A stretch of DNA of 64,000 nucleotides from Sideroxydans sp. (GTDB lineage Bacteria; Pseudomonadota; Gammaproteobacteria; Burkholderiales; Gallionellaceae): assembly GCA_027310665.1 (NCBI GenBank), contig DAIDAJ010000036.1:62001-126000 (forward strand), read 5' to 3'. The notes below the pieces were generated by a model, which was not told where the DNA came from, made no database searches, and saw only the letters and a program-made list of their open reading frames with translations. The position numbers and the translations under genes were made by a program. Below are positions 1 through 64,000 of the stretch, one piece after another; position 1 is the first letter of the stretch; the number at the start of each line of letters is the position of its first letter.

Positions 1-545
1 ACGAAAGGAGGCAGATCTTGCGACAGGCGGGTCATGAAACCCATCATGGCGAAATCGCCTATGCGCACGAATTGGTGGATACCGCTCATGCCGCCGATCA
101 TGGTGTTGTTACCAACAGTTACGTGTCCTGCAAACTGCACCGCATTGGCGATAGTGTTGTTGTCTCCCAGTTCGCACTCGTGCGCCACATGCACATAGGC
201 CATGATCCAATTGCCACTGCCGATCTTGGTGATGCCGCCCTTCTGGGCCACTCCCAGATTGAAGGTACAGCTCTCGCGGATGGTGTTGTTGTCGCCGATG
301 ACCAATCGCGTCGGCTCGCCTTTGTAGGATTTATCCTGTGGAATCTCACCGATGGAACAAAACTGGAAGAAACGATTGTTCTTGCCGATGCTGGTGTGGC
401 CGTCGATGACGACATGCGGCCCGACAACCGAACCGGCGCCGATCTCGACATGCTCGCCGATGATGGAATACGGGCCGACCGAAACATCGTCTGCCAGCCT
501 CGCATTCGGATGAATGATCGCAGTTGGATGACGCAAGCCGTTCAT
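1..545 (-). CDS. lpxA: UDP-N-acetylglucosamine acyltransferase LpxA (3' end outside window)
   Basis: First step of lipid A synthesis in the cytoplasm: transfer of a 3-hydroxyacyl chain from acyl-ACP to UDP-GlcNAc. About 181 residues are visible, running off the window edge. The frame opens [17 protein letters not shown] and continues with left-handed beta-helix hexapeptide repeats ([24 protein letters not shown]) typical of LpxA. The start codon overlaps the fabZ stop as ATGA, so translation is probably coupled. Family members are about 256-260 residues, so roughly 75 residues are missing. lpxB would be expected next. Confidence 0.93.
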
Positions 546-991
546 TCCTTGGTCCGTAATGTGCAAATGAGATCCGCTTCCGCGGCAACCTGGCCGTCCA
601 CTTCAGCTTTGCCGCTGAATTTCCACATGCCGCGCCTGTTCATCGCAATGGACACCTTAAGGATCAACTGGTCGCCGGGGCCGACCGGACGCTTGAAGCG
701 TGCGTTGTCGATACCGACAAAGTAATACACGGAATCGTCGCTCGGCAAGGTTCCCATCGTCTTGAACGACAGGATGGCTGCGGCCTGAGCCATTGCTTCG
801 ATCACCAGCACACCCGGCATTACCGGATGGTGAGGGTAATGGCCGGGAAAGAACGGCTCGTTCATGGAGACGTTCTTCAACGCCACGATACTTTCGTTCG
901 GCACGACATCCAGAACCCGGTCAATCAGCAGGAACGGATAGCGATGCGGCAGGTGCTCCAGTACTTCATGAATATCCATCGTCGTACTCAT
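542..991 (-). CDS. fabZ: 3-hydroxyacyl-ACP dehydratase FabZ
   Basis: Dehydrates beta-hydroxyacyl-ACP to trans-2-enoyl-ACP in type II fatty acid synthesis, competing with LpxA for hydroxyacyl-ACP. The start chosen gives [20 protein letters not shown] and 149 residues, the usual FabZ length; the frame stays open upstream but that stretch lies inside lpxD. The hotdog-fold catalytic His is in [14 protein letters not shown] and the catalytic Glu in IEAMAQAA. The start overlaps the lpxD stop (ATGA) and the stop overlaps the lpxA start, so the three genes form a coupled block. Confidence 0.96.
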
Positions 992-2031
992 ATTTTCTCC
1001 CCCTTCAATGATTCGATTTCTTTTTCCAGTGCCCTGACGCGTTTCACCAGTTCGCCCAGATGCCGCAGGTGCACTGCATTGTTGCGCCATTCGTCATTTT
1101 TGCTGAACGGGAATATTCCCGCATAGCTGCCCGGCTCCGTGATCGATTTTCCGATCAGGGTAAACGATGCGATTTCGACATGGTCTGCAATCTGCAGATG
1201 CCCCAATATCCCCGCGCTGCCGCCGATGCGGCAATATTTGCCGATGGTGGCGCTGCCCGCTATCCCGACACAGCCGGCAATGGCAGTATGTGCACCGATG
1301 TGGACATTGTGCGCAACCTGTATCTGGTTATCCAGCTTCACATCTTCTTCGATCACGGTGTCGTCCAGCGCACCGCGGTCGATCGTGGTATTTGCCCCGA
1401 TCTCGACATGGTCGCCGATGACCACGCGTCCGATCTGCGGGATCTTCAGCCATTTCCCCTCGTCCCAGGCCATGCCGAAACCGTCCGCACCGATCACCAC
1501 GCCGGAATGCGCAATGACATGATTGCCGATGACGCAGCCGTGATACACGGTAACGCGGGGATAAAGCAGAGTGTTCTCGCCCAATATCGTGCCTTCACCG
1601 ATACTGCATCCAGCCATCACTACCACGCCGGCGCCGATGACCGCGCCATCGCCTATTGTCACCAACGGACCGATGTGGGCTAGCGGTGATATCGATGTGT
1701 TTTTTCCGATGACTGCGGAAGAATGGATGCCGGGAACGCACTCCGGCAAAGGATTCAGGAAAGCGGAAAGTTTGGCAAAATACGAATAGGGGTTATCGCA
1801 AACGATACGCGGCAGCGTGGTTGCATCGGCATCGGCTTCGGACAGGATAACAGCCGATGCCTTGCTGCGTTCGAGTTGATTACGGTATTTGGCATTGGCC
1901 AGAAAGGCGATCTGTCCTGCGGTCGCGTGCTCCAGAGTACCTATCTGCTGTACTTGCGTGTCAGCATCTCCAATCACTTGCCCGCCGAAACGTGCCGCTA
2001 TGTCTGCCAGTCGGTAGGCTTTACGTTCCAT
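988..2031 (-). CDS. lpxD: UDP-3-O-acylglucosamine N-acyltransferase LpxD
   Basis: Adds the second 3-hydroxyacyl chain to UDP-3-O-acyl-GlcN in lipid A synthesis. The N-terminal uridine-binding domain (about residues 1-100) is followed by a long hexapeptide-repeat beta helix ([24 protein letters not shown]) and a C-terminal helix ([15 protein letters not shown]). The ATG at 2031 is preferred to an in-frame TTG three codons upstream because a GAAGAG ribosome site lies 9 bases before the ATG but directly abuts the TTG. Length, about 347 residues, fits the family. Confidence 0.95.
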
Positions 2032-2049
2032 CAGATACAACTCTTCAGT

Positions 2050-2574
2050 TCATTTATCGGACTTGTCGGACTTATCGGGAGCCTCTTTGGAGAGGTACTT
2101 CAAAACCTTGTCGGTGATATCCACTTTGGGATTGCGATAGACCGCTTCCTGCAAAATGACATCATACTGCTCGCTCTCGGCGATCGCACGTATCGCCTTG
2201 TCTGCCTGCGCCAGTACAGCCGCCAATTCCTCGTTCTTGCGCAGGTTCAGATCTTCGCGGAATTCGCGCTGCAAGGTCTGTAATGTGAGGTTCATATTGG
2301 CCAGCTCACGCTCTTTGACGCGCCGCACCGGCTCCGACATATTAGTGCCGTCCTTTTCCAGGGATGCCTGCAGGTCCTTGCTCTGTTGAATCAGCTTTTT
2401 GATTTCCTGGTCTCTGGCGGAAAACTCGCGCTCGATCTTCTTTTCGGCACGGACTGCCTGATCCGATTCACGCAGAATACGCTCGGTATCCACCACGCCG
2501 ATCCGAAAATCGCCGGCGGAGGCTTGTGTGATGGTTGCCAATAACATCAGACCCACACAAAATAACGTCTTCAT
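2050..2574 (-). CDS. skp: Periplasmic chaperone Skp/OmpH
   Basis: Holds unfolded outer-membrane proteins in the periplasm on their way to BamA. The 174-residue protein has a signal peptide (MKTLFCVGLMLLATITQASA, cleavage near residue 20), a short beta element (FRIGVVDTERIL) and two long charged helices rich in K/E/Q that form the tentacles. The C-terminus carries a repetitive SDKSDK tail. It sits 19 bases downstream of bamA and 18 upstream of lpxD, the usual bamA-skp-lpxD order. Confidence 0.94.
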   Translation of the reverse strand: MKTLFCVGLMLLATITQASAGDFRIGVVDTERILRESDQAVRAEKKIEREFSARDQEIKKLIQQSKDLQASLEKDGTNMSEPVRRVKERELANMNLTLQTLQREFREDLNLRKNEELAAVLAQADKAIRAIAESEQYDVILQEAVYRNPKVDITDKVLKYLSKEAPDKSDKSDK

Positions 2575-2593
2575 CTCAAACTCCTGGTAGGGG

Positions 2594-4876
2594 TCAGAAC
2601 ATCGAACCCATCGTAAACTGGATGTGTTGTATGTTGTCTTGCGGTTGGCTGTTCAAAGGCTTGGCCCAGCTTATTTTGAGCGGTCCGGCCGGCGAAAGCC
2701 AAGTCATGGCCAGACCCGTAGAATAGCGCATTCCTGTGGAACCCGGAAGCTGCCCGCCGGTGCCCATAATCTCGCCGCCATCCACGAAAACGCTCAATCG
2801 CACTGATTTTTCTTTCTCCATTCCGGGCATGGGAAACAATATCTCGATATTGCCAACGGCTTTCTTGTTGCCGCCCAATGGTAAATTATTGGCATCTCTG
2901 GGTCCCAAGGACATGGGATCGTATCCACGCACCGAGCCGACGCCGCCAGCATAGAAGTACTTGAAGAACGGTAGCGGAGCGCCACCGTATCCGGCGCCCA
3001 CACCGAAATCTCCATTCAGCAGCAAGGTGTAATCGCGACTGAGCGGGTAAAACACCTGGTGCTGATAGGTCAATTTGTAGTAGTGCTGGTCGGACACCGG
3101 CACACTGACCTCAAGGGATGCACGCTGCATGGTTCCCTCGGTGGTGGTGATTGCGTTATCACGAGAGTCACGCGACCAGCCTACGGTAGCCAGCAAGTTG
3201 TCGACAGTTTCGCCGAACAGGTTGATGTAGTCGATATATCGCTGTGGACTGAGCGGAGTCAAGCCGATCGTGGTTTGTTCAACTGAAGTGCCCACATGGA
3301 ACATCTCATCGTCCGTTATCGGCAATCCAAACCGCACTCCTGCACCGTAAGTATCCGAAGTGTATGGACTGATCGCAATCATCAACGCGTCGGTTCTGCG
3401 CTTGTAAACGTCAAAGCCCCGGCTGATCCCGTCATCCGTATAGTAAGGATTGGTATAGGAAACTGAATAGACCTGATTGAATTTGCTGGTGTTCATTTGC
3501 GTGGACAGCGTACTTCCTGTCCCGAACACGTTGGTCTGGGTGACACCGGCCATCAGCGTCACCTTTTCCAGGCTGCTATATCCGGCACCGATCTGGAAGC
3601 TGCCCGTCGACATTTCGGTTACCTTCAGGTTGACATCCATCTGGTCGCTTGTCCCCTGAACCTGGGAGGTATCGACGTTGACTTCAGAGAAAAATCCCGT
3701 TCGGTCAAGCCTCTTTTTTGAGTTCTTGACCTTGGAAGTGGCAAACCAGCTGCTTTCCATCTGCCGAAACTCGCGGCGTATGACCTCATCCCTGGTCTTG
3801 TCGTTTCCGGTGATGTTGATGCGCCGGATATAGGCTCGCTGCATCGGATCGACCACAAAAGTGAATGCCACCTCGTGTTTATCCTTGTCCACCTCCGGCG
3901 CCGCACTCACGTTGGCAAATGCATAGCCCTCCTCGCCGAGACGCTCGCTGATCTTGCGCGTGGAATCGGTGATCGCATCCCGCGACAGGACATCGCCTGG
4001 CTTGACGTTGATCATCTTGCGCATTTCTTCGTGGGTGAGCACAGCCTCTGTACCTACCACCTTGATACCGGAAACGGTATATTTTTCTCCCTCGGAAATG
4101 TTCAGGGTAATGAAGATATCCCTCTTGTCGGGCGAGATCGATACCTGAGTCGACTCGATATTGAAGTCCATATAACCGGAGTTCATGTAAAACGTACGAA
4201 GGCTCTCCATGTCGGCAGACAACTTCTGCTTGGAATACTGGTCGTTCTTGCTGAACCAGGTGAACCAGCCCGGCGTGGTAAGTTGAATGACGCCTAGCAG
4301 CTGCTTTTCGGGGTAAACATGGTTGCCTACGATATTGATTTCCCGGATCTTTGAAACCGAACCTTCGTTTACGTCGAAACTGACCGCCACACGGTTGCGC
4401 TCCAGGTTCTTGACCGTGGCCTTCACATCCACGGAATATTTACCTCGAGCCACATATTGCCGTTTCAGTTCTTGCACGGATTTGTCCAGCACAGATTTAT
4501 CCAGGATGCGTCCTTCTGCCAAACCCAGCATTTTCAGATTGTCGCTCAATTGAGTCTTGGGAAACTCCTTCACTCCGTTGATTTCGACGCTGGCGACTGT
4601 CGGCCGCTCTTTCACGACGATGACCAGCACGTTTTGATCCTTCCTCAATTCCACATCCTTGAAGAAGCCGGTAGCGAACAAGGCATGCAAAGAGGCAGTA
4701 GCCCGATCATCGTTCAGCGTATCGCCGACTTTTACCGGCAGATAGCTGAACACCGTACCCGGCTCTGTACGCTGGATACCTTCAACACGAATGTCCTTGA
4801 TGACGAACGGATCAAACGACCAAGCGGATGTGGCATGCAGAAGCGGGAGCAAACCCACCCATTTTTTTAATTTCAT
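2594..4876 (-). CDS. bamA: Outer membrane assembly factor BamA
   Basis: Central subunit of the BAM complex that inserts beta-barrel proteins into the outer membrane. About 760 residues: signal peptide (MKLKKWVGLLPLLHATSAWS), five POTRA domains (about 22-420), then a 16-strand Omp85 barrel. The diagnostic loop 6 motif VRGYDP is near residue 650 and the chain ends in Phe (TMGSMF), the beta-signal. An in-frame TTG four codons upstream would overlap the rseP stop; the ATG at 4876 gives a cleaner signal peptide, but no strong ribosome site decides between them. Confidence 0.95.
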   Translation of the reverse strand: MKLKKWVGLLPLLHATSAWSFDPFVIKDIRVEGIQRTEPGTVFSYLPVKVGDTLNDDRATASLHALFATGFFKDVELRKDQNVLVIVVKERPTVASVEINGVKEFPKTQLSDNLKMLGLAEGRILDKSVLDKSVQELKRQYVARGKYSVDVKATVKNLERNRVAVSFDVNEGSVSKIREINIVGNHVYPEKQLLGVIQLTTPGWFTWFSKNDQYSKQKLSADMESLRTFYMNSGYMDFNIESTQVSISPDKRDIFITLNISEGEKYTVSGIKVVGTEAVLTHEEMRKMINVKPGDVLSRDAITDSTRKISERLGEEGYAFANVSAAPEVDKDKHEVAFTFVVDPMQRAYIRRINITGNDKTRDEVIRREFRQMESSWFATSKVKNSKKRLDRTGFFSEVNVDTSQVQGTSDQMDVNLKVTEMSTGSFQIGAGYSSLEKVTLMAGVTQTNVFGTGSTLSTQMNTSKFNQVYSVSYTNPYYTDDGISRGFDVYKRRTDALMIAISPYTSDTYGAGVRFGLPITDDEMFHVGTSVEQTTIGLTPLSPQRYIDYINLFGETVDNLLATVGWSRDSRDNAITTTEGTMQRASLEVSVPVSDQHYYKLTYQHQVFYPLSRDYTLLLNGDFGVGAGYGGAPLPFFKYFYAGGVGSVRGYDPMSLGPRDANNLPLGGNKKAVGNIEILFPMPGMEKEKSVRLSVFVDGGEIMGTGGQLPGSTGMRYSTGLAMTWLSPAGPLKISWAKPLNSQPQDNIQHIQFTMGSMF

Positions 4877-4884
4877 TATTGTGT

Positions 4885-6240
4885 TCAACCCAAAATCAGG
4901 CGACTGATGTCGTTATACAACGCAAAAGCCATCATGGTAACCAACAGTGCAATACCGACTTTCTGCCCCGCTTCCCACAGACCTTCCGAGACCGGACTGC
5001 CCTTGATCAATTCGGCCGAATAATACAGCAAATGCCCGCCATCCAATAAAGGGATGGGCATCAGGTTCAACACGCCCAGGCTGATGCTGATCAGCGCAAG
5101 AAAACCGATATACGCCCCCAAGCCCAGCTGCGCCGACTGCCCGGCGTAATCCGCGATGGTAATCGGGCCTGAGAGATTCTTCAGCGATACTTCGCCCTGG
5201 ATCATCTTGCCCATCATCTTCAGACTGACGACTGCGGTATCCCATGTCTTGCGCAGTGCCTCAGACAAAGCCGCCAGCGGCGGGTAACGCACCTCGTTCA
5301 ACATCGATTCAAATGCGGTCTTGTCGATATAGGCTGCGGCGCCTATACGGCCGATCGCCTTCCCGCCTTCGTTGATTGTTTCCGGAGTCAATTCGATTTT
5401 CATGGCCGAACCCGCTCGCTCGATCTCGATATCAAGCTTCGCGCCGGGATGGCTGCGAACCATGCTCACCCAATCTTCCCACAATGCAATCTCCTGACCG
5501 TTTGCACGAAGGATACGGTCGTTTACCTGCAGACCCGCACGTTGTGCGACACCTCCGTCGACCAGTTTGCCGATGATCGGATAGATGGGAGGCTGATAGG
5601 GCTGCAAACCGAGTTTCTGCATGAACTCGCCGTCCAGATCAGCCGCGGTCAGGGAACTCATGTCCAGCATTCCGTATGACTTCTCCCCCTGGGTATTCTG
5701 CAACTCGAATTTTGCCGTTTTATGCTGCAACACCATATCCAGCAAGATCCAGCGTATCTCCTGCCAACTCGGGGTCGCTTGTCCATCGATACTGATGATC
5801 GTCTGCTTGCTCTGCAGCCCCGCTGCCGCGGCTGGCGTACCTGCGACGATCTCTCCCAGCACCGGTTTGATGCCCGGCACACCGTGGATGAACAAGATGA
5901 AATACAGGAAAACCGCCAACATCAGATTCGCGATCGGCCCCGCCACGACGATCGCCATGCGCTGCAGCACCGGCTTTCGGTTGAACGCGCGCGGAAGTTC
6001 GCGTTCGGGCACTTCTCCCTCGCGCTCGTCCAGCATCTTGACGTACCCCCCCAGCGGTATCATGGAGATTACCCATTCCGTTTCGCTGTTGCCAAAACGC
6101 TTTGTGTAAAGGGACCTGCCGAAACCGATGGAGAATTTCAGCACCTTCACGTCGCACAGGCGTGCAACGGCGTAATGTCCCAATTCATGAAATACCACCA
6201 GTATGGCAATTGCAACAACGAATGCGATCAAGGTTGTCAT
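4885..6240 (-). CDS. rseP: Site-2 protease RseP
   Basis: Intramembrane zinc metalloprotease that performs the second cleavage of anti-sigma E factors and clears signal peptides. The 451-residue protein has the catalytic HELGH at residues 18-22 in the first membrane segment, two central PDZ domains, and the second metal motif [12 protein letters not shown] near residue 400. The start at 6240 overlaps the dxr stop as ATGA; an ATG four codons further upstream is possible but less likely. It sits directly before bamA, as in most proteobacteria. Confidence 0.95.
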
Positions 6241-7418
6241 TGTGCTATCCATTCACGTGCTGCAGCACGTGCCGATGCATCAGCATCCAGCAAGTCCTGC
6301 AACGCTTCGATTTCAACGCTGGCTATTTTACCCAGTACTGCCTCAATCAGACGCGCGATGTCGAGGAATGAAATGCGCCGCTCGAGAAAGGCTGCAACCG
6401 CTTCTTCGTTTGCCGCATTCAACAGGGCAGGTGCGGTGCCGCCTGCCCGCAACGCCTGGTACGCCAACGCCAGGCATGGGAAGCGGGCAAAATCGGGGGG
6501 GGTAAAATCCAGCCTGGCCACCTGGAACAGGTCTAGCGGTGCGACACCCGCCTCGATGCGCTCGGGATAGGCCAGGGCAAACGCGATCGGTGTGCGCATG
6601 TCGGGATTGCCGAGCTGCGCCAGCACCGAACCGTCGACATACTGCACCATTGAATGGATCACACTCTGCGGGTGCACTACCACCTGGATGTCATCCGCAG
6701 CAGCATTGAATAGCCAATGAGCCTCGATCACCTCCAGCCCTTTGTTCATCATGCTGGCCGAGTCGACGGAAATCTTGCGGCCCATGCTCCAGTTCGGATG
6801 CGCGCAGGCCTGTTCCGGCGTGACGTTCTGCAAGTCCGATAGCGGCGTATTGCGAAATGGCCCGCCCGACGCGGTAAGCAGGATCCTGCTCACTCCGCTC
6901 TGCTTCATGTCCCCCGCATAGCTGCGCGGCAGCGCCTGGAAGATGGCATTGTGCTCGCTGTCGATGGGCAACAATACGGAGCCGCTGCGATGTACGGCTT
7001 CCATGAACAGATGCCCCGCAAGCACCAGGGTCTCTTTGTTGGCCAGCAATATCTTCTTGCCCGCATGCGCCGCCGCCAGGGTGGATTGCATGCCCGCAGC
7101 GCCGACGATGGCTGCCATCACCGCATCGACTTCAGGCAGAGTCGAAACGCGCTCCAGTGCCTCCACTCCGCACAGCACTTCAGTATCCAGTCCTGCGGCG
7201 GCGATGCGCTTGCTCAGCCGTTCACTGGCGGCTTCATCCAGCAACACGGCATAGCGCGGCTGGAAACGCTGGCATTGTTCGAACAGGAGTCCGTCTTGTT
7301 GCTGCGCGGTAAGCGCGATGACCCGGTATTTGTCCGGATGGCGCGAGACCACATCCAGCGTGCTCTTGCCGATGCTGCCGGTTGAACCGAGTACCGTAAG
7401 TCGGGTGAGATTGGTCAT
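6237..7418 (-). CDS. dxr: 1-deoxy-D-xylulose-5-phosphate reductoisomerase Dxr
   Basis: NADPH-dependent committed step of the MEP isoprenoid pathway, forming MEP from DXP in the cytoplasm. The 393-residue protein starts [20 protein letters not shown], with the NADPH-binding GSTGSIG loop, and has the substrate-binding [11 protein letters not shown] and catalytic-lid [18 protein letters not shown] motifs. The reading frame stays open about 190 codons upstream across cdsA, but the family start is clear and overlaps the cdsA stop (ATGA). Its product feeds UppS, two genes upstream. Confidence 0.96.
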
Positions 7419-8239
7419 TCCAGTCTTTGCAGAATGAGCGCGATACCCGCAAATGGCAATGTGGAAGTCAGTGCATCGATGCGGTCCAGCAGGCCGCCGT
7501 GCCCGGGCAGCAACGCACCGCTGTCCTTGACCCCGGCCTGGCGTTTGACGGCAGATTCGAACAAGTCGCCGATCACGGCCAGCGCCACCCACCACCATCC
7601 CGCGACGACGATGCCCGGGAACAGGGCATGATGCTTGTACAGTCCGCTCGCCCAGCCGACGATGATCACATAGAGGGTCACACCGACCATGGCCCCGAGG
7701 ACGCCCTCCCATGTCTTGCCGGGGCTGATCGAGGGAGCCAGCTTGTTCTTTCCGAAACGTTTGCCGGTGAAATAAGCCGAAATATCGGCCATCATCACCA
7801 CCGTCATCGCGAACAACAATATCCATGGGCTGAAAGCACGCAGGTCGAGCATGGCCAAACCGGTCGGCACCAGCACGATCAAACCGACCAATCCCATCAG
7901 CCAGGGATTCCGCGGGCGCCATCCCAGCATCAGCCAGGCGGGAACGACCAGCACCCACAGCAACACGGCCATGGCATACCACGTCAGGTGCAACAGATTC
8001 TGCCGTTCCGGTGCAACACTGTTATCCAACCACAACATGCCAGCCATGAGCACCAGGGTCAGCGCCCAATAAGCGGTGGCGGCGCGCCCGTTCAATCCGG
8101 ACAGCCTTGCCCATTCCACCGCTCCCTGCCACATCACGACCAATATCAATGCCTGCCAGCCCGCAGTCGGCAGACCGAACAATGCCGCAAGAAACAATGC
8201 GAACAGGATGATCGCCGTAATGACGCGCTGCTTAAGCAT
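7415..8239 (-). CDS. cdsA: Phosphatidate cytidylyltransferase CdsA
   Basis: Makes CDP-diacylglycerol from phosphatidic acid and CTP in the inner membrane, the branch point of phospholipid synthesis. 274 residues with about eight hydrophobic segments beginning [19 protein letters not shown]. The C-terminal signature is present as [13 protein letters not shown] followed by [13 protein letters not shown]. It overlaps uppS by 8 bases and dxr by 4, consistent with one transcript. Confidence 0.95.
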
Positions 8240-8996
8240 TGGTCTTGCCCTCGCTCAATTGTTCACTGGTGCGCCCGAACCGGCGCTCGCGTTTCTGGTA
8301 GGAAAGGATGGCGGCTTCCAGTGCGGCCCGGTCGAACGCGGGCCACAAGGTATCGGTGAAATACAACTCGGTGTATGCCAGCTGCCACAGCAGGAAATTG
8401 CTGATGCGCTGCTCGCCGCCGGTGCGGATGAACAGATCCGGCTCCGGCGCATAGGACATGGAAAGATATGGCATCAGCTCCTCCTCGTCGAATGCAGTCG
8501 CGCGATCGGGATGTGCCTGGCTCAAGGCATGCAGGGCCTGCATGATGTCCCAGCGCCCGCCGTAATTGGCGGCGATGGTCAGCGTCAGGCTGGTATTGTC
8601 GGCCGTAAGCCGTTCAGCCTCATCGATATAGCGTATCAATTGCGCATCGAAACGACTGCGGTCGCCGATCACCTTCAGGCGGATGTTGTTCTCATGCAGC
8701 TTGCCGACTTCGCGTTCCAGCATCTTCAAAAACAACTGCATCAGGAACGAGACTTCGTCGGCGGGACGACGCCAGTTCTCGCTACTGAAAGCGAACAGGG
8801 TCAGGTATTGCACGCCCAACTGGCGGCACGCCTTGACCATCTCGCGCACCGTCTCCACCCCGCGCTGATGCCCCATCACGCGCGGCATGAAGCGCTGCTT
8901 CGCCCAGCGCCCGTTGCCATCCATGATGATGGCGATATGACGCGGGACGGCGGGAGCGTCCGGAATGATGCGCGTGGAACTATGGAATATGGCCAT
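8232..8996 (-). CDS. uppS: Undecaprenyl diphosphate synthase UppS
   Basis: Cis-prenyltransferase that extends farnesyl diphosphate with eight isopentenyl units to the lipid carrier for peptidoglycan and O-antigen. 254 residues; the catalytic Asp lies in [16 protein letters not shown] near residue 25, followed by the SSENWRRP motif, and the C-terminal [15 protein letters not shown] and ELYFTD motifs. All key residues are present. Start MAIFHSSTR is the only reasonable ATG. Confidence 0.95.
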
Positions 8997-9000
8997 TTTA

Positions 9001-9061
9001 GGATACAGGATTCAGGATGCGGGATTCAGGGCTGTGAACTCGGGTTTTCAATCCTGTATCC
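9001..9061. repeat. Intergenic inverted repeat between frr and uppS
   Basis: A 12-base arm (GGATACAGGATT, 9001-9012) is repeated in perfect inverted orientation at 9050-9061, with a partial repeat of the same theme between them (GGATGCGGGATTCAGG) and after the second arm. The element fills almost all of the 84-base gap between uppS and frr, the largest gap in this part of the cluster. It could fold as an RNA hairpin between the two cistrons or be a copy of a short dispersed palindromic repeat; no second copy was noticed in the window. Confidence 0.6.
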
Positions 9062-9080
9062 CGTATCCCGCGTCGCATAA

Positions 9081-9638
9081 TCAGACTGCCATCAAATCGG
9101 CTTCTTTAACCTGCAGGGCTTTGTCGATTTCCGCAACGAAGCGGTCGGTCAATTTTTGCACATCGTCTTGTGCACGACGTTCTTCGTCTTCGCCGACTTC
9201 CTTGTCCTTGAGCAACTTCTTCAATTGCTCGTTGGCATCCCGGCGGATGTTGCGTACTGCAACCTTGGCATCTTCGCCTTCGCTTTTGACCACCTTGATC
9301 AGGTCGCGACGGCGCTCTTCGGTCAGCATCGGCATCGGCACGCGGATCAGTTCGCCGTTGGTGGCCGGATTCAGACCCAGGTCGGAATCGCGGATCGCTT
9401 TTTCGATCGGGCCAATCATGTTCTTTTCGTAAGGCTGCACACCGATGGTACGCGCATCGGTCAGCGTGACGTTCGCCACCTGGTTCACCGGGGTGGGATT
9501 GCCGTAATAGTCCACCATGACGTGATCCAGAATCCCGGTATGCGCACGCCCTGTACGTATTTTTCCCAAGTCGGCTTTCAATGCCTCCAGCGACTTGCTC
9601 ATCTTTTGTTCGACGTTTTTCTTGATGTCAGCAATCAT
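9081..9638 (-). CDS. frr: Ribosome recycling factor Frr
   Basis: Splits post-termination ribosomes together with EF-G. The second of two adjacent ATGs is chosen ([17 protein letters not shown]): it gives 185 residues, the canonical RRF length, and lies 7 bases from a GGAG ribosome site. Conserved segments [35 protein letters not shown] and [15 protein letters not shown] are all present. Follows pyrH after a 15-base gap. Confidence 0.96.
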
Positions 9639-9653
9639 CATCGTTCTCCGAAA

Positions 9654-10373
9654 TCAATCACAGTGTACGAGAGTTCCCTCATCCTGCCCCATCACCACAC
9701 GCTTCAATGCACCCGCCTTGAAGATGCTGAACACGATAATGGGCAGCTTCTGGTCGCGGCACAGCGTCAGTGCCGTGGCATCCATCACTTTCAAATCCTT
9801 GCCGATGGCTTCGTCGAAGCTCACCTTCTGATAGCGCGTCGCCTTGGGGTCTTTCTTCGGGTCTGCCGTATAGACGCCATCCACCTTGGTCGCCTTGATG
9901 ACGACTTCGGCATCCATCTCCACTCCGCGCAATGCCGCAGCCGTGTCGGTGGTAAAGAACGGGCTGCCAATGCCCGCGGCGAAAATTACAACCTTGCCGT
10001 CTTCCAGATAACGCAAGGCCTTGCCGCGTATGAACGGCTCGGCGACTTGTTCCAGGTTCAATGCTGACTGCACGCGGCATTCCAGCCCACCGCGCGTCAT
10101 CGCATCCTGCAAAGCCATCGAATTCATCACCGTGGCCAGCATGCCCATGTAATCAGCGGTGGCTCTATCCATACCGGCTGCCGCCGGAGCAACACCACGG
10201 AAGATATTGCCACCACCAATCACGATTGCCACTTCGACACCCAGCTCGCACACTTCCTTGATCTCCGCCACGATGCGCTCTACGACAGCACGGTTGATCC
10301 CGTAGCTGTCATCACCCATCAGGGCTTCACCGGAGAGCTTGAGCAGGATGCGTTTGTAGGCGGGAGCGGTCAT
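9654..10373 (-). CDS. pyrH: UMP kinase PyrH
   Basis: Phosphorylates UMP to UDP with ATP; hexameric amino-acid-kinase-fold enzyme regulated by GTP and UTP in the family. 239 residues with the N-terminal [13 protein letters not shown] phosphate loop, [11 protein letters not shown], and the nucleotide-binding [13 protein letters not shown]. It lies between tsf and frr with short gaps, the conserved gene order. Confidence 0.96.
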
Positions 10374-10388
10374 GGGTGTTGTGTCCTT

Positions 10389-11291
10389 TCAGCCCTTCTT
10401 GATTGCAGCGGCGGCGGCGGCGACTTCGGCAGCGTAGTCTTCCACTTTCTTCTCGATGCCCTCGCCCACGATGAACATCTGGAAGGCAGTGACCGTGGCA
10501 CCCTTGCTCTTCAGCAATTGCTCGATGGTCTGCTTGCCGTCTTCGGCCTTGACGAACACCTGTCCCAGCAGCGTGACTTCTTTGAGGAACTTCTGCACGG
10601 TACCTTCGGCGATCTTCTCCAGCATCGCTTCCGGCTTGCCGGATTCCTTGGCTTTCTCGATGGCGATACGGCGCTCGGTGGCGATGTCCTCCGGATTCAC
10701 GCCGGATGCATCGACCGACTTCGGCTTGCTCGCAGCGATGTGCATCGCCAGATCCTTGCCCAGCGTCTCGTCCCCACCGGTAAAATTCACCATTACACCG
10801 ATCTTGTTGCCGTGCAGGTAGGTCGCCAGCTTGCCGGTGGTCGTCGCATAGCGCTCGAAACGGCGCACGGTGAGGTTCTCACCCAGCTTCATCACCAGCG
10901 CCTTGCGATCTTCCTCAACAGTGCTGGTGCCGTTCACCAGCTTCATGCCCAACAGCGCGTCGATGTCGGCCGGATTATTCTTCGCCACCGTCTCGGCAAC
11001 GTTCCTGGCGAACGCCATGAAGTCGTCGTTCTTGGCCACGAAGTCAGTTTCGCAGTTCACTTCCGCCACAGCGCCGGTCTTGCCGTCGGCTGCCAGGAAC
11101 GAACCGATCACACCTTCTGCCGTCACGCGCGAAGCAGCCTTGCTGGCCTTTGCGCCGCTCTTGATACGCAGCAACTCTTCAGCTGCCTTGGCGTCGCCAT
11201 TGGTCTCGACCAGTGCCTTTTTGCATTCCATCATGCCGAGGCCGGTTGCCTCGCGCAGTTCTTTCACCATACCTGCGGTGATCTCTGCCAT
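10389..11291 (-). CDS. tsf: Elongation factor Ts
   Basis: Guanine nucleotide exchange factor for EF-Tu. 300 residues; the N-terminal UBA-like domain ([27 protein letters not shown]) and the conserved EF-Tu contact segment [12 protein letters not shown] near residue 80 are present. The C-terminus ends in an Ala-rich stretch with GlyLys-type tail (AAAAAIKKG). A hairpin terminator/attenuator precedes it, so it is expressed both with rpsB read-through and perhaps independently. Confidence 0.97.
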
Positions 11292-11331
11292 GTCACACTC
11301 CTAAAATAATCTCAACTTGAAATCTGGTTAC

Positions 11332-11354
11332 AAAAAAGGGGGCTTGCGCCCCCT
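11332..11354 (-). terminator. Attenuator-type hairpin between rpsB and tsf
   Basis: On the minus strand GGGGG-CGCAAG-CCCCC is followed by six T residues, a compact intrinsic-terminator shape. It lies 17 bases after the rpsB stop and about 40 before tsf, so it probably acts as a partial terminator that sets the rpsB:tsf ratio. Confidence 0.75.
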
Positions 11355-11371
11355 CGTTGCAGGAAGGCTGC

Positions 11372-12094
11372 TTACGCGGCACTTTCCGCGACTTGTGCAG
11401 TCAAATCATTCAGCGCTTGCTCGCGACCCTCCAGAACGGCATCGGCCACGCCGCGCGCATATAGGCGGATCGCCTGGCTGGAGTCATCGTTGCCCGGGAT
11501 GATGAAATCCACACCCAAGGGGCTGTGGTTGGTATCCACGACGCCGATAACCGGGATACCCAGCTTCTGCGCTTCGGTGACAGTACCTTTCTGGTAGCCG
11601 ACGTCGATCACGAAGATGGCGGATGGCAGACCTTGCAGATCCTTGATGCCGCCGAGGCTGCGATCCAGCTTTTCCAGTTCGCGGCGCAGAACCAGGCCTT
11701 CCTTTTTGGAGACCTTCTCGATGCTGCCGTCTTCGATCATCGCTTCCAGGTCGCGCAGGCGCTTGATGGAGGTCTGCACGGTCTTGAAGTTGGTCAGCAT
11801 GCCGCCCAGCCAGCGATGGTCGACGAAGGGAGAACCGCAGCGTTGAGCCTCTTCACGGATGATCTCGCGCGCCTGGCGCTTGGTCGCCACAAACAGGACG
11901 GTGCCCTTCTTTGCGGAGATCTTGCGAACTTCCTTCAGCGCATCGTTGAACATCACGACGGTCTTTTCCAGGTTGACGATATGAATCTTGTTGCGATGGC
12001 CGAAGATATAAGGGGCCATCTTGGGATTCCAGAAACGGGTCTGGTGACCGAAATGGACGCCCGCCTCCAGCATTTGACGCATAGTTACTGCCAT
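11372..12094 (-). CDS. rpsB: 30S ribosomal protein S2
   Basis: Structural protein of the small ribosomal subunit. About 240 residues, starting [18 protein letters not shown], preceded by a GGAGT ribosome site 7 bases upstream; the frame is open 12 codons further but those lack a ribosome site. Family segments [26 protein letters not shown] and [12 protein letters not shown]-type (here [17 protein letters not shown]) are present. First gene of the translation/envelope cluster; it has its own strong promoter. Confidence 0.97.
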
Positions 12095-12220
12095 TTTAAT
12101 ACTCCAATCGTTAAGGGTTAAGTCTTCCACCCGTCAGCCTGATCCCTTGAGGGACACCCCAACATGAACGAGTGTGTGAATTTCCGTATATCCCGCGATT
12201 GCCGGATAAACAGGGCGCGC

Positions 12221-12249
12221 ATTGTAACCGAAGAGGAGCCCCGACTCAA
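12221..12249 (-). promoter_or_regulatory. Sigma70 promoter of rpsB
   Basis: On the minus strand TTGAGT (12249-12244) and TACAAT (12226-12221) are separated by exactly 17 bases. Transcription would start near 12214, leaving a leader of about 120 bases before rpsB, long enough for the S2-dependent autoregulation known in other proteobacteria (no specific element identified). Confidence 0.7.
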
Positions 12250-12300
12250 CGTTTGGATTTCGGGGCATGAAGGCGACGCAGGCGACTGCATCAGTGCTTG

Positions 12301-13242
12301 CTAGACCAGCTTGTGCGGATTTTCAATCATCTGCTGATAGATCAGGCTTTGCAGAATGACACTGTCGTTCGCCTGCATGTCCTGGAACTCGATGCCGTGA
12401 CGGATGAGCGCGTCTTTTGAATGATCCGCCGGATCAACGGTGAACACGGCGCGAATGATTCCCCTGAGCGACAGATAGGCATCGATATTGTGCAACTGCA
12501 CCCGGAAGGCCAGATTGATGACATCCCCTTTATCTCCCAGCGTTTGCCTGGCTTCGAGGGATACGCCATTGGCACTGATGTCGGAAATGAGCGCGGATAT
12601 TTGCTTTTCCGCGCCGGTCTTGCTGTCCTGTACTGCAGCGATGATCCGCGTCCTTACCCTGGGGGCCTTGCGTATCATGATCCCCTGGATATTATCCGGA
12701 AACGACAAGTGCATGTATTCGTAGGGAATCTTGCAGATCCGCTCTATCGTGCAGGCGAAACCGAAGGCATTCTGTCCGGAAAAGGATCGCATCACGAGCT
12801 TTTCCTTTTCCATCAACTGCAACCGCAGGCCATTGGCGGTGATCGGCATGGAAACCAGCAGGCTGGCCCCCCTGAGAAAGCCGATGACCTTGACCGTAAA
12901 GCGTTCACGCGTCAATTGCGCCGGAGGTTCGAGTTGGAGCCTGTCTTCCACCTTCAGCTTCATGTCGTCGAAGGTAAAATCCCTGTCTGTCGCCTTTGCC
13001 TCGGCCTGACCGGCTGGCGAGTCTTCGGCAGGAAACAGGCTGTCATCGGCGTGCTCAAGATCGCGCGGCATTTCCAATAACAGTTCGTGGCAGGCACCGC
13101 TGGCAAGCAAAGTCTCGCGGTGCGCGTCATCGCGAATCTGCTCGCCCTGGTTCAGAAGGAGGTTCCGACTCTGGTCATACAATGCCCAGGGAATCGGTTT
13201 GCCGACTACGATTTCATCGCTATTGACTAGGATAAGGCTCAT
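12301..13242 (-). CDS. YcgR-like PilZ domain protein (c-di-GMP receptor)
   Basis: About 313 residues. The middle part (about 110-200) resembles the YcgR N-terminal domain and the C-terminal part carries PilZ signatures: an arginine-rich RKAPRVRTR linker matching RxxxR and DISANGVSLEA matching D/NxSxxG. These bind cyclic di-GMP in the family, and such proteins slow the flagellar motor or modulate other surface traits. The ATG at 13242 is preferred to the TTG immediately upstream. The N-terminal 90 residues are not recognised. A GGDEF enzyme that would make the ligand lies 8 kb away. Function beyond c-di-GMP binding is inference. Confidence 0.8.
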   Translation of the reverse strand: MSLILVNSDEIVVGKPIPWALYDQSRNLLLNQGEQIRDDAHRETLLASGACHELLLEMPRDLEHADDSLFPAEDSPAGQAEAKATDRDFTFDDMKLKVEDRLQLEPPAQLTRERFTVKVIGFLRGASLLVSMPITANGLRLQLMEKEKLVMRSFSGQNAFGFACTIERICKIPYEYMHLSFPDNIQGIMIRKAPRVRTRIIAAVQDSKTGAEKQISALISDISANGVSLEARQTLGDKGDVINLAFRVQLHNIDAYLSLRGIIRAVFTVDPADHSKDALIRHGIEFQDMQANDSVILQSLIYQQMIENPHKLV

Positions 13243-13314
13243 CAAAAGGGCCGGGATACAATTGCATTATTGGAAGATGGATCCCCGATCCACCCGGTTC
13301 GTAATCGTCAATAA

Positions 13315-13686
<372 letters not shown>

Positions 13687-15291
13687 CTAAAAGTCGTCCT
13701 GGTAACGCACAGTAATCGGATAGCGCCAGTCTTTCCCGAATCCGCGATCCGTGATGCGGACCCCGACCGGGGCCTGGCGGCGTTTGTATTCTGCGATACG
13801 GATGAGTTTCACCACGCGCTGCACATCGGCTTCGGTATATCCGACATCCACGATCTGGGCGATGTTCATGTTCCTTTCGACATAGCAGGCCATGATCGCG
13901 TCCAGCACATCATACGGTGGCAGGCTGTCCTGATCGGTCTGGTCGGGTTTCAACTCGGCACTGGGCGGGCGCGTGATGATGCGTTCCGGGATCACTCTCC
14001 CCATGGTATTGCGCCACTTCGCCAGGCGGTACACCCAGGTCTTGCTCACGTCCTTGAGCACGGCAAAACCGCCGGCCATATCGCCGTAGAGCGTCGCATA
14101 GCCGACAGTCATCTCGGATTTGTTGCCGGTAGTCAGCACCAGCGAGCCGGTCTTGTTGGACAGCGCCATCAGCAGAGTACCGCGTACGCGTGCCTGAAGG
14201 TTCTCTTCCGTGGTGTCTGCAGGCAATCCCCTGAACAAGGGCGCAAGAGTCTCCTGCAATGCGGTAAAGGTTGGCAGGATATCCAGCTCTTCATAGCGCA
14301 CGCCTAGCAGTTTCACCATCTCGCGCGAGTCGTCTATGCTCATCTGCGCGGTGTACGGCGACGGCATCATCACGGCAAGCACTTTGTCCGCACCCAGCGC
14401 ATCCACTGCCACCGCCATCGTCAATGCGGAATCGATGCCGCCGGACAAGCCCAGTAACACCCCCGGGAAGCGATTCTTGCCGATGTAGTCCCGCACGCCG
14501 ACGCACAAGGCCCTGTAGATGCTGGCTTCATCCTTGAGCACGGCTTGCTGTTCTCCCTCCGACAACATTCCGTCCTTCAATTCGACGATGCCCAGCAATT
14601 CATCGAACGCTGCGAACTGGTGGACCAGTTTCCCGTCCGCATCCATCGTGAACGAACCGCCGTCGAACACCAGTTCGTCCTGCCCGCCCACCATGTTGGC
14701 ATATACCACCGGCAGGCCGGTCTCGGCTATACGTTCGCGCACCGTGTCGTAGCGTGTCGCCTGTTTGTCGAAGTGATACGGAGACGCATTCAGCACCAGC
14801 AGCATCTGTGCGCCCGCCTCCTTCGCGTTCATCGCCGCGCGCTCGTGCCACACATCGGCACAGATGACGATGCCGAACCTGGTGCCGTCCATATCGAGCA
14901 GGCACGGTTCGTCACCGCTCGCAAAATAGCGTTCCTCATCGAATACACTGTGGTTGGGCAGGGAATGCTTGTGATAGGTCGCGACGATCTTGCCATCGCT
15001 GAGTATCGAGGCGGCGTTGTAGCCGTCTTTACCGATCTTGTGCGGGTGACCGACGATCAGCGTGATGCCTTGCGCCTCCCGCGCCAGATCTCGCAGGACC
15101 GTGTCGCAGGCCTTGTAGAACCCGTCGCGCAACAACAAATCCTCCGGCGGATAGCCGCACAGCGCAAGTTCTGGGGTAAGCAGGATTGCAGCACCCTGCG
15201 CTTTGGCTCTCCGGGCGTAGTCGGCGATCTTGCGGGCATTTCCCGTCAGGTCGCCGACGGTACAATTGATCTGTGCGATTGCGATCTTCAT
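13687..15291 (-). CDS. nadE: Glutamine-dependent NAD+ synthetase
   Basis: Converts deamido-NAD to NAD+ using glutamine-derived ammonia. 534 residues in two parts: an N-terminal nitrilase-fold glutaminase (about 1-250) with the catalytic Cys in FGIVICADVWHE and Glu in LLTPELALCGYPPEDL, and a C-terminal synthetase domain with the ATP loop GLSGGIDSALTMAVAVDALG and GNKSEMTVGYATLYGDMAGG. It ends 33 bases before glnB, so nitrogen-linked co-expression is plausible. Confidence 0.95.
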   Translation of the reverse strand: MKIAIAQINCTVGDLTGNARKIADYARRAKAQGAAILLTPELALCGYPPEDLLLRDGFYKACDTVLRDLAREAQGITLIVGHPHKIGKDGYNAASILSDGKIVATYHKHSLPNHSVFDEERYFASGDEPCLLDMDGTRFGIVICADVWHERAAMNAKEAGAQMLLVLNASPYHFDKQATRYDTVRERIAETGLPVVYANMVGGQDELVFDGGSFTMDADGKLVHQFAAFDELLGIVELKDGMLSEGEQQAVLKDEASIYRALCVGVRDYIGKNRFPGVLLGLSGGIDSALTMAVAVDALGADKVLAVMMPSPYTAQMSIDDSREMVKLLGVRYEELDILPTFTALQETLAPLFRGLPADTTEENLQARVRGTLLMALSNKTGSLVLTTGNKSEMTVGYATLYGDMAGGFAVLKDVSKTWVYRLAKWRNTMGRVIPERIITRPPSAELKPDQTDQDSLPPYDVLDAIMACYVERNMNIAQIVDVGYTEADVQRVVKLIRIAEYKRRQAPVGVRITDRGFGKDWRYPITVRYQDDF

Positions 15292-15313
15292 TTTGGTACT
15301 CTATTCAAGAACA

Positions 15314-17446
15314 TCATGAAAAATATCCCGCCTTCCAGGCCCATGCCACAGCGCCCAGCAGCAACAGTGCAACCAGAACATAAGGCCAGACTGGCTTCTT
15401 TTCGGCATACGGGTCGACCAGGGAGCGATGTGCGCCCGCCGGCAGGTTAGGCAAGGCAGTCAGCGACGTGCCGAACGGGATGTTGATATGCACCCTGGCG
15501 TTGATCGCCCAGCCGCAGCCGTCAAGGATGGGACCCAGATTGCGGCGTTTCAATTTGAACCAGGCCAGCACCATGGAAGGGACTGAAACCGCCAGCATCA
15601 GTCCGCCGAAGGCCAGCGGAATCTGCCACAGCTTCAGGCTGAATATCCCGCTCACGATCGAAGCGACGATGCCTCCGATAGCCCCGATCGCCAATCCTAT
15701 TGCGGCAAAGATACCGGCAAATCTGGCGACATCAAAAGGAGGTTTTGGCGGAACGTTGGGCGCTGCACCAATAATGTTTTTTCCACTCTCCACAGCCGCC
15801 TTGACCACTTTTTCCTGCACCGCGTTCGCTTTGGAAGCGGCGAACTTCTGTATCTGTTCGCTGACGACCTTGGATACCTTTTTATAAGGCGACCAGAACG
15901 CCTGGCGGATGCTGATGGGGTGATCGGTAATGCGCACGATGGTTGCGTTCCAATCCTGTCCCTTCCGGTCATAGAACACACCGTGCCGCCCCACCATCAG
16001 GAAATCGGAATCGCCGGCCGTGAATGCGGCGGCAATGTTCATCTTCTCGGCACCGCCGTTCCGCACCAGTTCGCAATAAGCCAGGCACACGCCGCTGGTG
16101 TTGGCATAAGCGGCATGCGCATTCACATCCTCGACCTTGATGCACAACTCGCAGCTACGGCCATCCAGGTAAAGCGTGCCGGCCTGAAAAACTGCTTTGG
16201 ATTTGCCCGAATAGAACTCGCTGAACGATACGAAATTGTGCGACAGCCTGTGCAGGTCTCGACGGTAGCGCAGCAATCGCTCCACCGACTGGATGGATTT
16301 GATCTCTGTTTCAACCGCCTTGTCTTGCGCGATCAGGTCACTGATCGCGGCTTGATGCCGGTTAAACAGCATTTCGCCCAAACGCGGGATGCCGAGCTCA
16401 CCGACGGCAAGAGTCGGCCTGGCATTTTGCCATGCATCGAACGCATTGAATTTTGCGGACACCTCGGACCATTCCCCTGCAGTGATACTCGCCCTATCAC
16501 CCAGCAATGGCTTGATCACAAGTTCATGCAGCGCCTCGATCTCATCGATCCACGCGGGATTCAATCCGGCATGCAGGGGCAACGGTTTGTCCGGTGCGAT
16601 GGTTGCCAAAGGAAACCCGGCCACTTCGGCGTTTTGCACTGACAATGTCTGACCGGCCAGCTTTTCATAATCCCCGGCTGAACGACTCAGTGGCAAGGCT
16701 GCGCGGGCATCGTAGGCCGCCATGCGGCAGCGCATGAAATAGTCATCGATCTTTTCCCGAACCGCGCGCAGCGCCTGTGCGGCAGCCTCGGTCTCCCCGC
16801 CTAGCGGCAGAATGGCGGAATCGGTATCGCTTTGGGCAAACCAGTCCCAATAAGCCTTTGCATCCTCAAAGAATTTGTCCGCGATAGCCTGATCAATGCC
16901 GCTGTCGCCGCTCCTGTCGGGGACAGTCCCCGCAATTCTGGCAATATCCTCGACCGATGCCTTCAAGCCGGCATCTTCGACCTGTTTCAGGCAGATCACG
17001 CCGTCCCCATTGAACTTCAGCCCGGCCAGGAACTTTTCGATATCCGCCATCTCGGCCAGCGATATCTCGCCGGCATCCGGCTTGCCCAAGCTCTTCAGGA
17101 TATACCGCGCAGACGCCAATATATGCTTGCCTTCCTCGCTGGCATCCGAGATATCGGATAGCGATAACGCATCGCGTCCTCCGATCAGCAGATCGCTGTT
17201 CTTCAATAACGCACCGGCCCAGCCGATCGCCGCCAGAACCTCGTTGGCGCGCACCTGGCCATCGCCGTCCGCATCGATCATGTCCAGTGTGCGGCTATCG
17301 AATTCGATTCCCCGCGTCGGACAACTCAGTGCCACCCACAGCTTCTGATCGAGCTGGTTCAACGCGAGCAGATCGGAACCGTTATCCAGTTGCACCTGAT
17401 CGAATCCGCCGGCGCGGAAGAATTTCCATGTGTGAGGGGATTTCAT
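15314..17446 (-). CDS. Large EF-hand-containing membrane protein of unknown function
   Basis: 710 residues, not assigned to a named family. Near residue 60 there is a canonical calcium-binding loop, DADGDGQVRANE, in a helix-loop-helix context, and a second degenerate one (FNGDGVICLKQVE) near residue 145. The long middle part is soluble and helical. The C-terminus has hydrophobic segments (FAAIGLAIGAIGGIVASIVSGIF; PLAFGGLMLAVSVPSMVLAW, about 575-630) and a last membrane helix VLVALLLLGAVAWAWKAGYFS at the end. There is no N-terminal signal peptide, so most of the protein is probably cytoplasmic and tail-anchored. It is 22 bases upstream of nadE and 25 downstream of rmuC. Confidence 0.7.
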   Translation of the reverse strand: MKSPHTWKFFRAGGFDQVQLDNGSDLLALNQLDQKLWVALSCPTRGIEFDSRTLDMIDADGDGQVRANEVLAAIGWAGALLKNSDLLIGGRDALSLSDISDASEEGKHILASARYILKSLGKPDAGEISLAEMADIEKFLAGLKFNGDGVICLKQVEDAGLKASVEDIARIAGTVPDRSGDSGIDQAIADKFFEDAKAYWDWFAQSDTDSAILPLGGETEAAAQALRAVREKIDDYFMRCRMAAYDARAALPLSRSAGDYEKLAGQTLSVQNAEVAGFPLATIAPDKPLPLHAGLNPAWIDEIEALHELVIKPLLGDRASITAGEWSEVSAKFNAFDAWQNARPTLAVGELGIPRLGEMLFNRHQAAISDLIAQDKAVETEIKSIQSVERLLRYRRDLHRLSHNFVSFSEFYSGKSKAVFQAGTLYLDGRSCELCIKVEDVNAHAAYANTSGVCLAYCELVRNGGAEKMNIAAAFTAGDSDFLMVGRHGVFYDRKGQDWNATIVRITDHPISIRQAFWSPYKKVSKVVSEQIQKFAASKANAVQEKVVKAAVESGKNIIGAAPNVPPKPPFDVARFAGIFAAIGLAIGAIGGIVASIVSGIFSLKLWQIPLAFGGLMLAVSVPSMVLAWFKLKRRNLGPILDGCGWAINARVHINIPFGTSLTALPNLPAGAHRSLVDPYAEKKPVWPYVLVALLLLGAVAWAWKAGYFS

Positions 17447-17471
17447 CCTGGTTTTTCTCCCTGGTGCGAAA

Positions 17472-18740
17472 TCAGCGATCGATCTCGGTGATGTCTTGTG
17501 GCAAGGATGCCATATGCTCCAATTCTACCTGCTCGATACTGATGAAACGTTTCGATATCTTCTGGCTGGTGGTGCGCACATCCTGTGCGTCTTCATGCGC
17601 CTGGCGGATATGATCCGCCAGTTTCTTCATGCGCTCGTCGAAGCGGCCAAACTCCTTGCCCAGTTTGCCCAGCTCGTCCTTGATGATGTGGACCTGCTTG
17701 CGCGTTTCCACGTCTTTCATCACGGCCCGCGCGGTGTTCAGCACCGCCATCAGGGTAGTCGGCGACACGATCCAGACGCGCCGCTGCATGGCGTAATCCA
17801 CCACATCCGAATGATGCGCGTGAATCTCGGCGAACACCGCCTCGGCCGGGATGAACATCACCGCACCGTCGGAAGTGACATTGGGAATGATGTATTTGCT
17901 TGCGATATCTTCGACATGTTTTTTGACGTCGGCCTTGAATTGCCTTTCCGCAACCAGTTTTTCCGCGGGGCTCGCGGCATCGAACATGCGGTGATAGTTT
18001 TCCAGCGGGAACTTGGAATCGACAGCGACCATACCCGTCGGCTCCGGCAGCTTCAGCACGCAGTCGGCACGGCTGCCGTTGGGCAGGGTGTATTGCATCT
18101 CGTAGGCCTGCGGCGAAAGAATGTTGCGCACCAGTCCTTCCAGTTGCACCTCGCCGAACGCCCCGCGCGAACGCTTGTCGCCGAGCAGTTCCTGCAGGCT
18201 GACGACGTTGGTGGTCAGGCCGTCGATCTTCTTCTGAGCCTCGTCGATGGTCGCCAGTCGAGCCATCACGCTCACAAAAGTCTCGTTGGTTTTCTTGAAA
18301 CCCTCGTCCAGGCGCTCGTTCACCTTGCCGCCGATCTGCTCCAGCCTGCCGTCGACCGTCTTGCTCAGAGTCTCGATGCTGTTACGCAGATGTTGCGAGG
18401 CATTGTTGAACGATTCCTGGATCAATTTCTGATCCGCCCGCCCCTGCTCCGCCAGCTTTTCCAGCATCTGCGCCAGCATCTCGGTGCGCAGCGCACCGAT
18501 TGCGTCGCGCGTCGCGCGTAACTCCTGGCTTACGGCGGAACGCAGGCGTTCCGACTCGGCCGCCTGTGCCGCGATCAATCGGTCGCCCTGCTTGCTCAAA
18601 CCATCGTGCAGATCGGTCAACATGGCACGATGCTGCTGCTCTAGCATCTGCGCAGCCCGGACTGGCTGCCGGAACTGCAACACCAGCAGCACGGACAGCA
18701 GCGCCAGGACGGCAACGATCAGTAAAATCTCCAGGGTCAT
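17472..18740 (-). CDS. rmuC: DNA recombination protein RmuC homolog
   Basis: Membrane-anchored protein with a PD-(D/E)XK-type nuclease fold linked to limiting DNA inversions and to phage defence in other bacteria. 422 residues: N-terminal membrane anchor (LEILLIVAVLALLSVLLVLQF), a long coiled coil (about 30-170), then the RmuC core with GDKRSRGAFGEVQLEGLVR, PEPTGMVAVDSKFPLENY and VMFIPAEAVFAEI. All core motifs are intact. Starts 27 bases downstream of the dienelactone hydrolase-like gene. Confidence 0.92.
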   Translation of the reverse strand: MTLEILLIVAVLALLSVLLVLQFRQPVRAAQMLEQQHRAMLTDLHDGLSKQGDRLIAAQAAESERLRSAVSQELRATRDAIGALRTEMLAQMLEKLAEQGRADQKLIQESFNNASQHLRNSIETLSKTVDGRLEQIGGKVNERLDEGFKKTNETFVSVMARLATIDEAQKKIDGLTTNVVSLQELLGDKRSRGAFGEVQLEGLVRNILSPQAYEMQYTLPNGSRADCVLKLPEPTGMVAVDSKFPLENYHRMFDAASPAEKLVAERQFKADVKKHVEDIASKYIIPNVTSDGAVMFIPAEAVFAEIHAHHSDVVDYAMQRRVWIVSPTTLMAVLNTARAVMKDVETRKQVHIIKDELGKLGKEFGRFDERMKKLADHIRQAHEDAQDVRTTSQKISKRFISIEQVELEHMASLPQDITEIDR

Positions 18741-18767
18741 AAATCCATACCAGTCAACAATTTCATC

Positions 18768-19559
18768 TTACTTCGCCTTGAACGCCTCGTTCATCAGCGC
18801 CATCCCTTTGCTCCAGGAGTCCTTATCTGCCTCGGCGTTGTAGGCCATCGGCAAATTGAATTCCTTGCCGAGCTTGTCCGCGTCCGGACTGGTGAAGCTA
18901 TGCATGGCACCAGGATAGGTCACGACCTGATAATTCACGCCGGCCTTGTCCATCTCCTTGCGGAATGCCGCAACCTGCTCGGCCGGGATGAACGGATCGG
19001 CCTCGCCGGTGAACGAGGCGATGCGCGCCTTCACCACGCCCGGCTCCGCCGGATGCGACGTCTTCAGGCCGCCGTGGAAGCTCTCCACCACCTTGAGCGG
19101 CTCGCCGAGGCGCGCCATGTTCAGCGCCACCGATCCGCCGAAGCAATAGCCGATGGCACCGATGTTGTCGGCATCCACCGTCTTCTGTTGCTTGAGCAGT
19201 GTAAGTGCGGCCTCGAAGCGCGCCCTGGCCAGGGCCTCGTTCTGGCTCACTTCGCTGGAGAACTTCTGCGCATCGTCTGGATGGTGCGCCATCTTGCCGT
19301 TGCCGTACATGTCGAGTGCGAGTGCGGTGTAGCCCTGCTGCGCCAGCATGCGGGCGCGTTTGCGTGCGTAGTCATTGAGACCCCACCATTCGTGCACCAC
19401 CAGCACACCGGGACGTTTTCCCTTCACCGCGTCGTCGTAGGCGACATAGCCCTTGAGCCTGGTGCCGTCGGCTTCGTAGCTGACTTCCCTGCCCTGGATC
19501 GCGGCATGCGCTGTCGCGGCAATAAACACGAGACCAATGAAACAGAGTGTTCTTTTCAT
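18768..19559 (-). CDS. Secreted dienelactone hydrolase family protein
   Basis: 263-residue alpha/beta hydrolase with a signal peptide (MKRTLCFIGLVFIAATAHA). The nucleophile Cys lies in GAIGYCFGGSVALNMA, which is the DLH GxCxGG motif, the Asp is probably in GEADPFIP and the His in PGAMHSF. The HEWWGLNDY motif is shared with periplasmic DLH-like proteins. The start is set by the signal peptide; the open frame continues 33 codons upstream through the typA terminator. True substrate unknown; aromatic degradation genes are absent nearby. Confidence 0.88.
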   Translation of the reverse strand: MKRTLCFIGLVFIAATAHAAIQGREVSYEADGTRLKGYVAYDDAVKGKRPGVLVVHEWWGLNDYARKRARMLAQQGYTALALDMYGNGKMAHHPDDAQKFSSEVSQNEALARARFEAALTLLKQQKTVDADNIGAIGYCFGGSVALNMARLGEPLKVVESFHGGLKTSHPAEPGVVKARIASFTGEADPFIPAEQVAAFRKEMDKAGVNYQVVTYPGAMHSFTSPDADKLGKEFNLPMAYNAEADKDSWSKGMALMNEAFKAK

Positions 19560-19609
19560 GGCATTTCTCCTGTCGTGAACGAGTGGCCAGTATAAATGAA
19601 GTTGAAATG

Positions 19610-19635
19610 ACAAGGGACGCCGAAGCGTCCCTTGT
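19610..19635 (-). terminator. Terminator of typA
   Basis: An 11-base-pair perfect stem (minus strand ACAAGGGACGC / GCGTCCCTTGT) capped by a C(TTCG)G tetraloop begins 20 bases after the typA stop. The downstream T tract is weak (CATTTCAAC), so termination efficiency is uncertain, but the stable UUCG-capped stem is typical. Confidence 0.7.
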
Positions 19636-19654
19636 TGCAACGTACCAGCGAAAA

Positions 19655-21487
<1,833 letters not shown>

Positions 21488-21522
21488 GATGTACTACCTG
21501 TACTGAATTCGAAGGGGGCGCA

Positions 21523-21551
21523 TTCTAGCACAGTGCACAACGGTAAATATG
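21523..21551 (-). promoter_or_regulatory. Probable typA promoter (extended -10)
   Basis: On the minus strand TGCTAGAAT forms an extended -10 element (TAGAAT at 21528-21523), about 35 bases before the typA start. The -35 region is poor (ATATTT at 17-base spacing), as often with extended -10 promoters. Confidence 0.45.
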
Positions 21552-21555
21552 ACAA

Positions 21556-23256
21556 CTATATGTCGGCGAAATACACCTGGTTGCGGCCGGCAGCCTTGGC
21601 CCGGTACATCGCGCCATCGGCCAGCCTGATCAGGTCTTCCTGCGTGACGCCATGATCGTTGAACAGGACCACGCCGATACTGGCGGTGCAATGATGCTCG
21701 ACGATGCGCGGCTCCAGCCGGCCTTCCTGCATCACTGTCAGCCGGTAGACCTCACCCAGCGACTGGCGGATCTTCTCTGCCACCACGCTGGCTTGTGCAA
21801 CCGAAGTGGCCTTGTCGGCATCCAGTTCGCTCAACATCACCACGAACTCGTCGCCCCCGAAACGGGAGACGGTGTCGACCTCACGCACACAACTGACGAT
21901 GCGATGGGCCACTTCGACCAGCAGGATGTCGCCCACATTGTGGCCGTGCTCATCGTTGAGCGGTTTGAAATTGTCCAGATCGATGAACATCACGGCCGCA
22001 TAGCGATTGTTGCGCTTGCAAGCAGAAATGACCAGGCTGAAGCGATCCTGCAGCAGGCGCCGATTGGGTAATTGCGTCAACGCATCGTAGAACGCCAGGT
22101 TGCGTATCTGTTCCTCGGCCCTCTTGCGCTCGGTGATGTTGCGCGTCACTCCCAGCAGGATCATTTCGTTGCTGTCGTTTCGGGCAAAATGCGTCGTCAC
22201 TTCGCACCACACGGTCGAGCCGTCGCGGTGGCAGTACTCCGCCTCGTCCTGATAAATATGCTCGCCATCCTTGCCGCTCAGGAATAATTCACTGCGTTCG
22301 CGTATCCAGCCCCGAACGTCGGCACCCGATCGCGGCGTCAGGGTTTTCTCCATCGTTTGCTGCATGACCTCTTCTACGCTGTATCCCAGCAGCCTGGTGA
22401 TCGACGGACTCACATATATCCACCGCCCCGTGTTCGGGTCCAGTATCCAGATCACATCGGATATGTTGTCGGCCAGGAAACGGTACTTGGCTTCGCTTTC
22501 GTGTATCAGTTTCTTTTGTCGTTCAAGCGCATCCAGCATGCGGTCCAGATGGCGCGCCAGCACACCGATCTCGTCAGCCCGCCCAATATCGGAACGCCGC
22601 TTTCCCAGGCCATGCTCAACGGCGGCTGCGACCTGCATCAAATGATTCAGGCCACGAGTCAGCCTACGCGCCAGTGCGTACGCGATCAGCGATACCGCCA
22701 GCACTGCAACCAGAATGAATTCGACCCACAGCTGGGTGAGCGTCGCAAGATTCGCCTTTACCGTGTCCCGCGACATCTCAACCCGCGCCCAGCCGAGAAG
22801 CCGGCCATCGGCCATCACCGGATGGGCGATGACGATCAGGTTCTTCTGGTTCACCAGGACGAATTGATCCCTGGAAATCGATGCCAGCATGTCGCGACTC
22901 ACTTTGTCCGTCATGAAAAATCCCACTTCGTCGGGATTGCTTGAGGCCAGTACTTCACCGTGCGTATTCAGAAAGCAGGCACGGCGCAGGTCCTGTGTCT
23001 TGGCAAATCCCTGTACCACCTCCTGCAACCCCACCAGGTCATTTGCCAAGGCCCACGATGTACCACTGATCGCAAGCGCATGGGCCAATGAAGACGCACG
23101 CTCTTCCGAGGATCGATATAGTGCCTTTCGTTGCTGCTCGAGTATCAGATAGCCAAAGCTCAGCATCAAGGCGAGCGATGCCAGCGTAAAGCCCAGGATC
23201 AGTTGCCTGCGTATTGAGCCGCGCCACAGCACGCTGATGTATCTGCCGAGTTTCAT
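21556..23256 (-). CDS. Membrane PAS-GGDEF diguanylate cyclase
   Basis: 566 residues from MKLGRYISVLWRGSI. Order: membrane helix (about 18-40), periplasmic sensor region (about 42-170), second helix (LWVEFILVAVLAVSLIAYAL), HAMP-like linker, PAS domain (ESEAKYRFLADNISDVIWIL, with PAC segment GVTRNITERKRAEEQ), and GGDEF domain with an intact RFGGDEFVVML active site. No EAL domain. It should synthesise cyclic di-GMP, which the PilZ protein at 12301-13242 could bind. Its ATG shares a base with the stop of the upstream PhnD-like gene (TGATG), so the two are translationally coupled and probably work together. Confidence 0.9.
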   Translation of the reverse strand: MKLGRYISVLWRGSIRRQLILGFTLASLALMLSFGYLILEQQRKALYRSSEERASSLAHALAISGTSWALANDLVGLQEVVQGFAKTQDLRRACFLNTHGEVLASSNPDEVGFFMTDKVSRDMLASISRDQFVLVNQKNLIVIAHPVMADGRLLGWARVEMSRDTVKANLATLTQLWVEFILVAVLAVSLIAYALARRLTRGLNHLMQVAAAVEHGLGKRRSDIGRADEIGVLARHLDRMLDALERQKKLIHESEAKYRFLADNISDVIWILDPNTGRWIYVSPSITRLLGYSVEEVMQQTMEKTLTPRSGADVRGWIRERSELFLSGKDGEHIYQDEAEYCHRDGSTVWCEVTTHFARNDSNEMILLGVTRNITERKRAEEQIRNLAFYDALTQLPNRRLLQDRFSLVISACKRNNRYAAVMFIDLDNFKPLNDEHGHNVGDILLVEVAHRIVSCVREVDTVSRFGGDEFVVMLSELDADKATSVAQASVVAEKIRQSLGEVYRLTVMQEGRLEPRIVEHHCTASIGVVLFNDHGVTQEDLIRLADGAMYRAKAAGRNQVYFADI

Positions 23257-24152
23257 CAGTATTCGACGTCCCGCACCGTTTCGGAAAAAACCTTCAGATA
23301 TTGCTGGACAGGCCGGTAAGTCTCGTTGCTGGCATGCTCGAAGCGGCTGATGCCCAATCTTCCGAGCATGGCTCTCCCTTCTTGCGTCCTGTTCAATCCG
23401 ACCAAAGCATTGCCGAAATCTTTCGCCAGAAGCGGGGGGACATCGTCCCGCACCACCCAGCCGTTGTTCGGCAGCGTTTCGGTCCGCCATTTCACTTCCA
23501 ATTGTGCTGCCAACTCGGGATATTCCCTTTGGAAAGTCTTCCACGGTACGGGCCAGGTCGTCCCGGCCGCGACATGCCCGCGCAACACGTTCATGATCGA
23601 CGACTCCTGCGAACCCACATAGATGTTCTCGATGTCGCTATGTATGTTGATGCCATGCGTATGCAGATAGTACTGCGGCATCATGGTTGCCGCTAAGGCA
23701 GTCAGGGACGGGTATGACACCTTCTTGCCCTTGAGATCCGCCACTGTGCGGATATTGCTGTCTTTACGCACCAGGATGATGCCGCGAAACATCTCGTCGT
23801 CGCCCATCTTGCCGAATACGCGGTAGCCGTACTTGATAGAACGCACTGTCTGGTAGGGATTGGGCATGGCAAAGTCGAAATGCCCGCTGTAAAGCCGCTT
23901 CTCGAACTCTTCGTAGTTGCGTGACGCCTCCAGCCGGAAATGCGCCTGGGGAATGCTCGAATTCAGATAATCAACGATGGGACCGTACACCTCGATCAGG
24001 TGTTTGGGATTGTGCAACGGATGGATGCCTACTATATATTCGCTGGGCTCATTCGCCCCGCGCTCGGAGAACACGGGTTGATAGACCTCTTCCTGCTGCT
24101 TACCGCAGCCCGAGACCAGCAAAGCGGCAAGTGCGACAACGTGCCATTTCAT
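23256..24152 (-). CDS. PhnD-like periplasmic substrate-binding lipoprotein
   Basis: 298 residues with a lipoprotein signal (MKWHVVALAALLVSGCG, lipobox LVSGC). The rest matches the PhnD/SsuA-type binding fold: YIVGIHPLHNPKHLIEVYGP, FDFAMPNPYQTVRSIKYGY, FRGIILVRKDSNIRTVADLKGKKVSYPS. PhnD-type proteins bind phosphonate or phosphite in ABC importers, but no ABC permease or ATPase is adjacent. Instead it is coupled to a membrane PAS-GGDEF cyclase, so it is more likely the ligand-sensing partner of that enzyme (inference). Confidence 0.85.
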   Translation of the reverse strand: MKWHVVALAALLVSGCGKQQEEVYQPVFSERGANEPSEYIVGIHPLHNPKHLIEVYGPIVDYLNSSIPQAHFRLEASRNYEEFEKRLYSGHFDFAMPNPYQTVRSIKYGYRVFGKMGDDEMFRGIILVRKDSNIRTVADLKGKKVSYPSLTALAATMMPQYYLHTHGINIHSDIENIYVGSQESSIMNVLRGHVAAGTTWPVPWKTFQREYPELAAQLEVKWRTETLPNNGWVVRDDVPPLLAKDFGNALVGLNRTQEGRAMLGRLGISRFEHASNETYRPVQQYLKVFSETVRDVEY

Positions 24153-24262
24153 CCAAGTCCCCCCAGCTTACGGATCGGCCGGAATACTCCCTTGTTCTGC
24201 ATGGCGAAATATACTCGAAATCAGGAAGCGGCGATGGTCATCCGTTGCTTGAAATATATCGC

Positions 24263-24360
24263 TGGCTTTTATTTCCTCGCTGAGTATAATGCGCGCCTTG
24301 CCGCTCTCGGGCGGTACTGAGTCCATCGTTTTCTGACCCTCCAGCATCCATTCAGGATGC
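24263..24360 (+). promoter_or_regulatory. Probable promoter and structured leader of the DEAD-box helicase gene
   Basis: A perfect TATAAT (24285-24290) with a modest TGGCTT-like -35 element lies about 200 bases before the rhlE-type start, giving a long 5' leader. The leader contains a GCATCC-ATTCA-GGATGC hairpin at 24344-24360. Long leaders on DEAD-box helicase mRNAs are commonly used for autoregulation or cold response; that role is inferred here. The rest of the 340-base gap between the divergent genes shows no gene. Confidence 0.45.
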
Positions 24361-24492
24361 GCCAAGCTTCACCGGTTAGCGACGATGTTTTGTTTGCGCC
24401 GGTAGAGGTATGTATGTATTCCCCCTACTGAATTTCATTGTGTGGCCCCAGGCCGCGCATGCGCTGTATCTAAAAAAATTAAAGGAACAACT

Positions 24493-26058
24493 GTGTCTGA
24501 TAAAACCATTACGACTGCTGTACCCGCGACCGCCGAAAACGTAGTTACTTTTGCCTCTTTGGGCCTGGCCCCTGCCATTTTGCAAGCCGTGCAAGATGCC
24601 GGCTATACCGTCCCTTCTCCTATTCAAGCCGAAGCGATTCCCCAGGCGATGGCCGGGCATGACCTGATGGCCTCTGCCCAGACCGGCACAGGCAAGACCG
24701 CCGCGTTCATCCTGCCCGCTTTGCAGAAACTGTCGGTTGAAGCCACAGTGCGCGGCAAAGGCCCGCGCATTCTGGTGCTGACCCCGACGCGCGAACTGGC
24801 ACAACAAGTGTCCGACGCCGCCAACAAATACGGCAAGAACATGCGCGTCAAGGTGGTGAGCATCCTCGGTGGCATGCCTTACCCGTTGCAGAACAAGCTG
24901 TTATCCGGCTTCGTTGACATCCTGGTGGCCACACCGGGCCGTCTGATCGACCACATCGAACGCGGACGCATCGACTTTTCGCGCCTGGAGATGCTGGTGC
25001 TGGACGAAGCTGACCGCATGCTGGACATGGGCTTTATCGACGACGTGGAGCGCATCGCTGCTGCCACACCGGCAACCCGCCAGACACTGCTGTTCTCCGC
25101 CACGCTGGAAGGCGCGATCGGCAACCTGGCAATGCGCCTGCTGAAGAGCCCGAAACGCATCAGCGTAGCCGCCGCACAAGCCCGTCACGAAAACATCGAT
25201 CAGCGCCTGATGTATGTTGACGATATGGCACACAAGAATCGCCTGCTCGACCACCTGCTGCGCGATGTCGACCTGAACCAGGCTCTGGTATTCACCGCAA
25301 CCAAGCGGGATGCCGATTCGCTTGCGGATGAGCTTTCCGCTGCCGGCCACGCCGCTGCTGCCCTGCACGGCGACATGAACCAGCGCGAACGTAACCGTAC
25401 CCTGCTCAACCTGCGCCGCGGCAATGGGCGCGTGCTGGTGGCTACCGACGTTGCCGCTCGCGGCATCGACGTGGCTGGCATCACCCACGTCATCAACTTT
25501 GACCTGCCCAAGTTTGCAGAAGACTACGTGCATCGTATCGGCCGTACCGGCCGTGCTGGCGCATCGGGTATCGCTGTTTCCTTTGCCTCCAATCGCGATG
25601 CAATGAACCTGAAGAAGATCGAGCGCTTTACCGGCCAGCCGATCCAGGCGCATACGATTGCGGGCCTGGAGCCCAAGTTCAAGCCGCGTCCGGCTTCTTC
25701 GCAACCGCGCAGCGGTGCCGGGCGTGGCAACGGCGGTGCAAGTCGCGGTAACGGCGGCGGTTTCGGCCGCAGCAATGGCGGCGGCAACGGCAGCAACTTC
25801 AGCCGTCATGCCGCGCCGGACAGTCGTCATGAGCATCCGCAAGGCCAACGCCGCGAAGGTCCAAAGCACAGCCGTTTCACCAACGATGCGCAGCCGCGCA
25901 GCGCCAATCCTAACGGCAACGTGAATGGAAATGTGGGCGGCAATCGCGTTCACACGTCGCATACGGCAGCACCACATACCGCAGCACGTCGTCCGCAGGG
26001 CACCAGCTTCTCTTTGGGCCGCGGACATAACAGCAACCCTAACGGGAATAAGCGCTAA
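24493..26058 (+). CDS. rhlE: RhlE-type DEAD-box RNA helicase
   Basis: ATP-dependent RNA helicase acting in ribosome assembly and RNA turnover. 521 residues from a GTG preceded by AAAGGAAC; motifs in order are FASLGL (Q region), ASAQTGTGKTAAF, PTRELAQQ, TPGRLIDH, VLDEADRMLDMGF, SATLE, and HRIGRTGRAG. The last 130 residues are a low-complexity Gly/Asn/Arg/His-rich tail with runs such as GAGRGNGGASRGNGGGFG, an RNA-binding extension. Paralogue naming (RhlE vs other DEAD proteins) is by overall similarity only. It is a single-gene unit with a leader and terminator. Confidence 0.92.
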   Translation: MSDKTITTAVPATAENVVTFASLGLAPAILQAVQDAGYTVPSPIQAEAIPQAMAGHDLMASAQTGTGKTAAFILPALQKLSVEATVRGKGPRILVLTPTRELAQQVSDAANKYGKNMRVKVVSILGGMPYPLQNKLLSGFVDILVATPGRLIDHIERGRIDFSRLEMLVLDEADRMLDMGFIDDVERIAAATPATRQTLLFSATLEGAIGNLAMRLLKSPKRISVAAAQARHENIDQRLMYVDDMAHKNRLLDHLLRDVDLNQALVFTATKRDADSLADELSAAGHAAAALHGDMNQRERNRTLLNLRRGNGRVLVATDVAARGIDVAGITHVINFDLPKFAEDYVHRIGRTGRAGASGIAVSFASNRDAMNLKKIERFTGQPIQAHTIAGLEPKFKPRPASSQPRSGAGRGNGGASRGNGGGFGRSNGGGNGSNFSRHAAPDSRHEHPQGQRREGPKHSRFTNDAQPRSANPNGNVNGNVGGNRVHTSHTAAPHTAARRPQGTSFSLGRGHNSNPNGNKR

Positions 26059-26084
26059 ACCTTGCGGTAAAGCGCAATTAAGAA

Positions 26085-26110
26085 GGCACGCTGTCAGCGT
26101 GCCTTTTTTT
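26085..26110 (+). terminator. Rho-independent terminator of the DEAD-box helicase gene
   Basis: GGCACGCT-GTC-AGCGTGCC, an 8-base-pair GC-rich stem, is followed by seven T residues, 26 bases after the stop codon. Confidence 0.92.
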
Positions 26111-26190
26111 ATGTTGGGCTATACGCTAAATGTTGTGCTGGTAAACTCTATCCTCTATCCTCGCACTTGTTCGCCATTAAAGAAAATATC

Positions 26191-26982
26191 ATGTCCATCA
26201 GCATCAAGACCCCGCAGGAAATTGAAAAAATGCGCATCGCCGGACGCTTGGCCGGCGAAGTGCTGGATTACATCGCACCTTTCGTGCAGGCCGGCGTCAC
26301 CACCAACGAGCTCGACAAGCTGTGCCACGACTACACGGTGAATGTGCAAGGCGGCATCCCCGCCCCGCTCAACTACGCTCCGGGCGGACATACGCCTTAC
26401 CCGAAGTCCATCTGCACGTCGATCAACTATCAGGTATGCCACGGCATCCCCAGCGACAAGAAACTGAAGAACGGCGATATCGTCAATATAGACGTGACCC
26501 CCATCAAGAACGGTTACCACGGCGACTCCAGCCGCATGTTCTACGTCGGAGAGCCCTCGATCCAGGCAAAACGCCTGTGCGAAGTCACCTATGAAGCAAT
26601 GTGGCGCGGGATCCGCATGGTCAAACCCGGGGCGCACCTGGGAGACATCGGACACGCCATCCAGACTTATGTCGAAGGCATGGGCTACAGCGTGGTACGG
26701 GAGTTCTGCGGGCACGGTATCGGCAGCAGATTCCACGAAGAACCTCAGGTATTGCACTATGGCAAGCCCCATACCGGCGTCAAACTTGAAGCCGGCATGA
26801 TTTTCACCATCGAGCCCATGGTCAATGCAGGCAAGTCCGGCATCAAGCAGCTCGGTGACGGCTGGACCGTGGTCACGAAAGACCACAGCCTGTCCGCACA
26901 ATGGGAACATACCGTTCTGGTCACCGAAACCGGCTTTGAAGTGCTGACCCTGTCCGCCGGTTCGCCCCCTATTCCCGCTTAA
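26191..26982 (+). CDS. map: Methionine aminopeptidase, type I
   Basis: Removes the initiator methionine from nascent proteins. 263 residues starting MSISIKTPQEIEKMRIAG; the metal ligands fall in NIDVTPIKNGYHGDSSRM (two Asp), CGHGIGSRFHEEP (His) and FTIEPM (Glu), with the last Glu in WEHTVLVTETG. A TTG eight codons upstream is open but less likely. Separated by 10 bases from glnD. In many betaproteobacteria map diverges directly from rpsB; here 14 kb of other genes separate them. Confidence 0.96.
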   Translation: MSISIKTPQEIEKMRIAGRLAGEVLDYIAPFVQAGVTTNELDKLCHDYTVNVQGGIPAPLNYAPGGHTPYPKSICTSINYQVCHGIPSDKKLKNGDIVNIDVTPIKNGYHGDSSRMFYVGEPSIQAKRLCEVTYEAMWRGIRMVKPGAHLGDIGHAIQTYVEGMGYSVVREFCGHGIGSRFHEEPQVLHYGKPHTGVKLEAGMIFTIEPMVNAGKSGIKQLGDGWTVVTKDHSLSAQWEHTVLVTETGFEVLTLSAGSPPIPA

Positions 26983-26992
26983 GCAAGCCGCG

Positions 26993-29524
26993 ATGTCCAT
27001 TGCAGAGATACGTGACAGCCTGCGCAGTGCACGTCGCGCGCTGCAGGAAAACTACATCGAGCATCCTAACCCTGCACGCTACCTGCGTGCCCACGCAAAA
27101 CTCGTAGACGAGCATTTGCGCAGGATCTGGCGACTGCTCGAACTCCCGGGCGATTTGGCGCTGGTTGCGGTGGGGGGCTATGGACGCGCCGAGCTCTATC
27201 CGAAGTCCGACATCGACCTGCTGATCCTGCTGCCCCAGCAACCGGACGGATCATTGCAGCAGCGCCTGCAGGATCTGGTCGGAAAGTTGTGGGATATCGG
27301 ACTGGAGGTCGGCCATAGCGTACGCACCGTGGGAGACTGCATGTCGGAATCCTCGGATGTGACAGTGCAGACCAACCTGCTTGAGGCACGCCACATTACC
27401 GGAAACCAGTCCCTGTTCCTGGAGATGCGCGAAACGCTTTCGGCGCACCTGAGCCGCCGCGCTTTCTATCTTGCCAAGGTGCAGGAACAGGAGCAGCGCC
27501 ACACTCGCTTCGTCGACACCGACTACAACCTGGAACCGAATCTCAAGGAAAGTCCGGGGGGCCTGCGCGACCTGCAATCGGTCCTCTGGATCTCGCGCGC
27601 CTGCGGTTTCGGCCATACGTGGCAGGCGCTGGCTGAAGCAGACCTCATCACTGCCACCGAAGCGCGCCAGATCACACACCACGAGCACCTGCTGCAGGAC
27701 CTGCGCATCCGCCTGCACTATCTATCAGGGCGGCACGATGACCGTCTGGTATTCGAGTATCAAACGGCTCTTGCCCAGCAACTTGGAATTACTGCCAGCG
27801 CACAACGACGCGCCAGTGAACACTTGATGCAGCGCTACTACCGTACCAAACGGGCCGTGCTGCAACTCAACGCCGTGTTACTGCAAACGATGCGCACCCG
27901 CATCTTCCCGGCCGCCGAAACATATCCATTGAACGATCACTTCATCGCCCGCGACGACAAACTGGAAGCGCGCGACGAAGCCCTCTTTGAAACAGAGCCC
28001 TCCGCCATACTGGAGAGTTTCCTGGTGCTGGAACAGCATCCGCGCTTGACGGGGTTTTCCGCCCAGACACTGCGTGCTCTGTGGCGAGCACGCAAATTGA
28101 TCGGTTCCGCCTTCCGCAAGGATCCGCGCAACCGCAGGTTGTTCATGGACATATTCCGCCAGCCGCAAGGCCTGACCCATGCGCTGAGGCGCATGAACCA
28201 CCTGGATATTCTCGGGCGCTACCTGCCGCCCTTTGGCCGCATCGTCGGGCAGATGCAGCACGACCTTTTCCATGTCTACACCGTGGACGAACATATCCTG
28301 ATGGTGGTGCGCAACCTGCGCCGTTTCACGCTTCCCATTTACGAACATGAATATCCGCTTTGCAGCAAGCTCATCCGCGATTTCGCCCGTCCGGAAGTGC
28401 TGTACATCGCCGGCATGTTCCACGACATCGCCAAGGGACGCGGCGGCGACCATGCCCAACTGGGACGCGTCGACGCGACCCGTTTCTGCAAACAGCATGG
28501 TTTGATGCGCGAAGATACCGACCTCGTCGTCTGGCTGGTGGAACATCACCTCACCATGTCCGCCACCGCTCAGAAACAGGATCTTTCAGACCAGGACGTG
28601 ATCGCCGCTTTCACCGCCAAAATCAGGAATGAACGCTACCTGTCCGCGCTCTACCTGCTCACGGTTGCCGACATCCGGGGCACCAGTGCCAAAGTCTGGA
28701 ACGCATGGAAGGCGCAGTTGCTGGAAGATCTCTACAATGCGGCCCGGCGTTTCCTGACCAGCGGCAAAGTGGCCAACCAGGTGGGCGAGATTCGCCAGCG
28801 CGCAACCGAGACGCTCACCCTGTACGCCATCCACCCCGACGTCTACGAGTTACTTTGGGCCCAGTTCGACGCCGACTATTTCCTGCGCCACGAGCCGCAC
28901 GAGATCGCATGGCACACGCGCATGCTGGCTCATCGCGTGAACAGCGAGGAACCCGTCGTCAAAACGCGCCTGAGCCGGATCGGCGAAGGCTTGCAGGTGC
29001 TGGTCTATACGCAGGACAAGCCTTACTTGTTCGCACGCATCTGCAGCTTCTTTGCTCACATGAGCTACAACATCATGGAAGCCAAGGTACACACCACTCA
29101 ACACGGTTATGCGCTGGACAGCTTTATGGTGATGGATGCTAACAACGACAAGACCGTCTACCGAGACGTCATGAACTATATCGAATACGAGCTGGCGCAT
29201 CTGTTGACCGACAATACACCGCTCGCCGCACCGAGCGTGGGCAGAGTCAGTCGCCAGCTCAAGCACTTCCCCATCGTGCCGCAAGTCAGTATCACCAGGG
29301 ACGAAAAAGGGCAACACATCCTCTCCATCGTCGCGGGCGATCGTCCCGGCCTACTGGCCCGTATCGCGTATTTGCTGGCAAAACATGATATCGAGCTGCG
29401 CAGCGCAAAGATCAACACCCTGGGATCACGTGCAGAAGATACCTTCTGGATCAGCGGAGAAGCATTGGAGCGAGCACGGGAAGTCACAGATCTGCTTGAA
29501 ATATTGCAGCAGCAACTCGCATGA
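26993..29524 (+). CDS. glnD: [Protein-PII] uridylyltransferase/uridylyl-removing enzyme GlnD
   Basis: Bifunctional glutamine sensor that uridylylates GlnB at Tyr51 when glutamine is low and removes UMP when high. 843 residues: nucleotidyltransferase domain with GGYGRAELYPKSDIDLL near residue 63, GlnD linker, HD phosphohydrolase domain (GMFHDIAKGRGGDHA, near 475), and two C-terminal ACT domains (starting around 680 and 770, the latter with AGDRPGLLARIAYLLAKHD). All catalytic motifs are intact. The target glnB is in this window at 13315-13653. Confidence 0.96.
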   Translation: MSIAEIRDSLRSARRALQENYIEHPNPARYLRAHAKLVDEHLRRIWRLLELPGDLALVAVGGYGRAELYPKSDIDLLILLPQQPDGSLQQRLQDLVGKLWDIGLEVGHSVRTVGDCMSESSDVTVQTNLLEARHITGNQSLFLEMRETLSAHLSRRAFYLAKVQEQEQRHTRFVDTDYNLEPNLKESPGGLRDLQSVLWISRACGFGHTWQALAEADLITATEARQITHHEHLLQDLRIRLHYLSGRHDDRLVFEYQTALAQQLGITASAQRRASEHLMQRYYRTKRAVLQLNAVLLQTMRTRIFPAAETYPLNDHFIARDDKLEARDEALFETEPSAILESFLVLEQHPRLTGFSAQTLRALWRARKLIGSAFRKDPRNRRLFMDIFRQPQGLTHALRRMNHLDILGRYLPPFGRIVGQMQHDLFHVYTVDEHILMVVRNLRRFTLPIYEHEYPLCSKLIRDFARPEVLYIAGMFHDIAKGRGGDHAQLGRVDATRFCKQHGLMREDTDLVVWLVEHHLTMSATAQKQDLSDQDVIAAFTAKIRNERYLSALYLLTVADIRGTSAKVWNAWKAQLLEDLYNAARRFLTSGKVANQVGEIRQRATETLTLYAIHPDVYELLWAQFDADYFLRHEPHEIAWHTRMLAHRVNSEEPVVKTRLSRIGEGLQVLVYTQDKPYLFARICSFFAHMSYNIMEAKVHTTQHGYALDSFMVMDANNDKTVYRDVMNYIEYELAHLLTDNTPLAAPSVGRVSRQLKHFPIVPQVSITRDEKGQHILSIVAGDRPGLLARIAYLLAKHDIELRSAKINTLGSRAEDTFWISGEALERAREVTDLLEILQQQLA

Positions 29525-29555
29525 GTGATTGATGTCCGCAACCGGTTGCCCGATT

Positions 29556-30824
29556 ATGAAAACGACGCGCTTATTGCTTTTGTCCGGTACCTTGATATTG
29601 GCAGCTTGCACCACTGTTCGGCGCGAGCCGGCACCGGAATCCATGTTCAGCATTCCTGCTCCGATAGGGTTTTCATCCGACATTCGTTTCGTCAGTACTG
29701 ACCCTGAAGCCATCAAATCCAGATTTTCGGAGATTCTTCAGCGCCGACGTGCCGCATCCAGGGATCATGCTCTCAATATTCTCGCGCTGTCCGGCGGAGG
29801 TGCTGGGGGTTCGTTTGGCGCAGGAGCACTCGTTGGATTCAGCCGGTACGGCAATCGTCCCCAGTTCGATGTTGTTACCGGTGTCAGCGCAGGTGCATTG
29901 ATTGCACCTTTCGCTTTTTTGGGATCTTCGTGGGATGCCCGCCTGGACGAAAATTTTTCAGGTAATCACAGCGAACACTTCCTGATTCCACGCTGGATGG
30001 GCGTGCTCTTCCGGCCCGGACTGTACGAGATCGAACCGCTGGTCAAATTTGTGGACGACTTTGTCACCGACGAAATGATCAAGGAGGTGGCTGATCAGGC
30101 CGCTCTTGGCAGACTGCTTCTGGTTGCGACAACCGATTTGGACAAGGAAGAAACGATAGTCTGGGACATGGGGAAAATTGCCGCTCATGGCGGCAAAGAG
30201 GCACACGATCTCTTTCGTGATGTCCTGGTAGCGTCCGCAAGCATTCCCGGCGTATTTCCCCCCATCATCATTCCGGTAGATAGTGCGGGGGGCCGGTACG
30301 ACGAAATGCACGTAGACGCCAGTGCAACCGTGCCGTTTTTTGTTGCGCCTGCACTGGCCTATGTGTTGCCGCTCGATCCGGGTACACTCAAAGGCGCCAA
30401 CGTTTACGTCATAGTCAATGGCCAATTGGGCGCGAAGCCACAGACCACGCCGGTCGACACCATCTCGATCCTTTCCCGGAGTTTCACCGCGGTCCTTCAA
30501 CACAGGGCAAGGAGCGAGATTGCTTTGACGTCGGAATTCGCGCAGAAATATGGAATGAAACTCAGACTTACGGCAATCCCGGTTAGCTATCCATTTCAGG
30601 GGCCTCTGGATTTTCACAAATCCAGTTCGCAGCAACTATTCCACTATGGCGCAGATTGCGCCCGGGCTGGCAAATTGTGGACCACGGTAGAACAATTGGT
30701 GACGCTTGATGAAAATGATCTGTCTGCCGCGATTGCACAGAAGCAGCCCATCGGGAAACAACCGATTCCGGCTTGTCCATTGGGCGACGCGGATAAGTCC
30801 CCTCAAACATCAACCAATCCGTGA
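29556..30824 (+). CDS. Patatin-like phospholipase lipoprotein
   Basis: About 422 residues with a lipoprotein signal (MKTTRLLLLSGTLILAACTT; lipobox LAAC). Patatin motifs are complete: oxyanion loop LSGGGAGGSFGAG, nucleophile elbow GVSAG, and the Asp of the dyad in MHVDASA (D-A instead of the more usual D-G). Members hydrolyse acyl esters of lipids. The in-frame ATGs nine and eight codons upstream would spoil the signal peptide. The gene follows glnD by about 31 bases. Physiological substrate unknown. Confidence 0.87.
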   Translation: MKTTRLLLLSGTLILAACTTVRREPAPESMFSIPAPIGFSSDIRFVSTDPEAIKSRFSEILQRRRAASRDHALNILALSGGGAGGSFGAGALVGFSRYGNRPQFDVVTGVSAGALIAPFAFLGSSWDARLDENFSGNHSEHFLIPRWMGVLFRPGLYEIEPLVKFVDDFVTDEMIKEVADQAALGRLLLVATTDLDKEETIVWDMGKIAAHGGKEAHDLFRDVLVASASIPGVFPPIIIPVDSAGGRYDEMHVDASATVPFFVAPALAYVLPLDPGTLKGANVYVIVNGQLGAKPQTTPVDTISILSRSFTAVLQHRARSEIALTSEFAQKYGMKLRLTAIPVSYPFQGPLDFHKSSSQQLFHYGADCARAGKLWTTVEQLVTLDENDLSAAIAQKQPIGKQPIPACPLGDADKSPQTSTNP

Positions 30825-30879
30825 AGACCGCCACGATCCATGTCGGTTTTTCCCGAAACGGTAACGATACAAACTTACG

Positions 30880-30895
30880 CAGACATCGATGTCTG
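30880..30895. promoter_or_regulatory. 16-base perfect palindrome upstream of the TAXI protein gene
   Basis: CAGACATCGATGTCTG is a perfect palindrome located 31 bases before the ATG of the downstream gene and 56 after the patatin stop, a position suited to an operator. No cognate regulator gene is adjacent. The preceding stretch also has a T-rich run (GGTTTTTCCCG) without a clear terminator stem. Confidence 0.35.
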
Positions 30896-30926
30896 GATCG
30901 TTTGCACACTATGAACAAGGAAAATC

Positions 30927-32306
30927 ATGGAGACTCCAAAAATATTTCTGGCCAGATCGTTGGCTAAACTCAGCAACCTCTTTGGGCGCGGGCAGATCGT
31001 GTCCATCGGCGTCATCCTCTCCACGAGCCTGATCATTGGCGCAGCGATCTTTGTTTACCTTGACTCCACCGCCCCGAACACGATCACGATCTCCAGTGGA
31101 CCCAAGGGAAGCACGTTCCAGAACTTCGCCGAGAAGTACAAGGAAATCCTGGCCAAGGAAGGGGTCACCGTTAAAATTGTTCCTTCCGAGGGTTCGCTGG
31201 ACAACCTTCACAAGCTGTCCAATCCCAAGATTGCCGTCGATGTCGGATTTGTGCTGGGAGGAGAGGTCAAAGGGGCCAATATCGACAACCTGGTTTCGCT
31301 CGGGAGTATCGCGTACCAGCCGCTCATGGTTTTCTATCACGGCAAAACAGAGAACCTGCTTTCGGACTTCAAGGGGCAACGACTGGATATCGGCAAAGAA
31401 GGGAGCGGCGTGCATTCCCTGGTGCTCACGCTCCTGAAAGCCAATGGCATCGAACCGAACGATGGAACCGTCTTTGTCGACAACGTCTCCGGTGACTCGA
31501 TACAGGCTCTCGAAGAAAACCGCGTCGACGCCCTGTTCATCATGGGCGACTCCACCTCAAGAGAGGTGATGCACCGCTTGTTGCATACACCCGGCATCCA
31601 TCTTTTCAACTTCACCCAGGCCGACGGCTACGTCCGCCGGATCAATTACCTGAACAAGCTTGAATTGCCCAAAGGCTCGCTGGATTTCGGCAAGAACATC
31701 CCCTCCGAGGACTTGAACCTGATCGGCCCCACGGTGGAACTCGTTGCCAGGAAAGGCCTGCACCCCGCACTTTCGGACTTGCTGCTCGAAGCCGCGAAGG
31801 AAGTGCATTCTCCCCCTGGCATCTTCAAGAATCGCGGCGAATTTCCCGCCCCGCAGGAGCACGAATTCCCGATCAGCCCGGATGCGAGCCGCTATTACAC
31901 ATCGGGCAAGAGCTTTCTCTATCGCACCTTCCCCTACGGGATCGCTAGCCTGATCGCACGCCTGCTCTCGGTGATCGTTCCGATTGCATTGGTGCTGATC
32001 CCTGCACTCAAAGCGGCGCCGGCCTTTTACCGCTGGCAGATGGAGTACCGGATCAAAAGCTGGTACCGGACGTTGTTCGATATCGAACGGAATGCTTTTG
32101 TGCACTGGTCAGATCCGCACAAACGGGAAGAGCTTTTGCGCCGCCTTGATCACATCGAAAGCGCCGTGAGCAAGATCGTGGTGCCGTCCAAGTTCGGCGA
32201 CCTGGTCTATGGCCTGCGCGGCCACATCGCTTTCGTACGGAACAACCTGCTGTCATTGCAGACGGAAGCCCCACCCGGATCAGGAATGGGCGAAAGCGCC
32301 CATTAG
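30927..32306 (+). CDS. TAXI-type solute-binding protein with C-terminal membrane segment
   Basis: 459 residues. N-terminal hydrophobic anchor (about 24-45, VSIGVILSTSLIIGAAIFVYL), then a TAXI/NMT1-like periplasmic binding domain (ITISSGPKGSTFQNFAEKY; EGSGVHSLVLTLL; NRVDALFIMGDST), then a second hydrophobic segment (YGIASLIARLLSVIVPIALVLIPAL, about 335-360) and a charged C-terminal domain of about 95 residues ending inside the cell. TAXI proteins usually serve TRAP transporters, but no TRAP membrane subunit is adjacent. The two-helix topology suggests a sensor or a receptor for an unlinked transporter (inference). Confidence 0.82.
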   Translation: METPKIFLARSLAKLSNLFGRGQIVSIGVILSTSLIIGAAIFVYLDSTAPNTITISSGPKGSTFQNFAEKYKEILAKEGVTVKIVPSEGSLDNLHKLSNPKIAVDVGFVLGGEVKGANIDNLVSLGSIAYQPLMVFYHGKTENLLSDFKGQRLDIGKEGSGVHSLVLTLLKANGIEPNDGTVFVDNVSGDSIQALEENRVDALFIMGDSTSREVMHRLLHTPGIHLFNFTQADGYVRRINYLNKLELPKGSLDFGKNIPSEDLNLIGPTVELVARKGLHPALSDLLLEAAKEVHSPPGIFKNRGEFPAPQEHEFPISPDASRYYTSGKSFLYRTFPYGIASLIARLLSVIVPIALVLIPALKAAPAFYRWQMEYRIKSWYRTLFDIERNAFVHWSDPHKREELLRRLDHIESAVSKIVVPSKFGDLVYGLRGHIAFVRNNLLSLQTEAPPGSGMGESAH

Positions 32307-32372
32307 GGCCGGATTCCAGGCCAACCGGCTGCGCATGGGCAGCAGGTTCGGAGCCCATGTGCTAGCCGCGTG

Positions 32373-35300
32373 CTATTTGAATTCGACTGCCTCACAGACA
32401 TCGTGCCCGTCCGGGGGTACCTCTTTACCGAACAACATTTGCAACGGCGCCCAGACTACCGAGGTCGTGAACTGCCCCATGGTTTCCAGCACATCAATGG
32501 GCCTGACCCCAACGCCGAAATTCTCAAAACTGCCGTCAAGTTCTACTGGCAGAGAGAAGCTCAGAAATTGGGGTGTCTTGGCACGAGGCTGCATGTAGAA
32601 ATTCAGCTTTTCTGCAGCGAAATCCACTCCGCCTTTTCCGGTGACACGCATCCGGGTCGTGTCCACCAGGAGGGTCTTGCCGGAAAGTTTTCCGTCATTC
32701 AAGGCGAAATGGCCTACCGCACAGTTGACCACGGACGTGTTCGAGGAATCGATCACAGGCAATAATGCCATCAGCACATTCACTGCCCACAAATCGAGGA
32801 AACCCGATTTCATGTTCTTCGGCCACACCACAAAATCTATGTTGCCCTTGCCATAGCGTAGCAGCTCCGAAAAATATCTCGCCCTGGCGCTGACATCGAC
32901 ATTCAGGCTCAAGGTGCCTTGCATCTCGCTCTTATGGTCGATCCGGCGCGCCAGGATGCCGTAATCGAAATGCTTTGCTTCCACGCTCAGGTTGAACGCG
33001 ACATCTTTTTCCACCGGTTCATATAGAAGACGCAGCGATGCCGAGCCACCAGGCGTGTTGACGATGACCGGGCCGATAACCGCCTTGCCATTCATCAGTT
33101 GCGCATCGAGCTTGCCATTCCCCAGCATATCCTGACCGGAAACGACCTGATCCACGCGCACTGTCAGGAATGCATTCTGCCGCCGAAGGACTTCGGGGCT
33201 TAGGATCTCCCTGGCCTCGTGCCCCGTCTCATCGGCTTTACGGAGCATATTGTCCCTGGAATCCGGATTTCTTGTAGTGGTACGCTTGCTCTTTTCCGGC
33301 GACCAGTCACCGAACCGGAAATCGTCGAGCTGAATCGTTGGCGCCGTCAGGTCGACGTCGATACGCGGCGGCACAACTCTTGTATCGATCTTGCCATGAC
33401 CGTTAAGCCGGCTGCTGCCCACCTGCAGCAGCAACGAAGGGACTTCATAGCCTGCAGGAGACACGTGGAGTTTTCCGGTGGCCGACCAAGGCCCCCATGG
33501 AGGCAAGGAGGTGTTCGCCAGCAAATTGAGATTGTCCAGACGGCTGCCGCGCATCTCGAGCGCGAGATCGATGTCCGGCTTTGCAAAGGGCCGGTCGATA
33601 TCGCCGGACAATTTCAAGGTGGTACCGGACATGCTCGCGTTGAGCGTGAACGGGATCGGCAGATTCGGGTCTATAAGGTCTGAAGCCTTCGCGGTCTCCA
33701 TCGCGATGGAAACGGGAACCTTGTCCAGTGTCCCCAGCAGACTCAGGTGCACTGGCTCTCCCGCGGCAGATTTGAATTCACCGTTGTCGAGCAAAATGAC
33801 CATCTTTCCCCCGGTATTGGCGTCATGCAGCGTGAGATGCCCCCCCTCGAAATCAAGCGCCATGTCGGATTTCGCCAGCAGTTTTCCCAAGCGGCGTGAA
33901 CGCAGATCCAGTTGCAGGCGCAAGTGATCGACATCGACATCGATGTTGCTCGCGATGCCGAGCTTTTTTATTGCGCTGCCTATATCCATGCCAATCGACG
34001 ACAGCCACAGGACTGCGTGCGGCTGCTGCGTGCGCAGATCGAGCTGGATGGCACCTTTGAAATCATTGCCATCCACATTGGCCTCGAACGGTGAGGTGGG
34101 CATCATGCCATCGCGTATGCGTCCGTCGAAACCCAGGTTGCGGATTTCCAACGGTGAGGAACCGGTGATGCGTTTGATGCGCACGGTGATATCGGCATCC
34201 GCAAGATTGATACCCTTCGGCAGGATGGGAAGGTCGATCAGATTGGTGGCGGCCGATGTCGTCGTGCTCGCGTTCTCGTTGCGCTCGGGCAGCATCGATT
34301 CCAGTTCGTCCACATCCAAGAGATCACCGGTCAATTGGAATTTGATCAGCGACCGCCCCTCGCCAAACGTGCGCAGTACATCCGCATGCAATACGCTATG
34401 CCCCAATTGCAGGGCAAAATCGGCCAGATGCCAGCGGTCCTCATGCGTGCGAAAGTTTCCATGTACGTCGATCGGCTCGTCCACTCCGGGCTTGAGGCCG
34501 AGCCAGCTGGCGATCTCGCCGGAATGCGGCGCCGAGAGTTCGAAAGCCACGCTGGAGCCAGAATTCACTGCGGGCGGCCGCAAGACAGCATGCACAACCA
34601 ACTTTGCACTTCCGGCCAGCAATTCAAAATCGACTGGGGTATTCGATTCCTGCATGATGGCGGTCAATGAACCACTCATCAATGTCGCGCTGAAATTCTT
34701 GTCCAGCAAAGAACCATGCGCTTCACCCCGCAACGCATTGCCCGCCGGTAGTGCAATTTCCAGGCCATCCAGTGAGAATCTGACGGGATGGGCATCTGCC
34801 TGGTTGCCGTATGTCAGCTTTCCATTTTTCACTTGCAGTTGCACATCCAGACTTTCCATCAATTCCGGGCCGCGATCGCCCCGCGCCGCGACGCGCAGAT
34901 CGAAGCGCCCCAGCCGCCCTTTGACATCGCGCACCCCCAGCAGCAATTCCGCCAGATTTCCCAAGTCTGAATCATGCGTACCAAGGGAAAGCCTGAATCG
35001 GGGGGGCGTCACGCTTGCATCAGCGATGGCGATGCCGGACAGTTTCACATCCGCCACCGTGGCTTGTACGGGTAGAGCAAGGCGGCCTTGCTTGAGTTTC
35101 ACCTGCAATATCGCGTCATGCACCGCGCCGGGAAAACCAATCAATTGCCCCACGCGCAAGGTCAGATCGGCATTAGCGCTGTTAAGGTCGCTCAGGTTGA
35201 ACGTCGCCTTGATGAATTCCCGATACATCTGGGCAAGGTCTTTCGGAGGTTCATCCTGAGTAACCGGCTTGCCTGTCATGAAGGGGTGCACATCCAGCAC

Positions 35301-36341
35301 CGGCAGAACCAGTTCGCCCGACACCCTGGGACGCTCGCCGCTATAGTCCAGACCGAGCGAACCATTGAGCGTTGTCTTGCCCATGACTCCGCTCAGATTA
35401 TCCATCGCGACCTTCCCTTGCGCGTACTTGATATCGCCCGAAACGCGCGTGACCCCAACGGCAGGCAATCTGGTCTGGAACAAGCGTTCGATCTCACCGA
35501 GGTCATTCGTAGCGAGACCGAAATGCAATCCTCCTCCGCTGTCGGACAAGTTGCCGTTCAGCGTCAATCTCGAGCTCAGGAAATCGAGTGACAGATCGAT
35601 CGGCCACGGCTTGTCGAAACGCACCAGATCGGCGAAGGTGCCGCCGGTGATATGCATGGTGTACGGATATTTCTTTTCAACTGTGCCGTTTAAAGCCACT
35701 GTCAGAGGTTGGCCGGCCGGCAGCTGTGCAACAAGCGTTTGCAGTTCAAAGAAGTGGCTGTTTCCGTTCGCACCGACGAATCTTACTTTCAGATTTTCCA
35801 GCGACACCCGTTTGATATCCAGCCGCGCCAGCAGCTCTTCCAGCCCGGCACTGTCCCCTGCGGCAGTATCGGATGGCCGGGCCACACTCTTCTTCCGGCC
35901 AGACGGCTTGAAGGTCCAGTTGCTGCTGCCGTTTTTATTCAATTGCAGACGAACATGTACATCGCTGCCGGACAGTTCCACAATCTGCAGGCGCAAGCGC
36001 AGAAGCGCCCATAGATTCAGCGCCAGATGCGCGTCCCCCAGGCTGGCAAAGTCTTCGCCATCAAACCCGGGCGCATTGGCGATATGCAATCCTCCAACAT
36101 GCAGTTTGGGGAGTGCCGATACTTCAAGCTTCATCGGCCCCTCGAATCGCACCTCGCGCCCCAGGCTATTCCCAAGCAAGGCTGCAATCTTTTCCCGCTG
36201 CTGGGAAGCATCAATAGAGACACCGACCACTGCGACATAGGCGATACACACGAGCACCAAGGTGGCCAATACGGCCATTATCCGCAGTGTCCTGGTAAAT
36301 AAATGGCGTAGCCTCAAGAAACTATCCAGATTCGGCATCAT
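32373..36341 (-). CDS. AsmA family protein
   Basis: Very large (about 1322 residues) envelope protein of the AsmA/TamB-like group, which form bridge-like beta structures proposed to move phospholipids between the two membranes. N-terminal membrane anchor (LRIMAVLATLVLVCIAYVAVVGV, about 20-43), AsmA N-domain (NSLGREVRFEGPMKLEVS; GLHIANAPGF), long repetitive beta-rich middle, and AsmA C-terminal segment (GKTLLVDTTRMRVTGKGGVDFAAEKLN), where the ribbon folds back. It is convergent with the TAXI gene and has a neighbouring TPR-methyltransferase gene upstream on the same strand. Subfamily (AsmA, YhjG, YicH) is not resolved. Confidence 0.88.
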   Translation of the reverse strand: MMPNLDSFLRLRHLFTRTLRIMAVLATLVLVCIAYVAVVGVSIDASQQREKIAALLGNSLGREVRFEGPMKLEVSALPKLHVGGLHIANAPGFDGEDFASLGDAHLALNLWALLRLRLQIVELSGSDVHVRLQLNKNGSSNWTFKPSGRKKSVARPSDTAAGDSAGLEELLARLDIKRVSLENLKVRFVGANGNSHFFELQTLVAQLPAGQPLTVALNGTVEKKYPYTMHITGGTFADLVRFDKPWPIDLSLDFLSSRLTLNGNLSDSGGGLHFGLATNDLGEIERLFQTRLPAVGVTRVSGDIKYAQGKVAMDNLSGVMGKTTLNGSLGLDYSGERPRVSGELVLPVLDVHPFMTGKPVTQDEPPKDLAQMYREFIKATFNLSDLNSANADLTLRVGQLIGFPGAVHDAILQVKLKQGRLALPVQATVADVKLSGIAIADASVTPPRFRLSLGTHDSDLGNLAELLLGVRDVKGRLGRFDLRVAARGDRGPELMESLDVQLQVKNGKLTYGNQADAHPVRFSLDGLEIALPAGNALRGEAHGSLLDKNFSATLMSGSLTAIMQESNTPVDFELLAGSAKLVVHAVLRPPAVNSGSSVAFELSAPHSGEIASWLGLKPGVDEPIDVHGNFRTHEDRWHLADFALQLGHSVLHADVLRTFGEGRSLIKFQLTGDLLDVDELESMLPERNENASTTTSAATNLIDLPILPKGINLADADITVRIKRITGSSPLEIRNLGFDGRIRDGMMPTSPFEANVDGNDFKGAIQLDLRTQQPHAVLWLSSIGMDIGSAIKKLGIASNIDVDVDHLRLQLDLRSRRLGKLLAKSDMALDFEGGHLTLHDANTGGKMVILLDNGEFKSAAGEPVHLSLLGTLDKVPVSIAMETAKASDLIDPNLPIPFTLNASMSGTTLKLSGDIDRPFAKPDIDLALEMRGSRLDNLNLLANTSLPPWGPWSATGKLHVSPAGYEVPSLLLQVGSSRLNGHGKIDTRVVPPRIDVDLTAPTIQLDDFRFGDWSPEKSKRTTTRNPDSRDNMLRKADETGHEAREILSPEVLRRQNAFLTVRVDQVVSGQDMLGNGKLDAQLMNGKAVIGPVIVNTPGGSASLRLLYEPVEKDVAFNLSVEAKHFDYGILARRIDHKSEMQGTLSLNVDVSARARYFSELLRYGKGNIDFVVWPKNMKSGFLDLWAVNVLMALLPVIDSSNTSVVNCAVGHFALNDGKLSGKTLLVDTTRMRVTGKGGVDFAAEKLNFYMQPRAKTPQFLSFSLPVELDGSFENFGVGVRPIDVLETMGQFTTSVVWAPLQMLFGKEVPPDGHDVCEAVEFK

Positions 36342-36421
36342 CTCAATGATCAGGTTTGCTTTGTTAGTTGGATGAGACTGCGTACCGGCATGAAATTGTT
36401 ACCCACATTTAACTGTCATCA

Positions 36422-37726
36422 TCAGGGTCTGCGCCGTACCGTTACCGTCAGGCCGTCAACCGGCATGCCGAATTCAACCCGGATGACGTCAGGATCCATA
36501 GCAAGAATTTCAAAACTCGCTTGCGGCAACAAAGCAGCCAGATGATCCTTGCTGTGGCTATAGCGTCCGTGCGGGTTGAGGAGATACGTTTCATTCGCAG
36601 CCCTCTCCTCCTCGACGGTAAAAACAAAGAGGCCGCCAGGACGAAGCGCAGAATATCCCGCGCTAAGCAATTCTTTCAGATCGCCAAAATAGATCAAGGT
36701 GTCAGCGGCTGCGATAAGATCAAAGCAATCCGGATGTCTGACAAGATAATCGGTGATCTCGCATTTCACAAGCTCGTGATATAGCCCGCGCTTCTTTGCC
36801 ACTTCAAGCATCGCCGAAGAAAGGTCGACACCGATGAGGCGCCTGGCATAGGGAGCAAGCACCCGGCCGCAGAGTCCCGTGCCACAACCCGCATCAAGCA
36901 CAGAAAGCCCTGATTTGCGCGAGGCTGAGCGCTCCAGCGCATCGGCGATCATGTCCGGTCCACGATAAGACAGGCTTTTCAGATTGGCTTCGAAATTAGG
37001 TGCGAAGGTATCAAAATGTTTTTCCACGTAGTCGTCTGAAGCGCGACGCGGAACAGCCTCCTTTGAGCAAGCCGAATAGTGATACCCGGGAATCGGGTTG
37101 TCAGGCTCTTCGAGCATCCATTCACGATAGATTTCGGCTGCCTCCGCAAGCCGTCCCAATTTGTAATAGGCGATTCCCAGCATGGATTTGGGTTTGCCGC
37201 GTGTCGGCGCAAGGACGTAGGCACGGCAATGATATTCTGCCGCTTCCACTTGCCGCCCCTCGCGGTCAAGCAAATTGGCCAGATTGATCAATGCCTCCCC
37301 AAAAAACGGATCAATGGCAATGGCCTCCTGAAAAGAGCGACGCGCTTCTTCCGACCTTCCGCAACGGTCCTGCACAGCCCCCAGATTATTCCAGTAAAGC
37401 GGATAGCCCGGCACCAAAGCAATGGCGCTTTCAAATTCGGCCGCAGCACCCGCGAAATCCCCGCGATCGGCAAGCAAGTTGCCCAGATCATTTCTCCAGT
37501 CCGGGGAATCAGGAAAAAGCTCGACCGATCGCTTCACGCAAGACAGTGCCAGGTCACTCTTTTCTTCCTGATGCAACAAAATGCCAAGAAAATGCAAAGA
37601 CCGCGGCTCTTCAGGCACCACGTCGAGAATCATGAGGTACGTCGCTTTGGCTTGCTCCGTATCACCCTTCTTGTGCCAGGAAAATGCCTGTTCAAAGGCT
37701 TCGTCGATACTCAGTTGTTGATTCAT
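36422..37726 (-). CDS. TPR repeat protein with C-terminal SAM-dependent methyltransferase domain
   Basis: 434 residues. Residues about 5-215 form six or so tetratricopeptide repeats (FEQAFSWHKKGDTEQAKATY; LYWNNLGAVQDRCGRSEEA). The C-terminal half is a class I methyltransferase with motif I VLDAGCGTGLCGRVLA, acidic strand LIGVDLSSAMLEVAKKR and FDLIAAADTLIYFGDL. Such fusions resemble predicted TPR methyltransferases that modify proteins or small molecules; the substrate is unknown. GGGAA precedes the start. The gene runs toward the AsmA gene but an 80-base gap separates them. Confidence 0.85.
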   Translation of the reverse strand: MNQQLSIDEAFEQAFSWHKKGDTEQAKATYLMILDVVPEEPRSLHFLGILLHQEEKSDLALSCVKRSVELFPDSPDWRNDLGNLLADRGDFAGAAAEFESAIALVPGYPLYWNNLGAVQDRCGRSEEARRSFQEAIAIDPFFGEALINLANLLDREGRQVEAAEYHCRAYVLAPTRGKPKSMLGIAYYKLGRLAEAAEIYREWMLEEPDNPIPGYHYSACSKEAVPRRASDDYVEKHFDTFAPNFEANLKSLSYRGPDMIADALERSASRKSGLSVLDAGCGTGLCGRVLAPYARRLIGVDLSSAMLEVAKKRGLYHELVKCEITDYLVRHPDCFDLIAAADTLIYFGDLKELLSAGYSALRPGGLFVFTVEEERAANETYLLNPHGRYSHSKDHLAALLPQASFEILAMDPDVIRVEFGMPVDGLTVTVRRRP

Positions 37727-38115
37727 TTCCCGGTTCCCGGCTGCGCCAATTAGAGTCGATATGGTGTTTTTATCTGAAGACCGATGAACAAAGTCTCCGT
37801 TAACTGGGAAATATTCGAATGTCCGAGCTGACGAGGATGGTAAACGTCCCGGACTTGCTTTTCAACGTATTACCTCTGGAGGAAATTCAGAACAGGCTCG
37901 ACGAGACATAGTCGAGCACAATTTGTGGTTGTTACCTAGTCAGTAGCCGACCAATATCGCGCGCGATCTGTGCATTGAGCTCGAAGACCCATTCTGGAAC
38001 GTACGCGATAGGGCTGAGAGAGAGAAAATGGTATAGGGGTGGTTTGAAAGAAAGCAGGAAGAAGATGTCACTTACGGTGAGGTCGCGACGACTACACATC
38101 AACTATGCAATCATG
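37727..38115. other. AT-richer intergenic stretch with possible gene remnants
   Basis: No convincing complete gene. A 30-codon frame at 37819-37911 and a stretch around 37952-38030 that reads like protein (DLCIELEDPFWNVRDRAE) but is bounded by stops look like decayed fragments of unidentified origin. A CTCGAC/GTCGAG stem lies at 37896-37915 without a T tract. The stretch leads into the promoter of the candidate small RNA. Confidence 0.4.
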
Positions 38116-38143
38116 TTGACATATATTAGTGTTTTATTATATT
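38116..38143 (+). promoter_or_regulatory. Strong sigma70-type promoter of candidate small RNA
   Basis: A perfect -35 hexamer TTGACA (38116-38121) and TATATT -10 (38138-38143) are separated by 16 bases in a very AT-rich setting. Transcription would start near 38150, right before a series of hairpins rather than before a coding frame. Confidence 0.65.
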
Positions 38144-38150
38144 CTTATAA

Positions 38151-38256
38151 CCAGTAGCTCAGCTACCGCACGTTTCACCTCCCTGTACGTGCGTTCTTAA
38201 CTCTCCCCTGGTTAAGACACTTGCCCCTGTTCCGTCTGGATCAGGGGCATTTTTCT
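38151..38256 (+). ncRNA. Candidate trans-acting small RNA with C-rich hairpin loops
   Basis: About 106 nt between a strong promoter and a terminator, with no credible reading frame. Four consecutive hairpins are visible: GTAGC/GCTAC (38154-38166); a perfect 7-bp stem CGCACGT/ACGTGCG (38167-38173 and 38187-38193) with loop TTCACCTCCCTGT; a perfect 7-bp stem TCTTAAC/GTTAAGA (38195-38201 and 38211-38217) with loop TCTCCCCTG; and the terminator stem. The exposed CCUCCC and CUCCCC loops are complementary to Shine-Dalgarno sequences, the architecture of CcsR (Rhodobacter), sX13 (Xanthomonas) and NmsR (Neisseria) small RNAs. Transcription was not observed; the call rests on structure and flanking signals. 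Confidence 0.62.
38223..38256 (+). terminator. Terminator of candidate small RNA
   Basis: GCCCCTG (38223-38229) pairs with CAGGGGC (38242-38248) around a 12-base loop and is followed by ATTTTTCTT. It is the only strong plus-strand terminator in this gene-free stretch. Confidence 0.85.
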
Positions 38257-38280
38257 TGCCTGATTATCCGATTTAATTGA

Positions 38281-38310
38281 ACGAAAGGGTGCAAAGATGC
38301 ACCCCTTCGT
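38281..38310 (-). terminator. Long hairpin downstream of the psiF-like gene
   Basis: ACGAA-a-GGGTGCA (38281-38293) pairs with TGCACCC-c-TTCGT (38298-38310) around an AAGA loop, 54 bases after the minus-strand psiF-like stop. The minus-strand T tract is weak. It probably ends the small-protein/psiF transcript and separates it from the convergent small RNA. Confidence 0.5.
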
Positions 38311-38364
38311 GGATTGGTTACGTTGTTGCGCTTAATGAATCTGACTGTTTACAAAAAGTGCAAT

Positions 38365-38691
38365 TTACATCTTTGGATGTGGTGTTTGCTTGGGATTGGG
38401 ATGAGTGTCATCTTCCAAATAGCAGTGTGCCAAATACGCATCTTTCTTCTTACCATCCAGTTTCATGTTCTTTGCATTCTGATCGCATTGCTCTGCCTTC
38501 TCACTAAATTGAAAAGCGGTCATGTCAATTCTCTTCAAGCATGACTTCAAGAAAATATCTCTTTTATGTGCATTGGAGATCTTTGCACCTTCTTTAGAGC
38601 ACTCTTTAGCATATTCAGCATCATGTGCAAATGCGGGAGCGGCGATAGCAGCCAGCAGAAAACCAGTTAGTACAATTGTATTTTTAGACAT
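38365..38691 (-). CDS. PsiF-like small secreted protein
   Basis: 108 residues with a clear signal peptide (MSKNTIVLTGFLLAAIAAPAFA). The mature part contains two copies of the PsiF-type pattern with paired cysteines: YAKECSKEGAKISNAHKRD ending in LKSCLK, and AEQCDQNAKNMKLDGKKKD ending in LAHCYL. PsiF is phosphate-starvation induced in E. coli but its function is unknown. Ribosome site GAGAGG precedes the ATG. It is the last gene of a same-strand run of very small genes (38789-39343), from which it is separated by 97 bases. Confidence 0.82.
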   Translation of the reverse strand: MSKNTIVLTGFLLAAIAAPAFAHDAEYAKECSKEGAKISNAHKRDIFLKSCLKRIDMTAFQFSEKAEQCDQNAKNMKLDGKKKDAYLAHCYLEDDTHPNPKQTPHPKM

Positions 38692-38788
38692 AAATTTCCT
38701 CTCGGGGTTTTAGTTTTTCAGGTTCAAATTATTTCGGCCTTGCCAATACAGCAGAGCCAAGGGACATTTGTTGCTTTATTGTTGCGGT

Positions 38789-38893
38789 TTAGTCTACGCT
38801 TGCCAAAAGGGCCGGGAGTGCCACCAGAAATGCTGCGATAACAGCCACGATCCATCGAACATATTTGGCAGCCTCTTCATATACGTGTTTCAT
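38789..38893 (-). CDS. 34-residue single-span membrane peptide
   Basis: Reads MKHVYEEAAKYVRWIVAVI and continues as a hydrophobic helix to ALLASVD before TAA. It has a strong GGAGGT ribosome site 5 bases before the ATG. The first 13 residues are charged and amphipathic, the next 18 hydrophobic, so it is probably an inner-membrane peptide with a cytoplasmic N-terminus. Too short for usual gene callers. Third gene in a same-strand run after the 76- and 37-residue proteins. Function unknown; a phage-like holin, type I toxin or regulatory membrane peptide are all possible. Confidence 0.62.
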   Translation of the reverse strand: MKHVYEEAAKYVRWIVAVIAAFLVALPALLASVD

Positions 38894-38958
38894 CTGCTAC
38901 CTCCAGTTTGTTGGGTCATGAATCTGAACTTGTAACACTCTATCCGGAACTGCTTCAG

Positions 38959-39072
38959 TCAGGCAAAGCTGGCCAAAGCAGCTATAGACACCGCGGCCGC
39001 CGCAAGCCAACCCAATGCTGACTGGAAGTTGATATCGGCCTTGTCTTCACTGTTGATGATCTTGTCGTTCAT
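38959..39072 (-). CDS. 37-residue hydrophobic-tailed peptide with LGWLAA motif
   Basis: Reads MNDKIINSEDKADINFQSA followed by the tail LGWLAAAAVSIAALASFA and TGA. An AGGAG ribosome site sits 6 bases upstream of the ATG. The polar first half and hydrophobic C-terminal half suggest a tail-anchored membrane peptide. Its tail is clearly related to the end of the 76-residue protein encoded 40 bases upstream (FIGNLGWLAALSVSIASIAAS), with different codons for the shared residues, so the similarity is kept at protein level. Unknown family. Confidence 0.65.
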   Translation of the reverse strand: MNDKIINSEDKADINFQSALGWLAAAAVSIAALASFA

Positions 39073-39112
39073 GATGGTCTCCTAAAGTTTTAGATTTTCA
39101 AATTGCGTACGA

Positions 39113-39343
39113 TTACAGGCTGGCAGCTATAGATGCGATGCTTACAGATAGCGCCGCCAACCAGCCCAGATTCCCGATGAACTTCGTGTCATCGTTTGTC
39201 AATTCTTCCTTCCTGTTGATCTTCGCATTGATTCTGTTCAATTCCGCTTCAAGTTCTTTCAGCTTTCCTTGTTGCTTCAGAAGATCCTTGAGTTTTTCCT
39301 CATGTACCAATCTCAATGCGCTGGTGTCCATCATGTCGTTCAT
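39113..39343 (-). CDS. 76-residue coiled-coil protein with hydrophobic LGWLAA tail
   Basis: Residues about 10-55 are a charged helix with heptad-like Leu spacing (LKDLLKQQGKLKELEAELN), predicted coiled coil; residues 57-76 are the hydrophobic tail GNLGWLAALSVSIASIAASL. AAAGGAAA precedes the ATG by 6-7 bases. It heads a same-strand run with the 37- and 34-residue peptides, and both this and the 37-residue peptide start MND. It could place a coiled-coil domain on the inner membrane face. No family recognised. Confidence 0.68.
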   Translation of the reverse strand: MNDMMDTSALRLVHEEKLKDLLKQQGKLKELEAELNRINAKINRKEELTNDDTKFIGNLGWLAALSVSIASIAASL

Positions 39344-39589
39344 TTCAAGTTTCCTTTCAGTTAATGGTTATTTTCGTGTCATCAATCTACTACCGTGCCA
39401 TATCAATTCGCTTCGTGAATGCTGTTGGCGATGCGATGTATGCATATTGCCTGCAGCCCTCCGGTATGTATTTCAGTCGAATCTGATAATGGCCTAGGAA
39501 ATTTCTGATTTGGCCCTGGGAATAGTCTTTTCGGGCACGGACCCGGACTGGGGAAATATGATAATATACAATATAATCAATTATATAAA

Positions 39590-39664
39590 ATGCTAATTGC
39601 GGATGATCAAGCCATCATCCAAAACGGGCTGAGACAGATGTTTTCAGACACGACCGACCTTGTG
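39590..39664 (+). pseudogene. Remnant of a NarL/LuxR-type response regulator receiver domain
   Basis: Twenty-five residues, MLIADDQAIIQNGLRQMFSD and then TTDLV, match the first beta strand, acidic pair and helix 1 of a NarL-type receiver domain. Homology then stops; the frame runs on through unrelated sequence to a stop at about 39829. An AT-rich region with TATAAT-like sequence precedes it. The gene has been destroyed, probably by the insertion and deletion events that left the transposase scar downstream. Confidence 0.6.
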
Positions 39665-39859
39665 GCTATTTCTTTGATGGGATGGACCGCACTTCCAAGC
39701 ACCCAGATTCATCTCCTCGAGCGCCCCCCAAAGAGAACAGGACTTCCGCAACGGATACAACAGCAGACGAGGGTTCAAGCAACTGAAACGGCAGCAATGG
39801 GCGAACCTTGGAGAGTATCTGTAAGATAAATTTATGACGACTACAGATTAGGAAGTGGA

Positions 39860-40060
39860 CTATGGCTTCTCCTGTACTTTCTGCGAAGGAATCACTTCTT
39901 CTTTGCCAAATTCGAGCCAATCCTCTCCAAACAGCTCAATTGGATGTTGTGCGCGTTCCGAACCGTTGCCGCAATACATTGAATCAACAGAGCAGTATCT
40001 ATCGCATCCCCAGCAAATCCGTTCAGGGTGTGCGGGGTGTATCGGGATTTTTTTGGCCAT
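39860..40060 (-). CDS. DUF3079 family cysteine-rich small protein
   Basis: 66 residues: MAKKIPIHPAHPERICWGCD, then RYCSVDSMYCGNGSERAQHP and IELFGEDWLEFG. The pattern CWGCDxYC plus CGNG followed by HPIELFGEDW matches the DUF3079 family, small proteins of unknown role whose four cysteines probably bind a metal such as zinc. The ATG at 40060 follows a GGAAGG ribosome site; a TTG five codons upstream is rejected. Intact gene surrounded by decayed ones. Confidence 0.82.
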   Translation of the reverse strand: MAKKIPIHPAHPERICWGCDRYCSVDSMYCGNGSERAQHPIELFGEDWLEFGKEEVIPSQKVQEKP

Positions 40061-40183
40061 CTCACCTTCCTTCAAGTTCAGTATTCGAATGACGGTGCTT
40101 ACCTTGGTGCAGGGCTACCCATCGAGTTGTGAAAATAAGTCTCGCCAAGCATTTTCGTATTCGACAATTAAGCTGAGGCCATC

Positions 40184-40507
40184 TTGGTCGGGCCGCCTGC
40201 ATGGATCGGCATCAATCTCTCCAGCCAGAAGGAGTTGATCGCCCAGGCAGCCCCCAAGGCGCGCGACTTCACCAACCAGAAGGGATTCCGCAACAGAGGA
40301 CTCAGTGAGTGGGAACAGGCGAAGAACAGTAGAAAGTCGAGCGTGCGTGCCAAGGTCGAACATGCCTTCCTCATCATCAAGCGCCTCTTTGGCTTTGCCA
40401 AGGTCAGCTATCGCGGCATGGCGAAGAACGGCAATCGCCTGTTTGTTGTGGCGGCACTGGCAAATCTGTTCATGGCGCGACATCATCTGTTGCGACTTCC
40501 ACAGTGA
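40184..40507 (+). mobile_element. C-terminal remnant of an IS5-family transposase
   Basis: About 107 codons. The end RAKVEHAFLIIKRLFGFAKV and SYRGMAKNGNRLFVVAALAN matches the C-terminal DDE region of IS5-group transposases, including the Glu of VEHAF and the YRG motif. The N-terminal two thirds, including the two catalytic Asp residues, are missing and no terminal inverted repeats were recognised. It is an insertion-sequence scar lying between a broken response regulator and a truncated PLP enzyme. Confidence 0.75.
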
Positions 40508-40635
40508 AGGTGTGTCCGATGAATGAGGAATCGACCGGAATGGTCGGCGAAATGACCCCTGCCAGGGTAATTTCCGGCCAATTCGAATATCCACTGCAGA
40601 TTGTGTGCGCGTCGTTTTCATTTGTCGTTACTTAT

Positions 40636-41016
40636 TCAGACCTTCCCTTGCAGCGGTAATTGTTTAGAAAGGAATTCCAAAGAACCGCCATATGCATCCC
40701 CTATGCAGACGATTCCTTGCCGACCATGCGCAAAAAACAAAGCCGCCTCAGCTGCCATACCGGAGCAAAATGCCAAGGCAGCCTCTGCACTTTCCAGAGC
40801 TGCAAGCTTTTCTTCCAGGGCGCGAATGGTCGGATTTGAACCGAAGCGGGTATACAGATTACCTTGGGTGCGCCCTTCGACGACATTCAGCAAGTCTTCC
40901 GTTGATTTGAATTTGAATGTGGTCGAGGTGTAGACGGGCGTGTGCGGTGAGCCCTGCGCATCCTTCATTTCGCCGGCATGCACGCAACGTGTGGAAAGCC
41001 CTTCGTTTGCTTTCAT
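40636..41016 (-). pseudogene. Truncated Cys/Met metabolism PLP-dependent enzyme
   Basis: 126 codons match the N-terminus of the cystathionine gamma-synthase/methionine gamma-lyase family: STRCVHAGE, TPVYTSTTFKF, YTRFGSNPTIRALEEKLAAL, and FCSGMAAE. Full enzymes have about 390 residues with the PLP lysine near 205, which is absent here. Homology ends at GKV followed by a stop, 128 bases from the transposase remnant, so the gene was probably cut by that element. Not expected to be active. Confidence 0.82.
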
Positions 41017-41126
41017 GTGTCCTCCTTCATAAACGATCCATGATTAACCAAAGGCAGTGATGCATTGCGCGGGCAACCAAGGGACTACCCGAGTCACGCT
41101 TGATGGAAAATTCGGTCCCGGACACA

Positions 41127-41675
41127 TCAAAACCAGATCTCCGGATAGCGTCTTGATTCGGGAATATTGTTCACCAGCACCGCAACCAGCAGCATGATCA
41201 CGGGACCCAGGATAGCGGGTATCAATACATACCAATATCCCAATCTATGTAGCGCCGGAGATCCCATGACCGCGATCAGGCTTGTAGCGGCGCCGGGCGG
41301 ATGCAACGTTCTGGTGGCATGCATGAGCGCGATGGCAGTGGCCACCGCCATCGCTTCCGCAAGCCAAGGATAATGCTGGAACAACTTCCAGCAGCTAACA
41401 CCGACAATCGCGGAAAGGATATGCCCTCCCAACAGGTTGCGCGGCTGGGCCAGCGGACTCCGTATGGCACCGTAGATCAGTACGGCCGAGGCACCAAAAG
41501 AACCGATCATCAAGATCAGGTCGGTTCCTTCGAAAAAAAGGTGATCCACCCAAGCCACTGCCGACATGCCCAGGAACGCACCGATCCATGACCAGATGAT
41601 TTCGGAGTTGCTGACGCGGGGCGGGCTGCCTCGTGTAGAACCAGTCATCTTCTTAAAGTATTCAGGGATTTTCAA
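41127..41675 (-). CDS. HPP family integral membrane protein
   Basis: 182 residues with about four or five membrane segments. The family name motif is present as TLHPPGAATSLIAVMG, with the FEGTDLILMIGSFGASAVLIYG region upstream. HPP proteins have been linked to nitrite transport in plastids and cyanobacteria; in bacteria their role is largely unknown. In many genomes the HPP domain is fused to CBS domains; here the CBS protein is a separate gene ending with a 4-base overlap. A nitrite link would suit the nir genes 5 kb away, but this is inference. Confidence 0.85.
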   Translation of the reverse strand: MKIPEYFKKMTGSTRGSPPRVSNSEIIWSWIGAFLGMSAVAWVDHLFFEGTDLILMIGSFGASAVLIYGAIRSPLAQPRNLLGGHILSAIVGVSCWKLFQHYPWLAEAMAVATAIALMHATRTLHPPGAATSLIAVMGSPALHRLGYWYVLIPAILGPVIMLLVAVLVNNIPESRRYPEIWF

Positions 41676-42301
41676 TGGGGATTCCCCTGATGAAATGCGG
41701 CAACGAAATCCTTGCGCAGCAGCACACCAAGTAGTTTTCCATCGCCATCCACAATGGGAGTGCTGCGACCGGCGTGCTGATGAAATGCGCTTGTAACTTC
41801 ACCAAATCCGGAATCCGGAGTTACGGTGATGGCGTGTGCTGTCATCGCCTCGCTCACCTGCGTCTCATGACAACGATGCTTGAATTTGAAAGATTCTTCC
41901 AGCATGGCCAATAGAAGCTCCAGGAAAGTATCTACCTTCAAGCGCCGCAGAAAATCAGTCTCGGTGAGCATTCCGATCACGCGACCGCTCCCATCTACTA
42001 CAGGCAGGCTTTTGAGGCCTGAACGAACGATAGCCAAGGCTGCTTCATCAAGATACATATCAGGGCGCAGAGGTTCAATACCGGAACGCATGAGATTTCC
42101 CGCCCTGAAATTGTCAAATAATCGTTCAACAGCATGGCGATGAGCCAGGTGATAAATGATCTTGAAATCTTCAGTGGAAATGTCGAGATAGCCAGGAATG
42201 TGTTTCATTGCATCCAGAATGTCTTCATCGACCAATTCCATCTCTGTCAATTCATCTGCAGCAGAATCTGACTTTGGAAGTTCGCTTAAGGTAGTCTTCA
42301 T
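41672..42301 (-). CDS. CBS-domain pair protein (partner of the HPP protein)
   Basis: 209 residues with two CBS motifs in the C-terminal two thirds: DEAALAIVRSGLKSLPVVDG through GMLTETDFLRRL, and VSEAMTAHAITVTPDSGFGE through GVLLRKDFVAAFH. The N-terminal 60 residues are acidic and unrecognised. CBS pairs sense adenine nucleotides. The stop overlaps the HPP start (ATGA), and HPP-CBS fusions are common, so this is probably the regulatory half of a split transporter. Confidence 0.85.
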   Translation of the reverse strand: MKTTLSELPKSDSAADELTEMELVDEDILDAMKHIPGYLDISTEDFKIIYHLAHRHAVERLFDNFRAGNLMRSGIEPLRPDMYLDEAALAIVRSGLKSLPVVDGSGRVIGMLTETDFLRRLKVDTFLELLLAMLEESFKFKHRCHETQVSEAMTAHAITVTPDSGFGEVTSAFHQHAGRSTPIVDGDGKLLGVLLRKDFVAAFHQGNPH

Positions 42302-42373
42302 ATCGTCAATTTACCCGACCAATCCCCGGTATTAATGCAAATAGCTCCATTTCCACACTCCTTCATCCGACCA

Positions 42374-42757
42374 TCAGCGCAACAGATCTTCAAGCAACGG
42401 GAATAACTCCCTCTCTTCGAATCGCACATGATCTGTCAGGCACCTCCCAAAACTGCCCAACGATTCGGCATCATTTCGCCGCAGGCCACTCAGCAAATCA
42501 CGTAACCGGTCATGATCTGCCAAGGTGCGTTCTACAAGCGGCTGCGCTTCATTACTTTTCAACAGCGGCAACAACGAGTATTCCTCGAACTGAAAATGAG
42601 GTTCCAGTTGGCTCTCATAAGCTTGAAGGACTTGCAGGCACACCTCCATAACCGATCTTTCATCGCCGGACTGTGAGGTTCGCTCGCATGTTTTCGCCAG
42701 AATCAATGCGAAGTAATGCTCCCGAGACAGGGGTTGTAGAGTTTCGCTTCGTTTCAT
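42374..42757 (-). CDS. Hemerythrin-like HHE domain protein
   Basis: 127 residues from MKRSETLQPLSREHYFAL. Candidate iron ligands are in REHYF, HFQFEEYSLLPLL, LADHDRLRDLL and DHVRFEERELFPLLEDLL, the usual H...HxxxE...H...HxxxE pattern of hemerythrin-like four-helix bundles. These carry di-iron and bind O2 or NO, or serve as iron/ROS sensors. An ATG six codons upstream is possible and neither start has a clear ribosome site. NO-related function would fit the nearby nir-nor genes (inference). Confidence 0.82.
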   Translation of the reverse strand: MKRSETLQPLSREHYFALILAKTCERTSQSGDERSVMEVCLQVLQAYESQLEPHFQFEEYSLLPLLKSNEAQPLVERTLADHDRLRDLLSGLRRNDAESLGSFGRCLTDHVRFEERELFPLLEDLLR

Positions 42758-42861
42758 ATGGCATTCATATGGCAAGTAAAAGACTCTATTTGAGACTACG
42801 CTCCATTTTCCAATCCCTCGGTATTTTTGCGTCGCGTTCTTCCATACCTCAAGTAGCCCAA

Positions 42862-43383
42862 TTATTGAGTCAGATGCAGGATTTCTATGCTGCGCAACTT
42901 TGCCGATTCCTGTGCTGCTGCGACTATATGTTCATCCAACGCTTTATTGTGTAGTCCTGTCGTGGAAAAGCGTTCAAGTACTGAATTGGCCGATTGACAA
43001 ATAATGTCGCGATAGCTCTGCTGCTCGCCTTGCTTCGGGTTGGCCGCCTGGAAATAGAGCATTCCATTACGTAGCGTAATGGCGAGCAGGTAACAGGCAT
43101 TCCCGTGAGCCTTGACCTGCTTATCCCGCACAACAAAATATTGCGTCATGCTGAATTGAGCCCAATAATTCTTGGCATCGATCAGTTTTGTGACGTCTTC
43201 GATAAACGGTTGCGCCAGGTTGAGTTGGGGCGCCAGCGTCATGTGATACTCGCCCGGACGCTCTATGACCAGTGGGTTATTCAGCGGTGGTGTCTTACCA
43301 GGGCGAAAAAATACGAGAAACAGAATGGACAGAGTGATTATGGTAAGCGTTTCGATCATGATTTTTGTCCAAATAAAATTCAC
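42862..43383 (-). CDS. Membrane-anchored protein of unknown function
   Basis: Up to 173 residues: an N-terminal membrane helix (IETLTIITLSILFLVFF) and a soluble alpha/beta part (GEYHMTLAPQLNLAQPFIED; YFVVRDKQVKAHGNACYLLA; ANPKQGEQQSYRDIICQSA) not recognised as any family. The GTG start at 43383 overlaps the stop of the upstream MarR-type gene (GTGA); an ATG at 43359 with a better GGA site is an alternative. Coupling to the regulator suggests it is the regulated or co-acting gene. Confidence 0.6.
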   Translation of the reverse strand: MNFIWTKIMIETLTIITLSILFLVFFRPGKTPPLNNPLVIERPGEYHMTLAPQLNLAQPFIEDVTKLIDAKNYWAQFSMTQYFVVRDKQVKAHGNACYLLAITLRNGMLYFQAANPKQGEQQSYRDIICQSANSVLERFSTTGLHNKALDEHIVAAAQESAKLRSIEILHLTQ

Positions 43384-43901
43384 ATATCTGCAATATGAAT
43401 ACCTGCGAGCTTATCGTCGCTAACACCCAACTCTCCTATCACTTCAATCAATGACTTGTCTAGAACACGCAACGACGACTCTGGCAAAATCTGTAGAGCT
43501 GCGGGCAGTAATCCTTCGGTTGGTCCTGGAGCCGCCTTTAATAACTTGATAGCTTGTTGTGTCAAATGTACGCCGACTCGACGTTGATCTTCCTTACTAC
43601 GTACTTTGTTAATGAGTCCAAGGGTTACAAGCTTTTCTGCAAGCTGGCTAACATTAGACTGGTGCATAGAAAGACGGTCCGCCAATTCGGAAATGCCTAT
43701 GCCTGGAGCATTACCAACTTCCTGCAGTATCCATATTTGCGATCCGGTCACCCCGCAGGTTTGCTCAATTTCACGAAAATGCTGGCGCATGGAACCGTAA
43801 ATAATCCTGAATTTCTTGAGTACCTCCAAAGAAAGCCTGTTTTTGTTGAGCTTGCCCAATTGATTGCCTCTGCTTGAACTCGACCTAATACAACTTGCCA
43901 T
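43380..43901 (-). CDS. MarR family transcriptional regulator
   Basis: About 173 residues. Winged helix-turn-helix with GVTGSQIWILQEVGNAPGIG, ISELADRLSMHQSNVSQLAE (recognition helix) and the wing KVRSKEDQRRVGVHLT, the classic MarR D-x-R wing. The ATG at 43901 sits inside an AT-rich inverted repeat that probably is its own operator; no ribosome site is evident, so the exact start is uncertain and a longer frame (to 43958) is open. Ligand unknown. The adjacent downstream gene is coupled; the divergent gene is the ferredoxin reductase of the P450 pair. Confidence 0.85.
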   Translation of the reverse strand: MASCIRSSSSRGNQLGKLNKNRLSLEVLKKFRIIYGSMRQHFREIEQTCGVTGSQIWILQEVGNAPGIGISELADRLSMHQSNVSQLAEKLVTLGLINKVRSKEDQRRVGVHLTQQAIKLLKAAPGPTEGLLPAALQILPESSLRVLDKSLIEVIGELGVSDDKLAGIHIADM

Positions 43902-43963
43902 ATATATTAAACTATATAATATATTGATAATATATATATGGCAATATAAATATGGCAATATAA
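43895..43963. promoter_or_regulatory. AT-rich operator array upstream of the MarR gene
   Basis: TTGCCATATATATTA (43895-43909) is mirrored by TAATATATATATGGCAA (43928-43944), and two exact adjoining copies of ATATGGCAATATAA occupy 43936-43949 and 43950-43963. This gives four half-sites of the TTGCCAT/ATGGCAA type around the start codon, the layout expected for MarR autorepression and possibly control of the divergent reductase-P450 genes. The rest of the gap to 44176 shows no gene. Confidence 0.55.
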
Positions 43964-44176
43964 AAATGAGTGGCTAGCGAACGTCGTGATGAAAATAATG
44001 GATTGATTTCTTTGCTGAATATCAATGGAAAAAGCAGTTCACACAGATTCCCCACAATCCAGACACGCCGATTTACGCAAGGTGTTCTGCCGGTCCTATT
44101 TCCGTCATTCGTTGGCGATAAGAACTGATGGAACCAATCATTTTTAATGCCGTAGAACGATAATAGGGAGTACCCC

Positions 44177-44920
44177 ATGTCCGCATGGAATACTGGAAAA
44201 GTGATTGAACATAAGCAATGGAGCGAATCGCTGCACTCGCTCTATGTTGAGTCTGATATCGAATCGTTCGAGGCCGGCCAGTTTGTCAAAATTGCACTGA
44301 CCATCAATGGGGAGATAATTGGACGGCCATACTCCCTGGTGAATCCCCCCGGAAGCCGACTGTCGGAGTTTTACTATATCGAAGTACCGAATGGACCGCT
44401 GACTGCCAGACTATCCACCCTCAGGCCCGGAGATGAGATTCTGGTGGCACCAAAGGCACACGGCTTCCTGATTCTGGATGAACTGCCCCCATCAAGACAT
44501 TTGTGGATGATGGCCACTGGCACTGGCATCGGACCATTTCTTTCAATTTTGGCAACGGACAAACCCTGGACTCGCTTCGAACGTGTGGTACTCGTATACG
44601 CAGTGAGATACGTTTCCGAGCTAAGTTATCAGGAGCGCATCGCGCAACTTTATGCCAAACACTCAAGGCAATTCTCATTTATTCCGTTCGTCAGTCGGGA
44701 AGCCGTGGATCTAACCCTGACAGGCCGTATCCCCCAGGCAATATTAGATGGGAAGCTGGAGATGCATGCCGGAATAGAATTCAGCGCAGAAAACAGCCAA
44801 GTCATGCTCTGTGGAAACCCGCAGATGGTAAAAGATACAAGCAATGTGCTGATTGCACGCGGGTTGAAAAAGAATCGCCGCTTCGACCCGGGCCACATCA
44901 CGGTTGAGAATTACTGGTAA
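44177..44920 (+). CDS. Ferredoxin/flavodoxin-NADP+ reductase
   Basis: 247-residue FAD-dependent reductase of the bacterial Fpr type. FAD-binding RPYSLVNPPG, the loop PNGPLTARLSTLRPGDE, nucleotide domain with MMATGTGIGPFLSIL and MLCGNPQMV are present; the C-terminus ENYW resembles the Fpr ending that stacks on FAD (usually VEKYW-like). Preceded by AGGGAG. It moves electrons between NADPH and a ferredoxin or flavodoxin. It is followed after 77 bases by a cytochrome P450, so it is probably the first component of that P450's electron chain; the ferredoxin itself is not in the window. Confidence 0.9.
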   Translation: MSAWNTGKVIEHKQWSESLHSLYVESDIESFEAGQFVKIALTINGEIIGRPYSLVNPPGSRLSEFYYIEVPNGPLTARLSTLRPGDEILVAPKAHGFLILDELPPSRHLWMMATGTGIGPFLSILATDKPWTRFERVVLVYAVRYVSELSYQERIAQLYAKHSRQFSFIPFVSREAVDLTLTGRIPQAILDGKLEMHAGIEFSAENSQVMLCGNPQMVKDTSNVLIARGLKKNRRFDPGHITVENYW

Positions 44921-44997
44921 AGCGGGACGAATAGACCGCTCTCAGAGGAAAAGATTGGGCATCTGGATCCACAGCTTTTCGAAATGGTGATACGAAA

Positions 44998-46158
44998 ATG
45001 ATTGCAAACGATAAACTTCAACAGGATTGGGATCCGAAATCGGTTGCCGTCCAGCGTGATCAGCGCGCAGCTTACGATGAGATGCGCGAGCGGTGCCCGG
45101 TCGCTTACAGCAACTATCTGGGATGGTCCCTGTTTCGGCATGAGGACATCCTCCGGGTATTGAACGATCCAGACACATTCAGCAACGCCGTTTCGAAGCA
45201 TCTTTCCGTTCCAGATGGAATGGATCCACCCAAACACACCGAATATCGCCGGATCATCGAGCCTTATTTTCTGCCGGAAAGCATAGAGATATTGGAGCCG
45301 AAGATTCGCCAAATCGCGGGGCGTCTTGTCGACTCAATATTGAAGCACGGAGACATCGAACTTATCAACCAATTTGCTCATTTGTTCGCTGTGCAGGTTC
45401 AGTGTGCTTTTCTCGGTTGGCCAGTGGACATGCATGAACCGCTGCGCCTCTGGACACAGAAAAATCATAATGCGACTTTCGTGGGGGATAAAGGCGCCAT
45501 GGCGGCGATTGCTCGCGAATTCGAGGGCTACGTTGAGAATATGCTGCAAGTTAGGCGCGCGGCAGGCGCGCTGGCCAATGACGATCTCACCACCAGCCTC
45601 ATGCGACAACACGTAGGGACAAGACAGCTAGGGGACGATGAGATCGTCAGCATTCTACGAAACTGGACCGTCGGCGAGGTCGGCACAATTTCCGCCTCGG
45701 TCGGCATCTTGATTCACTACATTTCGGAACGCGTTGACTTGCAACAACAACTGCGCACTCAACCGTCCTTGTTATCAGATGCCATAGAAGAGATCCTTCG
45801 TATCTACGGACCACTGGTGGCTAATCGACGCGTTACAACGCGCCCTGTGGAGATTGGGGGGCGAAAGATCGGTGCCGGCGAACGGATATCCCTGATCTGG
45901 ATTTCTGCCAACCGGGATGACCGCGTGTTCGAAGATCCGGGGGCGTTTCAACCTAATCGCGACAAGGCTGCCAATTTGCTATATGGAGCTGGAATTCACG
46001 TCTGCCCCGGTGCTCCACTGGCACGTATGGAAATGCGTATTGTCATGGAGGAACTCCTCGCGCGAACGACCCTGATCTCGCTGATTCCGGAAAAGCCTCC
46101 GACCAATGCGATTTATCCCGCCAGTGGATTTGCGTCGTTATCGTTGCGAATTCGATGA
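44998..46158 (+). CDS. Cytochrome P450
   Basis: 386-residue soluble bacterial P450. The heme-binding loop is YGAGIHVCPGAPLAR with the Cys ligand at residue 336 (Tyr replaces the usual first Phe), the K-helix ExxR is in IEEILRIYGP, and the HTEYRRIIEPYF segment matches the C-helix region. The I-helix reads WTVGEVGTISASVG rather than the usual AGxDT, so oxygen activation may differ. Substrate unknown. P450s are rare in chemolithotrophic betaproteobacteria, so this pair may have been acquired (inference). The 128 bases between it and nirN hold no gene. Confidence 0.9.
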   Translation: MIANDKLQQDWDPKSVAVQRDQRAAYDEMRERCPVAYSNYLGWSLFRHEDILRVLNDPDTFSNAVSKHLSVPDGMDPPKHTEYRRIIEPYFLPESIEILEPKIRQIAGRLVDSILKHGDIELINQFAHLFAVQVQCAFLGWPVDMHEPLRLWTQKNHNATFVGDKGAMAAIAREFEGYVENMLQVRRAAGALANDDLTTSLMRQHVGTRQLGDDEIVSILRNWTVGEVGTISASVGILIHYISERVDLQQQLRTQPSLLSDAIEEILRIYGPLVANRRVTTRPVEIGGRKIGAGERISLIWISANRDDRVFEDPGAFQPNRDKAANLLYGAGIHVCPGAPLARMEMRIVMEELLARTTLISLIPEKPPTNAIYPASGFASLSLRIR

Positions 46159-46286
46159 TTTCTATAATTCCCGACACTTGGTCGGATGGATAGTCATGCG
46201 TGATGGTCACACTTCGAATGCTGAATCTTCGAGACTGTATTCAGTTGCTCAACTAAAAATGGACATTGATCCGGCCGTTCATCTGG

Positions 46287-47843
46287 TTAGTGGCTGGTTC
46301 CGCTGGAGCGGGTGATCTTGTTGTATACGTTATATTTCCCTGATGGCTTTTTCATCGGAATTCGTTTCACTACCTTCAGCGTTTCAGCGTCATAGATTAC
46401 CAGTGCGCCATCCATTTCCCAGATACTGACCAAGGCATACTTCCCATCGCGAGTGAACTCCACATGGGCCGCGGTCTTGCCTGGTTCGGGGTGCAAGATA
46501 TGCGCGACTTCCAGCGTATCCTTGTCGATCAGGGTCATTGTGTCGCGACTTTCCGGATTGCCGGTTGCAAAACCGTCGGTCCAGGCATAACGGGTGTTCT
46601 CGTGACTGCGCATGAAAAAGCCCGGCCCCGGCGTCTTGATTTGTTTGATCGTTTTCCAGGTTTCCATATCGATTACCGTTACTACGCCCTCCTTCATGTT
46701 TGGCGTCGCGAGCACTGGACGCCCCTGGTAATTCCAGGTGATACCAGAGCCAAGATGAGGCATGCCGGGCAAATCCAGGTCGGCGACTTTCTTCCCCGTA
46801 TCGAGGTCGAGTACGTGCCCTTTCTTGCTATCACGTGCTGTACTGATGAGGTGCTTGTAGGACTGGTCGAAGAAGAAATCATCCAGAAAATCATCCACCG
46901 CGATTTGGCGAACCGGGAAAGTCCGAGCACCCACCACCATGCCAGCCGAAGCCGAATCGTAACTTTGCCGCCAGCCGCTCTTCTGCGGCTGCACGGTATA
47001 AGGAATCTCCCAGACCTCCTTCACATCCTTCAGCGCCGCGATAAAGCTGCCGCGCGGCTCTGCCTGATACACGGCGGAAACGCGTGAACTCTTGCCGTCC
47101 TGCCCAACGGCCGGGATGATCTTGATCAAGGAGAGATCCCCCGCATTCAGCAACACGAGCGAATGAGGTAAATAATTGCCAACCAATATCGTCTTGCCAT
47201 CGCCAGAGACTGCCAGGTTTCTGCTATTGATTCCAGCCCGGATCTCCGCCACGGTATAAAGATTATATATGTCGAATTTGCTGATCCAGCCGTCGCGCGA
47301 GGCGAAATAGACGTAACGGCCATCCGGCGAAAATTTGGGTCCCCCATGAAGAGCAAAGCGAGTGGGGAAACGAAATATTGGCTCGAATTTGTCTCCATCC
47401 AGAATAGTGGCGTGATGGTCCCCTAACTCGACCACCACAAAAAGATTCAACGGATCGGCCTTGAAGACCGGTTTGTCGGACAAGTTGGCCGGGGCCGCGT
47501 ATTGAATATGTGAGGCGGAAATTTCCTTCTCGCTCCAGACCGGAACTTGCGGCAAGCTGGTATAAATGAATCCGGCCAATGCTTCGATCTCCTCTTTGGA
47601 AAGCTTGTCGGAGAAACCCGCCATCTGGCTTGCCGCACGACCCTGCGCAATGGTCTTGATGGCCTCCGGAAGTCGCAGACGCTCCAGGTTCTCTGTCAGC
47701 AATGCCGGACCGGTGCCGCCGAGCCGGTCAGGACCGTGACACGAGGCACAATGCGCGGCATAGAGCTTCTCTATCGGCTCGCCGGCCGGGACTTCAAAAG
47801 CAAGAAGCAGACTGCACACCGCGAGCATCCATTTCATAGTCAT
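46287..47843 (-). CDS. nirN: Dihydro-heme d1 dehydrogenase NirN
   Basis: Periplasmic NirS paralogue that performs the last step of heme d1 formation, introducing the acrylate double bond, and hands the cofactor to NirS. 518 residues: signal peptide (MTMKWMLAVCSLLLAFEVPAG), cytochrome c domain with CASCH at residues 32-36, then an eight-bladed d1-type propeller (KFSPDGRYVYFASRDGWISK; HVEFTRDGKYALVSIW; PSGKYNVYNK). The start at 47843 overlaps the nirJ stop (ATGA); the frame is open 31 codons upstream but within nirJ. Distinguished from NirS by lower similarity and position after nirJ. Confidence 0.93.
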   Translation of the reverse strand: MTMKWMLAVCSLLLAFEVPAGEPIEKLYAAHCASCHGPDRLGGTGPALLTENLERLRLPEAIKTIAQGRAASQMAGFSDKLSKEEIEALAGFIYTSLPQVPVWSEKEISASHIQYAAPANLSDKPVFKADPLNLFVVVELGDHHATILDGDKFEPIFRFPTRFALHGGPKFSPDGRYVYFASRDGWISKFDIYNLYTVAEIRAGINSRNLAVSGDGKTILVGNYLPHSLVLLNAGDLSLIKIIPAVGQDGKSSRVSAVYQAEPRGSFIAALKDVKEVWEIPYTVQPQKSGWRQSYDSASAGMVVGARTFPVRQIAVDDFLDDFFFDQSYKHLISTARDSKKGHVLDLDTGKKVADLDLPGMPHLGSGITWNYQGRPVLATPNMKEGVVTVIDMETWKTIKQIKTPGPGFFMRSHENTRYAWTDGFATGNPESRDTMTLIDKDTLEVAHILHPEPGKTAAHVEFTRDGKYALVSIWEMDGALVIYDAETLKVVKRIPMKKPSGKYNVYNKITRSSGTSH

Positions 47844-49003
47844 TTCTCCGCTGAGGCAAACTGCACCACGCCGATTTCTTCGTCGCTCAGATAACACGCC
47901 GGATCTTCCGCCCAGGGATCGCCCGTCACCTGCCACGCCCGCACCCGAGTATTCCCGCCGCAGATGGCGAAATGTTCACACGCACCGCAACGGCCGCCGA
48001 CGTTTCGCGGCTGCGCCTTCAGACCGGCCATGATGGGGTCTGAGGTATCCTTCCATATCTCCGAAAAAGGACGCTCGCGCACATTGCCTAGGGAGTAGTT
48101 CCACCACATCGTATCGGGATGGACGTTGCCCAGATTGTCGATGTTGGCCACGTTCACGCCTGACGAATTGCCTCCCCATTGTTCCAGCTTGGCACGAATA
48201 TGGCTTTCAAGATGCGGGAAGTTTTTTCTTACCCAGAACAGCAGATACACGCCATCAGCATCGTTGTTTCCGGTCACGAACTCTTTCGGCCTGCCCGCCT
48301 GTTGGTTGTGCCAACAGGTATCGAAGAGCAGATTCATCGCGGCGCGGGTGGTCTGGTGGAACGCGTCATCCTTGCGGTTCTTGTTGCCGCGCCCGGCGTA
48401 GTTGAGATGGGAGAGATAGAACTTGTCCAGCCCTTCGTCTTCCATCAACTGCAACACGCCCGGCAAATCCCGTGCATTATCCTGTGTCAGGGTAAAACGG
48501 ATACCGACCTTGATCCCGCGCGCTTTGCAAAGGCGAATACCCTGCATGGACTTCTCGAATGCACCTTCCATGCGGCGGAATTGATCATGCATTGCCCCGA
48601 TACCGTCCAGACTGACACCAACATAATTGAACCCCGCTGCCGCAATTCTGGCGATATTCCCATCGTCGATCAGGGTGCCGTTGGATGACAGCCCCACATA
48701 AAAACCCATTGCCTTCGCGCGCTGCGCGATGTCGAAGATATCCGGTCGAAGTAGCGGCTCTCCGCCGGAGAGAATCAGCACCGGTACGCGAAAGCGCTTC
48801 AAGTCATCCATGACATCGAACGCTTCGATGGTGGACAACTCCCCCGGGAAATCCTTGTCAGCGGAAATTGAGTAGCAGTGCTTGCATGTCAGATTGCAGC
48901 GCCGAATCAGGTTCCAGATGACCACAGGCCCCGCAGGAGTGCGCTTCATCCCAAGTGCTGTGGGATGGGCCACTTCCTGCATGAATTGTGAGATACGGAA
49001 CAA
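47840..49003 (-). CDS. nirJ: Heme d1 biosynthesis radical SAM protein NirJ
   Basis: Radical SAM enzyme that replaces two propionates of the didecarboxysiroheme by keto groups. 387 residues; the 4Fe-4S/SAM motif is CNLTCKHC (Cys 36, 40, 43) and a SPASM-like C-terminal cluster motif CGACEHFAICGGNTR is followed by a final Cys near DPACYLSD. The start is TTG at 49003 (MFRISQFMQEV) with GGAG 10 bases upstream; an ATG seven codons in lacks a ribosome site. An FNR-like box lies about 90 bases upstream, so nirJ-nirN has its own promoter. Confidence 0.94.
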   Translation of the reverse strand: MFRISQFMQEVAHPTALGMKRTPAGPVVIWNLIRRCNLTCKHCYSISADKDFPGELSTIEAFDVMDDLKRFRVPVLILSGGEPLLRPDIFDIAQRAKAMGFYVGLSSNGTLIDDGNIARIAAAGFNYVGVSLDGIGAMHDQFRRMEGAFEKSMQGIRLCKARGIKVGIRFTLTQDNARDLPGVLQLMEDEGLDKFYLSHLNYAGRGNKNRKDDAFHQTTRAAMNLLFDTCWHNQQAGRPKEFVTGNNDADGVYLLFWVRKNFPHLESHIRAKLEQWGGNSSGVNVANIDNLGNVHPDTMWWNYSLGNVRERPFSEIWKDTSDPIMAGLKAQPRNVGGRCGACEHFAICGGNTRVRAWQVTGDPWAEDPACYLSDEEIGVVQFASAEK

Positions 49004-49087
49004 TTTAGGTGCACTCCGAAATTACGCCATCGGCATTGTTGATGAACAGGTCTGCAACCAATTTATTCTGATTTTGATGAAGTTTGA

Positions 49088-49101
49088 ATGATTCAAATCA
49101 A
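49088..49101. promoter_or_regulatory. FNR/Dnr-type box upstream of nirJ
   Basis: ATGAT-TCAA-ATCAA matches nine of ten conserved bases of TTGAT-N4-ATCAA. Its centre is 91 bases before the nirJ start, similar to the spacing of the box upstream of nirS (103 bases). It lies between the nirH stop (49114) and nirJ and would give nirJN an anaerobic/NO-responsive promoter. Confidence 0.55.
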
Positions 49102-49113
49102 GGAGAACCAACT

Positions 49114-49629
49114 CTATCCGGTTATGCGCAATCCGGTCTTCTTTAATATGCGTGTACTGTAAAGGATCTCATGTGCACGGCAATCCTTTCCCAGCAATTC
49201 GGCGATCTGTTGCGCCTTCTGTTCAGTTTCGGCTCGATCATGGCCATGCACCATCGCAAATAGGTTGTAAGGCCAGTCTGGCAGATGACGCGGTCGCTGA
49301 TAACAATGGCTGACAAAATCCAATTGGCCTATTCGTTCACCCAATTCGTCTATGCGTTCATCCGCCACATCCCACACCGTCATGCCGTTGGCTTTGTAGC
49401 CCAATGCGTAATGATTGGGCACTGCCCCGATGCGCCGGATGACGCCGCGTTCCAGCATATTGCGAAATCTCGCCATCACTTCGTCCGGTTTGATGCCGAC
49501 CTGTTCCGCCACGGCGTGATAGGGCTGCGGAACCAGCGGCAACCCTTCCTGTGTCGCAAAGATGATTGCACGATCGATTGCATCCATACTCATTGTTGAT
49601 CCCGGCTCTTTGCCCGACGATTGCGTCAT
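49114..49629 (-). CDS. nirH: Siroheme decarboxylase subunit NirH
   Basis: Part of the NirDL/G/H complex that decarboxylates siroheme to 12,18-didecarboxysiroheme for heme d1. 171 residues; an N-terminal Lrp/AsnC-like helix-turn-helix segment is followed by the ferredoxin-like ligand domain with CYQRPRHLPDWPYNLFAMVH and GHDRAE, the L/H-type signature, and the end ILYSTRILKKTGLRI. Starts with an ATGA overlap with nirG. It does not bind DNA in the family. Confidence 0.9.
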   Translation of the reverse strand: MTQSSGKEPGSTMSMDAIDRAIIFATQEGLPLVPQPYHAVAEQVGIKPDEVMARFRNMLERGVIRRIGAVPNHYALGYKANGMTVWDVADERIDELGERIGQLDFVSHCYQRPRHLPDWPYNLFAMVHGHDRAETEQKAQQIAELLGKDCRAHEILYSTRILKKTGLRITG

Positions 49630-50072
49630 ACCTGCAACTTTAGCTCGACGAAGTATTCCTTGACCTTCGGCATGTTGAAAACCGGATAGCCGGTTTCGTG
49701 CTCAATCGCGCCTAGCGCATTCTGCAGGCCTTGGGGAGTTTCCGTGGCCAGCACGAACCACATGTTGAGTGCATGGTCGCGTGCGTAATTGTGAGCCACC
49801 TCGGGCATTCGGTTGATAATCTCGGCCACGCGATCGAAGTCGTTGGGGGGTATCTTCATCGCGGCCAGACTTAAACCGCCACCGAGGCGCTCGGCATGGT
49901 ACAAGGGGCCGAAACGGGTGAGCACCTTGTCATCAAGCAGCTTCCTGATGCGTGCCAGCAGTTCGCCTTCACTGGTGCCAAGCTGCTTCGCAACCTTGGC
50001 ATACGGATTTGCGCAGATGGGGAAGCCGCCCTGCAAGTGATTGATGATCCCCCTATCCAGGCTGTCCATCAT
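49626..50072 (-). CDS. nirG: Siroheme decarboxylase subunit NirG
   Basis: 148 residues from MMDSLDRGIINHLQGGFPIC. AsnC-like fold with the D/G-type signature HNYARDHALNMWFVLATE and the ending VKEYFVELKLQV. The start overlaps the nirDL stop (ATGATGA), the end overlaps nirH. Position after nirDL and before nirH matches the nirFDLGH order of Pseudomonas, which supports the NirG name. Confidence 0.9.
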   Translation of the reverse strand: MMDSLDRGIINHLQGGFPICANPYAKVAKQLGTSEGELLARIRKLLDDKVLTRFGPLYHAERLGGGLSLAAMKIPPNDFDRVAEIINRMPEVAHNYARDHALNMWFVLATETPQGLQNALGAIEHETGYPVFNMPKVKEYFVELKLQV

Positions 50073-51061
50073 GCTGCCGCCTGAGCATAACGGGCGCCGC
50101 ATTGTTTGAAGCGACGGGTGCTGAACAGGACTTCGCAAACACGGTGCTGCAGTCCGCATTCCTGGCGCATTTCATCGACACGTGCCAGGACTTCCTCGCG
50201 ATCATGGCCATGGATCATACAGAACAGGTTGTAGCGCCAAGCCGGCAGGCGTCTGGGACGGCGGTAACACAAGGTGACAGATTCGAGTTTTCCGAGGCAC
50301 AAACCCACTTCGCTGACTTCCTCGTCGGGAATGTCCCAGACAACCATGGCATTTGCACGGTAACCAAGTTCCCGATGGCGAACCACCACACCGACACGCT
50401 TGATCACGCCCAGGCGGATCAGGTCTTGCACGCCCTCGATCACATCGGCTTCAGACCTCCCTAGCGTCATCCCCACTGCCTTGAATGGGCGTTCGACAAT
50501 GGGCAGGCCCGATTGGATGGCTGCGATCAGGCGGTTCTCCTGTTGACTCGGCAGATATGGCTGTGGCAACGAACCCGAGTGGATATCGATAAAAGCGGCG
50601 CTCTTGCGCCTGGAGCCGGTCATATCAAAGCCCAGGTCGATATGGTATTCCTCCAGCAATGGCAGAAAAAGAACCTTGCAGCCGGAGCGCTCTTCGATTT
50701 TCTTCAGAGTCCGTTGCAGAGCCACTTCATTTGCCGCGGCTGCCACGAACCACAGATTGAAATGATGTTCGCGCTGGTAATTATGATTGACTTCAGGGTA
50801 GCTGCTCACCATTTGAGCCACTTCGTCCAGTTTGTCTTCAGGCACAGCCAGCGCAGCCAGCGTGCTGGCCCCGATACTTCGTGGCCGGAACACAGCGCCA
50901 ACCCTGCTTACGGTGCCTCGTTGCTGCAGGCTGTCCAGTATCCGCAATACCTCGTCCTGTCCTGTTCCCAGGCGCTGGGCGATCGACGCGAATGGCGTGG
51001 GTACAAGCGGAAAATCATGCTGAAAATCGTTCAGCAGACGCATCTCCAGGGCGGCGTTCAT
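50069..51061 (-). CDS. nirDL: Fused siroheme decarboxylase subunit NirDL
   Basis: 330 residues made of two AsnC-like modules. The first (about 1-150) is NirD-type, with NHNYQREHHFNLWFVAAA; the second (about 175-325) is NirL-type, with CYRRPRRLPAWRYNLFCMIH, GHDREE and LFSTRRFKQCG. A short linker rich in S/P (SGSLPQPYLPSQQ) joins them. Fused NirDL proteins are known from Paracoccus and Hydrogenobacter; other denitrifiers have separate genes. The fused halves form the active decarboxylase in that group, with the key histidine in the NirD half expected. Confidence 0.92.
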   Translation of the reverse strand: MNAALEMRLLNDFQHDFPLVPTPFASIAQRLGTGQDEVLRILDSLQQRGTVSRVGAVFRPRSIGASTLAALAVPEDKLDEVAQMVSSYPEVNHNYQREHHFNLWFVAAAANEVALQRTLKKIEERSGCKVLFLPLLEEYHIDLGFDMTGSRRKSAAFIDIHSGSLPQPYLPSQQENRLIAAIQSGLPIVERPFKAVGMTLGRSEADVIEGVQDLIRLGVIKRVGVVVRHRELGYRANAMVVWDIPDEEVSEVGLCLGKLESVTLCYRRPRRLPAWRYNLFCMIHGHDREEVLARVDEMRQECGLQHRVCEVLFSTRRFKQCGARYAQAAA

Positions 51062-52230
51062 AGGCCGGTCCTGTTGGCGCGGTGGGTGAAGAAGATACCG
51101 CTTGGGCTATCGATATGAAGCTCGCCTTGCACGGAAAATGACTCGCTGTCGTATATGGTCACCTTGTTGTCATCGCGCGCGGAGACCCAGACAGACTCGC
51201 CGCGAGGGGTGAATTCCATATGCAGAACGGCCTTACCCGGATGGATGGTTTGTACGATCTTTCGGCTCTGCACATCAATGACCTGCACGGTATCGTTGTC
51301 CGGAAAAGCGAAATTCACCCACACCTGACGGTTATCCGGCCGGGCCACCACGAACACCGGCTGGCCATGTACCGGAATATGGGCCACTTCCTGCCAGTTA
51401 TTCTGGTCAATGACCAGTACTTCATGGCGCCCCACGGCCGGTACCAGCAATTCGCCGCCTGTTGCTGCCCAACCTTCCATATGAGGCATCTTGAATACCG
51501 GCAACTTCTGTTCCCCTTTGCCGTAATGGCTCAGCACCTGCTTTGCGCCCGCCTCCGGATTCCAGAGATCGATCAGCGCCAGACCATCCTCGCCGAACAG
51601 ACCTGCCAGATAATATCGGCCGTCGGCTGTGATCATCGCATCGTAGGGCTCCTTGCCGATGTGCCTGAACTTCTGCAGTACCGGCGCGGAGGGTGACTTG
51701 AAATCTCCCACCCATATCTCACCTGCTTCGAACAGGCACCATACAAAGCGGTCTCCAGGTGCATCAACCAACCCGACGACTTTTGATGATTTGCCTGCAT
51801 CGTCGAGCGAGGGGATATCCGCGACCTGGTCCAGAGTTGCCGAATCGAATATCTTGATGCCTCCGGGAGTGTAATTGGCCACGGCCACCAACTTTCCATC
51901 CTGGGAAATTGCTCCGCCGATGCTGTTACCGGACTGCATCACCCGCTTGACTATACGCATCTCCAGCAAGTCGACTTTGGTCAATCCACCATCACGGCCA
52001 AAAACGTAGGCGTAGCGTCCGTCTCGAGAATAATTCACTGAAGCATGCGAAAGATCCCCAAGACCCGTAACCTTCCCCAGCACCGAACGGCCGCTGGTTT
52101 CGACCACATCGATACTGCCTGTAGCACGCTCGATCACCACCCCGAGATCTCCCGTTCCCCGCAAAGGCACGTTCGAGCACCCGTGAAGGACGAGAATCAT
52201 CAAGGCAATAAAGCTAATGCGACTCAACAT
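51058..52230 (-). CDS. nirF: Heme d1 biosynthesis lipoprotein NirF
   Basis: Membrane-attached periplasmic protein of the heme d1 pathway, resembling the NirS propeller without the cytochrome c domain. About 390 residues starting MLSRISFIALMILVLHGCSN, with lipobox LHGC, so a lipoprotein. Propeller blades include SVNYSRDGRYAYVFGRDGG and HMEFTPRGESVWVSARDDN, ending DSPSGIFF. The longer frame to 52281 is rejected because the lipoprotein signal defines the start; the start overlaps the end of nirC by 17 bases. Confidence 0.93.
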   Translation of the reverse strand: MLSRISFIALMILVLHGCSNVPLRGTGDLGVVIERATGSIDVVETSGRSVLGKVTGLGDLSHASVNYSRDGRYAYVFGRDGGLTKVDLLEMRIVKRVMQSGNSIGGAISQDGKLVAVANYTPGGIKIFDSATLDQVADIPSLDDAGKSSKVVGLVDAPGDRFVWCLFEAGEIWVGDFKSPSAPVLQKFRHIGKEPYDAMITADGRYYLAGLFGEDGLALIDLWNPEAGAKQVLSHYGKGEQKLPVFKMPHMEGWAATGGELLVPAVGRHEVLVIDQNNWQEVAHIPVHGQPVFVVARPDNRQVWVNFAFPDNDTVQVIDVQSRKIVQTIHPGKAVLHMEFTPRGESVWVSARDDNKVTIYDSESFSVQGELHIDSPSGIFFTHRANRTGL

Positions 52231-52570
52231 TTGGAAATCCCAGCTTAAGGTTTTCAACAATCCACTCCGCCTCCGGTTCACTCATGAAACCCTGCCAAGG
52301 TGGCATAGGAGTACCGGGGCGGCCGTACAGAATGGTGGCCACCAAAGCACTGTCTGGCTTCTCCCTGAGCGCATCCGGTGTCAAAGAAAGACCGAGACCG
52401 CCCGTCAATCGGATGCCGTGACATGAGCCGCAGTCGTTACGCACCATCCTGATCAGTTCCACACGGCGTGACGCATCGGGCGTCGCGGGTGCGGCACAGG
52501 CCACCCCATTGAATAACAACGGGCTCACCAGTAATCCGATGAGAGACAGCTGCAATCTCCGCCCACACAA
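52214..52570 (-). CDS. nirC: Cytochrome c NirC
   Basis: Small c-type cytochrome (cytochrome c55X type) that can serve as electron acceptor for NirN in heme d1 maturation. The mature domain has one CxxCH (CGSCHG, residues 47-51 from the start given) and a distal Met ligand probably in GTPMPPW. The start is uncertain: a TTG at 52570 yields MCGRRLQLSLIGLLVSPLLF, a good signal peptide; an open frame to 52684 has no ribosome site and overlaps nirM. About 118 residues as given. Lies between nirM and nirF, the usual order. Confidence 0.85.
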   Translation of the reverse strand: MCGRRLQLSLIGLLVSPLLFNGVACAAPATPDASRRVELIRMVRNDCGSCHGIRLTGGLGLSLTPDALREKPDSALVATILYGRPGTPMPPWQGFMSEPEAEWIVENLKLGFPNVESH

Positions 52571-52637
52571 GGCGCCGAGTACCCTGACAGCTACCTCCCA
52601 AGGATGCAGTACGACGATCGCATCAAATTCAGGCAAC

Positions 52638-52967
52638 TTAATGCGCCAAGACCCATTCAACCAAAGTCTTGATGTCGGCATCACTTACTTTCGGACTATT
52701 CGCGGGCATCGGAATCTGGCCCCACACCCCGGAGCCACCTTCCTTCACCTTTTTGATCAATTTGGCCTCTGCGCCGTTGTCTCCTTTGTATTTCTTTGCA
52801 ACATCCTGATAGGCGGGCCCGACCAGCTTCCTGTCTATGGCGTGACAAGCCATACAATTGCTCGCTTTCGCCAGTGCATCGCCCTTTGCCATATCAACCG
52901 CTGCCTGTGCGGTCTGCATGCTAATCAGCCAGGCGCCTGCCAGAATCAATGCGTAACGGAGTTTCAT
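52638..52967 (-). CDS. nirM: Cytochrome c551 NirM
   Basis: Periplasmic electron donor to NirS. 109 residues: signal peptide (MKLRYALILAGAWLISMQTAQA), heme motif CMACH at residues 38-42, axial Met in IPMPANSPKVSDADIKTLV. Both are canonical for class I cytochrome c551. The ATG at 52967 follows AAAGGAAA; the GTG one codon upstream is less likely. Directly downstream of nirS with 97 bases between. Confidence 0.93.
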   Translation of the reverse strand: MKLRYALILAGAWLISMQTAQAAVDMAKGDALAKASNCMACHAIDRKLVGPAYQDVAKKYKGDNGAEAKLIKKVKEGGSGVWGQIPMPANSPKVSDADIKTLVEWVLAH

Positions 52968-53064
52968 CACAATTTCCTTTCAATATTCATTCTCAGACTC
53001 TCACACGGGAATTACCGGGTTTCACTCCGGCCAACTCCCATCTTCCCGATCGTTCGATCCAGGT

Positions 53065-54888
<1,824 letters not shown>

Positions 54889-54897
54889 CTAAACTCA

Positions 54898-54911
54898 TTG
54901 ATCAAGGTCAA
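54898..54911. promoter_or_regulatory. FNR/Dnr-type box upstream of nirS
   Basis: TTGAT-CAAG-GTCAA matches nine of ten bases of the FNR/Dnr consensus. It lies about 100 bases before nirS and about 200 before the divergent gene at 55107. Placed at -41.5 it would put the nirS start of transcription near 54863. The rest of the 305-base gap has no gene. Confidence 0.65.
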
Positions 54912-55106
54912 GCTTCTCGCAAGCTACAAACTTCTCAAATTTTCCGCTGACAGAGACATGATTTCGGACAAGCCGCGTGCCAGCGCTGATTTCCTTATTA
55001 CAGGTCAATCTCATTGTGCCGGCAGCGATGTTACGATTCGTCAATGAAAGCCCCACAATCTATCTCGGCGCTATTGCGTGACAATCTGAACTGAAGAGGC
55101 GAAATC

Positions 55107-55418
55107 GTGGTTGGACAGGACAAAGAACTTGGATTATTCAAATATTTGCCTTCTGGCAGACGGGCGTTGATCCATTTCTTTGTCATGCTCATCGTCTCCT
55201 GCCTGCTGGGCCCTTTGATCGGCCCCGTGCTGAGCAACTGGATCAACCCTCCCCAGGCTTGGGGAATCTCGACCCGCATAGGCGACTATTCGCTTATGAA
55301 CGTCCTTCTCTGGGGGTTGGCATTTCTGATGTTCGAGGTATTTTTCTATACCGGCTGGTTGATCAGTTTGGCAAGAAAAGGCTGGGAAGAAGGGCGGCCG
55401 AAATCCTGGTACAACTAG
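55107..55418 (+). CDS. Small membrane protein of unknown function beside nirS
   Basis: 103 residues from a GTG with a GAAGAGG ribosome site 7 bases upstream. Two hydrophobic segments (LIHFFVMLIVSCLLGPLIGPVL; LMNVLLWGLAFLMFEVFFYTGWLI) and a short charged end (RKGWEEGRPKSWYN). No family recognised. It is divergent from nirS, convergent with norD, and so lies inside the denitrification island; a role in nitrite/NO respiration is only a guess from position. Confidence 0.65.
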   Translation: MVGQDKELGLFKYLPSGRRALIHFFVMLIVSCLLGPLIGPVLSNWINPPQAWGISTRIGDYSLMNVLLWGLAFLMFEVFFYTGWLISLARKGWEEGRPKSWYN

Positions 55419-55456
55419 AACCGACACTGTTTGGCAAACGACCGCACCATTGTATT

Positions 55457-57283
55457 TCAACGCGTCAGTTGTGCATATAACAGTGGCAATTCGCGCGGCA
55501 ATTCGGCTGGCTTCCGTATCACTACATAGCCGTTGATACCGAACAGATGGGGTAGATAGTCGCTGCCCTTTTCATCGATGGTTACACAGAATGGCCTCAA
55601 TCCCATTTGTCGCGCCTCATGGATGGCAACGCGGGTGTCCTCCACGCCGTAGCGTCCCTCGTACTGGTCCAGATCGTTGGGTTTGCCATCGGTAAGGATC
55701 AGCAACAGCTTTTGCGTTGCCGCTTGTCGAATGAGCAGCTGACTGGCATGGCGTATCGCCGCGCCCATACGGGTGTAAAAGCCCGGCTTGATCGCGGCGA
55801 TGCGTCCGCGTATTTCGTCGTTGTACTTGCGCTCGAATTCCTTGAGTATATGGAAGCGAATATTTCCCCGCTTGAGCGAGGAGAATCCATAAAGGGCAAA
55901 TCGGTCGCCAGTGGCAGAGAGCGCTTCCGAGAACAGGAACAGGGTGTCGCGAATGACATCGATCACGCGCTCGCGATCGCTGATGTAGGAATCGGTGGAG
56001 AGCGACAGGTCCGCCAGCAGCAGGCATGCCAGATCGCGGTCGCGGTATTGATGTGCTTTGTAAAGTCCCCGCTCCCTTGCCTGAAAGCCACCCATGCGGT
56101 CGGCACTGAATTGCACGCAGGCATCCAGATCTAGCTCACTGCCGTCGAATTGCCCCTTGAACCACACCTTGGATGGTGTCAACGCTGCGAACTGATTGCG
56201 CAGGCGGCGCGCGGTCGCGGACAGGTGCGCCGGCAGTGGCAACGGTTCGGCGCTGCGTGCCAGCATGGGCTGCAACCGACAGTGTGCCGGTTGCAGGAGC
56301 TGCTTTTTATAATGCCACTCAGGCAGCAGGATCCCCTCACCCAGTGGCAAATCATCTGATGCCGGCGAAGGCAAGTCGAGATCGAACTTCAGGCGCGAGG
56401 CAGCGGTCTTGCCGTCCTGCGCCACGCTCAAGCGATCCATATCCTCTGCCGGGCGGCCGTCAGGCGAGTCATCTTCCTCGGTCGGGCGATTAACCTTTAT
56501 ATATTCTGCCCAGCTCAGAATGCTCTCTGCGCGGAAGGACATCATGAAGCCGTCTTTGCTGTCCGGCATATCGACTCGCTCCGCCTGGTAACGACGGTCA
56601 TTCTCTTTCTTTAAGCAGGCTCCGGCTTCGTGATCTTGCGGGTCGTCGCGCTTGCCGCTTGCGGTTTCGCTGGCAGGAGGATCGGGATGGAGCCACAGGT
56701 AAACCGGCTGAGGGGGGCGTACGGCCGGAGGCAGGCGCTCCACGCTTCCGGGGTTCAGCAACGCAGCTCGAATGGCCTCTTCCTGTTCCCGCTCTCCGGA
56801 CGACAATCGCTCGGGTAGAGGGCGCGTGGACAGTACAGCATCCTTCAGGCGTTGATAACGGCAGGACAAGCCCGGAAAACGCGCCAGCACATCCTGCGTG
56901 GCTCGCTGATTACGCTGTATCCACGGCAGTGCGGCGTCGGATCCGGTGGCTGCCAAGGCGATCAGCCAGATGTACAGGTCACGATTCAAGTCCATCCGTG
57001 GAAAAAGATCGATCGCTGTGGGCAGATGCAGGGTCTCCCCGTCCAGCCACGTCAACTCGGCTTTCAGATTACTGCCCGCAATGCGCTGTAGCAGGCTGCG
57101 CTTTGCGCCGTGCGCGGTTGCTGCCGCCGATTTCACCGCGAGCCCGCTATCTCCGCCCCAGGAGCGGAACAGGATACCGGCGGTCTTGCCGATCTGCTCC
57201 AGCGTCACCGCCTCCTTTGGGTAACGCTTGTCAGCCGCGTCGGTAATGAACTTGTGCCACAAGGCACCGACATATTCTTCCAT
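55457..57283 (-). CDS. norD: NO reductase activation protein NorD
   Basis: 608-residue cytoplasmic protein with a C-terminal von Willebrand A domain (LACLLLADLSLSTDSYISD, with the MIDAS DxSxS motif as DLSLS; second acidic site LILTDGKPNDLDQYEG) required for cNOR activation together with the NorQ ATPase. The long N-terminal part is less conserved, with a variable acidic region near 200-320. No signal peptide or membrane helix. Last gene of the nor cluster; its start directly abuts the stop of the iron-sulfur protein gene (one base apart). Confidence 0.93.
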   Translation of the reverse strand: MEEYVGALWHKFITDAADKRYPKEAVTLEQIGKTAGILFRSWGGDSGLAVKSAAATAHGAKRSLLQRIAGSNLKAELTWLDGETLHLPTAIDLFPRMDLNRDLYIWLIALAATGSDAALPWIQRNQRATQDVLARFPGLSCRYQRLKDAVLSTRPLPERLSSGEREQEEAIRAALLNPGSVERLPPAVRPPQPVYLWLHPDPPASETASGKRDDPQDHEAGACLKKENDRRYQAERVDMPDSKDGFMMSFRAESILSWAEYIKVNRPTEEDDSPDGRPAEDMDRLSVAQDGKTAASRLKFDLDLPSPASDDLPLGEGILLPEWHYKKQLLQPAHCRLQPMLARSAEPLPLPAHLSATARRLRNQFAALTPSKVWFKGQFDGSELDLDACVQFSADRMGGFQARERGLYKAHQYRDRDLACLLLADLSLSTDSYISDRERVIDVIRDTLFLFSEALSATGDRFALYGFSSLKRGNIRFHILKEFERKYNDEIRGRIAAIKPGFYTRMGAAIRHASQLLIRQAATQKLLLILTDGKPNDLDQYEGRYGVEDTRVAIHEARQMGLRPFCVTIDEKGSDYLPHLFGINGYVVIRKPAELPRELPLLYAQLTR

Positions 57284-58252
57284 TTATTTCTTTTGATCCT
57301 GTCCGTAGCAATCATCCGGGATGCCATCGTGATGTCCGAAATCACGCGCCGATTTGTCAAGCGCACATTCGCGCTCCACCCACTTCAAAAGGGAACCGTT
57401 GGGATTGTCGATCTGCACCTGGGAACAGGCGCTTGCACATTGCCCGCACTGGGTGCAGGTGAAAATCAGGCGCTTGATCTTGCGCGGATTCAGACGCATG
57501 GGGCAAATGTTGTCACAGGCCGAGTTGCAGTCGACGCACTCATCCACACGGCGGCGATTGAACCCGATCACCATGGCTTTGCGGTTACCCATCCAGGCGA
57601 TGCTCTGGAACAGACCCACGGCGCACGCATAGCGGCAGAACAGATGGCGCGCGAACATGAATTCGACAAAGAATGCGACGGTGCCGACACCGAGAAAAAC
57701 GCCCTGGTTGCGCGTCAGCGTACCGTGCCACAGGTTGCCGTAGATCTCGGTTGGCGGCAACAGATAGGTCAGCAGCACGATCGCCCATACGAATGCAAAG
57801 GCAACTACCAGTGCCAGCAGCACCGGCCAGTAAAAGGGGTTGGCCCGGGTGATGGTGCCATCGGCATTCTTCTCCGACAGCGCGTGGCGATCCCAGAGAC
57901 TTTGTCGGCCGATGGTGCGACGCATGAGCTGGTTGACGGTTTCCACAACCGAAAAATGAGGGCACAGCCAGCCGCAATAAAGTCGCCCGTATTTCCAGGA
58001 CACCCATGCGCCGAGTGCAATGGTACCCAGGATAGGCAGGCCGCCGCGGAGCACGATGTTAATCGCGGCCTGCGTGACGTCGATCTTCCCCGCAACGAAA
58101 TCGTCCAGCCCCAGCGTCCAGTGCATACCGAGAAAAAAGAAGTGCTTGAGATTGAGGTCAAGGCGAAACAGATCGAACACCGGCGCAAGCACGAACAACA
58201 TGAAGAAAGCCGCCTGGAACAGTAATCGTTTGCGCTGTATATCAGATTTCAC
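57284..58252 (-). CDS. Membrane 4Fe-4S protein of the CcoG/NapH/NosR type within the nor cluster
   Basis: 322 residues with about five membrane segments and four Cys-rich motifs: YCGWLCPHFSVVE near 95, FCRYACAVGLFQ near 210, and two 4Fe-4S ferredoxin motifs, CVDCNSACDNICP and CTQCGQCASACS near 240-280. Family members (NapH, NosR C-terminus, CcoG) move electrons from the membrane pool or reduce metal during assembly. It is placed between norQ and norD, where most denitrifiers have nothing, so it may supply electrons or iron for NorCB maturation (inference). Name not certain: lacks the C-terminal domain of CcoG. Confidence 0.85.
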   Translation of the reverse strand: MKSDIQRKRLLFQAAFFMLFVLAPVFDLFRLDLNLKHFFFLGMHWTLGLDDFVAGKIDVTQAAINIVLRGGLPILGTIALGAWVSWKYGRLYCGWLCPHFSVVETVNQLMRRTIGRQSLWDRHALSEKNADGTITRANPFYWPVLLALVVAFAFVWAIVLLTYLLPPTEIYGNLWHGTLTRNQGVFLGVGTVAFFVEFMFARHLFCRYACAVGLFQSIAWMGNRKAMVIGFNRRRVDECVDCNSACDNICPMRLNPRKIKRLIFTCTQCGQCASACSQVQIDNPNGSLLKWVERECALDKSARDFGHHDGIPDDCYGQDQKK

Positions 58253-58264
58253 AGCGAGTCGCCT

Positions 58265-59047
58265 TCATTTTCCGAAACTGGCATAGACGATCTCCATCAG
58301 CGCTTCGGCTGTTTCTTCGTCGTCGGTAAGCGGTTCGACCAGTGCGGCACGGCAGGCATCCATCGGATCGAAGCCGCTACTGATCAGTGTTGCCGCATAA
58401 ACCAGCAGACGCGTGCTGGCGGCCTCTTCCAGATCATGTTCCTTGAGTGTGCGCAGGCTATTGGCAAGATTGACCAGTCTTTTCGCCAGCATGGCATCCA
58501 CGCCTGTCTCGCCGATGACGATCTGCTGTTCCAGTTCAGGCTCGGGAAAATCGAAACGCAGGCTGACGAAGCGCTGCCGTGTACTCGGCTTCATGCCCTT
58601 GAGGAAGTTCTGGTAGCCGGGGTTATAGGACACGACCAGCATGAACTCCGGCGGTGCCGAGAGAATCTCTCCCGTGCGCTCGATCGGCAGGATGCGGCGG
58701 TCGTCGGAGAGCGGGTGCAACACCACGGTGGTGTCCTTGCGCGCTTCCACCACCTCGTCCAGGTAACAGATTCCCCCTTCACGCACCGCTCTGGTAAGCG
58801 GACCGTCGTTCCAGTAGGTTACGCCGTCGCCGATCAGATGCCGACCAACCAGATCGGAGGCAGTCAGATCATCGTGGCATGAGACAGTATAAAGCGGCAA
58901 GCCGATCTTTTTTGCCATAAACGACACGAAGCGCGTCTTGCCGCAACCGGTCGGCCCCTTGATCAATAAAGGAAGTTGCTTGCGAAAGGCGTGTTCAAAA
59001 AGCTCGATCTCGTTGCCATGCGGCTTGTAGAAAGGAAGGTCGATCAT
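58265..59047 (-). CDS. norQ: MoxR-type AAA+ ATPase NorQ
   Basis: 260 residues from MIDLPFYKPHGNEIELFEHA. Walker A GPTGCGKTRFVSF, Walker B ICYLDEVVEA, sensor SYNPGYQNFLKGMKPSTRQRF. NorQ works with NorD to load the non-heme iron into NorB. The frame is open 96 codons further upstream but that part has no family similarity and overlaps norF. AAGG precedes the ATG. Confidence 0.94.
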   Translation of the reverse strand: MIDLPFYKPHGNEIELFEHAFRKQLPLLIKGPTGCGKTRFVSFMAKKIGLPLYTVSCHDDLTASDLVGRHLIGDGVTYWNDGPLTRAVREGGICYLDEVVEARKDTTVVLHPLSDDRRILPIERTGEILSAPPEFMLVVSYNPGYQNFLKGMKPSTRQRFVSLRFDFPEPELEQQIVIGETGVDAMLAKRLVNLANSLRTLKEHDLEEAASTRLLVYAATLISSGFDPMDACRAALVEPLTDDEETAEALMEIVYASFGK

Positions 59048-59100
59048 GTGCGGAACCTTGGTAAAAGGGTGGATCAAGTCTAGGTCAAGCGGCCGGATTT

Positions 59101-59382
59101 TTACTTGACCGCGGATAAGTAAGCGATCGTAACGAGCCCTGCCACCAGCAATAGCCAGCCCAGCACGATTCCCCGCCACAGCCAGCGCGTGCGACGCAAG
59201 CCCATGAAATGATCGGATACCATTTGCACCTTGATCACTGCGGTGCCAAGCACCATAAGCATGACCCCCCAACCGCCAAGCTTCGCTTCTCCGATGGCAT
59301 AAGTGATCAGCGTCAAGAACATCAGAGCCAGCCACACAATGGTGCTCGATCGGATAAAGTGTGGTCTATGTACAGTGTCCAT
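59101..59382 (-). CDS. norF: NorF-like small membrane subunit
   Basis: 93 residues, starting MDTVHRPHFIRSSTIVWLAL, with three membrane helices (STIVWLALMFLTLITYAI; GWGVMLMVLGTAVIKVQMV; IVLGWLLLVAGLVTIAYL). Resembles cytochrome oxidase subunit IV-like proteins named NorF in nor clusters, needed for full NO reductase activity in Paracoccus. Starts 8 bases after norE ends; the longer frame to 59709 is a shadow of norE. Confidence 0.8.
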   Translation of the reverse strand: MDTVHRPHFIRSSTIVWLALMFLTLITYAIGEAKLGGWGVMLMVLGTAVIKVQMVSDHFMGLRRTRWLWRGIVLGWLLLVAGLVTIAYLSAVK

Positions 59383-59390
59383 GAACGTTT

Positions 59391-60029
59391 CTAGTGAATC
59401 ACGTAAACCAGCGGAAACAGGATGATCCACACCATATCCACCATGTGCCAATAGGAAGCGCCGGTTTCCACGCCGGCATGATTTTCCCCGCTGTATCCGC
59501 CGCTCCTCGCCTTCAACATCACCGCCGCCAGGATCACCATGCCGAGTATCACATGCATGAAATGAAAGATCGTCAGCGACAGGTAGAACATGTAGAAAGT
59601 GTTGGTGCTGAGCGAAATACCGGCCGAAAACTTGGCATGGAATTCGATCACCTTGATCACCAGAAAGACCCCTCCCATACCGATGGCTGCTGCGATCCAT
59701 CGAGCACATTCGCGCGCGAGATTTTGTCTGATTGCCGCAACGGCACGAACCACAAAATAGCTACTGGTGATCAGTACCAGGGTATTGATTGCGCCTGAAG
59801 CGATATTGAGGTGCTGTTGCGATTCATTGAACAGCTCCACGTTGTGTGCCCGCGCAAAAGCATATGCGACGAAGAAAATGCCGAAGGCCAGCAGTTCTGC
59901 GAAGATGAAAAACCAGATCGCAAGATCACCCGGCGGCATATCGTGGACTTCATGAGGAACACTCGTATGGCTATGCAAAGCAGCGGGAACATTCCTCGAT
60001 AAGAGAAGAGGGGCGCGAACGCCCCTCAT
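59391..60029 (-). CDS. norE: NorE, cytochrome oxidase subunit III-like protein
   Basis: About 212 residues, five membrane helices, matching heme-copper oxidase subunit III: PPGDLAIWFFIFAELLAFGI, FHFMHVILGMVILAAV, and ASYWHMVDMVWIILFPLVYV with the conserved His residues. NorE is not needed for NorCB assembly but raises activity in some species. The start is unsettled: ATG at 60029 lies within the hairpin after norB, while a TTG at 59978 would give 195 residues beginning near HSHTSVPHEVHD. Confidence 0.85.
   Translation of the reverse strand: MRGVRAPLLLSRNVPAALHSHTSVPHEVHDMPPGDLAIWFFIFAELLAFGIFFVAYAFARAHNVELFNESQQHLNIASGAINTLVLITSSYFVVRAVAAIRQNLARECARWIAAAIGMGGVFLVIKVIEFHAKFSAGISLSTNTFYMFYLSLTIFHFMHVILGMVILAAVMLKARSGGYSGENHAGVETGASYWHMVDMVWIILFPLVYVIH
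60008..60027 (-). terminator. Hairpin after norB overlapping the norE start
   Basis: GAGGGGCG-TTCG-CGCCCCTC on the minus strand forms an 8-base-pair stem 12 bases after the norB stop, followed by TTCTCTT. It is a likely partial terminator or RNA stabiliser at the 3' end of norCB and could also occlude norE translation if that gene starts at 60029. Confidence 0.6.
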
Positions 60030-60039
60030 GGATACATTA

Positions 60040-61431
<1,392 letters not shown>

Positions 61432-61463
61432 CTAAACCGTTTTGTGTCTGGATATCTGCCGAT

Positions 61464-61889
61464 TCAGCCTTCGATGTTCGGTGGCCAATTACTGGTATTG
61501 ATCTCCGAAGTCCATTTCAGGAAGGAGACCAAATCATCGAGTTGCTGATCGGTCAAATTGAATTGCGGCATCTGACGACGGCCAGGAGCACCCGTGGGTT
61601 GAGATTTGATCCATGCCTTGATGAACTCACCACCGCGCCGTTTGTAGACGTTGCCAAGTTCTGGAGCGAAATAGGCACCTTCACCCAGAATTGTGTGGCA
61701 CCCGACACAATCGCGTGTCTCCCAGATGTGTTTGCCGCGAACAACAGAATCGGTGATGTTTTCCCTGTGATCCCGCTTTGGCAGACTTTGTACTGTGTCG
61801 AAGGTCAACGCGATGAACAACAGGAAGAAAAAGACCGCCCCTCCGTAGAATATGTTTCGCGCCATCGCCTTGGTAAACGTTTCGCTCAT
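61464..61889 (-). CDS. norC: Nitric oxide reductase cytochrome c subunit NorC
   Basis: Membrane-anchored cytochrome c that passes electrons to NorB. 141 residues: N-terminal helix (FYGGAVFFFLLFIALTF) not cleaved, heme motif CVGCH at 61-65, and axial Met probably in GRRQMPQFNL. The start at 61889 has a GGAGG site 7 bases upstream; the longer frame to 62000 has none. First gene of the nor operon, with an FNR-type box 150 bases upstream. Confidence 0.96.
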   Translation of the reverse strand: MSETFTKAMARNIFYGGAVFFFLLFIALTFDTVQSLPKRDHRENITDSVVRGKHIWETRDCVGCHTILGEGAYFAPELGNVYKRRGGEFIKAWIKSQPTGAPGRRQMPQFNLTDQQLDDLVSFLKWTSEINTSNWPPNIEG

Positions 61890-62038
61890 AACTTGCCTCC
61901 TGAATGATTGTTGCTGTATTGGTTGTTGCCCTGAACCTGATCGTTTGCATTTCCGCCACGCAGCCGGAGAAGAACGCGAACAATCAAGCGCGGAAATCAC
62001 GGCGCAGTCACATTAACCTATGTGTGGTTTGCCTATCC

Positions 62039-62052
62039 TTGACCACAATCAA
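62039..62052. promoter_or_regulatory. FNR/Dnr-type box between norC and the cytochrome c' gene
   Basis: TTGAC-CACA-ATCAA matches nine of ten bases of the FNR/Dnr consensus. It sits between the divergent norC (start 61889) and cytochrome c'-like gene (start 62175) and could serve either or both. The rest of this 285-base gap shows no gene. Confidence 0.65.
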
Positions 62053-62174
62053 GAGAATCGACGCGTGATAATTTTTTGCAACAGGTATTTTTTGCTGCGC
62101 TAAGATGTCGAGGGGCATTTACCGAGGCACTGCTTTGAGCTTCAGATCGGGCACCGTCACAATGAGGAAGCAAA

Positions 62175-62642
62175 ATGAAAAATTGCAGATTGAGTTGGGC
62201 GCTGGTGGTTGTTTTGCTGATCATCGTTGCGCTATTTGGATATAGATTCACGGTGGGAAACGTCCAGCCATCGGATGACGGCCGTCTGGCGGTCATGCTG
62301 ACCAAGGATGAACGCAATGCGTTATTGCTTGAAATGCGCGCATGGCTGCAAAACTCGCAAAGCATATTGTCCGCAGTGTCAAAAAATGATTTTGAAACGG
62401 TCATCAAAACAGCCAAGGCGTCAGGAATGGACGCAGAGGCAGGAGTGCCAGGCGCGCTATTCAGAAAACTGCCTGTTGAAATGAAGGCGCTTGGTTTTGA
62501 TACGCGCAAGAAATTCGATGACATCGCTGCCGATGCGGAGAAGGTGAAGGATGGCAATCGCATCGTTTCCAAATTGAGCGTTGCGATGAACAATTGCGTC
62601 GCATGTCATGCCACGTATCGTTTCGTCGAAACGGCTCAATAG
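62175..62642 (+). CDS. Membrane-anchored cytochrome c'-like protein
   Basis: 155 residues: N-terminal hydrophobic anchor (LSWALVVVLLIIVALFGYRF), a helical body (LLLEMRAWLQNSQSILSA; KKFDDIAADAEKVKDGN), and a heme motif CVACH at residues 141-145 close to the C-terminus, the layout of class II cytochrome c'. Such proteins bind NO at a five-coordinate heme and protect against it. Lacks the typical cleavable signal; it may be anchored to the periplasmic face. Divergent from norCB with an FNR-type box between, which supports a role in NO handling. Confidence 0.82.
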   Translation: MKNCRLSWALVVVLLIIVALFGYRFTVGNVQPSDDGRLAVMLTKDERNALLLEMRAWLQNSQSILSAVSKNDFETVIKTAKASGMDAEAGVPGALFRKLPVEMKALGFDTRKKFDDIAADAEKVKDGNRIVSKLSVAMNNCVACHATYRFVETAQ

Positions 62643-62687
62643 CTGGATGCCAGCCGACCGCGATCACGTCTGACAGGGACGAAATCC

Positions 62688-63812
62688 GTGGTTCTGGCTT
62701 TCCTCGTATTGGCTGCCATTCTGGGCATGCTGGGCGCGTGCCTGCTACCGGCCGTTACTGACCTTCATCGCGCAGCCCATGTCCATCTGGCCTTTGCGTT
62801 GGGGGTGATGCCGTTGATCATGGGTGCCATGACGCATTTCATTCCCGTCCTCACCCGCACTCGTGCAGCGCCGCGAATTGTCGAAGGCTATCCCCTATTG
62901 GCCTGGTTCGGCGGCGCGATAATCGTGGCCTATTTCATATTCAATTTGCCGGAAGCCTCTCGCGGCTTGGCTGCCCTGCTCGCCCTGTCTGCCACCTCTG
63001 GCCTCGCGACGTGGCAAATCATGCGGGCCAAGGAAGCACTCGGCGGCGCGCATCCGGGATTGCGCTGGTATCTTGCTGCATTGGCCTGTCTGGAGGTGAG
63101 TCTACTGGCAGTGCTTGCCATGTCTATCTGGCCCCAGCAAACGCTGGCGCTCAAGCGCTTGCACCTGCATCTCAATCTTTTCGGCTTTGTCGGACTGAGC
63201 GCCATTGGTACTTTGCAAGTCCTGCTTCCCACCGCTGCCAGACAATCCGATCCCTTAGTTGCGAACAGGTTGCGTGCCGATCTGCCCATGGCACTTGCCG
63301 GTACGATATTGATCGCGGTGGGTGCAGCCTGGTGGCCGTTGCTGTCCTGGCTTGGGCTGTCAATGTGGATAATTCCTTTGAGTCGCCTGATGCGTACCTG
63401 GCTTATGCGCTACCGCACCTCTATCTTCTGTCTGCATGGTGCGGCACCTTTGCTGGCAGTATCGCTGACCGGATTTTCAATCGCGATGCTGGCCGGAGGG
63501 TTGCATGGTGCAGGCTGGCTGGATTCGACCGGTGCGGCACATCTATTCGTTTTTTCTTTCCTGTTTCCTCTGGTCAGCGGTGCGGCAGGACAATTGCTGC
63601 CTCTTTGGCTCCGGCCTGGGCGCCAGACTGATTGGCATGAGCGTGCACGCCAACGACTTACGCTCGCGGCAGGCGGGCGTGCTGTACTGTTTCTCACCGC
63701 AGGCATGCTGGCAGCTGCTGGATTTAAATGGACAAGCTGGCTCGCGCTCGCCACCCTGATCTTCTTCGCTTGGGCAGCTTTCAGTCTGTTACGTGATGCG
63801 TGGAGCCGCTGA
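62688..63812 (+). CDS. Polytopic membrane protein with conserved histidines, denitrification-linked
   Basis: 374 residues with roughly ten to twelve membrane segments. Start assigned to GTG at 62688 (translated MVLAFLVLAAILGMLGAC). His-rich helix edges HRAAHVHLAFALGVMP, LHLHLNLFGFVGLSAIG and HLFVFSFLFPLVSG suggest heme or metal binding, reminiscent of heme-copper oxidase-like and NnrS-like proteins, but neither family's signature is complete. Starts 45 bases after the cytochrome c' gene, so the two probably share a transcript and an NO-related role (inference). Confidence 0.7.
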   Translation: MVLAFLVLAAILGMLGACLLPAVTDLHRAAHVHLAFALGVMPLIMGAMTHFIPVLTRTRAAPRIVEGYPLLAWFGGAIIVAYFIFNLPEASRGLAALLALSATSGLATWQIMRAKEALGGAHPGLRWYLAALACLEVSLLAVLAMSIWPQQTLALKRLHLHLNLFGFVGLSAIGTLQVLLPTAARQSDPLVANRLRADLPMALAGTILIAVGAAWWPLLSWLGLSMWIIPLSRLMRTWLMRYRTSIFCLHGAAPLLAVSLTGFSIAMLAGGLHGAGWLDSTGAAHLFVFSFLFPLVSGAAGQLLPLWLRPGRQTDWHERARQRLTLAAGGRAVLFLTAGMLAAAGFKWTSWLALATLIFFAWAAFSLLRDAWSR

Positions 63813-64000
63813 GCTGATTACGAACCGCAATATCCGGCACTGGCATTTGTTTGCAGGAACGGTGCTTGTTGCGCTATCTGTTTTTGCCTGATCACAGGCG
63901 AGGGTCAATGGGCAAACCGTCCTGCCCGTTCATTTCGCTACGGACTCACTGTGAGGGGCAGCGGACAATTTATGCCAGATCAATATTTCGTAGCCACCGT
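63813..64000. other. Window end, no gene established
   Basis: No complete gene in the last 188 bases. A plus-strand ATG at 63971 opens a frame (MPDQYFVAT) that runs off the window and may be the start of a downstream gene, but ten codons are not enough to say; a GAGGGG stretch is about 14 bases upstream. Confidence 0.4.

Follow-up and report, generated by a model that had tools for sequence, protein, structure and literature searches.

The locus considered here raises the question of whether a run of three very small reading frames, two of them with a shared hydrophobic tail, encodes real proteins and, if so, of what kind. A first-pass annotation had placed three same-strand genes, of 76, 37 and 34 codons, at the head of a run ending in a secreted PsiF-like protein, and had proposed a new membrane-peptide system. 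All three open reading frames were found as described on the minus strand of the window, the whole 64,000-nucleotide stretch analyzed here (Table 1), which belongs to a genome of 3.19 Mb in 127 contigs. The pattern F-x3-LGWLAA-x2-VSIA-x2-A is present in both the 76-aa and the 37-aa proteins. Good ribosome sites, initially reported for all three genes, precede the 37-aa (AGGAGA) and 34-aa (GGAGG) genes, whereas the site of the 76-aa gene is only moderate (AAAGGAAA).

Table 1. Features of the locus, in window coordinates.
Feature	Position	Strand	Basis and remarks
76-aa gene with LGWL tail	39113..39343	-	ORF 39343-39113; homology, selection, predicted structure
37-aa gene, short polar N-terminus and LGWL tail	38959..39072	-	ORF 39072-38959; homology, selection
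34-aa gene, second small single-span family (R-W ... V-A-L-P)	38789..38893	-	ORF 38893-38789; homology, selection
108-aa probably secreted PsiF-like protein	38365..38691	-	PsiF match below curated cut-off
Small-RNA-like element	38145-38262	+	z -6.57; C-rich loops CACCUCCCUG and CUCUCCCCUG; terminator-like end
Conserved element before the 76-aa gene (-170 to -20)	39363..39513	-	Includes 28-mer AGAAATTTCCTAGGCCATTATCAGATTC at 39479-39506
Remnant (~27 codons) of a divergent LuxR-type response regulator gene	39581..39661	+	67-70% identity, E 1e-8 to 5e-8

Selection was estimated by the Nei-Gojobori method from six copies of the three-gene unit, two each in genomes G000, G029 and G023, the pairs of which are not independent of each other. 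The dN/dS ratio ranges from 0.10 to 0.34 for the 76-codon gene (15 pairs), from 0 to 0.09 for the 37-codon gene (14 informative pairs out of 15) and from 0 to 0.46 for the 34-codon gene (15 pairs), the highest value corresponding to two synonymous and three other changes. Selection at the protein level, as proposed initially, is thus purifying in all three genes, and the 34-codon gene is as real as the other two, since synonymous change greatly exceeds other change there too. Homologues exist and dN/dS is well below one, the two points on which the first-pass annotation had made its reading depend.

A profile built solely from 76-aa-type proteins recovered the 37-aa gene from the whole genome with E = 2.2e-5, so that the likeness of the two tails is beyond chance. 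Three more long copies occur in the same genome (84, 63 and 49% identity). The old duplication suggested before is supported by this tail homology, by the tail-profile matches and by the repeated gene order. The tail profile, which spans 28 positions and was built from members including those of the window's genome, finds a match at E up to 0.01 in 39 of the 158 Gallionellaceae genomes; in 31 it lies below 1e-10, and in the other eight it is weak (E 5e-4 to 0.01). The largest number of places in one genome, nine, is found in the window's own genome. In a phylum sample of 398 genomes a good tail match occurs in the window's genome only, five others giving partial matches (E 0.004-0.009) in unlike frames, and the full-length profile matches 2 of 300 genomes of the order, both of them Gallionellaceae. 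Relatives were located at 19 named loci, assigned to Sideroxydans (four), Gallionella (six), Gallionellaceae (one), Nitrosomonadales (one) and Proteobacteria MAG records (seven), which makes a Gallionellaceae origin of the window very probable.

The fetched loci yielded 97 distinct members, whose tail follows, with few exceptions, the consensus [DE]-x2-[FY]-x3-L-G-W-L-x-A-x-[SA]-V-[ST]-I-A-x2-A; in these profile-picked members the acidic position (D/E) and I/V are kept in 97/97, F/Y and W in 96/97 and G in 95/97. The heads vary. Proteins of about 65-80 aa carry a coiled-coil-like helix, others of 76-80 aa (L142, L172, L175) another helical head, and those of about 33-45 aa short polar heads. 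The second type (L142:6004-6234, L172 and L175:2510-2752) joins the LGWL tail to a head of the form PERR-x-EI-x2-LAA; the L142 gene lies directly after an MCP gene, and for the L175 protein no Pfam model scored above its cut-off. In two MAG loci (L147, L148) a short tail gene directly follows an Hsp20 gene, a stress-type neighbor assigned by Pfam in L147 and by membership of the same cluster in L148. Gene neighborhoods differ widely among the dispersed copies. At least five matching bases of a ribosome site precede 33 of 37 short tail genes, and GGAGG/AGGAG precedes 7 of 431 random ATG codons, counts that lean upward because start codons were picked partly by ribosome-site strength.

For the 76-aa protein, AlphaFold2 (22 sequences) predicts a charged, coiled-coil-like helix at residues 7-43 and a hydrophobic C-terminal helix at 50-75, with a pLDDT of 79.5 in the best of five models (65.7-71.7 in the others) and a pTM of 0.52, the mutual placing of the two helices being unreliable. 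The best 18-residue hydropathy is 1.83, 1.91 and 2.67 for the 76-, 37- and 34-aa proteins, respectively, with a low helical moment; the value of 1.83 and the predicted helix 50-75 are compatible with a putative single C-terminal membrane helix, without signal peptide, in the 76-aa protein. Over the tail family the median is 1.73 (n = 97, best 18 residues), a moderate fit to a membrane helix. The scaffold role raised in the first-pass annotation is possible for the coiled-coil-like 76-aa member.

The 34-aa protein belongs to a separate and wide second family of 41 members, in which R, W and P are kept in 41/41, 40/41 and 41/41 and the median hydropathy is 2.24 (n = 41), a good fit to a single membrane helix. 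No homology was seen between the LGWL-tail and second families (hhalign probability 1.0%, one aligned column). Of the 158 Gallionellaceae genomes, 56 hold a second-family match at E up to 0.01; most of these have a single match, and none has more than three. In an order sample it matches 11 of 349 genomes, six at E up to 2.4e-5, all Gallionellaceae, and five weakly (E 5e-4 to 0.009) outside the Gallionellaceae. As far as searched, both the LGWL-tail and the companion families appear to be confined to Gallionellaceae. The stand-alone companion gene keeps its surroundings within the genus (L067, L132, L135 and apparently L138), where it follows a DUF2062 gene and lies near a DUF7674 gene (both by Pfam for L067), with ComEC-like and Lol-type transporter genes, read by eye, nearby.

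Both families meet in a recurring unit. The order long tail, short tail, second family is kept in seven copies from four genomes, one of another genus. The seventh copy (G355, the other genus) is very divergent, with weak profile scores of 42.9, 17.8 and 21.3 bits. A response regulator is encoded opposite four of the seven copies, being OmpR-type in G355 and an intact LuxR-type regulator in G000 contig 54, G029 contig 10 and one G023 copy; the LuxR-type gene of each of the latter three is met by a convergent gene for a CHASE-PAS histidine kinase. In the other G029 copy the LuxR-type regulator is reduced to 14 codons. The upstream element of the window is 84-94% identical to that of five other copies, versus 37-56% from -420 to -170, and its 28-mer, with up to 3 mismatches, occurs only at six unit copies in the five genomes searched. 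The simple reading of this would be a trans-acting regulator. Inspection by eye of the region before the 76-aa gene spoke against a translated leader peptide, as neither its frame nor its ribosome site is kept.

In order to compare promoters, upstream regions were filtered at 65-70% identity, those remaining being still related by descent; members with profile scores under 14-23 bits (depending on the step), upstreams shorter than 110-150 bases and frames lacking an ATG were also left out. A scan of 86 upstreams recovered an ECF-like pattern 12 times versus 0.74 expected, and the bare GG-N10-GC core 45 times versus 33.84. Sigma-54 and sigma-32 boxes were rejected (1 and 0 of the 86 upstreams versus 0.22 and 0.04 expected). 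In the first loci, the loose ECF-like pattern was found before 7 of the 17 short tail genes and 6 of the 13 second-family genes that stand alone (0.26 and 0.12 expected, respectively), compared with 3 of 497 controls. Applied unchanged to later loci, it recovered 4 of 28 short tail genes versus 0.46 (maximum of 300 shuffles, 3) and 6 of 17 second-family genes versus 0.14, one of these six (L170) having been seen beforehand. The strict pattern recovered only 3 of 28 and 2 of 17 in the later loci, and a strict scan of three genomes gave 10 matches versus 4 for its backwards control.

Three further patterns, each set after the scan of 86 upstreams, were evaluated against 510 control upstreams. 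GGAAC-N16..20-GTC was recovered before 12 of the 37 short tail genes, with 0.26 expected, and before 6 of the 31 second-family genes, with 0.15 expected, and GAACTT-N15..17-TC precedes 11 of 31 second-family genes (0.10 expected), each being present in 4 of the controls; the two families do not share one identical box, since the latter occurs in 0 of 37 short tail genes. The third, TTGAC-N17..19-TANNNT, is found before 14 of 45 long members (0.28 expected; 7/510 controls) and 6 of 37 short ones (0.25), and long members look sigma70-driven. Where seen, the ECF/sigmaE-like boxes lie 69-107 bases before the start; they were assigned by the letters of the sigmaE consensus. Putative RpoE/ECF boxes thus stand before about a third of the short members found alone, and before a minority of the members overall. 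An rpoE gene scores above the curated cut-off in 3/3 genomes tested, and in all three it is itself preceded by GAACTT-N16-TCAAT, read by eye and missed by the pattern scan. SigE of Bordetella, a betaproteobacterium, is active on the E. coli sigmaE promoter rpoHP3 (PMC3490749). No ECF/sigmaE box was found before the 76-, 37- or 34-codon genes of the window (L107), whose upstream element differs in sequence. The link to envelope stress that had been proposed for the window therefore stands for part of the stand-alone relatives, by their boxes, and not for the window's own unit.

The PsiF-like gene has a related gene downstream of the unit in four of six copies in the genus. Its description as a secreted PsiF-like protein is only partly borne out: the start is signal-peptide-like (by eye), but the PsiF match is sub-threshold (E 0.4, 11 of 21 bits in Pfam; 14.9 of 165 bits in NCBIfam, far below cut-off); likeness to the PsiF family lies in cysteine-spaced repeats and in that start, both read by eye, with scores below the cut-offs. 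Its relative in G023 gives no PsiF match up to E 0.5. The candidate small RNA folds well, as the table indicates, and is located beyond the psiF-like gene and not, as had been stated, opposite the peptides; its loops could pair with ribosome sites. A look-alike in G028 (L149:1528-1672, plus strand; z -4.54) begins right after GGAACT-N17-TCTGA, a box seen again at two places in G000 and in G023, where the RNA pattern is unmatched.

Searches against known families placed none of the three peptides above curated cut-offs in Pfam or NCBIfam, the best sub-threshold values for the 76-aa protein being E 0.016 and 0.0078. Among solved structures searched by sequence the best E was 0.13, and a fold search gave 40 matches up to E 10, the best having E 1.7 and none reaching 0.001. 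Among the open-licence papers listed in literature searches, none dealt with this family. The new peptide system proposed at the outset is supported by selection, homology, spread and recurrence of the unit, its membrane part being predicted. The kind of protein is already known from small stress-linked membrane proteins such as ElaB, YqjD and YohP; what is new is that one tail carries different heads in a family of many dispersed copies, and that this family is paired with another one of tiny proteins. Genes of 33-45 codons, below usual annotation limits, form large parts of both families; the recurring unit links the two, and the promoter boxes provide a first functional handle.

DUF883 is the family name for ElaB/YqjD-type proteins, YgaM included, which bind ribosomes. 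The Pfam matches of the window's peptides, taken up to E 1, include no DUF883 model. Like the form predicted here, ElaB and YqjD of E. coli have a single C-terminal membrane helix and no signal peptide and are linked to stress; ElaB is described as stress-regulated (PMC6389858) and YqjD as small, tail-anchored and dimer-prone (PMC12719787). The LGWL members differ in reaching down to about 33 aa, and ElaB is under RpoS and OxyR, whereas the families here are linked to ECF/sigmaE-like boxes. To our knowledge, YohP belongs to no family with a shared tail. By description, YohP resembles the short members, as do further small membrane proteins that E. coli makes under stress: they have fewer than 50 residues, one hydrophobic helix and a link to stress, whereas YohP differs in being mainly N-out, C-in (PMC12719787).

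The reading we favor, at just short of an even chance, is that the peptides are stress-linked single-span inner-membrane proteins that assemble through their common tail. The families are solid, and genes, homology, selection, recurrence of the unit and boxes are all shown here; insertion, topology, oligomers and role are what we infer. The three genes would be one copy of a duplicated operon-like unit for tiny inner-membrane proteins, located behind the conserved element and beside the pair of CHASE sensor kinase and LuxR-type regulator. Their products would be made in the cytosol and inserted by the single hydrophobic helix, the LGWL family being tail-anchored with the N-terminus presumably in the cytoplasm. 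The tail, with its constant acidic residue, aromatic residue, GW and small-residue pattern, may pack long and short members together or, alternatively, bind one shared membrane partner, and long members would contribute the predicted cytoplasmic coiled coil. Production would be tied to envelope or membrane stress, given the ECF/sigmaE-type boxes before some of the short members that stand alone in either family and the conserved element before the unit. The most likely role of the peptides would be to protect the inner membrane or a membrane complex, or to tune one of them, as known stress-induced small membrane proteins do. If true, the shared tail would represent a natural mix-and-match assembly of membrane microproteins. 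A broader version, speculative and rather doubtful as a whole, would be a private Gallionellaceae membrane system of dispersed genes, up to about nine per genome, in which different cytoplasmic heads on one tail form hetero-oligomers with the second tiny partner, the make-up being set by an envelope-stress sigma factor and two-component control and perhaps sustaining the inner membrane and electron transport during iron oxide formation at the cell surface. The envelope biology of relatives of neutrophilic iron oxidisers is little known.

The neighbors of the unit could also mean that its peptides are feedback or connector peptides acting on the CHASE sensor kinase, in the way that MgrB acts on PhoQ. 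This is unlikely, despite several points in its favor. A LuxR-type regulator and a CHASE kinase lie beside three unit copies, an OmpR-type regulator faces both the unit of another genus and a 55-aa tail gene, and the 28-mer is confined to unit copies in the genomes searched. At 14 of 33 loci a tail gene has regulator, kinase or GGDEF/EAL-type genes within 4.5 kb (clusters c2, c3 and c4, their names taken from a few members through Pfam or by eye), a raw count in which five loci are orthologues of one place. In the MgrB-type case a membrane peptide of very small size is coupled to a two-component system (PMC2789325), one peptide to one kinase, whereas the genes here are dispersed and multi-copy, their signalling neighbors vary in kind, and at 19 of 33 loci no signalling gene lies within 4.5 kb. 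Also, the peptides remain under selection where the regulator is cut to about 27 codons (window) or 14 (G029). A respiratory role is improbable in turn. CydX and CcoM are small subunits of terminal oxidases or respiratory complexes, and at 10 of 33 loci, in three genera, a long member has genes of a COX1-containing cluster (c1) no more than 4.5 kb away, with COX1, thioredoxin-like and cytochrome c domains confirmed at L039 and CcoG read by eye in L010. Five of the ten loci, however, are orthologues of one place, no oxidase gene was present among the scanned neighbors of short members and second family, and up to nine tail genes per genome exceed the need for an accessory subunit.

Toxin-like and holin-like functions, both listed in the first-pass annotation, fared worse. 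Type I toxin-like membrane peptides restrained by an antisense RNA would fit the size, copy number and hydrophobic helix, and a folded small RNA with C-rich loops is nearby; this RNA is nevertheless not antisense to the peptides, the window has no Rfam match and five peptides have no significant PADLOC match (best E 0.027). The same tail is carried by long coiled-coil-like members, and some orthologues keep their places. With nothing positive obtained for it, a toxin is quite improbable. Derivation from phage holin or lysis peptides scarcely deserves credence: a 40-aa relative has one PHROG holin/antiholin match at E 0.17, yet five peptides gave no significant PHROG match, and in searches with the 76-aa protein and its family as queries the protein matched none of 50,697 phage and 72,556 plasmid records and the family profile matched no viral contig.

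The stretch of the window from 39581 to 41016 is decayed. The regulator remnant is followed by a transposase-like ORF of 107 aa (40184-40507, by eye) and by a truncated Cys/Met PLP-enzyme ORF (40636-41016) that covers profile positions 1-113 of 381.
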